This document shows positions 1 through 55,655 of a stretch of DNA of 55,655 nt, one piece after another (position 1 is the first letter of the stretch; the number at the start of each line of letters is the position of its first letter). Below the pieces are notes generated by a model that saw only the letters and a list, made by a program, of their open reading frames with translations, had not been told where the DNA came from and did no database searches. The stretch spans positions 169,826 to 225,480 of the forward strand of contig JAAVDX010000018.1 in NCBI GenBank assembly GCA_014801585.1, written 5' to 3'. A program made the translations under genes and the position numbers. Source of the DNA: Bacteroides sp. Its GTDB lineage: Bacteria > Bacteroidota > Bacteroidia > Bacteroidales > Muribaculaceae.

Positions 1-236
1 AGGGTAGAATAAACTGCCCCTCTGAATTGAGTATGCTAAGATACGACGGCGTAGGTCGCACCGACAGATACTACAAAACAGAAAGAGCGTCTAATCTCAC
101 TCTATCTCAGTCTGTTATTGAATTGGCGATTCGTCTTGCTGAGAAAGAAAGCTTGACACTTTTCTTTTCCAACGGCATTTCTCTTCCATTGGATAGTACA
201 AAGTTACAAAAAATATTTGGATTAGACGCTCTAAGT
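1..236 (-). repeat. Promoter/leader repeat, copy 1 (cut by window edge)
   Basis: First of three related copies; the others are near 17.0 kb and 18.4 kb. Shared landmarks are the block aaactgcccctctg, a 28-nt block at 139-166 around the core gaaagcttgacactt, a caaagtta box (TAACTTTG on the minus strand), and the dyad gagcgtctaatc (85-96) / gattagacgctc (220-231). The copy is read leftwards, so the gene it would serve lies outside the window. A 77-codon plus-strand reading frame here is not shared by the other copies and is not called as a gene. Confidence 0.8.
199..231 (-). promoter_or_regulatory. Putative promoter of leader repeat copy 1, with dyad arm over -33
   Basis: On the minus strand TAACTTTG (199-206) matches the Bacteroidetes -7 consensus TAnnTTTG. 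Where TTTG would be expected, about 19-20 nt upstream, lies the dyad arm at 220-231 instead. This suggests regulator binding over the -33 region; that reading is inference. Confidence 0.5.
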
Positions 237-298
237 GAGCTGTTTATTCTACATAGTTAAGGAATTTGGTCGTTTCAGATATGGAAAACCGGATAGCC

Positions 299-655
299 TT
301 ACGGACTATTATTACCACAACCCTTATCCTGTAAGAGTTGGAAATATTTCTCTTTCCATATTGATAATTCCTTCTCGTTATCTCTAAGTTCAATTCTTAA
401 ATTTTGAAGTTCTGAACTATGTTGATGTTCAAGATCATTTATTTTCAATGTGCTTTCCAGAATTTTCTCAGCCATTTCCCTTTCCTTTTCAGCCAGCTTC
501 TTATTCTTTTTCGCAGGCATAAAATATCCTCCAAGAGCAAATGCAACACCAATAATAGTAGAAATAGCAGGAAGGGATGATGACAGCAGATCCAGAATAT
601 TCATCTGGAGTGCCAGTATTACGTTGCATATATTTTGAAAAGCGAGTTTGCCCAT
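299..655 (-). CDS. Small membrane-anchored coiled-coil protein, unrecognised
   Basis: 118 aa starting at an ATG (655). Residues about 17-45 form a hydrophobic stretch (LDLLSSSLPAISTIIGVAFA), likely one membrane segment. From about residue 48 the protein is strongly charged and heptad-like (KKNKKLAEKEREMAEK), a likely cytoplasmic coiled coil of about 60 residues. Small membrane proteins of this shape are common in phage and conjugative elements, but the family is not recognised. It lies downstream of the terminator that closes the 897-1698 block, so it is probably a separate transcription unit. Confidence 0.6.
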   Translation of the reverse strand: MGKLAFQNICNVILALQMNILDLLSSSLPAISTIIGVAFALGGYFMPAKKNKKLAEKEREMAEKILESTLKINDLEHQHSSELQNLRIELRDNEKELSIWKEKYFQLLQDKGCGNNSP

Positions 656-844
656 AATTGGTTTTTATTAATAATAGTGTCTTCACACCAATAATGGGGC
701 AAATGTATTACAAAAAATTTCGGATTGGCCTTTAAGTTTTGAGTCTTGAATTTTAGCAACATTTGAAAATAGACCTAATTAATGCAATATCACAGCTTTA
801 TAAGAATATACTCAAAAAATCGAGATTACATGAGTTAGATTTTA

Positions 845-884
845 AAAGAAAAAAAGAAAAGGCATACGACGGCTGCCGCATACC
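845..884 (-). terminator. Rho-independent terminator after the Api92-like gene
   Basis: Read leftwards, 884-861 forms a 10-bp stem with a 4-nt loop, followed by a T-rich run (860-845). Several pairs are G.U only in the minus-strand RNA; the plus-strand RNA would have A.C mismatches. This supports minus-strand transcription. It sits directly after the stop of the gene ending at 897. Confidence 0.75.
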
Positions 885-896
885 TTCTCAATAGGA

Positions 897-1478
897 TTAG
901 TCATCCAGTAGCTCGAAATCTTCTAATGTATAGCAGAGATCGCTATTGGAACGTGAATAAGTTTCAAGTGCCTTTTTGCAGGAATCGAGAGTCTTGAGAT
1001 TTTTGGAGCCTGTGATATTTTGGACCTCTTTGGTAAGTGCTTCTAGGGATGTGTAATATTCAGTCGTTCCATTCTCAACCCAGAGGTAATACTTTTCAGG
1101 AAAGTATTGTCCGGTGGCATCGTTAGTCTGATAAATGCTCATACCTGATTCTTCGCATTGGAAGTAGAGTCTCACACCTGGGAAATGCTCTTCGATGAAT
1201 TTACGAACATCATATAACTCTCCCCATGCAGATTCAACAGAGAATGAGACCGTGCCATCTTCATGTAGCAAAAGGTTATCCCATGAGCCTCTGCAATAGA
1301 CCTGTTTCCAATTCCCACCAAGTTTGATAACGAGATTACCAAGCCATGTAGATCCAAAGCCGTTTTCGTGAAGTCCCGGAGATTCCATTTCTTCCAGTTC
1401 TGTCATTATGGTGTGGAGCTGTTTAAGTTGCTCCTTATCACCAGTTGCGTGATATTGAGTATAAGCCCAATTAGGCAT
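897..1478 (-). CDS. Api92-like (DUF1281-type) protein of mobile elements
   Basis: 193 aa. The start MPNWAYTQYHATGDKEQLK matches the MPNW opening typical of Api92/DUF1281-like proteins, which have a ferredoxin-like fold and occur in phages and conjugative elements. The middle contains the family-style segment SFSVESAWGELYDV. The biochemical role of the family is not established. The start overlaps the end of the upstream 75-aa gene by 8 nt, so the two are translationally linked. A terminator follows at once. Confidence 0.65.
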   Translation of the reverse strand: MPNWAYTQYHATGDKEQLKQLHTIMTELEEMESPGLHENGFGSTWLGNLVIKLGGNWKQVYCRGSWDNLLLHEDGTVSFSVESAWGELYDVRKFIEEHFPGVRLYFQCEESGMSIYQTNDATGQYFPEKYYLWVENGTTEYYTSLEALTKEVQNITGSKNLKTLDSCKKALETYSRSNSDLCYTLEDFELLDD

Positions 1479-1698
1479 GGCATACCTCCTTTCCGTTTTC
1501 GTATCGGTATATGTTGAGGCTATCAGTTGTCATCCACTGACAGTCTTTAAGCCTGAAACCATACTTGTCTTCGAGGGTACTGAGGAATGATTCAAAGTCC
1601 TCGTAACCTTCAGATTCTTTTTTCTCCTCTTCTGTGAGATGGATAATGTTGAGATAGCCTCCACAGAAATCAAGGATGATTATATAGTTTGTTTCCAT
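1471..1698 (-). CDS. Small hypothetical protein (75 aa)
   Basis: ATG at 1698, two nt after the stop of the serine recombinase gene, and overlapping the following Api92-like gene by 8 nt. The tight packing supports a real gene in an operon. The protein is acidic with no hydrophobic segment or recognised motif. It is probably an accessory protein of the mobile module; no function can be assigned. Confidence 0.55.
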   Translation of the reverse strand: METNYIIILDFCGGYLNIIHLTEEEKKESEGYEDFESFLSTLEDKYGFRLKDCQWMTTDSLNIYRYENGKEVCHA

Positions 1699-1700
1699 GA

Positions 1701-2345
1701 TTATTTGTTGTTTATGAATTGATTTTTGATTCGTTGAACTGTCGAGATGCCTACGTTCTGAAGTTTAGCTATGTTTCTCACTGAATAGCCCTTCTTTAAT
1801 AGCATTATGACATCCTTATATTGCTCACGTAATGCTTCCTCTGATTTGGTAGAGCCTTTCTTCCTTCCAAGTCTGCCGCCTTTGGCTATATAGTTTGCCC
1901 GTCCTGAATTGAGTCTGAATTTGATGTTATCTCTTTCAAGTTGGGCGCAGGTGGATAAAGTTGCTATCATAACGGGGGCGAAGAGACTTGGCTTACCCTC
2001 ATCATCTAGCAGTGTGAATTGCTCTTTTTGGAAGTAGATGTTGATTCCTGCATCTATCATTTCTTTGACTGTCGATAATACCTCAAAGGCGTTTCTGCCA
2101 AGACGTGAAAGTTCAGAAATCAAGATTTGTGCAATATTATTGGATTTGGCATATTCGATAGCCTCCAATAATACAGGTCGCTCAGTATTTCGTTTTGCTC
2201 CGGATATGTGTTCCTCAAATATCTTTACTATTGTGAGATTTGAATATTCTGCATATCGGGTAAGGTCTGAAATCTGGCGTTCTGTGTTTTGTCTATCACC
2301 AACGCTTGAAACTCTAGCGTATATGATCGCTTGTTTCGTTTCCAT
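1701..2345 (-). CDS. Serine recombinase (resolvase/invertase family)
   Basis: 214 aa from the ATG at 2345. This start (METKQAIIYARVSS) gives the canonical resolvase N-terminus; the frame stays open 24 codons further upstream, but that extension is unlike the family. YARVSS carries the catalytic serine (S13). ISELSRLGRN matches the conserved LxRLGR segment of the catalytic domain, and a basic linker (GGRLGRKKGS) leads to a C-terminal helix-turn-helix (GYSVRNIAKLQNVGISTVQR) for DNA binding. The family cuts and rejoins DNA through a phosphoserine intermediate, resolving cointegrates or inverting segments. Its size fits small resolvases rather than large integrases. Confidence 0.92.
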   Translation of the reverse strand: METKQAIIYARVSSVGDRQNTERQISDLTRYAEYSNLTIVKIFEEHISGAKRNTERPVLLEAIEYAKSNNIAQILISELSRLGRNAFEVLSTVKEMIDAGINIYFQKEQFTLLDDEGKPSLFAPVMIATLSTCAQLERDNIKFRLNSGRANYIAKGGRLGRKKGSTKSEEALREQYKDVIMLLKKGYSVRNIAKLQNVGISTVQRIKNQFINNK

Positions 2346-2487
2346 TTTAATCTTTGTATTTAATGGTGACACTACCCTGACGTATTCAAATGGTGCTATA
2401 GATTTATTTGAACACATCGGCTATTTGAACACAAAAAGAAGAGAGAACCGATTTTATTCAGTCCTCCCTTCCAATGGTCAGGATAGA

Positions 2488-2949
2488 TTAACCCAACTTA
2501 TCCTTATATTTCCTGTTGAGATAATCCATGAGCAGTCTTCCCAATACGATCGCCTTATCAATTTCTCGAAAGGTGAAGTAATGTGTCTGGGGATTGTTGT
2601 AGCTATCGGATCTAGTGATTGACCCTCTGAAATCTCCTTTTTTCAGGAAATCCTCAAAAGGGACAATGACGTTAGTGTCTGTGGAATCATATTGAAGATA
2701 GATGTCTGCAAAGAGTTTACCACGATATAGATTCACACCTTCAAACTCAGCGTTCCAGTCATTGCTGACCGGTCTTGTCATTCTGAAAGTCTTGTTTCTA
2801 CTATTGGATTGCTTTGTTCCAGTCTCCTTAACCACTCTCATGATGGTGGCATAGTTGATTGACAGCAGCTCGGGGATAGTGAGATTTTTTACAATCCCAA
2901 CTTTCTTAAACGGTGCTGTTCTTGAAAAGATGATTTTGTTGATATTCAT
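2488..2949 (-). CDS. Hypothetical protein of the mobile module (153 aa)
   Basis: The frame opens with a GTG at 2958, but the ATG at 2949 (MNINKIIFSRTAPF) is the likelier start. The protein has a basic N-terminal half and a mixed C-terminal half, with no membrane segment or known motif. It lies 13 nt after the zinc-ribbon gene and in the same direction, so the two are probably cotranscribed. Function unknown. Confidence 0.6.
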   Translation of the reverse strand: MNINKIIFSRTAPFKKVGIVKNLTIPELLSINYATIMRVVKETGTKQSNSRNKTFRMTRPVSNDWNAEFEGVNLYRGKLFADIYLQYDSTDTNVIVPFEDFLKKGDFRGSITRSDSYNNPQTHYFTFREIDKAIVLGRLLMDYLNRKYKDKLG

Positions 2950-2962
2950 TATTTTCACAGAT

Positions 2963-3163
2963 TTAGTAATATTCGTTCATGTAACAGCTCTCGCAGAGGC
3001 TGCCATAATCATTCACATCCGATGGTGTTATGGTTCGGCCACAGAAGGCACAATATCCTGTCACAGTATGATGTACCTGATGGGCTACCTCAAAGATAGA
3101 GGGGCCACGATGCTCAATGGTGAGCTTAGAAGATGTATTCTTCTTTATCTGTTTCTTTTTCAT
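2963..3163 (-). CDS. Small zinc-ribbon protein
   Basis: 66 aa from the ATG at 3163; a TTG at 3190 would add nine residues. The C-terminus has two CxxC pairs, CAFC and CESC, 17 residues apart (CAFCGRT...SLCESC), typical of a zinc ribbon. The N-terminus is lysine-rich. Such proteins are common in phage and conjugative regions, but the partner is unknown. It is preceded by the PD-(D/E)XK nuclease gene and a probable terminator. Confidence 0.55.
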   Translation of the reverse strand: MKKKQIKKNTSSKLTIEHRGPSIFEVAHQVHHTVTGYCAFCGRTITPSDVNDYGSLCESCYMNEYY

Positions 3164-3194
3164 CAAGCATAAAATTTTTAAGTTCGACAAATAG

Positions 3195-3236
3195 AAAAGG
3201 GAGACAGGCCACCGGTTAAGATGACTTGCCTCCCTC
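3195..3236 (-). terminator. Probable terminator after the PD-(D/E)XK nuclease gene
   Basis: The minus-strand RNA can pair GGGAGGC with GCC-UGU-CUCCC (one bulge), and the hairpin is followed by UUUUCUAUUU. It lies 24 nt past the stop codon of the gene ending at 3260. Confidence 0.5.
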
Positions 3237-3259
3237 TTCGAAAGGTTGTTTCTCTTATT

Positions 3260-4198
3260 TCAAAGCGTGATTGTCAGACTTCCCGCCACTGTTGACGTTT
3301 TCATAAAAGGCTCTATGTCAATATCTGCATGAGCCTCTTTGAAGTCTGATAATGAAAATGAACTCCTAATGGTGGGGAGCTTACGGGTGATACGCATAGA
3401 ATCAGTACACCATGATTTGATATCCTGAGCTTCCATGAGCGAGAGTATTCGGGCTTTGATACTGTTTAGTTTTGTTTCAGCATCTGTCTTTGCCTGAATG
3501 AGCTTACGGATGAGCGGTTCCTGCTGACGTATATCTTCAGGAATTGCATAGGGATTTACGAACTGTTCCCCAACGGAGTCTGCCAAGAGAAGTTCCTTGA
3601 CAATTTCGGAGGGGATTCTTTTCAGTTCGATGAAGTCAGAGATATGATCGAAGCTGCCATCCTTCTTCGCTTTGTTTCGGATGTGAAGGATGAAAATACG
3701 TCTAACCTTTGCCTTTTTATTTTGTAGCTCAAATAGATATGAGTAAACTGAGAGTTGCCAGCGAGCTTTTTCTCTCTTCTCCGGAGTCATTACCCCGTAA
3801 GTTTTGATGTCCCCAATATCGAAGGTGTTTTCATCAACGCGATATACCTTGTCAATCATTGATGCATAGTTCTCACCATCGGTTATGAGATATTCTGAGG
3901 TTTCATGTATCAACCCTTGTTCGGTAGTTAGAGTTATGTAATCTGCTACTTCCTGTGTTCCATCATTTTCCCAGAACATATCAAAGTCCTCGATTGACTG
4001 ATGAACTTCTTTGCCGTATGCTGCTGCCTGTTTTATTATGGCTTCAGGAATACCGGCGTAGGTGTCAGGGAAAAGCTGTCTTTCGAGCATCCCTGTTATG
4101 CCTGACAGATATTTGTCTTTCTCAGGCAGATAGTAGGTGTGATCTTCCTCATTAAAGACCACGCTACATTGTTTGAGTTTTATTCGTTTTGTTGCCAT
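3260..4198 (-). CDS. PD-(D/E)XK nuclease, phage recombination exonuclease type
   Basis: 312 aa. Features of the RecB/Cas4/lambda-exonuclease-like fold are visible: AAYGKEVHQSIEDF (helix with H and E), then FDIGDIKTYG near residue 130, which fits the D...(D/E)xK metal-binding core, followed by a helix ending in WQLSVYSYLF. The C-terminal third is a charged helical region. The gene starts one nt after the stop of the DUF1071 annealing protein, the usual pairing of a phage exonuclease with a single-strand annealing protein. Together they would resect and anneal DNA ends. The assignment rests on motif and context, not on a search. Confidence 0.75.
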   Translation of the reverse strand: MATKRIKLKQCSVVFNEEDHTYYLPEKDKYLSGITGMLERQLFPDTYAGIPEAIIKQAAAYGKEVHQSIEDFDMFWENDGTQEVADYITLTTEQGLIHETSEYLITDGENYASMIDKVYRVDENTFDIGDIKTYGVMTPEKREKARWQLSVYSYLFELQNKKAKVRRIFILHIRNKAKKDGSFDHISDFIELKRIPSEIVKELLLADSVGEQFVNPYAIPEDIRQQEPLIRKLIQAKTDAETKLNSIKARILSLMEAQDIKSWCTDSMRITRKLPTIRSSFSLSDFKEAHADIDIEPFMKTSTVAGSLTITL

Positions 4199-4199
4199 A

Positions 4200-4967
4200 T
4201 TATGCTGCGTTTAGAAGTTGCTCTTTCCTAGCAGTGAAAAGAGCCAAGATTTGTGGATTATTCTTGACCTCGTTTTCATGCTGACGATAGAGAGCATTGA
4301 GTTCTTGGGTTGAGTTTGTTGAATTGATAGCCTGACGTATTCCATCATAGCGATCTCCTGAAGCCTTGCGTTGTTTCCTTGACTTGTTTTTTTGCAGAGT
4401 TGATGTCTGTTGGAAATCTTTAGTTTCATCTATGGATTCAGGAAGGTCTTCTCCTGCATAAAGTGGAAGGGCGAGTCCATGCATACTGAGTGTTTTAACT
4501 AAGCATCTCATAATTGCCTTGTTGATGTCAAACATTGTGGCTGCTTCAACAGTCTTGCTTTCATATTGGCGAGATGTCTTATTCCAAATCTGATATTGGT
4601 ATGCTTCTAGTTTCATTGCCTTATTCGAGCTGTCCATGACGGGTAGCCACATGGTATAGCTTAATCCATCAGCCTCAACTTCTGTAAAGACCATTATTCC
4701 CACTGCCGGATCCACAAAGTAAGGAAGGCCAGTTTGTGGATTTTTAATCACCTTATAATTGGCCATAGGATAAACGTCCTTAAAAGCCTTCCAAGCATTG
4801 GCCCAGGAAATATAAGACAAGCCATTCTTTGACTCAACTTTATCACCGAGATTGAGAGATACGAGCTGATTGAATTTTTCAGCTACATTGTCCTCTTTGG
4901 TTTTTATAGGTTGTTGCTCCTGATCATCATTTAGAAAATCGATAGGAGAGAAATCTTCACTACTCAT
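4200..4967 (-). CDS. DUF1071 (Sak-type) single-strand DNA annealing protein
   Basis: 255 aa from the ATG at 4967 (MSSEDFSPIDFL); an upstream in-frame start at 5012 would overlap the terminator hairpin. The core SYISWANAWKAFKDVYP, the following YKVIKNPQTGLPYF and TMWLPVMDSSNKAM are hallmarks of DUF1071, a phage-type single-strand annealing protein family. The family coats and anneals complementary single strands during recombination. The C-terminus (from about residue 185) is a basic linker and short helical tail. It is followed by the partner nuclease with a 1-nt gap. Confidence 0.85.
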   Translation of the reverse strand: MSSEDFSPIDFLNDDQEQQPIKTKEDNVAEKFNQLVSLNLGDKVESKNGLSYISWANAWKAFKDVYPMANYKVIKNPQTGLPYFVDPAVGIMVFTEVEADGLSYTMWLPVMDSSNKAMKLEAYQYQIWNKTSRQYESKTVEAATMFDINKAIMRCLVKTLSMHGLALPLYAGEDLPESIDETKDFQQTSTLQKNKSRKQRKASGDRYDGIRQAINSTNSTQELNALYRQHENEVKNNPQILALFTARKEQLLNAA

Positions 4968-4994
4968 TGTTATATGATTTTGAAGTGTTTGACA

Positions 4995-5041
4995 AGAGAA
5001 AAGAGGCCCCACACTTTTTGATTATTATAGTGTAGAGCCTC
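4995..5041 (-). terminator. Terminator between DUF3871 and the annealing-protein gene
   Basis: The minus-strand RNA from 5041 to 5003 pairs GAGGCUCUACAC with GUGUGGGGCCUC (12 bp, two of them G.U) and is followed by UUUUCUCUUG. The G.U pairs exist only in the leftward transcript. Confidence 0.75.
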
Positions 5042-5065
5042 CCTTCGTTGGAGTCATGAGTGGTA

Positions 5066-6040
5066 TTACTGAACAAACCACTTATAAGGTGTGTCTTCAC
5101 CTTGAAGTGCTTCTGCGACACCGAAAGCAAAGTCGGTTGCATTAACACTTCTTGATAGGAAACGATCGATGTATGCGTTCTTGTTAGCCTCCGTAAGAAG
5201 GTTGTAAAAAGCCCACATTGTGATTTTGGTGCCATTGCCGATTCCGAAATTAGGGTCGCTTACAAAATTTCGGACAGCAGAATTTGCTGCCTGGTCTCCA
5301 AGTGTTAATTCCGGAAGACTAAGAGCTTGTCGTTGAGCATTTGGTAGAGCTTCATAAAGTCTCATACGCCCAATGACGTGAGTGAAGTCCTCTATGGTCA
5401 TTGATGTTTGACCAAGTATTTCCAGTTTCTGCTTTGCCGCTTCATGATTGTAGCTTGTAAAGAGGCTACAGGCGGCTGAGTAAATTTCGCTTTCTGAAGA
5501 TGCCTCAAGCTTGTCAATGAATGCGTCACCGAAAACGCAGAGATTTGAGCAGACCTTTACTCTTTCCCCACAAAACACCTTGAATTTCTCTTGCGAAGGG
5601 CGTGATCCAAGATTCTCATTATTCAGAGCACGTACACCACCTACTACTAGGGCGGTCTCATTGCCGTTAATGGAATCAATGATTGAGATTGCGATACAGA
5701 AGCACATTCTCTGATAGTAGAGTGTCTTTTCGCTGTCGAGCAGGTCGGCAGGACGTTTATGTAACGCGTCTGGAGTTCTGCCATTTACAGCATGAGATAC
5801 TCGGATTTCAGGGGCTTTTACCATATTATTGCCGAATACCGTATGAGCTGCGGCAGAGACAGCTTGTATGAATAGCTGATGGGAAGTAGTAAGTTCATTA
5901 TTAGCCCATGTAGGCACTATGCACTTCGATTGTAGGTCTTGAAGGGAAATTGCGTTTGAATTTCCTTCCAAGAAGTTGGGATGTGGGTCCGGATTTGTGA
6001 TGATACCGCTATTGGGAATCATCAATGAATTGTTTGCCAT
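5066..6040 (-). CDS. DUF3871 family protein
   Basis: 324 aa from the ATG at 6040. DPHPNFLEGNS, SLQDLQSKCIVP and NELTTSHQLFI, followed by FGNNMVKAPEIRVSH and GRTPDALHKRP, match the N-terminal half of DUF3871 as I know it, a family found on Bacteroidetes mobile elements. The C-terminus reads WAFYNLLTEANK...IDRFLSRSVNATDF, also family-like and similar in style to DUF932 phage proteins. The molecular role is not established. It heads the recombination block and is followed by a terminator. Confidence 0.85.
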   Translation of the reverse strand: MANNSLMIPNSGIITNPDPHPNFLEGNSNAISLQDLQSKCIVPTWANNELTTSHQLFIQAVSAAAHTVFGNNMVKAPEIRVSHAVNGRTPDALHKRPADLLDSEKTLYYQRMCFCIAISIIDSINGNETALVVGGVRALNNENLGSRPSQEKFKVFCGERVKVCSNLCVFGDAFIDKLEASSESEIYSAACSLFTSYNHEAAKQKLEILGQTSMTIEDFTHVIGRMRLYEALPNAQRQALSLPELTLGDQAANSAVRNFVSDPNFGIGNGTKITMWAFYNLLTEANKNAYIDRFLSRSVNATDFAFGVAEALQGEDTPYKWFVQ

Positions 6041-6198
6041 TTTGAAATGGATTTACTAGGGTTAATATTCTCGTTTAGAAAGAGAAAAAGCCAAATGACA
6101 GAATTATATTAGTTTCTTCATATCATTTAGCTTCTTCCATACTTTTAGCAGACCTAATAAAGCCTCACTAAGTAGGATTGCGACAGTGAGTTTTTGCT

Positions 6199-6372
6199 TC
6201 ACGCCGCCATAGGTTGTTCAGGCTGGGGAGTAGGATCCTCAACCACGATTGTTGTTGATGTGGCTTTACGGCTGCCACGGATTTTGTTAAAGAGATCAGC
6301 CACCATAGTGGTAGCGATCAAAATTTCGCTTACGTTACCCACAAGGGCAACGACTTTCCATACTTTGTTCAT
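6199..6372 (-). CDS. Small hydrophobic protein (57 aa)
   Basis: An ATG at 6372 opens a 57-codon frame ending in TGA at 6199. The N-terminal 27 residues are hydrophobic (MNKVWKVVALVGNVSEILIA), consistent with one membrane helix. A basic patch (NKIRGSRK) and an acidic, proline-rich tail (VVEDPTPQPEQPMAA) follow. The plus-strand frame over the same bases is a shadow. It lies 158 nt upstream of the DUF3871 gene. No family recognised. Confidence 0.5.
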   Translation of the reverse strand: MNKVWKVVALVGNVSEILIATTMVADLFNKIRGSRKATSTTIVVEDPTPQPEQPMAA

Positions 6373-6388
6373 TTTGATTGTGTTGTAA

Positions 6389-6707
6389 TTATTATTCGAT
6401 TATTTTTTCAGTTTTCTTCATATATAAGGCATTGACCACCGGCGTGAACGTAATAAAAAATAGCCCTGACTTCACAGCCAAGACCACCACAATATAAATT
6501 CAAAGATAATATACATCGATAATTAGCATATGTACCATTAAGATACTCCTTCATCTATAAGGATATAACCCCTTCTCAATATCCAAAAATATTAGAAACG
6601 GGATCAATAACCATTAAAATTTGATGAGATGCTCTGAAGCATAAGGTAGAAGTTGTGCCTTTGGATTATTTTCACTAACTTTGCGTTCAAATCACAATTC
6701 TTGAATA
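6389..6707. other. Divergent intergenic region
   Basis: 319 nt of AT-rich DNA between the leftward mobile module and the rightward defence-like island. Only the -7 box upstream of the Xre gene could be picked out. No tRNA or att-like repeat seen. Confidence 0.5.
6676..6683 (+). promoter_or_regulatory. -7 box for the Xre-headed island
   Basis: TAACTTTG matches TAnnTTTG and lies 24 nt before the ATG of the regulator. Only GTTG is present near the expected -33 position, so the promoter may be weak or regulated. Confidence 0.5.
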
Positions 6708-6923
6708 ATGGAAGATTTAAATCGTCTTAAAATAGTGCTTGTCGAAAAGAAAAAAACAAGCAAATGGTTAGCCGAAGAATTGGGCAAGAACCCCTCCACG
6801 GTCTCCAAGTGGTGTACCAACGTCAGCCAACCCGATCTTCAAACTCTTCACAATATTGCAACTCTTCTTAATGTTGATGTAAGAATGCTTATAGTGCCGA
6901 ATGAGATTATAATTTGTCAATAA
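6708..6923 (+). CDS. Xre/Cro-type helix-turn-helix regulator
   Basis: 71 aa. Residues 17-55 form a typical helix-turn-helix: TSKWLAEELGKNPSTVSKW, then NVSQPDLQTLHNIATLLNVD. The length and single domain resemble controller proteins of restriction-modification and other defence loci. It is the first gene of a three-gene plus-strand set and probably regulates it; a direct link is inference from position. Confidence 0.85.
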   Translation: MEDLNRLKIVLVEKKKTSKWLAEELGKNPSTVSKWCTNVSQPDLQTLHNIATLLNVDVRMLIVPNEIIICQ

Positions 6924-7007
6924 ATTAGCTTCTACTATTTAATATTACCGTAATCTTATATAAGCTGCTAAAGTTTGGATTTATTATAATCAGAAAACCA
7001 ATTAATT

Positions 7008-7916
7008 ATGAGTAATCCCTTCAATAATATTGATTTAAAAGCATTTGTAAATCAATTTCCGCCTGAATTTATTGCCGAGCAAAATAGGAAGATGCTTGAA
7101 GAAACGGATGAGGACTATAATAATTTTATTGACAATCTTAAAGTTGGCAAATGTTATCTATGTGGTAAAGATATTGAAGATACATCAGGAGACCCTTGCC
7201 TCCATTGGCTTATAAATGAAAAAATCAAAAAAAAGCGTTTAAAGAATTTACTAAATTCTGAAATTGGCTTTTTTCGATTATATTCATACTTAGTGTGGTG
7301 TGCCAATGCAGATAAACCATTTGTAAATATAAATGACTTGTCTTGTGATATTCAACCAAATCGTCACTATGAATGTACAATTAAATACAAGATTTGGGAG
7401 TGGTCCATTTCAATTTCAAAATCGGATTATTCTGGTCACGGAAATTCATCACATGGCAGCAAACCTCATTTTCATCTACAAATAATCAAAAATGGACAAC
7501 AATTTTTAAATTTTGGTGATTGTCATATTTTGTTTACTAAAAGTGATTTATGGAATTTTGCAATGATTGAGCAAGACTTAATGACCTTTGATCCAGGTTA
7601 TGGCGCGGGACTAGAAGCTCTGCAAGAGAACAAAATCCAAGAACAGATTCCAGAATGGCTTTCACAATCAAGTGATGATGAAAATGCTCCTTTTAGGACA
7701 CAAACGCTTATTGACACTCGAAACATGGATTCTAATGTTTTCAATGAAATAATCAGGCTTCATAATGAAACAAAGATGGTCGTACCTGCTATTATCGAAA
7801 TGCTAAATCGGGAGAAAGGTTATGATATTAAATACATGACTCAGACCATACCGAATTCTTTTTTTGAGAAACAGCATAGGACGCAACGTGGGAACTCAAA
7901 TACTAACAAGTCTTGA
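7008..7916 (+). CDS. Unrecognised Cys/His-rich protein, possible defence component
   Basis: 302 aa. Residues about 48-65 carry CYLC and then DPCLHW, a possible zinc-binding CxxC...CxxW/H site. Around residues 146-160, HGNSSHGSKPHFHLQI has five histidines and ends in HxH next to a beta-strand, reminiscent of HIT-type or other metal/nucleotide sites, but no family can be named. The C-terminal part is helical and polar. It sits between the regulator and the ATPase-nuclease gene with gaps of about 85 and 120 nt. Strong AT bias relative to the core genes suggests transfer. Confidence 0.6.
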   Translation: MSNPFNNIDLKAFVNQFPPEFIAEQNRKMLEETDEDYNNFIDNLKVGKCYLCGKDIEDTSGDPCLHWLINEKIKKKRLKNLLNSEIGFFRLYSYLVWCANADKPFVNINDLSCDIQPNRHYECTIKYKIWEWSISISKSDYSGHGNSSHGSKPHFHLQIIKNGQQFLNFGDCHILFTKSDLWNFAMIEQDLMTFDPGYGAGLEALQENKIQEQIPEWLSQSSDDENAPFRTQTLIDTRNMDSNVFNEIIRLHNETKMVVPAIIEMLNREKGYDIKYMTQTIPNSFFEKQHRTQRGNSNTNKS

Positions 7917-8038
7917 TTGCCAACAACGGATATGCGTTAATAAATAACTGGAATATGAACTGTTTTAATGGATAGATCGTGATCCCTAGTTTATATAGAT
8001 TCTCCAACTACATACGAAAGAATCAATAATTCAAACCA

Positions 8039-11000
8039 ATGACTGAGCAAATTAATAAAACGCCGGAGCAGTTAGCTCTCGAAGAAAAAGACCGGAGAAC
8101 CAATCTAAAAAAATTCTGCAACTCAATTCTCCAGAAAATTGGAGAACTTAACAATTCTAGCGGAGACCGTGCTATTTGGGAACTCTGCCAGAATGCTCGT
8201 GACCAATCGGACTGTGCTGAAATCAAAATTACATTAGATGACACGAGTCTAACATTTGCTCATAAGGGAAATCCTTTTAATGAAGATTCTCTACTATCAT
8301 TAGTTAAGCAAGTAAGTTCAGAAGAAAAAGAAAATGCAGAAACAGCCGGTCAATTTGGAACCGGCTTCGTGACCACACATTACTTCAGTCGTAAATTTTA
8401 TCTCAATGGCTCATTCAGAACTTCTACCGGAAAAGTATTTGACCTTAATCGTTTCGAGATAGACCGTTCGGAAGACGATGTAAACAATTTTATCGATATA
8501 ATGGATAATCAAATCCAGTCGGTATATAAACTTTTAAGTAATCCTGAATCTCAGCTTCGGGAATGGACTGAACTAATATATCCACTGACCGCTGAGACGA
8601 AAGAGATTGCACTTCGCGCTATGCACGCTTGCGAGAAGATGTTACCTGAAGTTCTGGTACTCAATGACAGAATAAAAACTGTAACACTAGAGTATAAATT
8701 AAATAATGTCCACAAAAACATTGTTTTTACCAAGGGACGCAGCTACCAAGAAGAAGATCTTAATATTCAAGAAATCCTACTTTGTGAAGATAGTAAATCT
8801 CCTTCTACTATAAGTGTATATTTTCTTCAGACCGATTGTAAGCGTATCATTCTACCTCTAGAAAATGAGAGATACGTAAAAAGTCACGAGGATATAGCAA
8901 AGCTATTCATATGGTTCCCATTATTGGGTACCGAGGAATGGGGGACGAATTTCATATATCACTCATCGTTCTATCCACTAGAAAAGAGGAATGGTATTGT
9001 GCTACCGTGTGAGAACTCTAATCAAAAGAAAGCCTTCGAGCATAACGTTGCAGAACTTGAGAAAATGAACTCCATCCTGTTTGATTTTCTCAAAACCCAT
9101 TCTGCAAAGATTGACAACTGTATCGAACTTGCAAAAATAAACTTTCCGGAATATAATGATGATGAGAAGACGCAAAATTTCTATAGAATTCAACAAAAGT
9201 CTTGGACATCTGTTTTTCGCACTCTTCCATTGATTGACACACCTGCCGGACGAAAAAGCCTTGACGAAGGTGTCAAAATACCCAACCAAGACATCTGTCT
9301 CTTCTTTGCAGATGAAGAAATGCGTGATAAATACTTTGACGCGTTCTACCATTTTGCATCTACAGTTACAACTCTTCCTCTAAAAGAGGAATGTCTCAGA
9401 TGGGCAAGCATAATCCACCAATGGAATTTGCCTGAGATACAACAGTATGAGATTTCGCTGGCTGAAGTGGCAAAAAAAGCCTCAGCTGAAGGCGACCTTA
9501 TTGAATTACACCATTTTCTTGAGATAATCAAGAAAATAAATCAGATTACGCTGTTTAAGGATATGCCATTGATTCCTAACAGATCTGGTATTTTGAAAAC
9601 GACGGAAGACCTCCGGGATGGAAAAGACATTCCTAAAGAGCTTTATAGACGCGCTTTGCCCATCTGCCGCGAAGATATGGACAAGTTAGTTCATCCTGAC
9701 TTCGCTGACATATACAAACTCAACGAATACACTCGCGAGCATTTACGCTCTGCTGTCTATAGTGTTAATGATAATCTAAAATTATCTACTCTAAAACTAG
9801 GAAAATGCTTCTCGGAGGAATACACAACGGCACTCCGAAGTTTCGTTTCCATATATCCGGTAGAAAATCCAGATAGTCATCGCCATCAGATAATGCAAGC
9901 TCTTTCAAAACTGAAAGGTTTTGAGTATAAAGTATGTTGTATTCCTCGAAGTGAAGAAAAGGATACAAAAGATTATTACCGTTCAGCATTCATCTTTTTG
10001 ATGGAGAACGAGTTGTTAGGAATAACAATAGAAGCGCAGCGAGACCCCAAATGGCTGACAACACATAAGGAGGATCTTCTGGATTTAATATCTAAGGTCG
10101 GACTTATTAACGACAAGGACGACTCGTTACGCCTTCTCGGTATCAATGGGTATGCAGTTACCCCTAATCAAGAAGGACAACTCTGCAAGCTGGAAGATCT
10201 TCGGATTCGTGAAAATAATATATCAGACGAACTCTCTGATTTGTACACTAACGTGCTTCATCAAGACCTTCGTAAAACTTGGATTGATGCATCATTTGTA
10301 CAGTTTATCTCTCCTGAGAAAACAGATTCAGCTAAGAATCTAGCGTTGGAAATAGAGAGAGTTCTTATGGAAGAGTATGAGACAAGCCATGAAGTAAGCA
10401 AATATATCATCGACATCATCCAAAAAATTGAATCAAAGACGGACGAGGCTTCTTTATGGAAAGAATGGTTCAAGCGCATTGACGAAAAGAAGGCTGACCT
10501 CAATTGGCATATGGTACCCGAGGAAAGCAAATCAAATTTCTATCGTCTAATGAAGGTCGCTAATGACAAAGACTTGTTGGAAGATTTGGCAGAAATGTCG
10601 GAAAATACCGACATTCTTAGGAAATTCAAGGACTTTTTGGCCAAGCATCAGCAAGAAGAGGCTGAGTTCAAGTTTAAGCATGATTTAGGCAAACATATTG
10701 AAAATATGATTCGCCTTAAGTTAAATGAAGAACTATGCACACGTGTAAACGTAACTACTACCATCGAAGATCAGCAAGGAGGACAAGATATCGTTGTCCA
10801 ATTAGATGGCAAGGATGTTTATTTCATTGAGTGTAAGGCTAAATGGAATTTCTCTGAACCTGCCCACATGAGTAAACTCCAGATACGGAAAGCTTGTGAC
10901 GAAAAGGGGCATTATGCCCTATGTGGAGTAGATCTGACATCATTTAAAGGTCTGTCAAATGGCGTATTTCCTTTAATAGATCAACTTGAACAGCACATAC

Positions 11001-11218
11001 ATATTCATTTCGATGTAGCTGAAAAGCTTGCAACCGTATCAGAACATCTTTTTGCCATAGATGAAGAATCAGACGAGAACCGAATGACTATTTCTGCGGA
11101 CTATCGGTCAAACATACCCAAGTCTGTTTTCGTCAACAACATTGGTTTTGATAGTTTAATTGATGCAATTATCAATCGCATCCACACTTTCGAGGTTTCT
11201 GATTTGGATATGGATTAA
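8039..11218 (+). CDS. GHKL (Hsp90/sacsin-like) ATPase fused to a PD-(D/E)XK nuclease
   Basis: 1059 aa. The N-terminus has a Bergerat ATP-binding fold: N-box IWELCQNARDQ (E48, N52, D55), a variant second motif FAHKGNPF (residues 73-80; the usual DxGxG aspartate is replaced by His, as in some prokaryotic sacsin-like ATPases), and the glycine lid GQFGTGF (104-110). About 750 mostly helical residues follow. Near the C-terminus, GGQDIVVQL (D917) and YFIECKAKW (E931, K933) fit a PD-(D/E)XK nuclease core of the DUF3883/Mrr-like sort. ATP-driven sensing coupled to DNA cleavage is a common defence design; that role is inferred. Confidence 0.8.
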   Translation: MTEQINKTPEQLALEEKDRRTNLKKFCNSILQKIGELNNSSGDRAIWELCQNARDQSDCAEIKITLDDTSLTFAHKGNPFNEDSLLSLVKQVSSEEKENAETAGQFGTGFVTTHYFSRKFYLNGSFRTSTGKVFDLNRFEIDRSEDDVNNFIDIMDNQIQSVYKLLSNPESQLREWTELIYPLTAETKEIALRAMHACEKMLPEVLVLNDRIKTVTLEYKLNNVHKNIVFTKGRSYQEEDLNIQEILLCEDSKSPSTISVYFLQTDCKRIILPLENERYVKSHEDIAKLFIWFPLLGTEEWGTNFIYHSSFYPLEKRNGIVLPCENSNQKKAFEHNVAELEKMNSILFDFLKTHSAKIDNCIELAKINFPEYNDDEKTQNFYRIQQKSWTSVFRTLPLIDTPAGRKSLDEGVKIPNQDICLFFADEEMRDKYFDAFYHFASTVTTLPLKEECLRWASIIHQWNLPEIQQYEISLAEVAKKASAEGDLIELHHFLEIIKKINQITLFKDMPLIPNRSGILKTTEDLRDGKDIPKELYRRALPICREDMDKLVHPDFADIYKLNEYTREHLRSAVYSVNDNLKLSTLKLGKCFSEEYTTALRSFVSIYPVENPDSHRHQIMQALSKLKGFEYKVCCIPRSEEKDTKDYYRSAFIFLMENELLGITIEAQRDPKWLTTHKEDLLDLISKVGLINDKDDSLRLLGINGYAVTPNQEGQLCKLEDLRIRENNISDELSDLYTNVLHQDLRKTWIDASFVQFISPEKTDSAKNLALEIERVLMEEYETSHEVSKYIIDIIQKIESKTDEASLWKEWFKRIDEKKADLNWHMVPEESKSNFYRLMKVANDKDLLEDLAEMSENTDILRKFKDFLAKHQQEEAEFKFKHDLGKHIENMIRLKLNEELCTRVNVTTTIEDQQGGQDIVVQLDGKDVYFIECKAKWNFSEPAHMSKLQIRKACDEKGHYALCGVDLTSFKGLSNGVFPLIDQLEQHIHIHFDVAEKLATVSEHLFAIDEESDENRMTISADYRSNIPKSVFVNNIGFDSLIDAIINRIHTFEVSDLDMD

Positions 11219-11333
11219 ACTAAATCAAGATAGTCCCAGATAGATAATATTATTTCCATATTTGGAACATCAGCCGATATTCCACTGACTTACAATATAT
11301 TTCACATTCGAAGAAGTCAAGTAATACATATAA

Positions 11334-11390
11334 AAATCAATAATAAAAATGGTGCAACTCATTGAGTTGCACCATTTTTATTATTGATTT
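11334..11390. terminator. 28-bp perfect inverted repeat (bidirectional terminator)
   Basis: Arms 11334-11361 and 11363-11390 are perfect reverse complements around one unpaired base. The GC core is ggtgcaactca/tgagttgcacc, flanked by AT-only runs that supply U-tracts in either direction. It lies 116 nt after the ATPase-nuclease gene. The rest of 11219-11590 shows nothing else. Confidence 0.8.
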
Positions 11391-11590
11391 CTCTCCTCAA
11401 GTTATTGCATTATTCAGATTTTAGGCTTATTTTTGTAACGTAACTTATAATACTCAGGTTAGATTCCTTACCACAAGAAAGAAGCGAATCACCGACCTAA
11501 ATCATACATATATTATAAATGAGCATAAAAATAGACTTAAACTCAGACTTTTTTAGTAAGATTTACGTTGAATAGAAAAGATTATATATT

Positions 11591-11806
11591 ATGTCGGAAG
11601 AACAGATGAACAGTTATCGACTCACGTCGATGGATGAACCCGGCGATGAACGTATGGCACAGATCATGCGGGAGGTTGCCGAAGATGCACGCGAAAGCAC
11701 TCGCCGAGCAGCTGCGCATGTGACTGCAAGTATCGAAGCTGCCTCGCAAGCGGCCCAAGCGAAATGGGGAGATACCATAAATAGAATTAAGAATGGCAAC
11801 TACTGA
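11591..11806 (+). CDS. Antitoxin-like partner of the zeta toxin
   Basis: 71 aa, acidic and alanine-rich (VAEDARESTRRAAAHVTASI), predicted all helical. Its last 14 nt overlap the start of the zeta-toxin reading frame, the usual arrangement in Bacteroidetes zeta loci, where a short helical protein precedes the kinase. An antitoxin role is inferred from this order and overlap. Confidence 0.65.
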   Translation: MSEEQMNSYRLTSMDEPGDERMAQIMREVAEDARESTRRAAAHVTASIEAASQAAQAKWGDTINRIKNGNY

Positions 11807-12394
11807 TCATCGTCCCGTGTTGATTGTGATTGCCGGTCCAAATGGGTCGGGCAAAACTTCCGTAACGTCTAAGATTCTGCATCACGAGTGGCTGGAAGAT
11901 TCGGAATATATCAATCCCGACAATGTGGCTCGTGATGTTTTCGGTGATTGGAATGACCGTGAGGCAGTTCTCAAAGCGGCAAACTATTGTAATAACTGGC
12001 GTGAGAAGTGTCTTATCGAAAGAAAGAGCCATATTTTTGAGACTGTTATGTCTGAAGCGATAAGGTTGATTATATAATACGTGCAAAGATGGCCGGATTT
12101 TTTATCCGATTATTTTTTGTTTCAACTATATCACCTACTATAAATGCTAAGCGCGTTGCCAATCGTGTATTAAACGGTGGCCATGATGTCCCAATTACGA
12201 AGATCATTTCTCGATACGATAAGTCGATAGCCAACTGTCAACTTGTTGCTCCCATAGTAGATCGACTGTATGTTTACGACAACTCGGTAGAGGATTCAGA
12301 TGCTCGAATTTTATTCCGTATGAGCAATGGGGAGGTTGTAAAATCTTATACTACGAATGTACCGGACTGGGCTAAAATCATACTTCCTAAGTAA
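11793..12394 (+). pseudogene. Zeta toxin, broken by a frameshift
   Basis: The first part (11793-12077, 94 codons) has the Walker A GPNGSGKT and the zeta-type segment YINPDNVARDVFGDW. It runs to IFETVMSE and then leaves frame. The second part, in another frame, reads KVDYIIRAKMAGFFIRLFF and continues to VPDWAKIILPK with all family landmarks (GGHDVPITKIISRY, YVYDNSVEDSDA). The frames meet at about 12050-12065, so a net one-base loss, or two-base gain, restores a protein of about 200 aa, normal for the family. Zeta toxins phosphorylate UDP-N-acetylated sugars or related nucleotides. The break may be real inactivation or a sequencing error. Confidence 0.85.
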
Positions 12395-12454
12395 AGTTAC
12401 AAAATTCAAAAACAATCCAACAAGGGAATCCCATTCTCTATTTATATCTCGAAC

Positions 12455-12492
12455 AAAAAGGAGAGCTGATTTTTCAATCTTCTCTCCTTTTT
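12455..12492. terminator. Bidirectional terminator between zeta locus and lipoprotein cluster
   Basis: Arms aaaaaggagag (12455-12465) and ctctccttttt (12482-12492) pair perfectly with A/T tails, between convergent genes. The remaining bases to 12593 hold no gene. Confidence 0.75.
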
Positions 12493-12593
12493 TATTATCT
12501 CGAGTTCTATCGCGTTGAATATTCCTCAACTGATATATCCGCGCCTGTCAGGCACTTCATACAACGGGTAACTCCACTAACTATACCATAATA

Positions 12594-13046
12594 TCAGGCC
12601 GCTACGGAATCATTGCTATCTTCTGAATCCCAAACGTCCACCACAGCAGAATCAACCGCTGCAGAATCAAGGACAGTATCAGTTTCGGAACCTGCTTTTT
12701 TCTCTGTATGCTCCTTCAAGGGGCGTTTGAAGACATAAACAATGCTACTTGTTCTTGTATTAGGCTGAATACCCGTCACATACTTTTCATTACCAAAGTT
12801 AGGATGAACTGTTTCCACCTTCGTGTAAACATCCACCAATTCCCATCCTTCCTCTCCTAATTTATTTATTTCTGCCAATACAACGTTCTCGTCAAGCATA
12901 CCACGCTGATAATAATCACTAATGGTGTATGTATTCGGAACATAAAATTTATACTCCCATTTTTTAGTTTTATCCTCGCCCTTAGAGCAGGAAACAACGA
13001 TGAAGGCTAATGTCACAGCCATCAGGATTTGAAAAAGTCTTTTCAT
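12594..13046 (-). CDS. DUF4177-like lipoprotein
   Basis: 150 aa from the ATG at 13046 (MKRLFQILMAVTLAFIVVSC); the frame is open 30 codons upstream, but the lipoprotein signal fixes the start. Lipobox VVSC, with lipidation expected at C20. The mature part has WEYKFYVPNTY and LAEINKLGEEGWELVDVYT, the pattern of DUF4177 (WEYK...LNxLGxEGWELV). It ends in a Ser/Asp/Val-rich tail. It is the last gene of the minus-strand envelope cluster, 26 nt after the next lipoprotein. Confidence 0.75.
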   Translation of the reverse strand: MKRLFQILMAVTLAFIVVSCSKGEDKTKKWEYKFYVPNTYTISDYYQRGMLDENVVLAEINKLGEEGWELVDVYTKVETVHPNFGNEKYVTGIQPNTRTSSIVYVFKRPLKEHTEKKAGSETDTVLDSAAVDSAVVDVWDSEDSNDSVAA

Positions 13047-13072
13047 ATTATAGTTGATTAAGTTATTTACTT

Positions 13073-13726
13073 TTATCCTCCGCAGGGGATCAGTTCTACT
13101 GTATTGCCGCTCTGAGTGATGCGTACTCCAACCCAATATGCTTCATTGGATTGATAGATACAGCCCTTGGATTTGCTCTCTTCAATACTCTTCATAAAGG
13201 CCTGCTTCATAGCCGCCGTCGGGAAATTGATGGTTATTCCATCATAATCCACAGAGACAGTAATATTACCATCTAATGTAGATCTCATGTATGTCGCTAC
13301 CATATAGTCGACATAATCATCGATCGATTCATCATAGTCGTGCTTCTGCTTTTTGGTAATGCACTGAAAACCATCGGCTATCAGAGAAGAGTTAAGTGCA
13401 GCATCCGACTTGATGCTCTGCATCTGTCGGAAAAGCTTGTTGGAAATTCCCATACTTTGAGCCGAACCTCCCGACTTCGACAACGGTTCGCAGAAAAGAT
13501 TGATACCGATAGCGACGTTAGTCTCCGGCTCTTCATTTACAAGCGAGATGGTCGTGATTTGTGGGGTATCGCCTGTAGCCGGAGATTCTTCCACCACTTC
13601 CTCAGTTACCAGCGTATCATCACCCATCGCTATCGTGTCATCATAAGGAATCGCAGAAGATTGTGAATTTCCGCACGAAGTCATGGCTACTCCAACCCCG
13701 AGCAGTGTTAATACAGTTTTTCTCAT
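13073..13726 (-). CDS. Lipoprotein of unknown function
   Basis: 217 aa. The signal MRKTVLTLLGVGVAMTSC ends in a lipobox with C18. An acidic Thr/Glu linker (DDTLVTEEVVEES) leads to a globular part from about residue 70. No known domain recognised. Gaps of 57 nt to the upstream gene and 26 nt to the downstream gene place it in a probable operon. Confidence 0.65.
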   Translation of the reverse strand: MRKTVLTLLGVGVAMTSCGNSQSSAIPYDDTIAMGDDTLVTEEVVEESPATGDTPQITTISLVNEEPETNVAIGINLFCEPLSKSGGSAQSMGISNKLFRQMQSIKSDAALNSSLIADGFQCITKKQKHDYDESIDDYVDYMVATYMRSTLDGNITVSVDYDGITINFPTAAMKQAFMKSIEESKSKGCIYQSNEAYWVGVRITQSGNTVELIPCGG

Positions 13727-13783
13727 TTTCTTGTTAAGTATTACAGACTTGATTATTCGAGTAGTTCAAAGATAACTGCTGTC

Positions 13784-14191
13784 TTATCGCAGATCATCCG
13801 GAGATATAGAAGACTCAAAAAGGTAATCCCCGTCTTCAGAGAAGTAGATATAACGGTAAGAGATTCCGGATTTACAGAGCTGATAGTCTTCCGACTGAGG
13901 ATTAGCTTTCAACAGGTGTATCGTAGCCTGTTTTCTCTCCTGAAGAGATTCCGGACTCGGAACATCCATGGGGAAAGAGTAATAATAGGTATACTCCAAA
14001 GTATTTGACTGGCTATCAAATTCCACACTCGTCATTGTCAATCCAAACCCGGACTCCATAGGCAATTGCCATCTTGCCTCCTCCTCAATCGCCTTAGCTC
14101 TCTGAATAGACGCCAACGGCGGAGCACCCCACAGAGAGCCACTCACGACCATTAAGATAGCCACTATCCACAACTTTATGCTCGATTTCAT
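13784..14191 (-). CDS. Small secreted protein
   Basis: 135 aa with a Sec signal peptide (MKSSIKLWIVAILMVVSGSLWG, cleavage likely after WGA). The mature part is about 110 residues with one cysteine and Tyr-rich strands (NTLEYTYYYSFP). No family recognised. Part of the same minus-strand series. Confidence 0.6.
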   Translation of the reverse strand: MKSSIKLWIVAILMVVSGSLWGAPPLASIQRAKAIEEEARWQLPMESGFGLTMTSVEFDSQSNTLEYTYYYSFPMDVPSPESLQERKQATIHLLKANPQSEDYQLCKSGISYRYIYFSEDGDYLFESSISPDDLR

Positions 14192-14265
14192 GCTACTTAA
14201 ATTTTTTCAAAGTTTCCACGAACAATGATTGAATTGAGTTTCTATTCAATTAAATCGTACTTATA

Positions 14266-15099
14266 TTATAGATATCTGTCCAAAGCCTCTTGGAATGAAC
14301 CTGTAAACGATTCACATCTTGCTTGCGCAGAATGTCGCTCGTTATATTTATCAAACTCCATTCGCACATCAAAGGCTCCTTGGTTGAATAAATGTTTTAG
14401 ACCTTCAATCATGGATGGATCTTCTACAAAAGTTATCCCATTACGTGTCCCTGTAACTTCAACGTTATATGTACCTCCACCGGCACCTCTGACAAAAATG
14501 TTTACAGGACCTGAGCAGTCAGTCAAATAACCATCATCATCCAGAAGATAGAAACGGAATACACCGTGTCGATTGGCTTCAGTTGGAGCGACATAATCTA
14601 TCCGGATGTTCCACCCGGCACTTTTAAGTAGGACATACATCATCGGAAGATTTACATCTTCCTCACCCCATTCATTTTTAAAAAAATCTTTACACCATGG
14701 ATTCCCAATAAAAACTCCTTCTTCAGGTTCTGCTACGTTATATTCCGAATAATCATAATTCACATCCGAATCTACGTCCTCTGTCATTTCTGGGAATTGA
14801 GATGAAGACGATTCGTAAGAATCATAGTTATTATTACCTCCTTTATGGGTAAAAAGAGTTGAAATAACGATTAACATTGCAACTACTGCTATTATTATTA
14901 CCCACCATCCCACCTGTGGATTTTTAGGATTCTGATTCTCTGGCTGAGAATTAACAGGTTCTTCCGAAGATGTAGGACTTTTCTGATCCGACTCCAAATC
15001 GAGAAGTCGTTGTTTTGCACTTTCAAATTCTTCTTGGGTTATTACACCCAAATCCAGTAGTGATTGTAGTTGCGAAAGTTGATTACTGTCGGTTTGCAT
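14266..15099 (-). CDS. Membrane protein with N-terminal SHOCT-like helix pair
   Basis: 277 aa. Residues 7-33 (LSQLQSLLDLGVITQEEFES) match the SHOCT pattern, usually found at C-termini or next to membrane anchors. After a Ser/Pro/Asn linker comes one membrane helix (WWVIIIAVVAMLIVISTLF, about 65-84). The outer part starts with an Asp/Ser/Tyr-rich stretch and ends in a globular domain of about 150 residues with five cysteines. Function unknown; an envelope stress or sensing role is only a guess. Confidence 0.65.
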   Translation of the reverse strand: MQTDSNQLSQLQSLLDLGVITQEEFESAKQRLLDLESDQKSPTSSEEPVNSQPENQNPKNPQVGWWVIIIAVVAMLIVISTLFTHKGGNNNYDSYESSSSQFPEMTEDVDSDVNYDYSEYNVAEPEEGVFIGNPWCKDFFKNEWGEEDVNLPMMYVLLKSAGWNIRIDYVAPTEANRHGVFRFYLLDDDGYLTDCSGPVNIFVRGAGGGTYNVEVTGTRNGITFVEDPSMIEGLKHLFNQGAFDVRMEFDKYNERHSAQARCESFTGSFQEALDRYL

Positions 15100-15170
15100 C
15101 TTACTTAAGATATTTTTAGATTAATTTTATATATTCTTGTATTTGCAGTTAAATAAATGGAATCGAAGAG

Positions 15171-15998
15171 TTACTTAGACGATCTAAGCTGTCGGGCCGT
15201 TTCTACCGCTTCATTGTAACCTTCACAAATTTGGTATTTAGCGAAAATGTGATTCCTATGCAGTATTCTGAATTTTTTAAGATCCTCTATTTGATCTTTT
15301 GAAAGCTTGGAATCTCCTGCATACAAATCTCCATCCTTTTCGGTTATCGGACCTAAAGAAATCAGATAAATAAGTTTATCTTTTTCAATCTCTGCCTTTG
15401 GAGTTAATGACACATTATTAAGTTTGGATGTTGGGGACCAATCACTAATACCGTTTACCCCTCCTTTTTTTGTCCATGGGACAGTCCATTTTCGCCCTAA
15501 TTCATAGATTCTCGGCCCAATCCATTCTACGTTTGATGCTGACTCTCCTTCCTTTACCCCAACGTAACTTACACTAAGTCCAGATCTCATTGGGTCGATT
15601 TCTATGATAGAAATGCCGGTTCCATCTTTGGTGACACATATTTTGTATTTGATATTTCCTCCCGAATAAAACCTAGCTTCCTCACTAAATTTTTCTATGT
15701 CTGTGAAAGTTCCAAGACTAAACCATAAAATATTTCCATTTTTATCTGACATCCTATCTGCAGAAGTACTTTTTACCTCTGCTTTATAATCTGTTATCGG
15801 GTTTTCGATAACCGCTGTACTATCATAGTAGGAAGGAATGGCAACGTAGGTATAGTCTATCTTCAGTGGAGCTAATTCTTCCGATTTAACCCACATTCTA
15901 TAAGCAATCACGCTGCCTATGATTCCAACAAGAACCCCGACAAAGAAAACTATCCAACCGTTTAATCTTTTATTTCTTATGATGCTATGAATTTTCAA
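15171..15998 (-). CDS. Membrane-anchored protein, intact paralogue
   Basis: 275 aa. An N-terminal signal anchor (GWIVFFVGVLVGIIGSVIAY) is followed by a soluble domain on the outer face. The C-terminal 78 residues are nearly identical to the next gene upstream (about five differences), while the middle is more diverged. No family recognised. It is 71 nt upstream of the SHOCT-like gene. Confidence 0.65.
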   Translation of the reverse strand: MKIHSIIRNKRLNGWIVFFVGVLVGIIGSVIAYRMWVKSEELAPLKIDYTYVAIPSYYDSTAVIENPITDYKAEVKSTSADRMSDKNGNILWFSLGTFTDIEKFSEEARFYSGGNIKYKICVTKDGTGISIIEIDPMRSGLSVSYVGVKEGESASNVEWIGPRIYELGRKWTVPWTKKGGVNGISDWSPTSKLNNVSLTPKAEIEKDKLIYLISLGPITEKDGDLYAGDSKLSKDQIEDLKKFRILHRNHIFAKYQICEGYNEAVETARQLRSSK

Positions 15999-16028
15999 TT
16001 TAATATTCTGACCAAAGTATTAGATGTT

Positions 16029-16858
16029 TTACTCAGAAGATCTCAGCTGCCGGGCCGTTTCTACCGCTTCGTTGTAACCTTCACAAATTTGGTATTTAGC
16101 GAAAATGTGATTCCTATGCAGTATTCTGAATTTTTTAAGATCCTCTATTTGATCTTCTGACAACTTGGAATCGCCTGCATACAAATCTCTATCATTTTCG
16201 GTTATCGGACCTAAAGAAATCAGATAAAGAAGCTTATCTTTCTCAATCTCAGCCTTTGGAGTTAATGTCACATTATTAATTCTGGCTGTAGGAGCCCAAT
16301 CACTAACGCCCGATATTTCGGATTTATCATTCCATGGAATTGCCCATTTTCTTCCTAATTCATATATTATTGGCCCAACCCATTTGATACTCTGTAAGGA
16401 TTCACCCTCCTTAATACTAATTAAACTTGTATTGATTCCAGAGTAAAACGGCTCAATCTCTAGTATAGATATGCTTGTTCCATCCTTAGTAGGACATATT
16501 TTGTATTTGATCTTACCTCCAGAATAAAACTTAGCTGCCTCACTAAATTTTTCTATGTCTGTGAAAGTTCCAATACTAAACCATAAAATATTCCCTTTTT
16601 ATCTGACATTCTATCTGCAGAAGTACTTTTTACCTCTCCTTTATAATTTGTTATTGGATTTTCGATAACCGCTGTCTGATCATAGTTGGAAGGAATGGCA
16701 ACGTAGGTATAGTCTATCTTCAGTGGAGCTAATTCTTCCGATTTAACCCACATTCTATAAACAATCACGCTGCCTATGATTCCAACAAGAATCATGACAA
16801 AGGACTTGATCCACCACTTTTCGCGCTTATTTCTCATTATGCTAAGAAATTTGGACAT
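16029..16858 (-). pseudogene. Frameshifted paralogue of the 275-aa membrane-anchored protein
   Basis: The first 92 or so codons (MSKFLSIMRNKREKWWIKSF...) match the paralogue at 15171-15998. At about 16595-16605 the minus-strand run AAAAAGGGAATATT replaces AAAAATGGAAATATT, one base shorter, and the frame shifts to an early stop at 16553. In the restored frame the protein continues without stops (ILWFSIGTFTDIEKFSE...) to 16029, about 276 aa. The single lesion in a homopolymer could be a recent mutation, phase variation or a sequencing error. Confidence 0.8.
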
Positions 16859-16927
16859 TCACATAGGCCTGCCTGATTCCCTGGGGGAGGCGTTGAGATT
16901 AGGATAAAAGAAAAGAGGGGAATTCAT
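16859..16927 (-). other. Possible 22-aa leader peptide, stop-start coupled to the next gene
   Basis: ATG at 16927 opens a 22-codon frame starting MNSPLFFYPNL and containing PRESGR. Its TGA (16861-16859) is followed at once by the ATG of the next gene (16858). The same MNSPLFFYPNL...PRESGR stretch occurs in leader copy 3 at 18230, where it runs in frame into the lipoprotein gene. Conservation may simply reflect the repeat, so coding is unproven. Confidence 0.35.
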
Positions 16928-17245
16928 CGCGCCTCTATCATAGCTAAACAGGCCCGCCAAGGCCTCGGACTGAATGATCTGGGAGGTTGGAATAAACTGC
17001 CCCTCTGGATTGTGTATGCGTAGATGCGGTAATACCGCTTCAGCTGATACTACAATACAGAAAGAGCGTCTAATCTTACTCACTCTCAGTCCTTTCAAAT
17101 TGGCGGTTCGTTTAGCTGAGAAAGAAAGCTTGACACTTTTCTTCACTCTACGGAATTTCTCCTCCGCTTGAGTATCGCAAAGTTAATCAATTTTTTCGAT
17201 TAGACGCTCATATTAACATATTTTAAGGATTAAGACAGTTATTAT
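16861..17245 (-). repeat. Promoter/leader repeat, copy 2
   Basis: Aligns with copy 3 end to end. 16895-16943 is identical to 18198-18246 (49 nt), and 17116-17173 is identical to 18428-18485 (58 nt). Dyad arms are gagcgtctaatc (17064-17075) and gattagacgctc (17198-17209). Read leftwards it holds a TAACTTTG box and then about 320 nt of leader before the gene starting at 16858. A 95-codon frame with a GTG start (17146) reads MKKSVKLSF in all three copies but then drifts out of frame in copies 1 and 3, so it is not called as a gene. 17246-17426 shows nothing further. Confidence 0.9.
17178..17209 (-). promoter_or_regulatory. Putative promoter of leader repeat copy 2
   Basis: TAACTTTG on the minus strand at 17185-17178. 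The dyad arm 17198-17209 covers the -33 position. The other arm (17064-17075) lies about 135 bp away, close to 13 helical turns. Confidence 0.55.
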
Positions 17246-17426
17246 CATCTCTGTGAGTCAGATTCTTTTACATATACCGGTTTATCGATTCAGATTTTCT
17301 GTTAGTAATGTTTCATCTTATATCGCCTGAGAATTTATCTGAGGGAGTGTATACTGTATATGTTAAGAATCAGATCATTCAAGATTTAGAGAGATTCAAA
17401 GGAGGTTCGGAGAGAGTTGGGGAGAG

Positions 17427-18140
17427 TCAGAGGTTGACGGTTGTGTAGCGGTGGCGGTACTCCTGCATGAAGGTGGGTTCATCGGGGTTGAGACATATGG
17501 CTCGGTCGATCTTGACGGCTTTGCCGTTGTTAATGAACTCGGCTCCTGAACACTCTTTTGCTATGGGTTTCCATGCTCCGGTCTTGCAGTTGTATTGCCA
17601 TACGTAGGTGCCTTCCACCCAACCGTTACTGTTGCGCATCTCTGTCATTATGACCGTCAGCACACCATTATTCTCTACAATCCCATCCACATTCATCTCT
17701 TCATCGATCATGGATGTTTTATTCAAGGAAATTGTCTGCTGTGAATCAGTGTCACTATCATAGGCTACCATTTTGTTATCATATCCACTTTCATTAGCAG
17801 CCCATTGAGAGTAGAAAATCTTTCTACCGTCTGCGTACAATAAGCGTGCTCCTGAATTTTCCACAGCCTGCAACTTGTAGGCATATCTGTTATCAGCGAG
17901 ATCAACTTCGGCAACAAGTTCTTCGGGCTCAGGTACGGGGGTGTTGGAGGTATTTGTCGTTATAGTGGCATCATACACTGCCGGTCCTACTATAGAATCG
18001 TCTAAACTTTCAGTAACGGCAGCCTTTTCACTATCCGAACTATTGCATGAAGCTACTGTGCTGCCTCCTGCTACCAGTAGAGAGCAAGCGCACAATATCA
18101 TGAACGTGGAAGTGGGGGAAAGAAGTTTATTGAGTTTCAT
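17427..18140 (-). CDS. Lipoprotein of unknown function
   Basis: 237 aa from the ATG at 18140 (MKLNKLLSPTSTFMILCACS); the frame is open another 30 codons into the leader repeat, but the signal peptide fixes the start. A lipobox-like VASC lies at about residue 32. An acidic linker leads to a beta-rich domain with WEGTYVWQYN-type strands. Leader copy 3 sits directly upstream, so this is the clearest gene served by the cassette. Not recognised as a known family. Confidence 0.6.
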   Translation of the reverse strand: MKLNKLLSPTSTFMILCACSLLVAGGSTVASCNSSDSEKAAVTESLDDSIVGPAVYDATITTNTSNTPVPEPEELVAEVDLADNRYAYKLQAVENSGARLLYADGRKIFYSQWAANESGYDNKMVAYDSDTDSQQTISLNKTSMIDEEMNVDGIVENNGVLTVIMTEMRNSNGWVEGTYVWQYNCKTGAWKPIAKECSGAEFINNGKAVKIDRAICLNPDEPTFMQEYRHRYTTVNL

Positions 18141-18164
18141 TGTATGCGGCGTGTTAAGTGTGGT

Positions 18165-18565
18165 TAAGAGCCTTCCCGATTCCCTGGGGCAGTTGATGAG
18201 ATTAGGATAAAAGAAAAGAGGGGAATTCATCGCGCCTCTATCATAGTTACATCAGGCTCGCCAAAGCCTACACGCTGAATGACAGGGAGGTTCGAATAAA
18301 CTGCCCCTCTGCGTTTGTCTATGCTATGGCACGACCCGTCGGGGCCGCCTGGTAGGTGCGACAAAAACAGAAAGAGCGCCTAATCTTGCTCCTCTCAGCG
18401 TGATTCTTATTTGGCGATTAGATGTAACTGAGAAAGAAAGCTTGACACTTTTCTTCACTCTACGGAATTTCTCCTCCGCTTGAGTGTCGCAAAGTTAATC
18501 AATTTTTATGGATCAGGCGCTCGTTTTAACATATTTTAAGAGTTTAGGCAGTTTCACACTATTTC
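18165..18565 (-). repeat. Promoter/leader repeat, copy 3
   Basis: Same architecture as copy 2, with the 49-nt and 58-nt identical blocks. Dyad arms are gagcgcctaatc (18374-18385) and gatcaggcgctc (18511-18522): the T-A pair of copies 1 and 2 has become C-G on both arms (covariation), and the one remaining non-Watson-Crick position is G.U in a leftward transcript. The downstream end abuts the lipoprotein start at 18140. Confidence 0.9.
18490..18522 (-). promoter_or_regulatory. Putative promoter of leader repeat copy 3
   Basis: TAACTTTG on the minus strand at 18497-18490, with the dyad arm over the -33 position as in the other copies. A second minus-strand TAACTTTG at 18663-18656 could be an upstream promoter. 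Confidence 0.55.
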
Positions 18566-18931
18566 TGTGGGGTTCGGCTGACCTCCGGTGCTGATCTCCG
18601 AGAGTCAGTTGATAGCGATCGGTGGCCGATACTGATACCCGTTGGATTTCGGTTGCAAAGTTAATAGTAGGAAGCACCGTACGCAAGAGGCATTTGGCAC
18701 GGTTAGGCGGTTTAGATTCAAAAGCTGGAAATAAGGGGGATTTTTTCGGGATTATTCTTGACTATTGAAATTTGCTCGTGTGGGTGCTGAGGACTCGCTT
18801 TAAGGCAGATTCTAAGGAATTTGCGTAAGTATTAGGTCAAAGGCAGAGAGTTTAAAATAACAGCATGTCGTAGAAACTCAGTGAGTTCCCTGCTCTTCCG
18901 TGTGCGCTTATACTCTTTGACAGGGGGAATT
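18566..18931. other. Intergenic region between divergent genes
   Basis: No gene seen. It holds a second leftward TAACTTTG (18656-18663) and otherwise unremarkable sequence. Confidence 0.4.
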
Positions 18932-18961
18932 TTTGGATTTGGATTGAATTTGCTAACTTTG
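18932..18961 (+). promoter_or_regulatory. Promoter of the 589-aa gene
   Basis: TTTG (18932-18935), 18-nt spacer, TAACTTTG (18954-18961): close to the Bacteroidetes consensus. Transcription would start near 18968, giving a leader of about 80 nt. Confidence 0.65.
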
Positions 18962-19003
18962 CGGTCGGATAGCAGGATGAGTTGGATTTTCATATTCCCG
19001 GAG

Positions 19004-19035
19004 TAACTTAAGGGGTAACTTAAGGGGTAACTTAA
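19004..19035 (+). repeat. 12-bp tandem repeat in the 5' leader
   Basis: Unit taacttaagggg occurs at 19004-19015 and 19016-19027 and in part at 19028-19035, ending 14 nt before the ATG of the 589-aa gene. AAGGGG resembles a ribosome-binding site and is repeated. Confidence 0.85.
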
Positions 19036-19049
19036 CTATTGGTATTACA

Positions 19050-20819
19050 ATGATTGAAGAGTTGACCAAATATGAAGCGATCGAAGCGGCCTACAGGACG
19101 CGGTTGATCCGGCGTGCAGATGCCGAATATGAGAAGGATTGGGGTGTATCGTTCGAAACGGTGAGGGCCAACCGAGAGTCGCAGCGAGATGTCGATACCT
19201 ATTATTCAATTATGGATAAAGCGGCACAGGAAGTGTTGCCCATCCCTCTCAGTGATATTACGCGCTCATATATTAACGCTGCGGAGTTCTTCACGGAATG
19301 TGATTGGGGCGACCGCCAACAGGCAGCTTCGCGGAAGAGGTTTTTACGGATGATTTTCCAGTTTGCAGCCGCACCCCGCGTCGGTATGCTCAGAACGAAT
19401 GCCTCCGGGTCGCCTACCACCAACATGCTTTCCCCCGATGAGATCGCAAAATTCAAAGTAAAGGATATCGACAATGAACTTCTCGGGCTGTTCTTTCCCG
19501 ACGGACTTTTGGATATCCCTCTCATCTCCATCAGTTGGATTATACTTTTCACCTTTGATATCGTTGATCCGAAACGTGCTACCAACGAACGAAGCCACGA
19601 CATCAAAGATGCGCACACCATTGCCGCTCTCAAAAGGATGCGCGACCTTATGACGGTTCTTCGCGACGACACTCCGAAAATGGGCTCGTTCGACAAACCT
19701 CTCATCTTTATTCAGATCATAGAAAATATCGACTGCGCACTTGCCGATCCGGAAATTCGCAATGAATGGACGCCCTTGCATTTCCTTACTCTAATGCGAC
19801 AGACTATCGAGGCCTGCCGCACAACCGCTATTCCTGAAGCCAGATACGAGGGTGGCAAGAATCTCTTGAATCCTACCATTCCGGGCATATGGGTCGATAA
19901 TGCCGACAATGGAGAAAACCGATTCTGGATTTTTGCTTATGATTTTTATTTCACGTTTTGCTATAGCCGCAACGGAGAGGGATGGGAACTGAATGTCTAT
20001 GAATTCCAACTGCTGGAACCGGAGGACTCCGCTATCCCTACCTACTTCTATCTGCTCCCTCCGGAAGTAGTATCCAACTATATTCTCAATCCGCAACGCA
20101 GCAATCCGGAAGATGCTGTGGCCAAAGGATATATCCACTTCAAGACAGATGGGGAGAGCGGTGAGCTGATTAAGATAACGTTGGAAGACGCATGGGAATT
20201 TCCCGAATGGTTGAAATGGCAGAGTTGGAAGCGCATTCAGCCGCACGACGACCGCCATAGGGAGTTCCGCGAAGTAATCCGGCGAATCTACGACCCCTCG
20301 GATCCTCAATCAGCAATCTTCCGCCACCGCAACCCGGAGCTAACCGATTATCTGAATGCACTCGTCGGAAGCGACAACCGTTATATATATGTGTACGATT
20401 GGGCTCCCCCAGGATTTAAATTGCACGAATTATCAAACGAACGTTTTATATATGAGTGCGACTGCGATGAAGTTCCCACATCCCTACCCCTCTTCGAATT
20501 GACTCCGACAGAAGTTAACCCTCTATATGCCATACCGTTCGACATGCACAGGAATTGGAAGAATTGGAGAAAAAAGAGCGCTATGTGCTCTGCCTCAGAA
20601 AATAACAACCGATCGGCAAACAGCGACTCGAATATTGCCTATCTATGCGAAATCATGGCCGGGCGTCCGAACCTCTCCTCTGCCACAATCTCCCATTACC
20701 ACCGGAGTGCATCACCCGTTCTTCAGCCTCCCGACTTCGGATTTCATATAGTTCTCGATGCGGAAACGCTGAAAAGAACCGGAATACTGAAGTTTACCTC
20801 ATCCCTGTTCAAGCAATAA
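19050..20819 (+). CDS. Unrecognised 589-aa cytoplasmic protein
   Basis: No signal peptide or membrane segment is evident. The N-terminus is charged and helical, and the middle is rich in aromatic residues (FWIFAYDFYFTFCYSRN, WLKWQSWKRIQ). A late Cys-containing segment (YECDCDEVP) and HYHRS are notable, but no known domain can be named. Codon use resembles the neighbouring core genes, so there is no sign of recent transfer. It has its own promoter and a repeat-bearing leader, and ends about 150 nt before tgt. Confidence 0.65.
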   Translation: MIEELTKYEAIEAAYRTRLIRRADAEYEKDWGVSFETVRANRESQRDVDTYYSIMDKAAQEVLPIPLSDITRSYINAAEFFTECDWGDRQQAASRKRFLRMIFQFAAAPRVGMLRTNASGSPTTNMLSPDEIAKFKVKDIDNELLGLFFPDGLLDIPLISISWIILFTFDIVDPKRATNERSHDIKDAHTIAALKRMRDLMTVLRDDTPKMGSFDKPLIFIQIIENIDCALADPEIRNEWTPLHFLTLMRQTIEACRTTAIPEARYEGGKNLLNPTIPGIWVDNADNGENRFWIFAYDFYFTFCYSRNGEGWELNVYEFQLLEPEDSAIPTYFYLLPPEVVSNYILNPQRSNPEDAVAKGYIHFKTDGESGELIKITLEDAWEFPEWLKWQSWKRIQPHDDRHREFREVIRRIYDPSDPQSAIFRHRNPELTDYLNALVGSDNRYIYVYDWAPPGFKLHELSNERFIYECDCDEVPTSLPLFELTPTEVNPLYAIPFDMHRNWKNWRKKSAMCSASENNNRSANSDSNIAYLCEIMAGRPNLSSATISHYHRSASPVLQPPDFGFHIVLDAETLKRTGILKFTSSLFKQ

Positions 20820-20876
20820 GGAATCAAGTTATAAAACCTGCAACATACAATCTGCCACTGCCGGAAGATGAATTTT

Positions 20877-20907
20877 TTTGTCGGGTCATAAAGATTTTGT
20901 AACTTTG
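20877..20907 (+). promoter_or_regulatory. Promoter of tgt
   Basis: TTTG (20877-20880), 19-nt spacer, TAACTTTG (20900-20907): full match to the Bacteroidetes consensus. ATG follows at 20971. Confidence 0.8.
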
Positions 20908-20970
20908 TAGTCACGAATCACGAATGAAGTTGCCAAACGGATTCAACAACTTCAATTACGAAACGACTAT

Positions 20971-22101
20971 ATGGATTTCAAACTTGAAGCTACTGCCCCG
21001 GGCACTAATGCCCGCGCGGGAATGATCACTACCGATCATGGTCTTGTGCCCACCCCCATCTTTATGCCCGTAGGCACAGTGGGAAGTGTCAAAGGTGTGC
21101 ATTTCCGTGAACTCCGCGACGACATCGACGCGAAAATCATTCTGGGTAATACATATCATCTCTATCTGCGTCCCGGACTTGACATCATCCGTCAGGCCGG
21201 TGGTCTTCATAAGTTTAACGGCTGGGACCGTCCGATCCTCACGGACTCCGGTGGTTTTCAGGTGTTTTCCCTCTCTTCTATCCGCAAACTCAAGGAGGAA
21301 GGAGCCTATTTCCGCAGCCATATCGACGGTTCGAAACATCTCTTCACTCCGGAAGGTGTCGTAGATATCGAACGCATAATCGGAGCCGACATAATGATGG
21401 CTCTTGATGAATGTCCTCCCGGCACGTCGGATTATACTTACGCAAAGAATTCTCTTGCCCTCACCATGCGCTGGCTGAAGCGCGGCTGGGACCGATATAA
21501 GGAGACGGAAGGCCTCTACGGATATTCACAGGCGTATTTCCCGATAGTGCAGGGATGTGTCTATCCCGACCTTCGCCGAGAGGCCGCCAAGGCAGTAGCC
21601 GACTATGGCGCCGACGGTAATGCCATCGGCGGATTGGCCGTAGGCGAACCTACCGAACAGATGTATGAGATGATTGAAATCGTTAACGACATCCTCCCGA
21701 CCGATAAACCGCGATACCTGATGGGAGTCGGCACGCCGGCCAATATTCTCGAAGCAATCGACCGCGGCGTCGACATGATGGACTGCGTAATGCCCACACG
21801 CAACGGCCGCAACGGCATGCTCTTCACGCGCAACGGCATCATGAATATGCGCAATAAAAAATGGGCCGACGATTTCTCTCCTCTCGACGAAGGCGGACCC
21901 ACCTACGTCGACGAAGTATACTCAAAAGCTTACGTTCGCCATCTTTTCATCAGCAACGAACTCCTTGCCATGCAGATAGCATCTATTCACAATCTCGGTT
22001 TCTATCTCTGGCTCGTCAGCGAAGCCCGTAAGCATATCTTCTCCGGTGACTTCGCCGCCTGGAAGAAGGAAATGATTGAAAGAGTGACCCGTCGACTCTG
22101 A
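20971..22101 (+). CDS. tgt: Queuine/preQ1 tRNA-ribosyltransferase
   Basis: 376 aa, normal length. It exchanges guanine-34 of GUN-anticodon tRNAs for preQ1. LTDSGGFQVFS carries the base Asp (D92) and MMDCVMPTRNGRNG the nucleophile Asp (D271); GGLAVGEP lines the substrate pocket. The usual zinc site CxCxxC is absent: the aligned stretch reads EGGPTYVDEV (about 307-316), although the later His in SIHN (H340) remains. The enzyme may be structurally zinc-free, possibly a lineage trait. It is followed by the lptG-like gene, a neighbourhood familiar from Bacteroidetes. Confidence 0.97.
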   Translation: MDFKLEATAPGTNARAGMITTDHGLVPTPIFMPVGTVGSVKGVHFRELRDDIDAKIILGNTYHLYLRPGLDIIRQAGGLHKFNGWDRPILTDSGGFQVFSLSSIRKLKEEGAYFRSHIDGSKHLFTPEGVVDIERIIGADIMMALDECPPGTSDYTYAKNSLALTMRWLKRGWDRYKETEGLYGYSQAYFPIVQGCVYPDLRREAAKAVADYGADGNAIGGLAVGEPTEQMYEMIEIVNDILPTDKPRYLMGVGTPANILEAIDRGVDMMDCVMPTRNGRNGMLFTRNGIMNMRNKKWADDFSPLDEGGPTYVDEVYSKAYVRHLFISNELLAMQIASIHNLGFYLWLVSEARKHIFSGDFAAWKKEMIERVTRRL

Positions 22102-22137
22102 TCATAACGGCTCCGGAATAAGAACCATCTGAGAATT

Positions 22138-23427
22138 ATGAGTGAATTAGAACCGGCAGAACCGCTCGCCTCCGAGTCCGGCGCTTCCCTATCTTACGCT
22201 GGCGAATCCCCTGAATCAGGCCTATACCCTGAGATGCAGGAGGATGTTCAGGACCTAAAGATAAAGAAACGCTCACGTCGGATCAACATATCGCCTATGC
22301 TGCTTTCCCCTTTCCGTAAGGGGAAGGATTGGTTTGTGCGCTCACTACGGTTTACGATTCTCGACCGATACATTCTCAAACAGTTCTTAGGCACATACGT
22401 GATGGCCACAATCCTCTTCCTCGCTGTCATCACGATGTTTGACGTTACGGAGAAACTGGATGCGTTCCTTACAGCTCCCCTCAAGGAGACTCTCTTCGAT
22501 TATTTCGCATCTTTCCTCCCCTATTTTGCCAATCAGTTATCACCGCTATTCGTATTCATCGCCGTAATCTTCTTCACCTCCAAACTTGCAGGAAACTCGG
22601 AGATTATCGCTATCCTTTCGAGCGGTGTCAGCTATAAGCGTCTGCTAAGGCCTTATATGATCGGTGCAACCATTCTCGCAGCTCTTACCTTCGCTCTCTC
22701 CAATTACATAATCCCGCCTACCAATGTAGCCCGGATTAAGTATACTAATAAGTATGTCAAGAACAAGAGTGTAGAGTCGGGGTCCAATATCCAGCTGATG
22801 GCCTCGCCGGGCAACGTAGTCTACATGAGCCGGTTTGAAAATTCCGATAAGACGGGCTATCGCTTTTCTATGGATAAATTTGATGGTAAGACGATCGTCT
22901 CGCGCATGACCGCCAGAACCGCACGCTACGACTCCACCCGACAATACCACTGGACTCTCAACGACTACATGATCCGAGATTTCCACGGGATGGAAGAGAA
23001 AGTGCGCACAGGTTATAAACTCGACACCATCATCCCCATCGAACCGAAGGATTTCCTCATCTCCGTCAATGACCAGGAGACCCTTACCACTCCGCAGATC
23101 ACCGACTACGTGGAGAAACAAAAGATGCGCGGTGTGGCCAACATCAAGGCTTTCGAGATTGAGAAAGAACGCCGATACGCAGCTACAGCAGCCGCTTTCA
23201 TCCTTACGTTGATCGGAATGTCGCTGAGTTCTAAGAAGGTAAAAGGAGGAATGGGCATCAATATAGGTATCGGACTGGCTCTGAGCTTCAGCTACATTCT
23301 CTTCTCCACAGTCACGTCTTCTCTCGCCATCAACGGATATACCTCTCCCTTCATAGCTATGGAGATCCCCAACGTGGTCTATCTCCTCATCGGATTATAT
23401 CTTTTCCGGAGAGTTTCGCGCTCATGA
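22138..23427 (+). CDS. lptG: LptF/LptG family LPS export permease
   Basis: 429 aa. After a charged N-terminal extension of about 75 residues comes the family start LDRYILKQFLGTYVMATILF, three membrane segments, a periplasmic domain (about 190-340) and three more membrane segments (AAAFILTLIGMSLSS...). In the inner membrane, LptF/G form the ABC transporter that lifts lipopolysaccharide out of the membrane. SSGVSYKRLLRPY is the conserved loop near the third helix. LptG versus LptF cannot be settled; the symbol follows the usual label next to tgt. The N-terminal extension is longer than typical. Confidence 0.88.
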   Translation: MSELEPAEPLASESGASLSYAGESPESGLYPEMQEDVQDLKIKKRSRRINISPMLLSPFRKGKDWFVRSLRFTILDRYILKQFLGTYVMATILFLAVITMFDVTEKLDAFLTAPLKETLFDYFASFLPYFANQLSPLFVFIAVIFFTSKLAGNSEIIAILSSGVSYKRLLRPYMIGATILAALTFALSNYIIPPTNVARIKYTNKYVKNKSVESGSNIQLMASPGNVVYMSRFENSDKTGYRFSMDKFDGKTIVSRMTARTARYDSTRQYHWTLNDYMIRDFHGMEEKVRTGYKLDTIIPIEPKDFLISVNDQETLTTPQITDYVEKQKMRGVANIKAFEIEKERRYAATAAAFILTLIGMSLSSKKVKGGMGINIGIGLALSFSYILFSTVTSSLAINGYTSPFIAMEIPNVVYLLIGLYLFRRVSRS

Positions 23428-23472
23428 CGCTCAACCCTCCTTAATCAAATGGATTGTTAAATCAACATTTCT

Positions 23473-24255
23473 ATGGCACAAAAACCTCAGAACCAACCAT
23501 CCGGACTCGCAGGACGCTTCCCGGTGCTGACTAACATAGTAATAATCATCGCCGTGGCCGCACTCGGACTCTTCATAGTATATTTCGCTATAGCTATCTT
23601 CACGAAGCATGGCCGCACAGATCAAGTGCCACACGTGGAGAATAAATCCTACACGGAAGCCATACGCATCCTTCACGACGAGGGTTTCCAAGTCGACATC
23701 CGCGATTCGCTATATAAAGACAACGTGCGTCCGGGGTACGTCATTGAGCAGTTCCCGAAAGCAGGGTCAATCGTAAAACCCGGACGTAAGATATTTCTAT
23801 ATATCAATGCAGTCCATCCGAAAGAGGTCGTTATCGACGACGACAACCATCCGATGGAGGATGCTCTCAAAAGTTTTTCTCCTCGCTCCGGACTCGCCCG
23901 TCTGCAGGAACTCGGCTTTAAGAATGTAAGAGTCGTAAAGGTGCTCGGAGATAACGACTGTATCGTAAAAGTTCTTGCCAACGGTGTGCCGGTTAAGAAG
24001 ATGCAGAAAGTGCCTGTAAATGCGTCTATCGTAGTGCAGGTGTACGACGGTCGGCTCACTGAGATACGCGACTCACTGCAAAACGAAGAACTCATGGCGA
24101 CTCGCGCCGAACAACTCAGCAACGGCGCCACTAACTTCGAACCCGACTATGGTGGAGCAGCCGGCTACGTGCCTGATTATCCTTCTGAATCCAAATCTTC
24201 CCAAAAATCATCCGAAGAGACTACCGTCACTGAGGAAGAAATCGAATTCTATTAA
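23473..24255 (+). CDS. PASTA-domain membrane protein
   Basis: 260 aa: a short cytoplasmic N-terminus, one membrane helix (VLTNIVIIIAVAALGLFIVY) and extracytoplasmic PASTA repeats (VPHVENKSYTEAIRILHDEG, then a second from about residue 135, with GLARLQELGFKNVRVV). PASTA domains bind muropeptides or beta-lactams. The C-terminus is low-complexity Ser/Glu/Thr. There is no kinase domain, the usual state in Bacteroidetes. It lies just upstream of the rluD-like gene, a common pairing. Confidence 0.88.
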   Translation: MAQKPQNQPSGLAGRFPVLTNIVIIIAVAALGLFIVYFAIAIFTKHGRTDQVPHVENKSYTEAIRILHDEGFQVDIRDSLYKDNVRPGYVIEQFPKAGSIVKPGRKIFLYINAVHPKEVVIDDDNHPMEDALKSFSPRSGLARLQELGFKNVRVVKVLGDNDCIVKVLANGVPVKKMQKVPVNASIVVQVYDGRLTEIRDSLQNEELMATRAEQLSNGATNFEPDYGGAAGYVPDYPSESKSSQKSSEETTVTEEEIEFY

Positions 24256-24285
24256 TTCTCAACCTCATTCATTGAAGTAGATATT

Positions 24286-25374
24286 ATGATTATTGAAGAA
24301 AATCCCATTGAAGGCTTCGACGAAGAGGAGAATGAGAAGGAGATTGTCGAACCTCTCTTCGTCACGTCCGACGGTAAGGAGATGTATGAGCATTTCAGAT
24401 TCGTGGCCGATGAAGGTCAGAAACTTCTCCGTGTCGATAAATTCCTCGTGGAGAGAATGCAGAAGACTTCCCGCAATCGTATTCAGCAGGCTGCCGAAGC
24501 CGATTGTATCGTTGTCAATGGTAAGTCGGTAAAGTCTTCTTATAAGGTGAAGCCGGGCGATGTGGTAAGCATCGTGATGGATAGGCCGAAGTATGAACTG
24601 GAGATTATCCCGGAAGACATCCCTCTCGAAATCGTATATGAGGATGACGCGCTGCTCGTAGTCAACAAGCCTGCCGGAATGGTCGTCCATCCCGGACACG
24701 GCAACTACACAGGTACTCTCGTCAATGCTCTCGCATGGCATTTCAAGGATGACCCCGATTACGACGTTTCCGACCCGCGTCTCGGTCTTGTACACCGTAT
24801 TGATAAGGACACCTCCGGCCTGCTCGTCGTGGCGAAGACCCCGGAGGCAAAAACCGATCTCGGAAAGCAATTCTTCAATAAAACCACACGCCGCGAATAT
24901 AGGGCGCTCGTATGGGGTAATTTCCCGGAGAATAAGGGTACCATCATCGGCAATATTGCCCGGAATCCACGCAACAAACTGCAGATGGCCGTATTCTCCG
25001 ACCCGAATATCGGCAAACACGCCGTCACCCATTATGAGGTATTGGAAAATTTCGGATATGTGACTCTCGTTAAATGCGTGCTTGAGACCGGAAGAACCCA
25101 TCAGATCCGTGTCCACATGTTATCGCAAGGCCATCCCCTTTTCAACGATGCCCGCTACGGTGGCGACCGCATACTGAAAGGGACTACATTTGCAAAATAT
25201 CAACGTTTCATCGAGAATTGCTTCGCCATCTGCCCTCGCCAGGCCCTACACGCAAAGACTCTCGGTTTCCGCCATCCCGTCACCGGAAAGGAAATGGACT
25301 TCGAAGCTCCAATCCCCCCCGATATGGAAGCTTTGCTTGAAAAATGGCGCAACTATACCTCTGAAAAGGCCTAA
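24286..25374 (+). CDS. rluD: RluD-type 23S rRNA pseudouridine synthase
   Basis: 362 aa. An N-terminal acidic stretch precedes an S4 RNA-binding domain (about 46-95, LLRVDKFLVERMQKTSRNRI). The catalytic motif HRIDKDTSGLLVV contains the nucleophile Asp (D173), and GRTHQIRVH is the second family motif. The family isomerises uridines in helix 69 of 23S rRNA (RluD) or nearby sites; the exact target is not shown by sequence. It starts 30 nt after the PASTA gene, so the two are probably cotranscribed. Confidence 0.93.
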   Translation: MIIEENPIEGFDEEENEKEIVEPLFVTSDGKEMYEHFRFVADEGQKLLRVDKFLVERMQKTSRNRIQQAAEADCIVVNGKSVKSSYKVKPGDVVSIVMDRPKYELEIIPEDIPLEIVYEDDALLVVNKPAGMVVHPGHGNYTGTLVNALAWHFKDDPDYDVSDPRLGLVHRIDKDTSGLLVVAKTPEAKTDLGKQFFNKTTRREYRALVWGNFPENKGTIIGNIARNPRNKLQMAVFSDPNIGKHAVTHYEVLENFGYVTLVKCVLETGRTHQIRVHMLSQGHPLFNDARYGGDRILKGTTFAKYQRFIENCFAICPRQALHAKTLGFRHPVTGKEMDFEAPIPPDMEALLEKWRNYTSEKA

Positions 25375-25542
25375 TTCCGACAGAATTTAACATTTATTTA
25401 GAGTCGCCGTAGTTTTCACCGAATTCACAGAGACTCACTTAATGAATTTATGATTAAATTTGCAGAGTAGGCTTTTGGCAACTGCAAAATCTAACCTTTT
25501 GCATCATCTTTACGTTAAGATAGATAGATAAAAGATAGAATT

Positions 25543-26718
25543 ATGACCCAAGATATAGATTTCTCCGACATAGCGCCTCTGGACGACAGCGTATTCCACT
25601 CCACTATGGAGCGTCTCGTGAAGGAACCCGGTTTCCTCCACGCGATTAAATATGCTCTTCCGGAGCGCGATCTCCCGGTCTTGCTCGAGGAGTTGGGTAA
25701 GATCGACAATAAATATGATTTCCAACATCAGATAATGTTCCCGTTCCTTGAAATGCTGGCCAAGACCACTACCGACGGAATTACACTCGGCGGTATAAAG
25801 CATTTCAATCCGGCGCTGAATTATACCTTCATCACCAACCATCGCGACATAGTGTTGGATGCTTCTTTCCTCAATCTGGCTTTCCTCCGGCGCAATATAC
25901 CGACCTCGGAAGTGGCTATCGGCGATAATCTCCTGATTTTCGACTGGATTAAGGATCTTGTCCGACTAAATAAGAGTTTCATCGTCAAACGCAACACCGG
26001 CCTGCGCGAAGGGCTGCTTGCAGCTAAGAAACTATCGGCATATATTCATTACTGTCTGCTTGAGAAACACGAGTCAGTATGGATCGCTCAGCGCGAAGGA
26101 CGTGCAAAGGATTCCTCCGATCATACTCAGGAATCGCTCATTAAGATGCTTGCTATCAACGGCGAAGGCGACTTCATGGATCGACTCAAGGAGATTAATC
26201 TTATGCCCGTGGCAATCAGCTACGAATATGACCCCAACGATTATCTTAAAGTCCGCGAGTTCCTCATGCGCCGCCGCGATCCGGAATTTAAGAAGTCTCA
26301 ACGCGACGACCTCTTCTCAATGGAGACCGGACTGCTGCAGTTTAAGGGTAAGGTACATTTCCAGATGACTCCGCGCATCAATTCCAAACTCGATCAGATC
26401 GGCCGATTCAAAGATAACAACACCGCTGCAAAATATGTAGTGAAGATCATTGACCAGGCAATACACCGCTCTTACATGATCTTCTCTATCAACTATGTGG
26501 CATTCGATCTGCTTCATAACACGACACGTTTTGAAGCAGAATATACCCCCGAACGCAAACAGGAGGTAATCGAATATTTCAACCGACAGCTCGACAAAGT
26601 AGACCTCCCCGATATCACCCCCGAAGAGCGCGAATATATGATGACGATGATGCTCACCATGTATGCCAACCCCCTCAAAAACAAACTCCGCACAATTCTC
26701 GGCGGTGCCCTTGAATAA
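25543..26718 (+). CDS. Glycerol-3-phosphate acyltransferase-like (PlsC superfamily) protein
   Basis: 391 aa. An acyltransferase block starts at FITNHRDIVLDASFL, about residue 95, and later has QREGRAKDSSD, matching the EGxR substrate motif. The catalytic His-Asp pair reads H-x5-D rather than the usual H-x4-D, possibly a feature of this subfamily. No membrane helix is obvious. Likely role: acylation of a glycerol-phosphate or related lipid at the inner membrane. A -7-like box TAAATTTG lies at 25455-25462. Confidence 0.8.
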   Translation: MTQDIDFSDIAPLDDSVFHSTMERLVKEPGFLHAIKYALPERDLPVLLEELGKIDNKYDFQHQIMFPFLEMLAKTTTDGITLGGIKHFNPALNYTFITNHRDIVLDASFLNLAFLRRNIPTSEVAIGDNLLIFDWIKDLVRLNKSFIVKRNTGLREGLLAAKKLSAYIHYCLLEKHESVWIAQREGRAKDSSDHTQESLIKMLAINGEGDFMDRLKEINLMPVAISYEYDPNDYLKVREFLMRRRDPEFKKSQRDDLFSMETGLLQFKGKVHFQMTPRINSKLDQIGRFKDNNTAAKYVVKIIDQAIHRSYMIFSINYVAFDLLHNTTRFEAEYTPERKQEVIEYFNRQLDKVDLPDITPEEREYMMTMMLTMYANPLKNKLRTILGGALE

Positions 26719-26810
26719 ATCTTTGTTCACTGCCTCAAATACGACAGTTGCATCGATTAAGGTCGCCGACCCTGATTAAATTGTATTTGTATCTTCTCAA
26801 TCCGAAAGTT

Positions 26811-28067
26811 ATGAGAATTCCTCTTATGATGGCCCTGACACTCATTATATTGTCAGTGGCCGTCGATTCATATATATTTGCCGATATTCGTCGCAATTTC
26901 CCTCGCCGGAGAGCTGCAGCAATCGCCTACGGCATTCTCTCCGTACTCTGCTGGATTTTTATCCTCATCTGTATCCTTATGCCACGCCGCGATGTAGGAA
27001 GCGGCATAGAGTTTCAGATGTGGGGCATATACGCTTATCTGTCGGTATATGTGCCTAAGATTATCTTTACCCTGTTCTCTATTCTCGGAGGCCTTCCGCG
27101 CCTTTTCGGCCGAAGGACATGGCATACGGGTAAATGGATCGGCCTCCCCTTGGCGGTCATCAGTTTCGTTGCTATGTGGTGGGGAGCTCTCGTCACCCGC
27201 TCACAGATTGAGGTCGTCGACGTGAACATTTCCTCACCGCGTATTCCAAAAAGTTTTGATGGCTATAGGATTGTACAGATTTCGGATCTTCATGTAGGCA
27301 CGTGGGGCAATGATACACGTTTCATCTCCCGCCTGTGTGACTCTGTTAATGCACTCCGGCCCGACGCGATATTTTTCACAGGCGATATCGTAAATCGTCA
27401 GACCGGTGAACTCCAGCCGTTCCTTCGCGCTCTTTCCGGACTGAAAGCAAAAGATGGCGTCTACTCAATCCTCGGCAATCACGACTATGGAGATTATATC
27501 GACTGGCCGACTCCTCAGGAAAAGAATGAGAATCTGCAGTTGCTAAAGAATTGGCAACGCCAGATCGGATGGCGCCTCCTGAATAACGAACGCACTGATC
27601 TGATTGCCAATGGCGACACTATTCAGCTCATCGGAGTCGAAAACTGGGGCGAACCTCCCTTCCATCAATACGGGCATCTTCTTGACGCCTACCCCCTATC
27701 GACCGATTCCGTCAAGAATCTCAAAGACAACCGCTACAAGATTCTCCTGACACATAACCCCGAACACTGGCTGCGGGAAGTGACAAAAATCTCAAATATC
27801 GACCTCACCTTATCCGGCCATACCCACGCCATGCAATTCGAACTCCGTCTCGGCAACTGGAAATGGAGTCCATCAGCCTTCCGATATGCCACATGGGGAG
27901 GACTTTACAGCCGTCCGGCCACCGACGGGACACCGATGAAACTCTACGTCAACATAGGAGCCGGTGAAGTCGGGATGCCTTTCCGCATAGGAGCTACTCC
28001 CGAAATAACAGTCATCACTCTCCACTCCGCGCCTGACGGAGAGTCCTCTCCCGCCAAAGAGATCTAA
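26811..28067 (+). CDS. Membrane-anchored metallophosphoesterase
   Basis: 418 aa from the ATG at 26811; a TTG 63 nt earlier also opens the frame but adds a non-family segment. Three or four N-terminal membrane helices (residues 1-150) precede a calcineurin-like domain: QISDLHVGTWG, FFTGDIVNRQ, LGNHDYGDY, LTHNPEHW and LSGHTHAMQFEL supply the metal ligands. Related YaeI/YkuE proteins hydrolyse UDP-diacylglucosamine-type or other phosphoesters at the membrane; the substrate here is unknown. Confidence 0.9.
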   Translation: MRIPLMMALTLIILSVAVDSYIFADIRRNFPRRRAAAIAYGILSVLCWIFILICILMPRRDVGSGIEFQMWGIYAYLSVYVPKIIFTLFSILGGLPRLFGRRTWHTGKWIGLPLAVISFVAMWWGALVTRSQIEVVDVNISSPRIPKSFDGYRIVQISDLHVGTWGNDTRFISRLCDSVNALRPDAIFFTGDIVNRQTGELQPFLRALSGLKAKDGVYSILGNHDYGDYIDWPTPQEKNENLQLLKNWQRQIGWRLLNNERTDLIANGDTIQLIGVENWGEPPFHQYGHLLDAYPLSTDSVKNLKDNRYKILLTHNPEHWLREVTKISNIDLTLSGHTHAMQFELRLGNWKWSPSAFRYATWGGLYSRPATDGTPMKLYVNIGAGEVGMPFRIGATPEITVITLHSAPDGESSPAKEI

Positions 28068-28108
28068 GTATCCGGAGATTTTAGTAAGATTTTTCACCTC
28101 ACATAGTT

Positions 28109-28495
28109 ATGCGCTACGTAATCGGGTTAGGTTCCAACTGCGAACCGCGAGAAACCCATCTGATCAATGCTCTCAATTCCCTGGCAACATTGGCCGACTC
28201 CATATATTCCTCTACCCATTACGAATCCCCTGCTCTGGGAGCATCCGGGAAGCCCCACTATCTGAACGCTGTGGCCGAGATAGAATCCTCCCTCCCGATC
28301 TATCTGCTCAACGCTCGCCTCAAAGAAATTGAGGCAGCTGAAGGCCGCGATGAAGAAGCAAGAGCCGAAGGCCGAGTCCCCCTCGATGCAGATATCGTAA
28401 TAGCCGGTGATGAGATCATCCGTCCCAAAGATTTCAAGCAGTTCTTTTTCCGGCGTGGCTACGAAGAACTCCGCAGCGACTTCGAAAAAGTCTGA
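28109..28495 (+). CDS. folK: HPPK (FolK)-like dihydropterin pyrophosphokinase, short form
   Basis: 128 aa, against about 160 for typical enzymes. GLGSN at the start, YLNAVAEIES, LKEIEAAEGR and PLDADIVIAGDEII match the HPPK pattern; the DxD metal-binding pair is D94/D96 or close. The C-terminal portion is shortened and there is a small deletion before PLDAD. HPPK transfers pyrophosphate from ATP to 6-hydroxymethyl-dihydropterin in folate synthesis. Activity of this short version is uncertain. Confidence 0.8.
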   Translation: MRYVIGLGSNCEPRETHLINALNSLATLADSIYSSTHYESPALGASGKPHYLNAVAEIESSLPIYLLNARLKEIEAAEGRDEEARAEGRVPLDADIVIAGDEIIRPKDFKQFFFRRGYEELRSDFEKV

Positions 28496-28580
28496 TATCT
28501 TCCCCAACCCACGACAGGCCTCATAGAGGTGAGAATGAAGTCTCAAAAGAAGAGACTGAATAAAAAAATCGCAACAGAGC

Positions 28581-28618
28581 AAAAAAATCTCCTCAAAAGA
28601 AAAAAATCTCCTCAAAAC
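28581..28618 (+). repeat. 19-bp tandem duplication upstream of bamD
   Basis: Two units, 28581-28599 and 28600-28618, start with aaaaaaatctcctcaaaa and differ only in the last base. They end about 60 nt before bamD, and a -7-like TAATTTTG follows at 28643-28650. Confidence 0.85.
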
Positions 28619-28676
28619 AATGGAAATTCCGATTTTTTTTATTAATTTTGCCTGCTCAAAGCGCCTTGAACCAACA

Positions 28677-29480
28677 ATGAAAGGAAAATTCCTGATAATC
28701 GCCGTCGTCGCACTCCTCCTCGGAGGTTGCGGAGAATACACAAAGGTTCTCAAATCCCGCGACGTCAACTATAGATACTCTTACGCCAAGAAGGCTTACG
28801 ACCAGAAGAAATATCTTCAGGCCGTGACCCTGCTTACCGACCTTATAACTCCTCTCCGCGGTACGGCCGACGGTGAGGAAGCTCTTTTCCTACTCGCCAT
28901 GTCCTACTACGAAAATAAGGACTACGCTAACTCCGGAGTGTACTTCAAAACTTACACCACCCGCTATCCCAAAGGTAAATTTGCCGAACTCGCCCGCTTC
29001 TACAACGGCTACGGCTATTACCTTGACTCACCCGATCCTCAGCTTGACCAATCAAGCACAATCAAGGCTATCGAGGCGCTTCAGTCATTCCTCGATTATT
29101 TCCCACGTTCCGACAAGGTGACTATCGCGCAGAACGCGATCTTCGAAATGCAGGATAAACTGACGCTAAAGGAGCTCCAGAATGCCCAGCTCTATTACAA
29201 CATGGGCAACTTCCTCGGCAATAATTACGAAGCTGCTATCATCACCTCGCAGAATGCCCTAAAGACTTACCCCTATTCCAAATATCGCGAAGACTTCGAA
29301 CTTCTGATCCTAAAATCAAAATATCAAGAAGCCAAACAGAGTGTTGATGAGCGAAAAGAGGAACGCTATCGCGACGTAATCGATGAATACTACTCCTTCA
29401 CCAACAACTTCCCGGAGTCGAAACATCTAAAGGAAGCTCAGAACATCTACAATCTCTCGCGCCATCATGTCAAAGACTGA
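28677..29480 (+). CDS. bamD: BamD outer-membrane assembly lipoprotein
   Basis: 267 aa from the ATG at 28677 (MKGKFLIIAVVALLLGGC), with lipobox LGGC. Five TPR-like helical repeats follow (YSYAKKAYDQKKYLQAVTLL, EALFLLAMSYYENKDYANSG, and so on). BamD is an essential part of the BAM complex, working with BamA to insert beta-barrel proteins. The upstream frame extension (19 codons) is rejected on signal peptide grounds. Confidence 0.93.
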   Translation: MKGKFLIIAVVALLLGGCGEYTKVLKSRDVNYRYSYAKKAYDQKKYLQAVTLLTDLITPLRGTADGEEALFLLAMSYYENKDYANSGVYFKTYTTRYPKGKFAELARFYNGYGYYLDSPDPQLDQSSTIKAIEALQSFLDYFPRSDKVTIAQNAIFEMQDKLTLKELQNAQLYYNMGNFLGNNYEAAIITSQNALKTYPYSKYREDFELLILKSKYQEAKQSVDERKEERYRDVIDEYYSFTNNFPESKHLKEAQNIYNLSRHHVKD

Positions 29481-29483
29481 TTG

Positions 29484-29606
29484 TTGATCTCCCTCCTTCC
29501 CTCTTCCCTCCTTCCCTCTTCACCCTCTCCCAAACTTCTATTCTCCCTAAACCCTCTCTCAAAATCTTCCCCAAAAACCTCTCTCACCCCCTCTGAGATC
29601 TCAATC
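29484..29606 (+). repeat. Polypyrimidine tract
   Basis: About 120 nt almost entirely C and T on the plus strand, with the near-repeat ccctccttccctctt twice at the start. It lies between bamD and the omega-like gene and carries no ORF. Confidence 0.7.
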
Positions 29607-29648
29607 TCAATCATTCCCAAGAAAACTCCTAATTATTGAATATAAGAT

Positions 29649-29984
29649 ATGGATTATAAGAAGACAAATGCTCCCCTGACTACAGTGACCCGCGACATGA
29701 TCGCAATGGCCGAGCAGACCGGCAACGTCTATGAGACTGTATGCATTATCGGAAAACGCGCCAACCAGATCGCTGCCGACCTCAAAAAGGAGCTTGAAAA
29801 GAAACTTGCGGAATTCGCTTCTTCCGACAATCTTGAGGAAGTGTCTGAAAACCGCGAACAGATCGAAATTTCTCGCTTCTACGAAAAACTTCCCAAGCCG
29901 ACTCTGATCGCTACTCAGGAATATATCGAGCATAAGCTCTATTTCTCCAACCCCCTCAAGGAGAAAGATCATCTCAAAGACTGA
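29649..29984 (+). CDS. rpoZ: RNA polymerase omega-like subunit
   Basis: 111 aa. The pattern MDYKKTNAPLTTVTRDMIAM, NVYETVCIIGKRANQI and ENREQIEISRFYEKLPKP is that of the Bacteroidetes omega/Rpb6-like protein. Omega helps assemble and stabilise RNA polymerase by binding the beta-prime subunit. Following bamD closely is the usual order in this phylum. Confidence 0.9.
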   Translation: MDYKKTNAPLTTVTRDMIAMAEQTGNVYETVCIIGKRANQIAADLKKELEKKLAEFASSDNLEEVSENREQIEISRFYEKLPKPTLIATQEYIEHKLYFSNPLKEKDHLKD

Positions 29985-30067
29985 ATCTTTTCAATCTACG
30001 CCACACGCTTGCGTACCGATAACTCCCCTCTCATTGCGCAACACGTAGAAAATGATGACACATAATC

Positions 30068-30102
30068 TCACCCGCCGGAACTGAATTTTTTCCGGCGGGT
30101 GA
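30068..30102. terminator. GC-rich hairpin after the omega-like gene
   Basis: Stem 30068-30079 with 30091-30102 (12 bp, core cccgccgga/tccggcggg). It is only 10 nt before the ATG at 30113, so it may end the upstream operon or affect translation of the next gene. Confidence 0.6.
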
Positions 30103-30112
30103 AGTCGTATAA

Positions 30113-31255
30113 ATGAATAAGACCGCGATCCACATCTTCAACCCGGAAGCTGACTACGCTCTTGCGGAGTTCAAAGAGTCATATACTCCCCCCGCTCCTG
30201 TAGTCAAACTACGACGCTCTCTCGCCCTGACCCCACTCCGATTTGCCCGACCGGAAGACTATATCCTAATCCTCGACAATCCTGATACCCTTCTCTCTGA
30301 TAGTCCCGATAAGGCCGATAAACAATATAAACCAACCAATGCGGATAAATCCAATAATTCGGATAAGCTCGATAAATCGGATGAACTCAATAAATCGGAT
30401 GAACTCGATTATTCGGATAACCGGATTATTACCCCTGCGAGATTTAAGGAATTCTTCAGGAAAGTAAGTGAGCGAAGTGAGGAGTATGAGATACGGCCGT
30501 GGAATTGGACTCCTGACCTTCGACATCGGCTTCGGCTTGCCGGAGCTCCGGAATCGCTCCTACCCTCTGATGAAACGCTCTTGTGGATAAGAGAGATTGC
30601 TTCCCGCTCTACTACCATTCCTTTCAATGAAGCGCTGAATATCCGGTTGTCGGAAAAAGGTCTGTCAAAACATATATCTCCGCTTCCTCTACGCTTTGAG
30701 GATGCAGACGATGCTATGGGATGGTGGAAGAAGACGGGTGAAAAGGCCTTCTTCAAATATCCATGGAGCAGTTCAGGACGAGGTGTGATGCTTGCGGATT
30801 CGAATCTGCCTACCGCAAAACTGAAGCAATGGATAGCAGGGGGGATCCGAAAACAAGGCTACGTAATGACCGAGACGTTTTTCCCTAAAAGCATTGATTT
30901 CGCAACAGAATGGCAGATTACCGACGGTAAAGCATCTTTCATAGGTCTCTCCCTCTTCTCTGCCTCAGAGAATGGCAACTATATTAGTAACGAAGTTGGC
31001 CGACAATCGGAACTTCTGAAAATTATTTCCGGCGTCGCGCCCGACTTCAATAAGGAATTTATAGAGGCTCAGAGGGAAAGTCTTGATCAGGTAATATCCG
31101 GGATTGCACCGGGCTACAACGGGTATGCCGGAATTGATATGATGGCATCAGCCAACGGCAGGATCCGTGGTGGTGTTGAACTAAATTTCCGCATGACCAT
31201 GGGGATTGTAGCACTTCTGGAAAATAACCAAAAATATGAAAAACCGGAGAAATGA
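30113..31255 (+). CDS. ATP-grasp-like protein with a low-complexity repeat insert
   Basis: 380 aa. The C-terminal half looks like an ATP-grasp domain: FFKYPWSSSGRGVMLAD (lysine plus glycine-rich loop), VMTETFFPKSIDFATEW, and GGVELNFRMTMG at the end, with the Mg-binding E and N. Known Bacteroidetes homologues are uncharacterised. Residues about 66-101 are a repetitive Asp/Lys/Ser insert (KSDELNKSDELDYSDN), from short in-frame tandem DNA repeats. The stop overlaps the start of the next gene (ATGA). Confidence 0.7.
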   Translation: MNKTAIHIFNPEADYALAEFKESYTPPAPVVKLRRSLALTPLRFARPEDYILILDNPDTLLSDSPDKADKQYKPTNADKSNNSDKLDKSDELNKSDELDYSDNRIITPARFKEFFRKVSERSEEYEIRPWNWTPDLRHRLRLAGAPESLLPSDETLLWIREIASRSTTIPFNEALNIRLSEKGLSKHISPLPLRFEDADDAMGWWKKTGEKAFFKYPWSSSGRGVMLADSNLPTAKLKQWIAGGIRKQGYVMTETFFPKSIDFATEWQITDGKASFIGLSLFSASENGNYISNEVGRQSELLKIISGVAPDFNKEFIEAQRESLDQVISGIAPGYNGYAGIDMMASANGRIRGGVELNFRMTMGIVALLENNQKYEKPEK

Positions 31256-32091
31256 AAACTAAAGTTCTGATACTTGGGATGGGAAATGTCGGCACACATC
31301 TCGCCAATGCCCTGAATCAAGCCGGAGTTGAGAGCGACCTGCAATCTTCACGCGACTCTCTTCCGGAACTCTACCGCTATTCCCACATTATCATTGCGAC
31401 GAAGGATGATGCAATAGCGTCGGTTGCCGCAAGACTTAATGAGGCTTTTGAAAGTCAAAGCCTGAAAGGTGCTCAAATCATCATGCATACCTCCGGTAGC
31501 ATACCATTAAGCGTATTGACAGATACTCTTCCGGCCGCTACCCCATGTGGAGTATTCTATCCGATGCAGACCTTTTCAAAAGGGGTTGACATGCGCTACG
31601 ACGACATTCCCTTTCTCCTTGAGGCTACCGACCTTCCTACCCTCGAATCTATAAAAGCCCTTGCCGCAAAGATATCTCCGAATATCATTGAGGCAGACTC
31701 AAAAGTAAGAGCGGACTACCATATCGGAGCTGTGCTCACCTGCAACTTCGCCAACCATCTCTGCGAACTCGCCGATGATTACCTCACCGGACAAAACCTC
31801 GATTTCAAATATCTTCTCCCACTCCTTCGTCAGACAGTTGCAAAACTCTCCACCACAAGTCCTGCAAAAGCCCAGACAGGTCCTGCAGTGCGCCACGACC
31901 AAAAGGTAATCGACTACCATCTCTCCCGGATAGCATCCGCAACACAACACTCCTCCGACGCCCAGACATCCTCATCCTCCCGGATCGCATCAGATACACA
32001 TCCCTCCTCCGACTCCCAGACATCCTCCACCTCCCGACTCGCCCGGATCTATACCCTCCTCACTGACTCAATCCGGAAATCACATCCTTAA
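31252..32091 (+). CDS. DUF2520 Rossmann-fold oxidoreductase-like protein
   Basis: 279 aa. The N-terminus VLILGMGNVGTHLANALNQA is a dinucleotide-binding Rossmann fold; HTSGSIPLSVL and CGVFYPMQTFSKG are DUF2520 landmarks, with NFANHLCELAD following. Near the C-terminus an 18-residue unit beginning SRIAS is tandemly duplicated (codons 225-242 and 243-260), expanding a short helix before the end. The reaction is unknown; related folds use NADP or F420. Overlaps the upstream gene by 4 nt and precedes kdsC, an order seen in Bacteroidetes. Confidence 0.85.
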   Translation: MKTKVLILGMGNVGTHLANALNQAGVESDLQSSRDSLPELYRYSHIIIATKDDAIASVAARLNEAFESQSLKGAQIIMHTSGSIPLSVLTDTLPAATPCGVFYPMQTFSKGVDMRYDDIPFLLEATDLPTLESIKALAAKISPNIIEADSKVRADYHIGAVLTCNFANHLCELADDYLTGQNLDFKYLLPLLRQTVAKLSTTSPAKAQTGPAVRHDQKVIDYHLSRIASATQHSSDAQTSSSSRIASDTHPSSDSQTSSTSRLARIYTLLTDSIRKSHP

Positions 32092-32180
32092 TTTATATAA
32101 GAGCAAACATACTCCTCCAACCTCAGAAAATCAGAATCCTCCGTTATGAAGTATCCTCCGTTATAAAGAATCATCAAATC

Positions 32181-32705
32181 ATGAGTAAAATAGCAAAAGA
32201 CCTCTCCCGAATCAAAGCATTCGTCTTCGACGTTGATGGCGTATTATCATCTGCGACTCTCCTTATAGGCGAAGACGGACAACCACTCCGCACTACCAAC
32301 CTCCACGACGGCTATGCGATCCGTGTAGCCCTCGAAGCAGGCTACAAGATCTGTATTATTACAGGTTGCAAGACCGACCGAATCGTAAAGCGTTTCAATC
32401 TCCTCGGCGTTACCGACGTATTCATCAAAGTCAGCAAGAAGATACCGGTGTTAGACGCATGGCTCGCCGACAACTCTCTCACCTACGAAGAGATCGCATA
32501 TATGGGCGATGACATCCCGGATCTTCCCTGCCTTCGACTTGCGGGTCTGTCGGCAGCTCCCTACGACGCAGCCTCTGAAGTGCTACAGACTGCCACATTC
32601 ATCTCCAAGATCGGAGGCGGCTACGGTTGCGCCCGCGATCTGATCGAATCTGTAATGCGAGCGCAGGATACCTGGACCCCCACGACCTCTGCAGTAGGTG
32701 CATGA
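32181..32705 (+). CDS. kdsC: KDO-8-phosphate phosphatase (KdsC), HAD family
   Basis: 174 aa. FDVDGVLSSATL holds the nucleophile Asp of HAD phosphatases, ITGCKTD the second motif, and GDDIPDLPCL the metal-binding motif. It has no cap domain, as in KdsC. It removes phosphate from KDO-8-P, giving KDO for the inner core of LPS. The 3' end is repeated just downstream (32699-32740). Confidence 0.92.
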   Translation: MSKIAKDLSRIKAFVFDVDGVLSSATLLIGEDGQPLRTTNLHDGYAIRVALEAGYKICIITGCKTDRIVKRFNLLGVTDVFIKVSKKIPVLDAWLADNSLTYEEIAYMGDDIPDLPCLRLAGLSAAPYDAASEVLQTATFISKIGGGYGCARDLIESVMRAQDTWTPTTSAVGA

Positions 32706-32821
32706 TACCTCCACAAAAGTGCATGATACCTCCACAATAGAATAGTCACCGCTCCAAAGAGTTGTTATGTTTCAACAGAGTTAGGACCGCTCCAAAGAGT
32801 TGTTACCTTCCCAAAGAGTTG
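32699..32821 (+). repeat. Tandem duplications after kdsC
   Basis: tgcatgatacctccacaa occurs at 32699-32716 and 32720-32737 (21-bp period), the first copy overlapping the kdsC stop. Further on, gctccaaagagttgtta occurs twice and cccaaagagttg once, before maf. Confidence 0.8.
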
Positions 32822-32850
32822 CAAAGAATCTTCTAAAAAATCGGATCTCA

Positions 32851-33429
32851 ATGAAAAATATTGAAAAATATCATATTCTTCTCGGAAGCAAATCGCCTCG
32901 CAGACGCGAATTGCTCCAGATGATGCGCATACCATTTAATGTAGTGACCATCTCCGGCGTTGAAGAGACATATCCCTATACTATGCCCCCCCGCGAAGTT
33001 CCCCTCTATCTCTCCGGCATCAAAGCCGATGCCTATCTTCCCCATCTTCGCGACAACGAACTCATCATCACGGCGGATACCCTCGTCATTCTCGGTGATA
33101 AAATTCTCGGTAAACCCCACTCTCACGAAGATGCTATGGCGACTCTCCGATCCCTTTCGGGGAAGACCCATCAGGTAGTGACCGGAGTCACCATCGCTAC
33201 CCGAGAGCGTCGCACATCCTTCTCATCCGTCACGGATGTAACTTTTGGTCAACTGACCGATGAGGAAATCTGCTACTATGTCGACAATTTCAATCCGATG
33301 GACAAAGCCGGAGCCTACGGCATACAGGAATGGATCGGTGGAGCAGCCGTAGAAAAAATCGACGGTAGCTTCTACAACGTAATGGGTCTTCCCATTCAGC
33401 GCCTTTACAAAGAACTACAAATCTTCTAA
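32851..33429 (+). CDS. maf: Maf-like nucleoside triphosphate pyrophosphatase
   Basis: 192 aa from the ATG at 32851. LLGSKSPRRRELL is the Maf signature; ITADTLVILGDKILGKP and DKAGAYGIQEW are the other conserved blocks. Maf/YhdE/YceF proteins hydrolyse dTTP, UTP or modified nucleotides to monophosphates, a house-cleaning role. Follows kdsC as in related genomes. Confidence 0.93.
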   Translation: MKNIEKYHILLGSKSPRRRELLQMMRIPFNVVTISGVEETYPYTMPPREVPLYLSGIKADAYLPHLRDNELIITADTLVILGDKILGKPHSHEDAMATLRSLSGKTHQVVTGVTIATRERRTSFSSVTDVTFGQLTDEEICYYVDNFNPMDKAGAYGIQEWIGGAAVEKIDGSFYNVMGLPIQRLYKELQIF

Positions 33430-33462
33430 AAAAGAGATAAGACCGCATATCAGTTTGAAAAG

Positions 33463-33560
33463 CAGACCGCCGAGAAATAAAGGTCTGATATGTATATGAC
33501 AGACCGCAGTAAATAAAGATCTGATATGCATATGACAGACCGCAGTAATTAATGCAGGTC
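33463..33560. repeat. 36-37 bp tandem repeat with internal dyads
   Basis: cagaccgc recurs at 33463, 33500 and 33536. Each unit contains a small palindrome (ggtctg...cagacc). It lies in the convergent maf-clpB region. Confidence 0.75.
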
Positions 33561-33567
33561 TGACAAT

Positions 33568-33609
33568 AAAGAGCAGTCCGGCGTGATTTTACACACCGGA
33601 CTGTTCTTT
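33568..33609. terminator. Bidirectional terminator between maf and clpB
   Basis: Arms 33568-33585 and 33592-33609 pair over 18 bp with two G.U-type differences and A/T flanks on both sides. Serves convergent genes. Confidence 0.8.
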
Positions 33610-33635
33610 ATTTTATGCCTTATCAGGCTGATATT

Positions 33636-33736
33636 TTATTCATTGAGGGATAGGAACTTACCCCCTTACTCATTGAGGGATAGGAGTCTATCACTCTTTC
33701 TCATTGAGGGATAGGAGTTTATCACTCTTTCTCATT
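33636..33736 (-). repeat. 31-bp tandem copies of the clpB 3' end
   Basis: tcactctttctcatt (the last clpB codons and stop, read on plus) at 33722-33736 recurs at 33691-33705 and, degraded, at 33660-33674. Each is followed by gagggatagga; a partial unit starts at 33636. Confidence 0.85.
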
Positions 33737-36328
33737 GCGGAAGACGAGTTCATCTCCCTTGCGGTCGATTACGATCGGATGAGTGTTATCAACCTTCTGA
33801 GCCAGAATATCTTTCGACAACTGGTTGAGCACCATTCTCTGAATAGTTCTCTTCACGGGACGCGCACCGAATTCAGGATCATATCCGTCCTCAGCGAGCA
33901 ACTCAAGAGCCGGTTTGGTGACCTCAAGTTTCACACCGTTAGATGCAAGCATCTTGCGCACGCTGTTGACCTGAATATCCACGATCTTCTGAATGTCATG
34001 CTTATCCAGCGGAGTAAACATCACGGTCTCATCGATACGGTTGAGGAACTCGGGACGGATAATCTGTTTCAGACGATCCATCACATCCTGCTTAGTCTTG
34101 GAGATAATCTCCTCCTTCTCATCCTCCTTCTTATCGGCAAATCCCTGGAAATTCTCACGGATGATTTCCGAACCCATGTTGGAGGTCATGATAATAATAG
34201 TGTTCTTGAAGTTGATGAAACGTCCCTTATTATCAGTCAGACGACCATCATCAAGCACCTGAAGAAGGATGTTGAACACGTCGGGATTAGCCTTCTCGAT
34301 CTCATCGAAGAGCACTACGCTGTAAGGTTTACGACGCACGGCTTCCGTCAGCTGGCCACCCTCGTCATAACCGACATATCCCGGAGGCGCTCCGACAAGA
34401 CGGCTGACGCTGTGTTTCTCCATATATTCCGACATATCGATACGAGTCATCATATCCTCATCATCGAACAGATACTCGGCCAATGCCTTGGCGAGCTCAG
34501 TCTTACCGACACCGGTGGTGCCGAGGAAGATAAACGAACCGATCGGACGACGCGGATCGTTAAGACCTGCACGCGAACGACGTACGGCATCAGAGACTGC
34601 ACGGATAGCATCATCCTGACCTACCACTCTCTTATGGAGTTCCTCCTCGAGATGGAGCAGTTTCTCCTTCTCACTCTGAGCCATCTTCTTAACCGGGATA
34701 CCGGTCCAGCGGCTAACGACCTCAGCGATATCCTCAGCGTCGACCTCCTCCTTAATCATAGCACCCTCACCCTGGAGTTCTACCAGTTTGGCTTGGGTCT
34801 CAGCGATTTCATCCTGTTTCTGCTTAATCTTGGAGTAACGGATTTCGGCCACTTTGGCATAATCACCCTCACGCTCAGCGCGATCAGCCTCGATATTGAG
34901 TTGCTCGATATCAATCTTAGCCTGCTGAATCTTATCGATCTCAGTCTTTTCAGCTTTCCATTTAGCCTTAAGCGCCTTCTCCTCATCGCGGATATTGGCA
35001 AGATCCTCATCGATCTGTTTCAGCTTGTAATCATCGCCTTCACGCTTGATGGCCTCTCTCTCAATCTCAAGCTGCTTGATTCTGCGGGCGGCATCGTCAA
35101 GAGCCTGCGGCATCGAATCCATCTCAAGGCGAAGCTTGGAAGCAGCCTCATCCACAAGGTCGATAGCCTTATCAGGAAGGAAACGATCAGTGATATAACG
35201 CACTGACAGCTGCACTGAAGCGATAATCGCCTCATCTTTGATACGCACCTTATGGTGGTTCTCATAACGCTCCTTAAGGCCACGCATGATAGAGATAGCC
35301 GACATCTCATCCGGTTCATCTACCATCACTTTCTGGAAACGACGTTCAAGCGCCTTATCCTTCTCGAAATATTTCTGATACTCATCAAGGGTTGTCGCAC
35401 CGATCGAACGCAACTCACCTCGAGCCAATGCAGGCTTCAGGATATTGGCAGCATCCATAGCGCCCTCGCCCTTACCGGCACCGACAAGAGTATGTATCTC
35501 ATCGATAAAGAGGATAATCTCACCATCGCTCTGAGTGACCTCATTGACGATAGCCTTCAGACGCTCCTCAAACTCACCTTTATATTTCGCACCGGCAACC
35601 AACGCACCCATATCCAGAGAGAAAATCTGCTTCGACTTAAGATTCTCCGGCACGTCGCCGCGCACGATACGCTGAGCAAGGCCCTCGGCAATAGCCGTCT
35701 TACCGGTACCCGGTTCGCCGACCAGCATCGGGTTATTCTTAGTGCGTCGGGAAAGAATCTGGAGCACTCTACGGATCTCCTCATCACGCCCGATGACCGG
35801 ATCAAGCTTACCCGAGCGGGCGCGATCATTGAGATTGATTGCATATTTAGAAAGAGCCTGATAAGACTCTTCGGCACTTTGGTCCTTAACTTTGTTGCCC
35901 TTTCTAAGGTCATTGATAGCAGCCTCGAGACCCTTTTCAGTGACTCCGGCATCCTTAAGAATCTGAGAAGCCTTACACTTCGTGCGAAGGATTCCCATAA
36001 GCATCGCCTCAACAGAGACGTATTCATCGCCCATTGACTTAGAAAAGTCAATAGCCTTCTGCATAGCATCGTTGGATTCGCGGCTCAAGAATACATCACC
36101 ACCGCTCACTTTCGGCAACGAAGCAATCTCCTTATCTACAGCCTGCACAACAGCCGGCAGGCTTGCGCCGAGTTTCTGAAAAATAAAATTCAGAATCGAC
36201 TCACTTTCAGAGATCATAGCCTTGAGAATATGCACCGGCTCAATCTGTTGCTGTCCCGCCGATCGGGTCAGATCTATGGCCTTCTGCACAATCTCCTGCG
36301 ATTTGATTGTGAAATTGTTGAAATTCAT
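33722..36328 (-). CDS. clpB: ClpB disaggregase chaperone
   Basis: 868 aa, full length. Double Clp-N domain (1-145), first AAA+ module with GEPGTGKT (204-211) and [13 protein letters not shown], a coiled-coil middle domain (about 400-530), and a second AAA+ module with GTTGVGKT and [10 protein letters not shown], ending in the sensor and C-terminal region. ClpB pulls proteins from aggregates together with DnaK. Large plus-strand open frames over this gene are antisense shadows. The stop codon region is tandemly duplicated downstream. Confidence 0.98.
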
Positions 36329-36359
36329 AGTATTTATCGGTTTAGTTATTATATACAGC

Positions 36360-36401
36360 AGTAATATCTATCTTCACCGGAGTAATATCTATCACCACCG
36401 G
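36360..36401 (-). repeat. 21-bp tandem repeat upstream of clpB
   Basis: agtaatatctatcttcaccgg (36360-36380) is followed by a near copy (36381-36401) with two changes, 32 nt upstream of the clpB start. The rest of 36402-36594 shows no gene. Confidence 0.85.
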
Positions 36402-36594
36402 GGGATGCATTTTTACATCCGGTTTGCTTTATTAACAATTTTCAAGGCATATAGGTTTTAATCCGAAATTACAAAATTACATCTTCGGCTCAAAAGGCTT
36501 GTCCGGACTTCACTCAATTCTATATTTCAATAAAAATTCTTCTCATATACGGCAAATTTTTAGCCATAAAATAGCAGAATAAGAAAATATTTGT

Positions 36595-36602
36595 TATCTT
36601 TG
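36595..36602 (+). promoter_or_regulatory. -7 box upstream of the ROK kinase gene
   Basis: TATCTTTG fits TAnnTTTG; no clear TTTG at -33. Leader of about 140 nt to the ATG at 36752. Confidence 0.5.
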
Positions 36603-36751
36603 CAGATACATACGTAGCACGGCAGCGAATCTCATTCCTGTCATAATACGCATGAAAAACTCAATCAAGTCCTCATCCACTCCTCACCGACCCAAGATTA
36701 TAAAAAAATAACAATATATTTTACAGACCTGTAATTAAAAATTACTGAGAA

Positions 36752-37810
36752 ATGAGCAAACCGTATGTACTTGGCATCGACATAGGCGGCACCAACACCG
36801 TCTTCGGAATCGTCGACGCCCGCGGCCAGGTAGTGGCCAGCGACTCAATCAAGACCCGCAAGCACTCCAACTTCGACGATTATATCGCAGAACTTCACCA
36901 CGAAGTGACCCGTATGCTCCGTCTCAACGATGCTGAGGACAAGATACAGGGTATCGGCATCGGCGCACCGAACGCCAATTATTACACCGGCGAAATCCAG
37001 AACGCGCCCAACCTTCCCTGGGGCAATGGTATCCTCCCCATCGCAGAGAAAGTAAGCAAAGCCTTCGGAGGTATCCCTGTAGCGGTCACCAACGATGCCA
37101 ACGCAGCAGCACTCGGTGAAATGACCTACGGAGCAGCCCGTGGCATGAAGGATTTCATCATGATCACACTCGGCACGGGTGTAGGATCGGGTATCGTAGT
37201 CAACGGCCAGCTCGTCTACGGTCACGACGGCTTCGCCGGTGAACTCGGCCACGTAGTCATGAAGCGCAACAACGGCCGCATGTGCGGTTGTGGTCGCACA
37301 GGCTGTCTTGAGGCCTACTGTTCTGCTACCGGAGTAGCACGCACAGCTCGCGAATTCCTCGAAATCCGTACAGATCCGTCGCTCCTGCGCAACATCGACA
37401 TCGACGCCATCACATCCAAGGACGTTTACGATGCAGCTATTGCCGGCGATAAGCTCGCAAAGGAGATCTTCGAATACACAGGCAAAATCCTCGGTGAGGC
37501 ACTTGCCGACATGGTAGCCTTCTCCAGCCCGCAGGCAATTATCCTCTTCGGCGGTCTCGCCAAGAGCGGCGAACTTCTCATGCGTCCGCTCCGCGAAACA
37601 TTCGAGGCATCCCTCTTCCCCATCTTCAAGGGTAAGACAAAGATCATCCTCTCCGAGCTCAAAGAGAGCGATGCAGCCGTACTCGGTGCTTCCGCACTCG
37701 GTTGGGAAGCAAAGTTCCGTTATGAAGTGCCCAGCGTATCATTCGCAACTCAGACTCCTACAGTAAGCGTACCCGCCTCCGGGGCAGCTACTCCCAAAGA
37801 TGAAGCCTAA
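36752..37810 (+). CDS. ROK-family glucokinase
   Basis: 352 aa. LGIDIGGTNTVFGIVD is the phosphate-binding motif, NDANAAALGE the catalytic Asp region, and GELGHVVMKRNNGRMCGCGRTGCLEAYCS the ROK zinc-binding signature with its cysteines intact. Likely phosphorylates glucose or another hexose with ATP. The C-terminal 30 residues are a Ser/Thr/Pro tail not needed for the fold. A strong terminator follows. Confidence 0.93.
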   Translation: MSKPYVLGIDIGGTNTVFGIVDARGQVVASDSIKTRKHSNFDDYIAELHHEVTRMLRLNDAEDKIQGIGIGAPNANYYTGEIQNAPNLPWGNGILPIAEKVSKAFGGIPVAVTNDANAAALGEMTYGAARGMKDFIMITLGTGVGSGIVVNGQLVYGHDGFAGELGHVVMKRNNGRMCGCGRTGCLEAYCSATGVARTAREFLEIRTDPSLLRNIDIDAITSKDVYDAAIAGDKLAKEIFEYTGKILGEALADMVAFSSPQAIILFGGLAKSGELLMRPLRETFEASLFPIFKGKTKIILSELKESDAAVLGASALGWEAKFRYEVPSVSFATQTPTVSVPASGAATPKDEA

Positions 37811-37838
37811 AGATATTAAAACTACTTCATGATAAGAG

Positions 37839-37869
37839 ATCCCGCGCCATTAAAGCGCGGGATTTTTTT
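37839..37869 (+). terminator. Rho-independent terminator of the ROK kinase gene
   Basis: Stem atcccgcgc (37839-37847) with gcgcgggat (37855-37863), 7-nt loop, followed by a run of T. Confidence 0.9.
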
Positions 37870-37968
37870 ATCAATTACATTACAGTTGTTGAGACTTGTT
37901 TCCCGCACATTCAGGTATGTGCATTCGGCAGGAGTTAACACGAACAGGGCGACTCTACTGAATCTACC

Positions 37969-40900
37969 CTATCGTGCTAAAGAAACGTTGACGCTGACTC
38001 CATAGTTGGAGTTAGTGGTAGGATAAGCTGTATTGCTGACGAGCGGGGTGTTGACCTGATGATCAAAGAAAGCATTCAGCGTGATACGCTTGCTCAGAAT
38101 GTAACTTGCCATGAAATTGATCGAGAAGGTGCGCGTGCCCTGAGTAGCCTGCGTATAAGCCGTCTCAATGCGTCGGATCAGACTGGAGTTGTTGGCATAC
38201 GACAGGTCGAGATTCAGCGACAGATCATTGCTGACATTGCCCTGCCGACTGCCCATCTTCAGAATCTTATTGAAGTTGGCAATCTTATATCCTGCACCTA
38301 TAGTCAGCTGCTGCGAGGTGGTCTCCACAACCTGCCCTGCGGAAGAGTTAAGATTCAACGTTCGGGAATCCTTATATTCCGCATTTACCGTGAGATCGTT
38401 CTGGAAAGTCATTTTCACTCCGACAAGCGGTGCGAATTTCTCCGTGATAGCCACGCTGGAAATATTATATGGCGACGACGGAACCGGCTGATTCGTCTGT
38501 GCATCAAGCGTGAAACCGAAATCACCGCTTACCCCCTGCCAATCGAGATATGAGTCGTAAGAACCGATCTGATAAGTACACTGATACGCATGGCTCACAG
38601 TGAATGACTTGAAAATCTTCTTCATATTTCCCATCTGGATAAAACCGTCGTAGGTCACCTTCCAGTTGGGCAACATCGCAGAGAGACCCGGGAAGAGATC
38701 AAGACCGACTTTGGAGGGGCTTCCGCCACTATATGCCGCCAGAAACGCCGGGATAAGCACGTCGGAACTTGTCGGACTTACGCTTCCCACCTCGGGATTA
38801 TAGACCGAACCACCGAGAGGATTACCCTCCATAAATCCGGTCTTGGGATATTCCATGCCGCGATAACGCGCCTCGTAACGCGAGGCGATCTGCGGGATAT
38901 ATTCGAGGAAACGAGTGAATGCCTGCGAAGCATACCCATCCTCGGCTTTCGACCCGCGCATGGCGGTAAGGATAGCTACGTGAGTACGCGTATAAGAACC
39001 GGTTCGGGTCGTAGGCATACCGTCATACATAAACTGCACCTGACGAGTCCTCGAATCCGTAAGATTCGACGTCAGCGTAATCTTCAAACCGCGGATAGGT
39101 TCGAGAGAAAGTTCGAAGTTATATTCCTTGGTCTGATTCCATATCGCGGGCGACACCTGATTGTTATCCGTCAGAAGCCAGTTGCGGTCGAGAGCCTTAT
39201 TGACGTAAGATTCGTCATAGAAACCGAACGCAAAGTCAAGACCCGGCGTCATCGGGCCGTAAGCCGTAGACTGACCGAAGATATCGCCGATATTAGGCGC
39301 AAACTGCGGAAGATTGAGCGAATGGACATTGCGGAATCTGAAGCTTGCAGAGCGCGGCATCATCAGGAAGCGCAGAGTATGCTGAGCAATCTCATCCGCA
39401 ATCTTCTTACCGGAATTATCTTTCACGTCTTCCGTCACTGTCACCTTAATATTCGTCTTACCCTTCGACAAAATCTCAACCTTATTCTCATCTACGACGC
39501 GCGTCTTAAGCGTAATCGGTTTGCCGTTGGCCATAGCCTTAAACTTCACCTTCTTCGTCTTCAGATTATGCTCAATCATAGTGGTCGTATCCATCGACAG
39601 AGTATAAGCCTTCTCAAACTTCTTCACTTTAGGAGTCTTCATCGAAGAATTACGCTTATTATTGTTGCGATTCGAAGATGAAGCAAAACGCTTATTGATA
39701 CTCTGCAGATACTTCGACTTATTGAAAAGGGTCTCGAAATTGAGTCGGGCGTCGCCGTTCCACGTCGTCTGGTTCTGTATTGAATTACCAAGATATACAC
39801 CATCGATTGTCGAACCCTTATCCCACTGGTAGCTCGAAGTGTAGGTCATCGAACCGCTCAGATAGTCGAGGAACGCAATCTTATTGAAGGGTGCGCGATA
39901 CGTACCGGTAAACGTCTGATTATAATTCCAAGGCGTGCCCAGACCGCGGATGGAACTCAACACCGTATCCTTCCAATCGCGATACTTATCCGGGAAGAGA
40001 CGCTTGTTGACGGCCCCGACAGTCTCTTCGATGCGTGCCGTAGTGTTGGAGCTGAAACTGAGATTAAGACTCTGAATCAGATTCCAGGTCAGGGACAATT
40101 GACGATTCCAATAGAAATTCTTGCTCACCTGCACCGGCAACTGAAAGTCAACATCAATCTCACTGCGCGTCTGCTCCTCATAATAATATCGCGACATCGA
40201 AGTGAGGAACGTGAGATTATTGAAGAGCCAATTGATCTGCCAGTCGCGAAGGAACTTCGCATTCTTACCCTTACCCTTCACCCAGCCGAACGGCTTCAGA
40301 GGCTTGATCATCGGAGAATAAGAGTATTGCAGCGAACCGCGATAATCGTTAGTATATCGATACTCCGTAGTAGGATCGAAATTCTTCTGCTTATTGAAAG
40401 AGAAAGCCAGAGTGAAATTGGAGGGATCCCACGGCATCGGAGTTTTCGACGTCACGTTGAAACGGAAGTTAGATAGCGAGAAGCTCTCGGTGATATTCTT
40501 AGTGACGGCATAATTCTTAATCGAGTCGCGCTCCTGCTTCGTAGCGGCTGCGTCAAGCGCATCCTTAAGCAGGATATCCTGATCAAGAGGATTATACTTC
40601 GGAGTAGTAGTCTCCTGCGATTTTGAATAATAGATGGGGGCAGCGAGTTTGGCCTTCTCCGGAAGCAGCTTACCGAGATCGCCCTGCACGGCCACATTAT
40701 ACTGCTGATAATCCTCCATGCGACGCGACGCCAGACCCTGATCGACACCGCCGAAACCGTCGGTCTCCTTATGGAATGAGAAATTGACATTGGCAAGATC
40801 GGACACGGCCAAGTTGGCATTGACCTTAGCGGCCCAACCGCCATCCTCATTGAAATCGGTCACCTTCATCTCATTGAGCCATACGATACCATCCTTTGTG

Positions 40901-43900
40901 GTGGAAGAAAGGTTGCGCACGCCGATAAGCATCACTCTCACATCGGAGAGGGAAGGATTACCCAGCACGGCCACTCTGTTATGGGCATTGTTGGGATCGC
41001 GACCGGTAAAGAGCACACCATACCCTACCCCTTCCGCACCGGCCGAACGGTCATGGTTGCGCTGCGTCTTAAGATCTGTCAGCACGCTGAGATCGATATC
41101 AAGACGGTTGGCCGAAGGCCATACCTTCGAGCGGTCGGCACTGTTGAAGTTATTGTAACGGCCGGGAGGAGTGACATCGAGTGGCACCTCATACTCATAA
41201 TAATTATTCTTGACGTCAGAACCCAGACGGATGAATACGGCAAGGTCGCCATCTTTAAGGTTGGTGGCATCATTGATAAGAGCCTCCGAGTGAACCCACA
41301 TCTGCAGACGCTTGTAGACGCGCAGATCGAGCTGAGTATTCTTATAGATGCCGCGCGCATCGCCGGGCTGCAGCCCGGTAAGTTTCATCTGTAGCGACTG
41401 CTCATTCAACTGAGTAGCCTGCGACTGACCGGGATCCTGAATACGGTCGACGCCCGGAGGGAGCACATAGTTGACCGGTTCGCGACCGGCATTCTCCTCA
41501 ATATTGACAACCGACATATCCAGATCGCCCTCGGCCGGCGCATCGTTGCGGCTGTTGAGGTTAAACTGATAGTCGCGCCATTCACCGCGCACAAGTTCGA
41601 GCGTAGCAAAACGAAGATGAGTCACTTCGCGGAAACCGGTCATGAAGATACGGGCGAAACGTATAGTAGAGAAGTCATTGATTCCGCCGACAACCTTATC
41701 GGGAGATGCCAAAGGAATCTTAAACTGATACCACGTCACCTCCTGCTCGCCGGCACGGGTATTCACCCAAGAAGTCTGCTTATCGGCGATATAGTTCTTG
41801 CCTACTTCCAGATCTTCCGGACGAATCGACACCTTATACTGGAAATAGCGTTCATACTCATTAAGGGTGTTATCCTGATTTATATCCTCAACATCGGGCA
41901 CAGTGCGCGCCGACTGATACTGAGGATTACTGCTTTGATCGGGCGAAAGAGAGTTACCCTCCACCCCGTTATAACGCTTATAGCGCTCAAGGATAGAGGC
42001 GCGAGTAGCGTCGTAATAGTCAGAGCGGAAGAAATGATAGTTATCACCTGCCGGGTCGTTGAAAGCCGACCATGGAATCTCCTGCAGCTCAGCGATCTTA
42101 TCAGGAGAAAGTTTGGTGCGGAGCTTATCGAGATAATCCTTATAGGAAGAGAAATTGAATTCATCATCATTAGGCAGCCCGTCAAGACCGACATCCTGTC
42201 GGGGACGCGCATCAGCGGCATTCTCGAATGCATAGGTCAGCGAAGTCTGGCGGCTGACACGACCCCAGTTGGTCTCGGTCATAAACTGATCGTCACCGTC
42301 GATGGGGATACCATTCTCATAGCTCTTCATACCATCCTTCAAGATATCCTCCGAGATTTCGCCGAAGTTGAAATAGAGATCACCACCGTCGCGATTCGGA
42401 TTCTCATCGTCGAGGAAAGGATCCATCATCCAGAACTGGATATACTCCACATTGGAATTCTCAAAGTTGGTGTTGTCCATCTTCCTCATGATGCCACCCC
42501 AGCGACGCTCGGGATTCAGCAGATTGCCGTCGGCATCGATATTGTCGGCATCAAGGTTGTAGGGACCGCGCTCCCGGGGATAGAAACTGAGGTTGAGACA
42601 CTGCACAAGATTCTGCTCACCGTAGACTATCTCGCGGTTGGGGAAAATCTCCGTCACTTTCACCTCACGCACATAGGGATTAGAGAGTTGCTTGAGATCA
42701 TTCTTAAGATATCCGGGGATAGAATTGGAATTCTTCTGCGTAAACAGCCGGTCGACATAATACCACGCAAGCAAAGCGCGATTCTTACCATAATCGACAT
42801 TATTAGAAAGAGCCGCCTCCGGGAAAAGCGCGTCGGCGCCCGAATCGTAAGGAGTAGGAGCCAAAAACCATGAATAGGGCGAACGAAGATCCACACCCGT
42901 CTGAGTAGATTCGAAATCATCGATAAACGACGAACCCTTATTCGACCCACTCTTCTGCTTATGAGGAATGAGTTGGGCAAACTCAGCATTGAGTTTGAAA
43001 GAGGAGGCCGACTTCGCATTAATCGTAGGCACCTTATTAATAAGGTTGGTAAGCCACATGAAATCCTTATTGTAGGAAAGGTTAAGCCCCCACATAGTGT
43101 TATTGATGACCTCATCGCCGAGATTTACCTTCTCCGTGAGCGCCTTCTCCGAGAAATGGAGCAACGTACCGCCGAGGGTGAAATCTTTCGAGAAACGATA
43201 CTGCGCGTCGAGACCCATAAGCGTCTTGCGCTGCATCGAAAACATAGACTGGTTTTCGAGAGTGACGCTGACATTAGTGCCCGAGTCGATGATACTCTGA
43301 TTTGTGATCGTCACAATACCCATCGAATAGTCGACGGTATAATCGGTATTCTCCTGCAGCGTGGCACCACCGGCCGTCACTACGACCGAACCGCGAGGCA
43401 CATTCATAGCGTTCAAGCGGATCTGCGCACCGTTGGAAGCCTGATATTCACCGACAAGAGAGAACTTATTCTTATCCGCAAACTGCTTGGCCACTACGAG
43501 AGTAGAGTCATAGAGTTCATGAAAGACGTAAGGTGCGGCCAAAGCCTCATTGCCGATCTTCCGCGCCAGATGATTACCAAACGGTTCGGCTACCGGGAAG
43601 ATAATTCGCCCGTTGGTGGACTGCACGGTATAACCCTCCACATAGTCGAAGAACCCGTCGGGATTCGATTCCTGATTAGAATCGATACGGTCGAGATTCA
43701 TCACCTGCAACAGAGGAATATTGGATATATTTCCGATCGGGAGATATGTAATCTCCGTACCCGTCGTGTCCGACAGATACTTGATATTCATTTTAAAATT
43801 CTTCTGCTGCAGTTGATACGCTCCGAGATTATAGACATTCTTCATCATCAGTTTCCACATAGGAAGCTGAGTGGAGATAGTCGTGGCGCGGAGCATCTTC

Positions 43901-45474
43901 AGATATAGCGATTGGTCGGTCTGAGTGACGTCGCTTGAGAACTCACCGACCTGATACACCTTACCATTGTAGGTATATTCATACGCCACGGCCAACACCT
44001 CATCGGAATTGAGGGCCTGCTTCAGCGAGATATAACCGAGCTGAGAATTGAGCGTATATTCATTGGATTTCAACAAACGCGCACTCTCCACCTTCTCGAA
44101 ATCCCGGCCACCGGTAATTCCGTAAGCCTGCAGAGGTTCAAGAGTCTGAGTCACGCTGTTGATATTACGAGCACCGGGATAATCCGTCTTGATTACGTCA
44201 AGAAGATTATTGGAAGAGTTGGTAGGGATGGCCAACGAATGATTCGGCACCCAATAATTGCTGGCCATACGGGAATTTTCTCCAAGATCGGTAAAACCTA
44301 CGAAGTTACGGCTCTCCTGATAATTGGAATTTTTATTTGTCACCCAGACTTCGATGCGAGTAATGCTGATACCCGAACTTACCAGAGGGAGCCGGGCAGC
44401 AAAAGAGTCGTAATTATCGAAGAAATACTGAGCGAGGAAAAAATGGCGGTTGGCATCATACTCATCCGCACGAAGAGAGAATTTCGTAGACTGCACACCA
44501 CCCTGCGTGTTGATGGTCTTCGACTCGGAATTCTGCTGCGAAAGCAAACCGGTGACGGTAAGTTTACCGAACTGCAGTTTGGCCTTCGCGCCGAAAAGGG
44601 CCGTACCACCACGTATAAGCGACGAACCGGTGGACATTGATACATTACCGGCCTCGATCGTCTTTACAATCTCATCCTCCTTACCTTCGTAGGCAAGTTT
44701 AAGATTCTTAGAGTCGAAGTCGAAGGTAGCATCGGTATTATAAGTCATGTTAAACTTCAGCTTATCGCCAACCGAAGCACCGATAGTAGCCTGAATTTTC
44801 TGATCGAAATCGAAATAAGTCTTACGACGCGACTTCATCGAGAGAGCCGGATTATCAGTCTTGTTGCTCTTGATGCCCATCGACAACTGAATAGAGCCCT
44901 GCGTAGTAAGTCTGACACCGCCCGGACCGAAGATCTTCTCCAGCGGACCGAGAGCGAAATTCATGTCGAGAATATTGAAAGGCTGCTTTTCCGACTCAGC
45001 CTGAGCCACCGAGTTACGCTCTTGGAAATAACCGAACATCTCCTTACGGTTGAGCGCGGCATTATACTCCTCGGGCGTCATCATATATGGAGTGATGATA
45101 TCATTCTCACCGAGCCGGGTATGAATGACATACATTCCGCTGAGGGGATCAAACTCCGCCTGCGTAGAGATATTCTTCGGGTCGGAAAGATCGGCAGCAT
45201 ACTCCTGTCCGAGATAATCGGCATAACCACGGGGAAGAGTCGGACTGACGGGGGACGGAAGAATAATGCTATCCGGGATATTGGTAGAGCCAAGATTACC
45301 CTTATCCACTCTCAGAGCCTGCCCCTGAGCCGGAGGGGGCGGCGGAGGCGTAAGATCCGACTTCTTATACTGGCCGAGCGAAGCGACAGACACGACACCG
45401 GCCGTCAGCAATCCGAAGATAGCCGCCGGCTTCACTAATTTCCGCAAAAGATACTTTCGTCTGTTAGATGTCAT
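37969..45474 (-). CDS. sprA: SprA, outer-membrane translocon of type IX secretion
   Basis: 2501 aa, as expected for SprA (about 2400-2500). The N-terminus MTSNRRKYLLRKLVKPAAIFG has a signal-like hydrophobic segment, then a Pro-rich stretch (TPPPPPPAQGQ). The body is a long beta-barrel protein with repeated strands (LSLNLDLSY, FSINFMASYIL). The end VNVSLAR fits a terminal barrel strand. SprA is the 36-strand channel through which cargo with C-terminal sorting domains crosses the outer membrane. It follows ruvA by 98 nt, a neighbourhood common in Bacteroidetes. Many antisense frames over it are shadows. Confidence 0.97.
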   Translation of the reverse strand: MTSNRRKYLLRKLVKPAAIFGLLTAGVVSVASLGQYKKSDLTPPPPPPAQGQALRVDKGNLGSTNIPDSIILPSPVSPTLPRGYADYLGQEYAADLSDPKNISTQAEFDPLSGMYVIHTRLGENDIITPYMMTPEEYNAALNRKEMFGYFQERNSVAQAESEKQPFNILDMNFALGPLEKIFGPGGVRLTTQGSIQLSMGIKSNKTDNPALSMKSRRKTYFDFDQKIQATIGASVGDKLKFNMTYNTDATFDFDSKNLKLAYEGKEDEIVKTIEAGNVSMSTGSSLIRGGTALFGAKAKLQFGKLTVTGLLSQQNSESKTINTQGGVQSTKFSLRADEYDANRHFFLAQYFFDNYDSFAARLPLVSSGISITRIEVWVTNKNSNYQESRNFVGFTDLGENSRMASNYWVPNHSLAIPTNSSNNLLDVIKTDYPGARNINSVTQTLEPLQAYGITGGRDFEKVESARLLKSNEYTLNSQLGYISLKQALNSDEVLAVAYEYTYNGKVYQVGEFSSDVTQTDQSLYLKMLRATTISTQLPMWKLMMKNVYNLGAYQLQQKNFKMNIKYLSDTTGTEITYLPIGNISNIPLLQVMNLDRIDSNQESNPDGFFDYVEGYTVQSTNGRIIFPVAEPFGNHLARKIGNEALAAPYVFHELYDSTLVVAKQFADKNKFSLVGEYQASNGAQIRLNAMNVPRGSVVVTAGGATLQENTDYTVDYSMGIVTITNQSIIDSGTNVSVTLENQSMFSMQRKTLMGLDAQYRFSKDFTLGGTLLHFSEKALTEKVNLGDEVINNTMWGLNLSYNKDFMWLTNLINKVPTINAKSASSFKLNAEFAQLIPHKQKSGSNKGSSFIDDFESTQTGVDLRSPYSWFLAPTPYDSGADALFPEAALSNNVDYGKNRALLAWYYVDRLFTQKNSNSIPGYLKNDLKQLSNPYVREVKVTEIFPNREIVYGEQNLVQCLNLSFYPRERGPYNLDADNIDADGNLLNPERRWGGIMRKMDNTNFENSNVEYIQFWMMDPFLDDENPNRDGGDLYFNFGEISEDILKDGMKSYENGIPIDGDDQFMTETNWGRVSRQTSLTYAFENAADARPRQDVGLDGLPNDDEFNFSSYKDYLDKLRTKLSPDKIAELQEIPWSAFNDPAGDNYHFFRSDYYDATRASILERYKRYNGVEGNSLSPDQSSNPQYQSARTVPDVEDINQDNTLNEYERYFQYKVSIRPEDLEVGKNYIADKQTSWVNTRAGEQEVTWYQFKIPLASPDKVVGGINDFSTIRFARIFMTGFREVTHLRFATLELVRGEWRDYQFNLNSRNDAPAEGDLDMSVVNIEENAGREPVNYVLPPGVDRIQDPGQSQATQLNEQSLQMKLTGLQPGDARGIYKNTQLDLRVYKRLQMWVHSEALINDATNLKDGDLAVFIRLGSDVKNNYYEYEVPLDVTPPGRYNNFNSADRSKVWPSANRLDIDLSVLTDLKTQRNHDRSAGAEGVGYGVLFTGRDPNNAHNRVAVLGNPSLSDVRVMLIGVRNLSSTTKDGIVWLNEMKVTDFNEDGGWAAKVNANLAVSDLANVNFSFHKETDGFGGVDQGLASRRMEDYQQYNVAVQGDLGKLLPEKAKLAAPIYYSKSQETTTPKYNPLDQDILLKDALDAAATKQERDSIKNYAVTKNITESFSLSNFRFNVTSKTPMPWDPSNFTLAFSFNKQKNFDPTTEYRYTNDYRGSLQYSYSPMIKPLKPFGWVKGKGKNAKFLRDWQINWLFNNLTFLTSMSRYYYEEQTRSEIDVDFQLPVQVSKNFYWNRQLSLTWNLIQSLNLSFSSNTTARIEETVGAVNKRLFPDKYRDWKDTVLSSIRGLGTPWNYNQTFTGTYRAPFNKIAFLDYLSGSMTYTSSYQWDKGSTIDGVYLGNSIQNQTTWNGDARLNFETLFNKSKYLQSINKRFASSSNRNNNKRNSSMKTPKVKKFEKAYTLSMDTTTMIEHNLKTKKVKFKAMANGKPITLKTRVVDENKVEILSKGKTNIKVTVTEDVKDNSGKKIADEIAQHTLRFLMMPRSASFRFRNVHSLNLPQFAPNIGDIFGQSTAYGPMTPGLDFAFGFYDESYVNKALDRNWLLTDNNQVSPAIWNQTKEYNFELSLEPIRGLKITLTSNLTDSRTRQVQFMYDGMPTTRTGSYTRTHVAILTAMRGSKAEDGYASQAFTRFLEYIPQIASRYEARYRGMEYPKTGFMEGNPLGGSVYNPEVGSVSPTSSDVLIPAFLAAYSGGSPSKVGLDLFPGLSAMLPNWKVTYDGFIQMGNMKKIFKSFTVSHAYQCTYQIGSYDSYLDWQGVSGDFGFTLDAQTNQPVPSSPYNISSVAITEKFAPLVGVKMTFQNDLTVNAEYKDSRTLNLNSSAGQVVETTSQQLTIGAGYKIANFNKILKMGSRQGNVSNDLSLNLDLSYANNSSLIRRIETAYTQATQGTRTFSINFMASYILSKRITLNAFFDHQVNTPLVSNTAYPTTNSNYGVSVNVSLAR

Positions 45475-45572
45475 TTCGGTCAGTTAAATCCTACCATTCC
45501 TCTCCTCTTCAGCCGGATGATAAGCCGAGACCCTCGGGGCGCAATTACCGATGCCTGTTGGAGGGAGACTCC

Positions 45573-46154
45573 TCAGAGCATCTTAAGAGCCATTGCCACA
45601 GCCTTCTCAGTAGTCAGATCAGGCTGCTGGCTGAAAAGCTTCTGCAAAGCCTTCTGACTCGGAGCCTGCGAAAAACCGAGCATGACGAGCGCCGCCAACG
45701 CATCCTTATACGCATCATCGGAGAGGGGCGTATGAGTAGTTAACGCTGATAGATCCACATTTATTTTATCCTTAAGGTCGACGATGATGCGCTGAGCCGT
45801 TTTTCCGCCGATTCCTTTAACACCCTTTAGCAATTTATCATTGCCCGAAGCAATGGCCTCTGAGAGTTGATCGGCCGTAAGCGACGACAGAATCAGTCGG
45901 GCTGTATTTGCTCCCACCCCGCTGACGCTTATCAGCAGGCGGAAGAGTTCCCGATCGCGTTTCTGCAAAAATCCATAAAGCACATGGGCATCCTCGCGAA
46001 TCGCCTCATGCACGTAGAGTTTTGTTTTCTTCTGATTCTGAAGGCGCGAGTAATCGATGAGAGTGATATTCACTTCGTAGCCAAGTCCGCAGCAGTCAAC
46101 GACGGCAGCAGTCGGCTGCACTTCGGCGAGATCACCTGCAATATAATCAAGCAT
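45573..46154 (-). CDS. ruvA: Holliday junction DNA helicase subunit RuvA
   Basis: 193 aa. An N-terminal OB fold ([14 protein letters not shown]), two helix-hairpin-helix motifs ([40 protein letters not shown]) and a C-terminal UBA-like RuvB-binding domain ([20 protein letters not shown]). RuvA tetramers bind four-way junctions and load RuvB. Divergent from recR. Confidence 0.97.
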
Positions 46155-46180
46155 AAATTCGTTCTATAATTATTGATTTA

Positions 46181-46212
46181 CAAAATTAGATATAAATTTC
46201 ATTTCCCGCAAA
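46181..46212 (-). promoter_or_regulatory. Promoter of ruvA-sprA
   Basis: On the minus strand TTTG (46212-46209), 20-nt spacer, TAATTTTG (46188-46181). The -33 element overlaps the first base of the recR start, so the two genes may influence each other. Confidence 0.6.
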
Positions 46213-46826
46213 TGAATCAATCCTATAATTCCACATTGCTCGATAATGCCGTAGAGCAATTGTCGAAACTTCCCGGCATCGGTGGTAAGACAGCACTTCG
46301 ACTTGCCCTCTTTCTACTCCGTGAGGATGAGGAAGTGGCCGTCAGTCTCGGAGAGTCACTGATAGCGATGCGGAAGAACATTCAATATTGCCATAAATGC
46401 CATAACATCAGCGAGAACGAGACGTGCGAGATATGTAGCAATCCCCGACGCGACCCGTCGGTGGTATGCGTTGTGGAATCCGTGAAGGATGTTCTCACGA
46501 TTGAAGCTACCCGTGAGTTTCACGGACTATATCACGTACTCGGAGGCGTCATCTCCCCGCTCGACGGAGTTTCCCCCTCCGACCTTGAGATCGACTCATT
46601 AGTGGAACGCGTAAAGACAGAGGGTATCAAAGAAATCATTCTTGCGCTCAATCCTACCATAGAAGGAGATACCACCAATTTCTATATCTTCCGGCGCCTT
46701 GCCGACACCGACGTCAGCATATCCATTCTCGCACGCGGAATCAGTATAGGCAACGAACTCGAATATACCGATGAGCTCACACTCGGGCGCTCTATCCTCA
46801 ACCGGGTCCCATTCCAGAAAAACTGA
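46212..46826 (+). CDS. recR: Recombination protein RecR
   Basis: 204 aa from the ATG at 46212 ([20 protein letters not shown]); the 13 extra codons upstream overlap the promoter region. Helix-hairpin-helix [11 protein letters not shown], zinc finger [16 protein letters not shown], and a Toprim domain ([20 protein letters not shown]). RecR works with RecO to load RecA at gaps. Confidence 0.97.
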
Positions 46827-46844
46827 CATACACCTTAATATAAT

Positions 46845-47348
46845 ATGATTCGTTTCCGCGCCATCGAACCCTGCGACGCCGACCTGCTTTACGAGGCGGA
46901 GAATGAAGAATCAGTATGGACTGATTCCGACACACTTGCCCCCTACTCCCGCCATCTACTCCGACAATATGCCGAAGGGTATCGGGCCGACCCGATAGCG
47001 GAGGGACAATTGCGACTGATGGCCGTAGAGAGTCAGACCGGGGAACCGATCGGGATATTAGACTTTTATGATATCTCATTCTTTCATTCCCGCTCGTTCG
47101 TCGGAGTCTACGTCTTTCCACGCCATCGCCGGCAGGGGCGCGCCACAGCCATTCTTCGGGCCGGTGCCGACTATGCCCGAAAGCGCCTCGGTCTGCGGAT
47201 ACTTGCCGCAAAAGTTCTTGCCACCAACCCCGCTTCCCTTCAGCTCTTCAGACGGGCTGGCTACGATCACTCCGGATGCCTACCCGCGTGGCAACTCACC
47301 GGAGACACCCCCGTCGACCTCCACCTTCTGACCCTCCCTCTGCCGTAA
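46845..47348 (+). CDS. GNAT-family N-acetyltransferase
   Basis: 167 aa. FVGVYVFPRHRRQGRATAIL is GNAT motif A (acetyl-CoA pyrophosphate binding, RRQGRA), and TNPASLQLFRRAGY is motif B. Similar in length to RimJ/SpeG-like enzymes; the acceptor is not identifiable. Starts 18 nt after recR. Confidence 0.9.
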   Translation: MIRFRAIEPCDADLLYEAENEESVWTDSDTLAPYSRHLLRQYAEGYRADPIAEGQLRLMAVESQTGEPIGILDFYDISFFHSRSFVGVYVFPRHRRQGRATAILRAGADYARKRLGLRILAAKVLATNPASLQLFRRAGYDHSGCLPAWQLTGDTPVDLHLLTLPLP

Positions 47349-47402
47349 ATATAGAGACATTCCTACATTTGCGCAGTAGACTCACGTAGCACACTCGCTC
47401 GG

Positions 47403-47430
47403 TTGACGCGAAGAATCGCGTCAAAATATT
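47403..47430 (+). terminator. Terminator after recR-GNAT
   Basis: Stem ttgacgcga (47403-47411) with tcgcgtcaa (47416-47424), loop agaa, then aatattt. Confidence 0.7.
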
Positions 47431-47455
47431 TGCGCATAAAAAATTACAAAATATA

Positions 47456-47486
47456 TTTGCATTTAGCAAATTTTTACTTATCTTTG
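47456..47486 (+). promoter_or_regulatory. Promoter of the 1069-aa secreted protein gene
   Basis: TTTG (47456-47459), 19-nt spacer, TATCTTTG (47479-47486): full consensus. A hairpin aatgaagtc/gacttcatt (47490-47512) lies at the predicted 5' end of the RNA. Confidence 0.8.
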
Positions 47487-47574
47487 CCGAATGAAGTCGG
47501 TAAGACTTCATTTTCAAAGGGTCACATACCAATCACGATTGCATCAATCTCGATTCATTAGCCCCTTGTCACTC

Positions 47575-47775
47575 TAAGAGTATGTTTACTTTTAAACCAA
47601 ATTAAACATTAGATTATGTATTATGAATTTTTTGATTTCATCACAAAGGATCTTTCGGGCGCTTTTCCAAAGATTTCATCGGTCGCGATGCCCGCATCGC
47701 TCCCTCTTCAACTTTGAAAAATCATCCCAAAATCTCTCTTTGTGCTAAAATCATTTAAAAGTAAACATACTCTAA
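47575..47775. mobile_element. MITE-like element, IS5 type (195 bp)
   Basis: Terminal inverted repeats gagtatgtttacttttaaa (47578-47596) and its perfect reverse complement (47754-47772), 19 bp each, flanked by TAA on both sides (47575-47577, 47773-47775). A TNA target duplication is typical of IS5-group elements (IS1031/IS427). No transposase inside. It sits between the promoter and start codon of the gene at 47809. Confidence 0.75.
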
Positions 47776-47808
47776 TCAGATTCCAATTTTTCACTAAATA
47801 TCTACTTT

Positions 47809-50800
47809 ATGAAAAAATTTCTTCTATCATTAGCGACAGTGGCCTTGGCCACAACGGGCGCGATGGCAGATGAAGTGTCGTTCAATTTCACAGGCACCGG
47901 CACTACTCCCGCCTATGGCATCGCCCGTCAGACTGCCAACGCCCCAACAGCACTTCCGGATCCCACTACGGTATCGGATGGTGGAGTTGACATCACCTTC
48001 ACAGCAGGAGGCAACGGCGGTTGGGCACTCGCTGTCAACAAAATGATCACCAACTCCGGCATGCAGCTCCTCACTACAGGAGCCAACCACGAACTGACAG
48101 TCAGCGCCGGAGGCGGCCTCATCAGCAAGGCAGTTGTCACTCTCAACAAGGCAATGGACATCACCGTAAACGGAGAGACCCAAACCATTGCGTCCTACAC
48201 CTGGGAAGGCGCTTCCACCTCGGTAGCATTCGATTTCGGAACACCCGGCACTCTTACCTACGTCAAGACAGTAGACGTAACCTACGCAGCTGCAAGCGGC
48301 GACAAACAGCTTCCCGGACTCGCTTTCAGCGAATCAAGCGTCAAAGCATTCATGGGTCAGACATTCACTGCACCGACATTCTCCAACCCCAACAACCTCC
48401 CCATCACCTGGACATCATCCAAGACGGACGTTGCTACTGTTGATGCCGACGGCAATGTAACACTCGCAGGCGGAGGCACAACGACCATCATGGCCTTCAC
48501 CGAGGGTAACGACGCCTACGCTTCCGGCTACGTCACGTACACACTCACCGTAGTGCCCGAAGCAACCAATGCCGCACAGTTGGCTACCGTTGCTCCCAAT
48601 AAAGGTGACGAAGTGACCATCAACTTCCCGATCACCATCGTCTATTCCTTCCCCGATCTCTCACGTCTCTGGGGTATAGATCCGGAAGGCAACCCGATTT
48701 CTCTCAGCTTCACCTTTGCAAAGAATACATATGTGGCAGGCAAAGTAATTCCGGCAGGATGGATTGCTACAAACTCCGACAACTCCGGCGATGTAACGTT
48801 CAAAGGTGAGGTACCCGCTGTCAATACAGGAGCAGCGCAGGATATAACTTATTCCGAAGTAAAAGCGATCTCACCTGCAGACGCCAACAAGGTGGTATGG
48901 TTGGAAAACGTTGACTTTACAGCTGCCGGTACTCCCGGTGTCGGCGAGACATTCAATGTCGAAGCCAATGGCAACCCTGTCAGAGTCACCAACTACTTCT
49001 CAATTGAAGAACAGGCAGCCGGCTACTATAACACGCTCGGCGTAGTCATCCGTCGTGTCAGCTCTACAACCGGCGTTGAATCCGTCATCTTCTATCCCAT
49101 CGAATATAAAGAGGTAGCGGCCCCCGCTCCTATGGTAGAGAAGAACGAAATCCTTGATCTCACAAAGATTTCGGGTGCAACATCAAGCGTACAGCCTATT
49201 TCCACCCCCTTCATCGTACCCGGTAAAGAGATCACACTGACCCTTACTGAAACAGAGGGAGCTGACCAGTATTCAACACGCGGTATCCAGCTACGTCCGG
49301 TAAAAGCGTATTCGACAGCCGGCACAAGCACATTCCTCGTAAGCGCCAAGGATCGTGAGATCAGCAAGATCGTAATGTCATGCGGTCAGCTCGAATCCTG
49401 CACAGCCGCAGGCACTGCCATGACTGAGACCTACGACAACGCAACGTATACATACAACTATACTTGGGAGCGTCCGACCGACTACACACAGAACGATGTA
49501 GAGATCAAGGCAACAGTCCTCAACGGCAACCAGTGGTTTACATCTATCCAGGTTTACTACATGGAGCAGGGATCCGGCAAACCACTTGCAGAACTTGCCA
49601 TCACCAACCAGAACGTGACAGTATCTCTCGCAGAGAAGTCATACGATCTCGCCTCCAACCTCGTCAACCCCCACGAAGTAGCAGTAACGTGGACATCATC
49701 CGATGACAACGTAGTAAGCGTCAACGGCAACACAGCTGAATTCAAAGGCGCAGGCGAAGTAGAAATGACAGCCACCGTAGCTAATGACGAATACGAGCCC
49801 GAGGTAGTGTCTTTCTTCCTCAATGTAGCCGACGAAGCGTTTACTCTTGCTCAGATGGAAATCCTCGCTCCGGAGGTAGGTGATAAAGTAAACGTAGCTA
49901 AATCTCTTAATCTTTATATCACAGGTGCTCAGCGCGGAACATATCCGTATACAACAACTGAAATAAAAGATGGAGTTGAAGTAGAAGTACAAAAGACAGG
50001 ATACGAATTCTATATCTTCTGTGAGGACGTAAATGGTACACCGGTCGTAATATATTCTAAAACTATATCCAACACTATCTATCGAATCGACGATATGTTC
50101 TCAGGCGGATGGACTGCAACAAATGTTTCATCACCCTACCTTCCGGCATGGTCGGGCAGAAGCGGAGCTGCTGATACAAGAAATCAGGGTTGGTTTGATC
50201 ACATGCAGCAGGTCAGCAATCTGAATGGTCTTACCGAACACAAATCAGTAGTTCTTAAAAATGTCACAATTCCGGCAGGCGTACCCACCGCGACAGGTGA
50301 ATACGTTGCTGTACTTGAGGATGGCAGTGTTATCGCTCTTGAAAATCTTCTGAATGGTAACCCCGCAGTAGACCGTGGCGTATATAACATCATCGGTGCT
50401 ACAGGTAAAAATGCACTTGGTCAGCCGGTGTTCTATCCTCTCGCTTATACCCTCGTAGAGGAACTTGATCCTGTCTTCCCCGAAGAAATCAAGGTGACAA
50501 CAGATGGTGATCAGGTTACAGTAAGCCAGACAGCAGAAGATGGTCAGATTTTCATCAATCTTACTGGCGAAACAAGCAAATCAACTCTTGAAGTCACACT
50601 TGCAGTTCCCGAGGGTTGGACCGGCTATGTAGGCGCTAACTTCGCTGATCTCGGTATGGGCACAAGCATCCTTCGTTCGTCTAAGGATGATGACGATGAA
50701 AACTGGGTTCCCGTTGAGATGTTCATGGAAGGTATGGGTGGTCTGAAAGAGACCAACACACTTACATTCCAGCTCACATCGGCAGGTGCTCCCTTCATGG

Positions 50801-51018
50801 GCGGCATGTACCTCTACTATGGTGAAAAGGTCTATGTAGCGGGAAGCATCGTGATTCAGGGCGACGTTAAGTCCGGAACAGTCGGTGTAGAAGCTGTAGA
50901 GGCAGTAGATGCGGATGCAACTTACTTCAACCTTCAGGGTGTGGAAGTGAAGAATCCTTCTGCAGGTGTCTACGTAAAGGTAGCTAACGGCAAAGCCTCT
51001 AAGGTGGTGATCCGCTAA
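47809..51018 (+). CDS. Large secreted protein with Ig-like domains and a C-terminal sorting-type tail
   Basis: 1069 aa. Sec signal MKKFLLSLATVALATTGAMA. Two bacterial Ig-like (BIG2-type) domains are visible: about 165-248 (ITWTSSKTDVATVDADGNV) and 593-672 (VTWTSSDDNVVSVNGNTAEF). The end YFNLQGVEVKNPSAGVYVKV...ASKVVIR resembles type IX (Por) sorting tails, so export through SprA is likely. The catalytic role, if any, is unknown. Codons in about 49850-50200 are more AT-rich than the flanks, possibly a recombined block. Confidence 0.8.
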   Translation: MKKFLLSLATVALATTGAMADEVSFNFTGTGTTPAYGIARQTANAPTALPDPTTVSDGGVDITFTAGGNGGWALAVNKMITNSGMQLLTTGANHELTVSAGGGLISKAVVTLNKAMDITVNGETQTIASYTWEGASTSVAFDFGTPGTLTYVKTVDVTYAAASGDKQLPGLAFSESSVKAFMGQTFTAPTFSNPNNLPITWTSSKTDVATVDADGNVTLAGGGTTTIMAFTEGNDAYASGYVTYTLTVVPEATNAAQLATVAPNKGDEVTINFPITIVYSFPDLSRLWGIDPEGNPISLSFTFAKNTYVAGKVIPAGWIATNSDNSGDVTFKGEVPAVNTGAAQDITYSEVKAISPADANKVVWLENVDFTAAGTPGVGETFNVEANGNPVRVTNYFSIEEQAAGYYNTLGVVIRRVSSTTGVESVIFYPIEYKEVAAPAPMVEKNEILDLTKISGATSSVQPISTPFIVPGKEITLTLTETEGADQYSTRGIQLRPVKAYSTAGTSTFLVSAKDREISKIVMSCGQLESCTAAGTAMTETYDNATYTYNYTWERPTDYTQNDVEIKATVLNGNQWFTSIQVYYMEQGSGKPLAELAITNQNVTVSLAEKSYDLASNLVNPHEVAVTWTSSDDNVVSVNGNTAEFKGAGEVEMTATVANDEYEPEVVSFFLNVADEAFTLAQMEILAPEVGDKVNVAKSLNLYITGAQRGTYPYTTTEIKDGVEVEVQKTGYEFYIFCEDVNGTPVVIYSKTISNTIYRIDDMFSGGWTATNVSSPYLPAWSGRSGAADTRNQGWFDHMQQVSNLNGLTEHKSVVLKNVTIPAGVPTATGEYVAVLEDGSVIALENLLNGNPAVDRGVYNIIGATGKNALGQPVFYPLAYTLVEELDPVFPEEIKVTTDGDQVTVSQTAEDGQIFINLTGETSKSTLEVTLAVPEGWTGYVGANFADLGMGTSILRSSKDDDDENWVPVEMFMEGMGGLKETNTLTFQLTSAGAPFMGGMYLYYGEKVYVAGSIVIQGDVKSGTVGVEAVEAVDADATYFNLQGVEVKNPSAGVYVKVANGKASKVVIR

Positions 51019-51100
51019 TACAGCGTCGAATGTAGGGCGAAGCTTTAGCGCGATGTACTTGTAAGCTGCTTAAGGTAATTGACCCTATAATAATATGGAG

Positions 51101-51133
51101 AAGCCTTCCCCTTCCCGGGGGAAGGCTTTTTTG
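51101..51133 (+). terminator. Rho-independent terminator
   Basis: Stem aagccttcccc (51101-51111) with ggggaaggctt (51118-51128) and a T-run. Confidence 0.9.
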
Positions 51134-51609
51134 ATTGTGGTAGAGGACGATTTTTGTGATCGTTGATAGTTTTTTCATTGCTTTAAATTTTATATGTTTT
51201 TGAAATTATTTTAGGTGATAATGATGGAATAATAAGCGTTGATTCTTAAATCCGATGCAAAGATACTACATGTGGCGGCGAAAGTTATGTTTATTTTCCA
51301 CAAAGGTGAGATTTTTTTTGGCCGCGCCTGTTAGGCGCTTCACTGAACTATGCTGTTTTTTGGGGAGGGATGGACTGTTTTTTTGGGGAACGCGGATTTC
51401 TACTCGTTGCTGACAAAAGGATCTCACGCAGAGGTGCAGAGGGCTCGCTGAGGCTTGACAGCCTGAATTTTTAATACTTTAACAGGGGGGTACTTGATCC
51501 CTCACTTCCTCATTCAATCTCCCGGATTCCGGAAAGTCTTATTATTCTTATTCTCCGAACACAATCCTCATTGCAAAAACAATAAAATCAACATTTTATT
51601 AAAATTTAT
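51134..51609. other. Intergenic region, no gene seen
   Basis: AT-rich. It contains a short dyad gcgcctgttaggcgc (about 51324-51338), partly resembling 12541-12555, and otherwise nothing supported. Confidence 0.5.
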
Positions 51610-51640
51610 TTTGATTTAACAATTTTTATTATTACATTTG
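51610..51640 (+). promoter_or_regulatory. Promoter of the C25 peptidase gene
   Basis: TTTG (51610-51613), 19-nt spacer, TACATTTG (51633-51640): full match to the Bacteroidetes consensus. Confidence 0.75.
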
Positions 51641-51707
51641 CATCGGTTAAGATAATTGTTAGTTTTTCATTTACTTATCCGCTTAAACATTCATCAAATC
51701 CAACGTT

Positions 51708-54206
51708 ATGAAAAAACAACTTTTCAAAACGCTGATCTCGGTCATGCTGATCATCTGTTCAGGCTTCTGTATGCACGCTCAGATCACTCACACCGTTCAA
51801 TTCAGCGAAACTGAGTATCAATTCGAGACTCAGTCGGACGGAAAAACATTCATCCGTTCCAACAACATTCATTCTCATTATGGAGAACCAGGGGAACCCT
51901 GTTTGCCATTCACTAACGTCGCTTACGTTATTCCCTTCGGAAGCAAAGCGAAGTCAGTTACCATCACCCCCTCAAGCAAGCAACTAATCAAAGAAAATCT
52001 TGAGTTAGCTTCAAATCCCGAAGAATACTTGACAAGAATCGGGAGTACTCAGGCGGTTGAGAATGGATCTAATCATTCGAAGGAAGAAAAAGCAGATGGT
52101 ACAGAGACATTTATTACGACTTTCTGGAAAGGTGTGCCAATTGCAAATATACACATTTGTCCCTTATCATATGAAGACGGAAATCTTTACTTTGTGGAAA
52201 ACTTTACAATCAACATTCAACTCGAAGATTATCCTCTTGAAGTAAGATTGCCGGAAGATCTAAACAAACTCGAGACTCAACTTAAGAATATCGTCGCTAA
52301 TCCTGAGGATGTCAATGAAGTAATTGCTCAGCTTCCCACAGTCACCTCAGCCTCAAATAGGAAAATCGACTATCTAATTATCACATCGGATGAATTAGTA
52401 GATAGCTTCCAGCCCCTCATTGAATGGAAAAGGAAGAAAGGTCTTAAACCTTTTATAATGACAGTAAAAGATATCGATACAAAATATTTTGGTGACGATA
52501 TTCAGGAAAAAATAAAAAAATGCATCTACCATCTGACTCTTGAATTCGGATTGGAATATGTTGTCTTAGGTGGAGATGACACTGTAATACCCGTAAGATA
52601 TTGCCAAGATTCCAACTATGAGTATATTACCAGCCAAGAGCGAGAGAATGTGTATCCAACCGACCTATATTATGCAAGTTTTGACGGTAACTTCCAATGG
52701 AATGCACAGGAAAATGAATATTTTGGCACTTGGTATGATAATGTAGGATGTAATATTGATGTCAATTTGACCAGAATTCCGGTAAGAACAGCTGAACATG
52801 TAAATAATTATTTAACGAAATTGCTTTCCTATGAAAGAGGTTACAATTCCTCCAAATGGAATCAAAGCATTTTAATGACCGGGGCATTATTCCGATATAA
52901 TAATAGTCTGGACGGCCGTATAATGTCTGATGCAGAATCTCAGGCTGAGGTAATGTACAAAAATTTTATTGAACCATTCTGGGATGGTAAAAGAAACAGA
53001 TTTTTTGATACTTATTCAGATTTTGAAGGAGGTGCCAATTATAATTTAACAAAAGAAAATCTACAATTTGAGTTGTCAAAAAGTCCAATGTTTGTATCAA
53101 TGTATACACATGGCAGTCACGAAGTATGGGGACTTAAAGATTGGCATTGGTACGAACTTAATAAAGATAATAAATTAGTAGAGGTATTCAACTATGATAA
53201 TCTTTATACAAAAGATTATGCAGCTAATCTTGTAGCAGATAATTATACTTTAATTACTACTGTTGCATGCGATACAAACATGTTCGATGAAGAAGCCTCC
53301 GGCATTGACCCCGGGAAGGCTAAAGATCCTTGCCTCAGCGAAGCTTTCATTAGGAATAAAGACAATGGAGTAATTGGGTACTTTGGCAGTTCACGACCCG
53401 GGCTTTATTCACCGACTTTTGCGAGTCTATCTGATACAGAGAAATTTGAAGGTTTATTCTATAAGAATCTTTTCACTGATCCGTATAAACATTTTGGAGA
53501 ATTGGTTACGTATACCAAATCTCAATTTATGGGTGAATCAAAATCATTTCAATCTCAATCGTTTACTGTATATCCATTCAATCCTATTGGAGATGCAGAA
53601 ATGCCTATTTATACTGAGATCCCAAAAGAATTTGAGGATATATGTTTCTACCTAGGTGGATCCAAACAGTTAAGTATTGAAACATGGACTTCAGATACAC
53701 AAATAGCAGTATCAGACAATAACAACCCTAATGCCGATCCAGAAGTATCTGTAGGATTCGCAGAAGTATACTTACCCAAGGATGCAACAATCTGTATTAC
53801 AAAACTAAACTATAAACCTTTAGTTTATCAGGTTATCACAGATGGTGAACTTCTTGATTTTTATCAAGAAATACCGTTGAAGGAGGGCTACAAGAAAAAA
53901 CATGCGGCCCAACTCTATCCTGACCAATATGATATCTTAGATATTTCTGAGAATTATAGATCAGTAGTTCTCTCAGCCGTTTCCTGCAGTAAAGGAACCA
54001 TGCATGTAGAACTGGAGGGAAATCTCCTTTCGAATGTACCATATACTATCACCATTCAAAATATAATGGGTACTGAGACGTACAATTATCCCATCTCTTC
54101 CTTATCAGAAGATTTCAATGTTGAAGAGGTTGCTAAAGGAATTTATGCTCTTGTGCTTAGTTCAAACGGTGTTGAGATAGATTCTCAGAAAATTTGCATA
54201 AAATAA
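51708..54206 (+). CDS. Gingipain-like C25 cysteine peptidase, secreted
   Basis: 832 aa. Sec signal (MKKQLFKTLISVMLIICSGF, cleaved near MHAQ). A propeptide-like domain follows (to about residue 210) with GEPGEPCLPFTNVAYVIPFG. The catalytic domain has DYLIITSDELVDSF, the His motif YTHGSHEVWG (H468) and the Cys motif TVACDTNMFD (C521), as in gingipains (family C25). The C-terminal part ends in a beta-sandwich tail (YTITIQNIMGTETYNYP...KICIK) of type IX sorting character. Likely an extracellular or surface protease; specificity is not evident. Confidence 0.88.
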   Translation: MKKQLFKTLISVMLIICSGFCMHAQITHTVQFSETEYQFETQSDGKTFIRSNNIHSHYGEPGEPCLPFTNVAYVIPFGSKAKSVTITPSSKQLIKENLELASNPEEYLTRIGSTQAVENGSNHSKEEKADGTETFITTFWKGVPIANIHICPLSYEDGNLYFVENFTINIQLEDYPLEVRLPEDLNKLETQLKNIVANPEDVNEVIAQLPTVTSASNRKIDYLIITSDELVDSFQPLIEWKRKKGLKPFIMTVKDIDTKYFGDDIQEKIKKCIYHLTLEFGLEYVVLGGDDTVIPVRYCQDSNYEYITSQERENVYPTDLYYASFDGNFQWNAQENEYFGTWYDNVGCNIDVNLTRIPVRTAEHVNNYLTKLLSYERGYNSSKWNQSILMTGALFRYNNSLDGRIMSDAESQAEVMYKNFIEPFWDGKRNRFFDTYSDFEGGANYNLTKENLQFELSKSPMFVSMYTHGSHEVWGLKDWHWYELNKDNKLVEVFNYDNLYTKDYAANLVADNYTLITTVACDTNMFDEEASGIDPGKAKDPCLSEAFIRNKDNGVIGYFGSSRPGLYSPTFASLSDTEKFEGLFYKNLFTDPYKHFGELVTYTKSQFMGESKSFQSQSFTVYPFNPIGDAEMPIYTEIPKEFEDICFYLGGSKQLSIETWTSDTQIAVSDNNNPNADPEVSVGFAEVYLPKDATICITKLNYKPLVYQVITDGELLDFYQEIPLKEGYKKKHAAQLYPDQYDILDISENYRSVVLSAVSCSKGTMHVELEGNLLSNVPYTITIQNIMGTETYNYPISSLSEDFNVEEVAKGIYALVLSSNGVEIDSQKICIK

Positions 54207-54216
54207 TAACCATATA

Positions 54217-55655
54217 ATGATACAAACAGATTTTTTTACAATACCCCGCCGCTTCTTTCTAAGTATTTCTTCAATTATTCTCCTAATTATAGGGAGCATA
54301 AATGAAAGTAAGGCGCAGCGAACCTATTCCTACCACTTCGATCCGGCTGATTTCTGGATTTATACTTCTTTTGAAGGTGACCACTATATTCAAACCAGTG
54401 ATGGATTATGTCTCTTCGGGTCTCCTGATGAATTGTGTATTCCGACCCGTTGCGTAAGATACGCAATTCCATTCGGTACGACTGCTACAAAAGTGACTGT
54501 AACAATGTCTGAGAAAAAGTTGTTTCAAGAGAATATCGTTTTGGCTAATAATCCTGATTATGGATATCCCGGAATAACTACTACACCCGAATTATCCGAG
54601 AATCTGATTGGTTCGGTAGTTAACACCTCTTATACAACTACCGATGATTCTCCTGTAACACAAGAGGGGATAGTCCCTATGACCAAGATTGGGTTATGCC
54701 CCTTTATCTATGAGGAGGATACTCACAACCTGTATTTCATTGAAGATTTCACAATCTCAATCGAATTAGGTGAGAAGTACTCTTTTACTACTAAATATCC
54801 CGATGAAACTAAACTGGTTTCGCAAATTACGTTCATGGTCGAAAATAAAGAAGAAGTACCGGCCATCGTCCATGAAGCTGTAGTAAAGCGTGGGTTGGAG
54901 GATATTAAGTACTGCCCGCTTTTTACGGATGGAAAGGAATGGACAATGTGTCATTATGCTGCTACTCCGAGGATGGACGGAGAGGTGTATTATACGACTC
55001 ACGACTTCATCTACGTAAAATGCGATGGTTCGAAGGAGATTGATGGTATCAAATGTAAACGCCTGGCGATAGATGTGGAAGATCTCGGAGGTTTTTGCAA
55101 TGGTTGTTACTCCTGGTTGAGTGAGGGTCTTAAGTATGATAGCCAATACAGTAAGTATGATTTTTATACCGGAATCCAGAAGGAGATCTACGTCTACGAA
55201 AAGGATCGCAAGATCTATTTCTATCGCAATCCCGGAATTCGATTCAAATCGGATACATATGGGGTTGAGCAGTGCGAACCATATTTCGAACTGCTGATGG
55301 ATCTGAATGTAAGTGTAGGAGACAGCGGGATTGGATTAGGTACTATAGCTACCGACGACCTCGTAGAAATCGATGGGGAGCTCCATAGAAGAATAGCTCC
55401 AAAATATAGCACCGATACACCCGAGTGGGATAAGCAGGAATGGATAGAGGGAATCGGTGCAGCGATGGGACTGAATGGTCTTGTACGATATGATCAATAT
55501 ATGTTTGACCCGATGACTGAACTGAAGTCTCCAAGGTTTGAACTTACGCAGGTTAAAGACAATGGCAAAGTTATCTACGATCGCAGTGAGCGATTAAAAG
55601 AAATGGGTCTTAACATAGTGACCGGCGTAGAAGAAATCGTCACCGACTGCGAAGC
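54217..55655 (+). CDS. Secreted protein with gingipain-propeptide-like N-terminus (3' truncated by window)
   Basis: The frame opens with an ATG at 54217, 11 nt after the C25 stop, and is still open at the window end (479 codons). A signal-like start (MIQTDFFTIPRRFFLSISSI) leads to AQRTYS. Residues about 65-180 match the propeptide of the upstream peptidase: LCIPTRCVRYAIPFGTTATKV, KKLFQENIVLANNPDYGYPG and HNLYFIEDFTISIEL. No C25 His or Cys motif appears in the visible part; the rest looks like a beta-rich secreted domain. It may be an inhibitor, chaperone or substrate partner of the peptidase. Confidence 0.7.
   Translation, partial: MIQTDFFTIPRRFFLSISSIILLIIGSINESKAQRTYSYHFDPADFWIYTSFEGDHYIQTSDGLCLFGSPDELCIPTRCVRYAIPFGTTATKVTVTMSEKKLFQENIVLANNPDYGYPGITTTPELSENLIGSVVNTSYTTTDDSPVTQEGIVPMTKIGLCPFIYEEDTHNLYFIEDFTISIELGEKYSFTTKYPDETKLVSQITFMVENKEEVPAIVHEAVVKRGLEDIKYCPLFTDGKEWTMCHYAATPRMDGEVYYTTHDFIYVKCDGSKEIDGIKCKRLAIDVEDLGGFCNGCYSWLSEGLKYDSQYSKYDFYTGIQKEIYVYEKDRKIYFYRNPGIRFKSDTYGVEQCEPYFELLMDLNVSVGDSGIGLGTIATDDLVEIDGELHRRIAPKYSTDTPEWDKQEWIEGIGAAMGLNGLVRYDQYMFDPMTELKSPRFELTQVKDNGKVIYDRSERLKEMGLNIVTGVEEIVTDCE

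Follow-up and report, generated by a model that had tools for sequence, protein, structure and literature searches.

A predicted single-protein TmtA (Tiamat) defence locus, possibly in an exchangeable cassette slot

The genes at positions 6708–11218 of the window (the whole 55,655-nucleotide stretch of DNA analysed here) probably constitute an anti-phage cassette in which a single protein of the TmtA (Tiamat) family does the work. We propose that this protein is a putative ATP-switched nuclease with a C-terminal NOV_C domain, that it is repressed by an Xre regulator and that it is exchanged as cargo between two sequence handles. A preliminary description of this DNA had taken its regulator, unrecognised middle gene and ATPase-nuclease fusion for a candidate defence island. 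The prediction of defence cargo and of a GHKL ATPase–PD-(D/E)XK fusion stands, but the three genes do not form one conserved set. The locus is better described as a predicted defence locus of an already known kind, single-protein and possibly lodged in an exchangeable cassette slot. What appeared to be a new system now falls within Tiamat, whose mechanism is listed as unknown and which gains two sets of candidate residues, E48, N52 and D55 for the ATPase and D917, E931 and K933 for the nuclease.

The three open reading frames all lie on the plus strand and, as first described, in an AT-rich stretch (G+C of 37.1% for 6708–11218 vs 44.9% for the window). The features of the locus are as follows.

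5997..6707, no strand assigned: left handle, the leader/promoter region of the Xre gene, common to the window and locus L099 (93% block)
6708..6923, plus strand: Xre/Cro-type regulator, 71 aa (HTH_3, Pfam, E 1.1e-8)
7008..7916, plus strand: 302-aa Cys/His protein without known family, a near-orphan ORF with one clear relative (L071:9453-10349)
8039..11218, plus strand: TmtA-type protein, 1059 aa, with GHKL ATPase, helical middle and PD-(D/E)XK domain (PADLOC PDLC03967; modelled)
8039..8743, plus strand: N-terminal GHKL ATPase domain of TmtA, approximately residues 1–235
10622..11215, plus strand: C-terminal NOV_C-like PD-(D/E)XK domain of TmtA, residues 862–1059 (D917, E931, K933)
11261..11324, plus strand: right handle, a 64-nt element of constant length found behind other cargo too (sequence comparison)
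11334..11390, no strand assigned: perfect inverted repeat with 28-nt arms, an intrinsic-terminator-type hairpin (folding; stems differ elsewhere)

The mobile-type flanks of the preliminary description are borne out on the left, where a recombination module encodes a resolvase, a Sak single-strand annealing protein, a PDDEXK_1 protein and a DUF3871 protein; on the right, nothing but a zeta-toxin-like fragment was recognised. This zeta-toxin/AAA-like gene (11793–12394) is apparently split into two frames of 94 and 101 aa. Positions 15156–18553 contain duplicated stretches, ~858 and 1312 bp apart and 79–98% identical, with related short pieces at 1–166. No direct repeats of at least 20 nt were found at both cassette ends.

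The TmtA-type protein and its two domains

The PADLOC TmtA profile PDLC03967 spans the whole large protein, aligning residues 11–1048 with profile positions 5–1060 of 1063 (E 1.7e-211). In the nomenclature of defence systems, TmtA is the Tiamat protein (Millman et al. 2022). The main gene, though not the three-gene set, can accordingly be assigned to an already named system, which the preliminary description had been unable to do. Two other PADLOC TmtA profiles, 1486 and 1782 positions long, match only stretches within residues 13–121, and by these profile matches the large protein is one TmtA branch of ~1060 aa, seen here in Bacteroidota.

The structure model of the large protein (pLDDT 86.6, pTM 0.62) contains a large helical middle and an N-terminus with a sacsin/Hsp90-type GHKL fold, for which structure searches (Foldseek, VIA-align 2) retrieved sacsin SR1 and Hsp90. 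Consistent with this, NCBIfam NF047352, a GHKL/sacsin-type ATPase domain, matches above its cut-off. Residues E48, N52, D55, G104, G107, T108, G109 and F110 are identical in 70/70 full-length sequences, the window copy included, as are D917, E931 and K933; the patterns used to retrieve these relatives covered parts of the ATPase motifs and nothing of the nuclease motif. Both the ATPase with its glycine lid (104–110) and the C-terminal core had been predicted in the preliminary description, and both readings hold. Classic GHKL proteins carry an Asp at the G1-box position. In all 70 TmtA family members this position is a His (H75, codon 8261–8263), so ATP use by the GHKL domain is likely but not certain.

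The sole Pfam match of the large protein is NOV_C, which is found in 70/70 family members at E ≤ 0.01 (best 8.7e-10); the window copy alone scores E 0.0026 and 18.2 bits, below the curated cut-off of 22.1 bits. In the model, the C-terminal elements run in the order helix 857–902, strands 907–910, 918–922 and 925–935, helix 946–954 and strand 959–965, with ten-residue pLDDT means over these core elements of about 61 to 87. This arrangement, a D...ExK core in alpha-beta-beta-beta-alpha-beta order, places the domain in the PD-(D/E)XK superfamily, as a predicted nuclease. The structure searches (Foldseek, VIA-align 2) returned no match for the nuclease part among the matches listed, all of which cover residues 1–480; as these residues filled the match list, this result is uninformative. 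A search of the PDB by sequence gave matches at E 0.63 and 0.84 only for the single TmtA sequence and none for the profile.

By analogy with VcSduA, the nearest worked example, we read TmtA as a single ATP-switched nuclease. ATP binding by the sacsin/Hsp90-like GHKL domain would probably close a TmtA dimer, some phage-derived DNA or protein would set off the switch, and the switch would in turn license the C-terminal NOV_C-type domain to cut DNA.

The middle gene and the alternatives to a single-protein system

The 302-aa protein contains the motifs C49-x2-C52 and C64-x-H66 and a five-His segment, and is as unrecognised as first described: Pfam, PADLOC, NCBIfam and PHROGs gave no family that passed its curated cut-off or reached E ≤ 0.001, the nearest being Rad50_zn_hook, which covers the CxxC stretch at E 0.015. 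By sequence, the PDB yielded one chance-level match (E 0.32), and a single-sequence model was uninformative (pLDDT 41.8). Among 247 family genomes the protein is present in one, its own, and no relatives were found in genome contigs, viral contigs, plasmids or phages. Of 393 order-level genomes, 47 gave some match at E ≤ 1, and the only clear relative besides the own genome is in G466 (L071:9453-10349; E 1.1e-54, 36–38% identity). We took the weak order-level matches, at E 0.0013 and above, as chance; judging by gene neighbourhood, four of the six that were inspected are NusG-like proteins and the other two are copies of a single protein type. The existence of a relative with this level of identity indicates that the middle ORF is a real gene. 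The relative retains C49, C52, C64 and H66 as well as four of the five His residues (H144, H154, H156 and H173), and the conserved Cys and His residues suggest that the protein binds metal.

The preliminary description treated the three genes as a unit, and a true two- or three-component system, in which Xre controls both TmtA and a partner, the 302-aa protein, that might be a metal-binding sensor, inhibitor or nuclease, is the alternative that fares best. All three genes are on the same strand with gaps of 84 bp (Xre to middle gene) and 122 bp (middle gene to tmtA), no terminator-like site was found on the plus strand between 6923 and 11218, and the Cys/His residues persist in the single relative. 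Against this, a two-sequence profile search detected relatives of the 302-aa protein in 0/80 TmtA loci, 70 of which include at least 1.5 kb upstream of tmtA. None is near the closest tmtA copies either, a contig-end fragment of 59–60% identity in L018/L106 and broken pieces of 74–77% in G061, and the relative in G466 lies in a different context with no tmtA in the 10.7 kb seen. The middle gene also differs from tmtA in G+C content (33.2% vs 38.7%). In three loci (L099, G052:C12 and G080:C13) an Xre gene of the same type stands directly ahead of a TmtA-type gene, leaving no room for a middle gene. A conserved three-gene set is ruled out by its absence from the 80 TmtA loci and from beside the closest tmtA copies, and we consider a multi-component system unlikely. 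The 302-aa protein is probably separate or optional cargo, and in the proposed single-protein cassette it would be a second, rare cargo gene.

TmtA itself is patchily distributed, with matches at E ≤ 0.001 in 10/247 family and 17/393 order genomes (own genome included), several of which rest on the ATPase region only. A single-protein search of viral contigs found none, and 3 of 72,556 plasmid records matched with 25–39% identity over 10–67% of the protein, one of them, from Priestia, being annotated as a short ATP-binding protein.

TmtA in the window could instead be an accessory of a restriction-modification (R-M) system, involved in DNA looping or serving as an additional nuclease, and not defend the cell on its own. 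Type I R-M homologues, detected with seeds from L113, occur in 22/80 loci of TmtA relatives (L113 itself counted), and in L113 the type I R-M operon itself contains tmtA, flanked by the genes that supplied the HsdS and HsdR seeds; L117, L120 and L127 resemble this arrangement by their sequence starts. Of 99 immediate same-strand tmtA neighbours in 79 loci, a single type I restriction profile accounts for up to 10 and a type I specificity profile for up to 9, as raw counts among the best 25 of 451 families. The proximity of type I R-M genes to tmtA also speaks for the defence reading of TmtA itself. In addition, an earlier paper describes paraMORC GHKL proteins in R-M operons (PMC2292703). However, the same seeds detect no R-M gene around the remaining 58/80 relatives, although contig ends truncate some loci. 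By eye, the sequences of L015 and L016 suggest solo tmtA genes, while tmtA in L017 seems to have a Dcm-like methyltransferase and further accessory genes in its vicinity. In the window, no homologue of the L113 seeds was found in the first 20 kb and no methyltransferase among the 13 genes scanned with Pfam, which lie up to 12.4 kb and between 19 and 20.8 kb; within this range the locus does not qualify as an R-M operon. An R-M accessory role for TmtA is hence improbable, slightly more so than a multi-component system. It is more improbable still that the locus is decayed or serves a housekeeping role without defence function: the broken close copy in G061 and the patchy presence would fit, but the 1059-aa frame is intact with all invariant residues, and a patchy distribution in a mobile context is what one would expect of cargo rather than of a housekeeping gene.

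The Xre leader gene and the ends of the proposed cassette

Relatives of the Xre gene at E ≤ 1e-15 occur in 90/247 family genomes, with several copies in some. We fetched 21 of these places, 20 mostly from the top of the list and one later, a sample that is neither complete nor random, and scanned 20 after leaving out L209, in which the next gene ends at the contig end. A PADLOC match at E ≤ 1e-5 was obtained for the gene behind Xre in 15/20 loci and for the one before it in 4/20 (Fisher p 0.0012), a control whose worth is lowered by several preceding ORFs being short mechanical calls and possibly not genes. Among the cargo are R-M genes of types I, II and III, BrxA, GajA, SspE/HEC-06-like proteins and an HKD-Snf2 type, as well as a gene matching mainly WYL regulators (L205) and the candidate family PDC-M15A (L199). 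Loci lacking a next-gene defence match are L193, L198, L203, L206 and L208, and in L203 and L208 the gene after Xre is on the opposite strand. Because preceding genes match defence profiles in L195, L196, L203 and L211, some of these slots appear to lie within larger defence islands. In L195, BrxA and further BREX-like genes follow the Xre gene, and a SAVED-HNH effector-like gene (CBASS-type) lies just before it. The window's own genome holds two further Xre copies, one ahead of a type I methyltransferase. Judged by these neighbouring sequences, the Xre gene is a general leader of many different defence operons, and its product probably represses a promoter shared by xre and the cargo behind it.

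Comparison of the window with L099 bears on the left end of the proposed cassette. Window positions 5997–6838 and L099:215-1054 form an 842-bp block of 93% identity that ends inside the Xre gene; 6572–6731 are identical, and the shared sequence breaks off sharply within xre. Past the break, and 15 bp beyond the end of xre, L099 has another tmtA, with 31% identity to that of the window. The two loci also have in common a conserved 64-nt element on the right (window 11261–11324, L099:5753-5816), further copies of which are found in L193 (two, behind other cargo), L215, L216, L217, L237 and L239. It reads TTTGGAACA ... GARGAAGTSAARTRA, is intergenic and of constant length, is followed by a terminator hairpin and lies either downstream of cargo genes or in divergent orientation to Xre genes. 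It may be an attachment site, a small RNA or a 3' UTR; a coding tail was also considered, but in-frame stops occur in some copies. A pattern scan gave 7 exact matches in 6/198 family genomes, with none for the reversed control pattern among the matches listed. Four of the seven (window, G137 twice and G182) are near an Xre of the same type and no such Xre was found within the surrounding 3 to 8.9 kb of the other three, a count that is not unbiased as the pattern derives partly from Xre loci. The element had no match in viral contigs and nothing at the gathering score in Rfam.

The perfect inverted repeat that was first thought to close the set does exist (28-nt arms at 11334–11361 and 11363–11390, 1-nt spacer), beginning 115 bp past the last gene and hence outside 6708–11218. 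It folds at -36.3 kcal/mol (z -12), and an Rfam search over it gave one chance-level match (E 0.14), far under the gathering score. A hairpin follows the element in 9/9 distinct copies folded (-19.9 to -36.8 kcal/mol), with differing stem sequences. As one of these nine hairpins, the repeat is best read as a terminator rather than as a mobile-element end or island boundary.

Both handles were seen together in three loci only, the window, L099 and L193, each with different cargo. A tentative reading, which we regard as possible rather than probable, is that Bacteroidota share an exchangeable defence-cassette slot with a fixed promoter-Xre left end and a right end of 64-nt element and terminator, between which unrelated defence genes are swapped. 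The cargo would lie between the left handle, made up of the promoter and the 5' half of xre, and the right handle, and seems to have been exchanged by recombination through these handles. The coding 5' half of xre would serve as recombination homology, placing each new cargo at once under the same promoter and repressor. If this is true, the Xre family could help to find new defence genes in Bacteroidota, since whatever stands behind it would be likely defence cargo.

Comparison with known systems

Small Xre controllers of R-M operons are a known class. The window Xre type resembles them in standing immediately before R-M genes and other defence genes, but its subfamily leads unrelated kinds of defence and the sequence shared with L099 breaks inside the gene.

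The C-terminal domain of TmtA belongs to the same family as that of the NO VEIN proteins, NOV_C being named after the plant protein. In a metagenome survey, as far as its available text goes, 'Tiamat' matches in plant samples lay on plant sequence (PMC12409356), as would be expected if the plant NO VEIN proteins were built in the same way.

A 2008 paper already described GHKL proteins that carry restriction-type nuclease domains, as well as GHKL proteins found in R-M contexts (PMC2292703). Like VcSduA and paraMORC3, the window protein combines an N-terminal GHKL ATPase and a C-terminal, here putative, PD-(D/E)XK nuclease in a single chain (PMC12137116, PMC2292703; available portions). For VcSduA, a GHKL-DUF4263 protein, defence is reported to be lost with a variant in the ATPase motif and likewise with one in the nuclease; the authors infer that it acts on the phage directly and that the host stays viable (PMC12137116). 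The VcSduA nuclease is, however, DUF4263, whereas the window protein matches NOV_C, is longer and has a large helical middle; it matched no SduA profile in PADLOC. Membership of Shedu (SduA, GHKL type) fails on the DUF4263 nuclease, judged by sequence profile only, and the working analogy stands.

The closest relation is to Tiamat, a defence system whose mechanism three sources list as unknown or poorly understood (PMC12926258, PMC10740426, PMC10855318). Two others report it from Pseudomonas, at genomic-island hotspots, and as a rare system from archaea (PMC12629846, PMC13321033). No description of the mechanism of Tiamat or TmtA was found in the literature searched. The window protein departs from the two longer TmtA profiles, matching them only near its N-terminus, but it shares with Tiamat a full-length TmtA profile match, a GHKL ATPase protein and the lack of a conserved partner in 80 loci.
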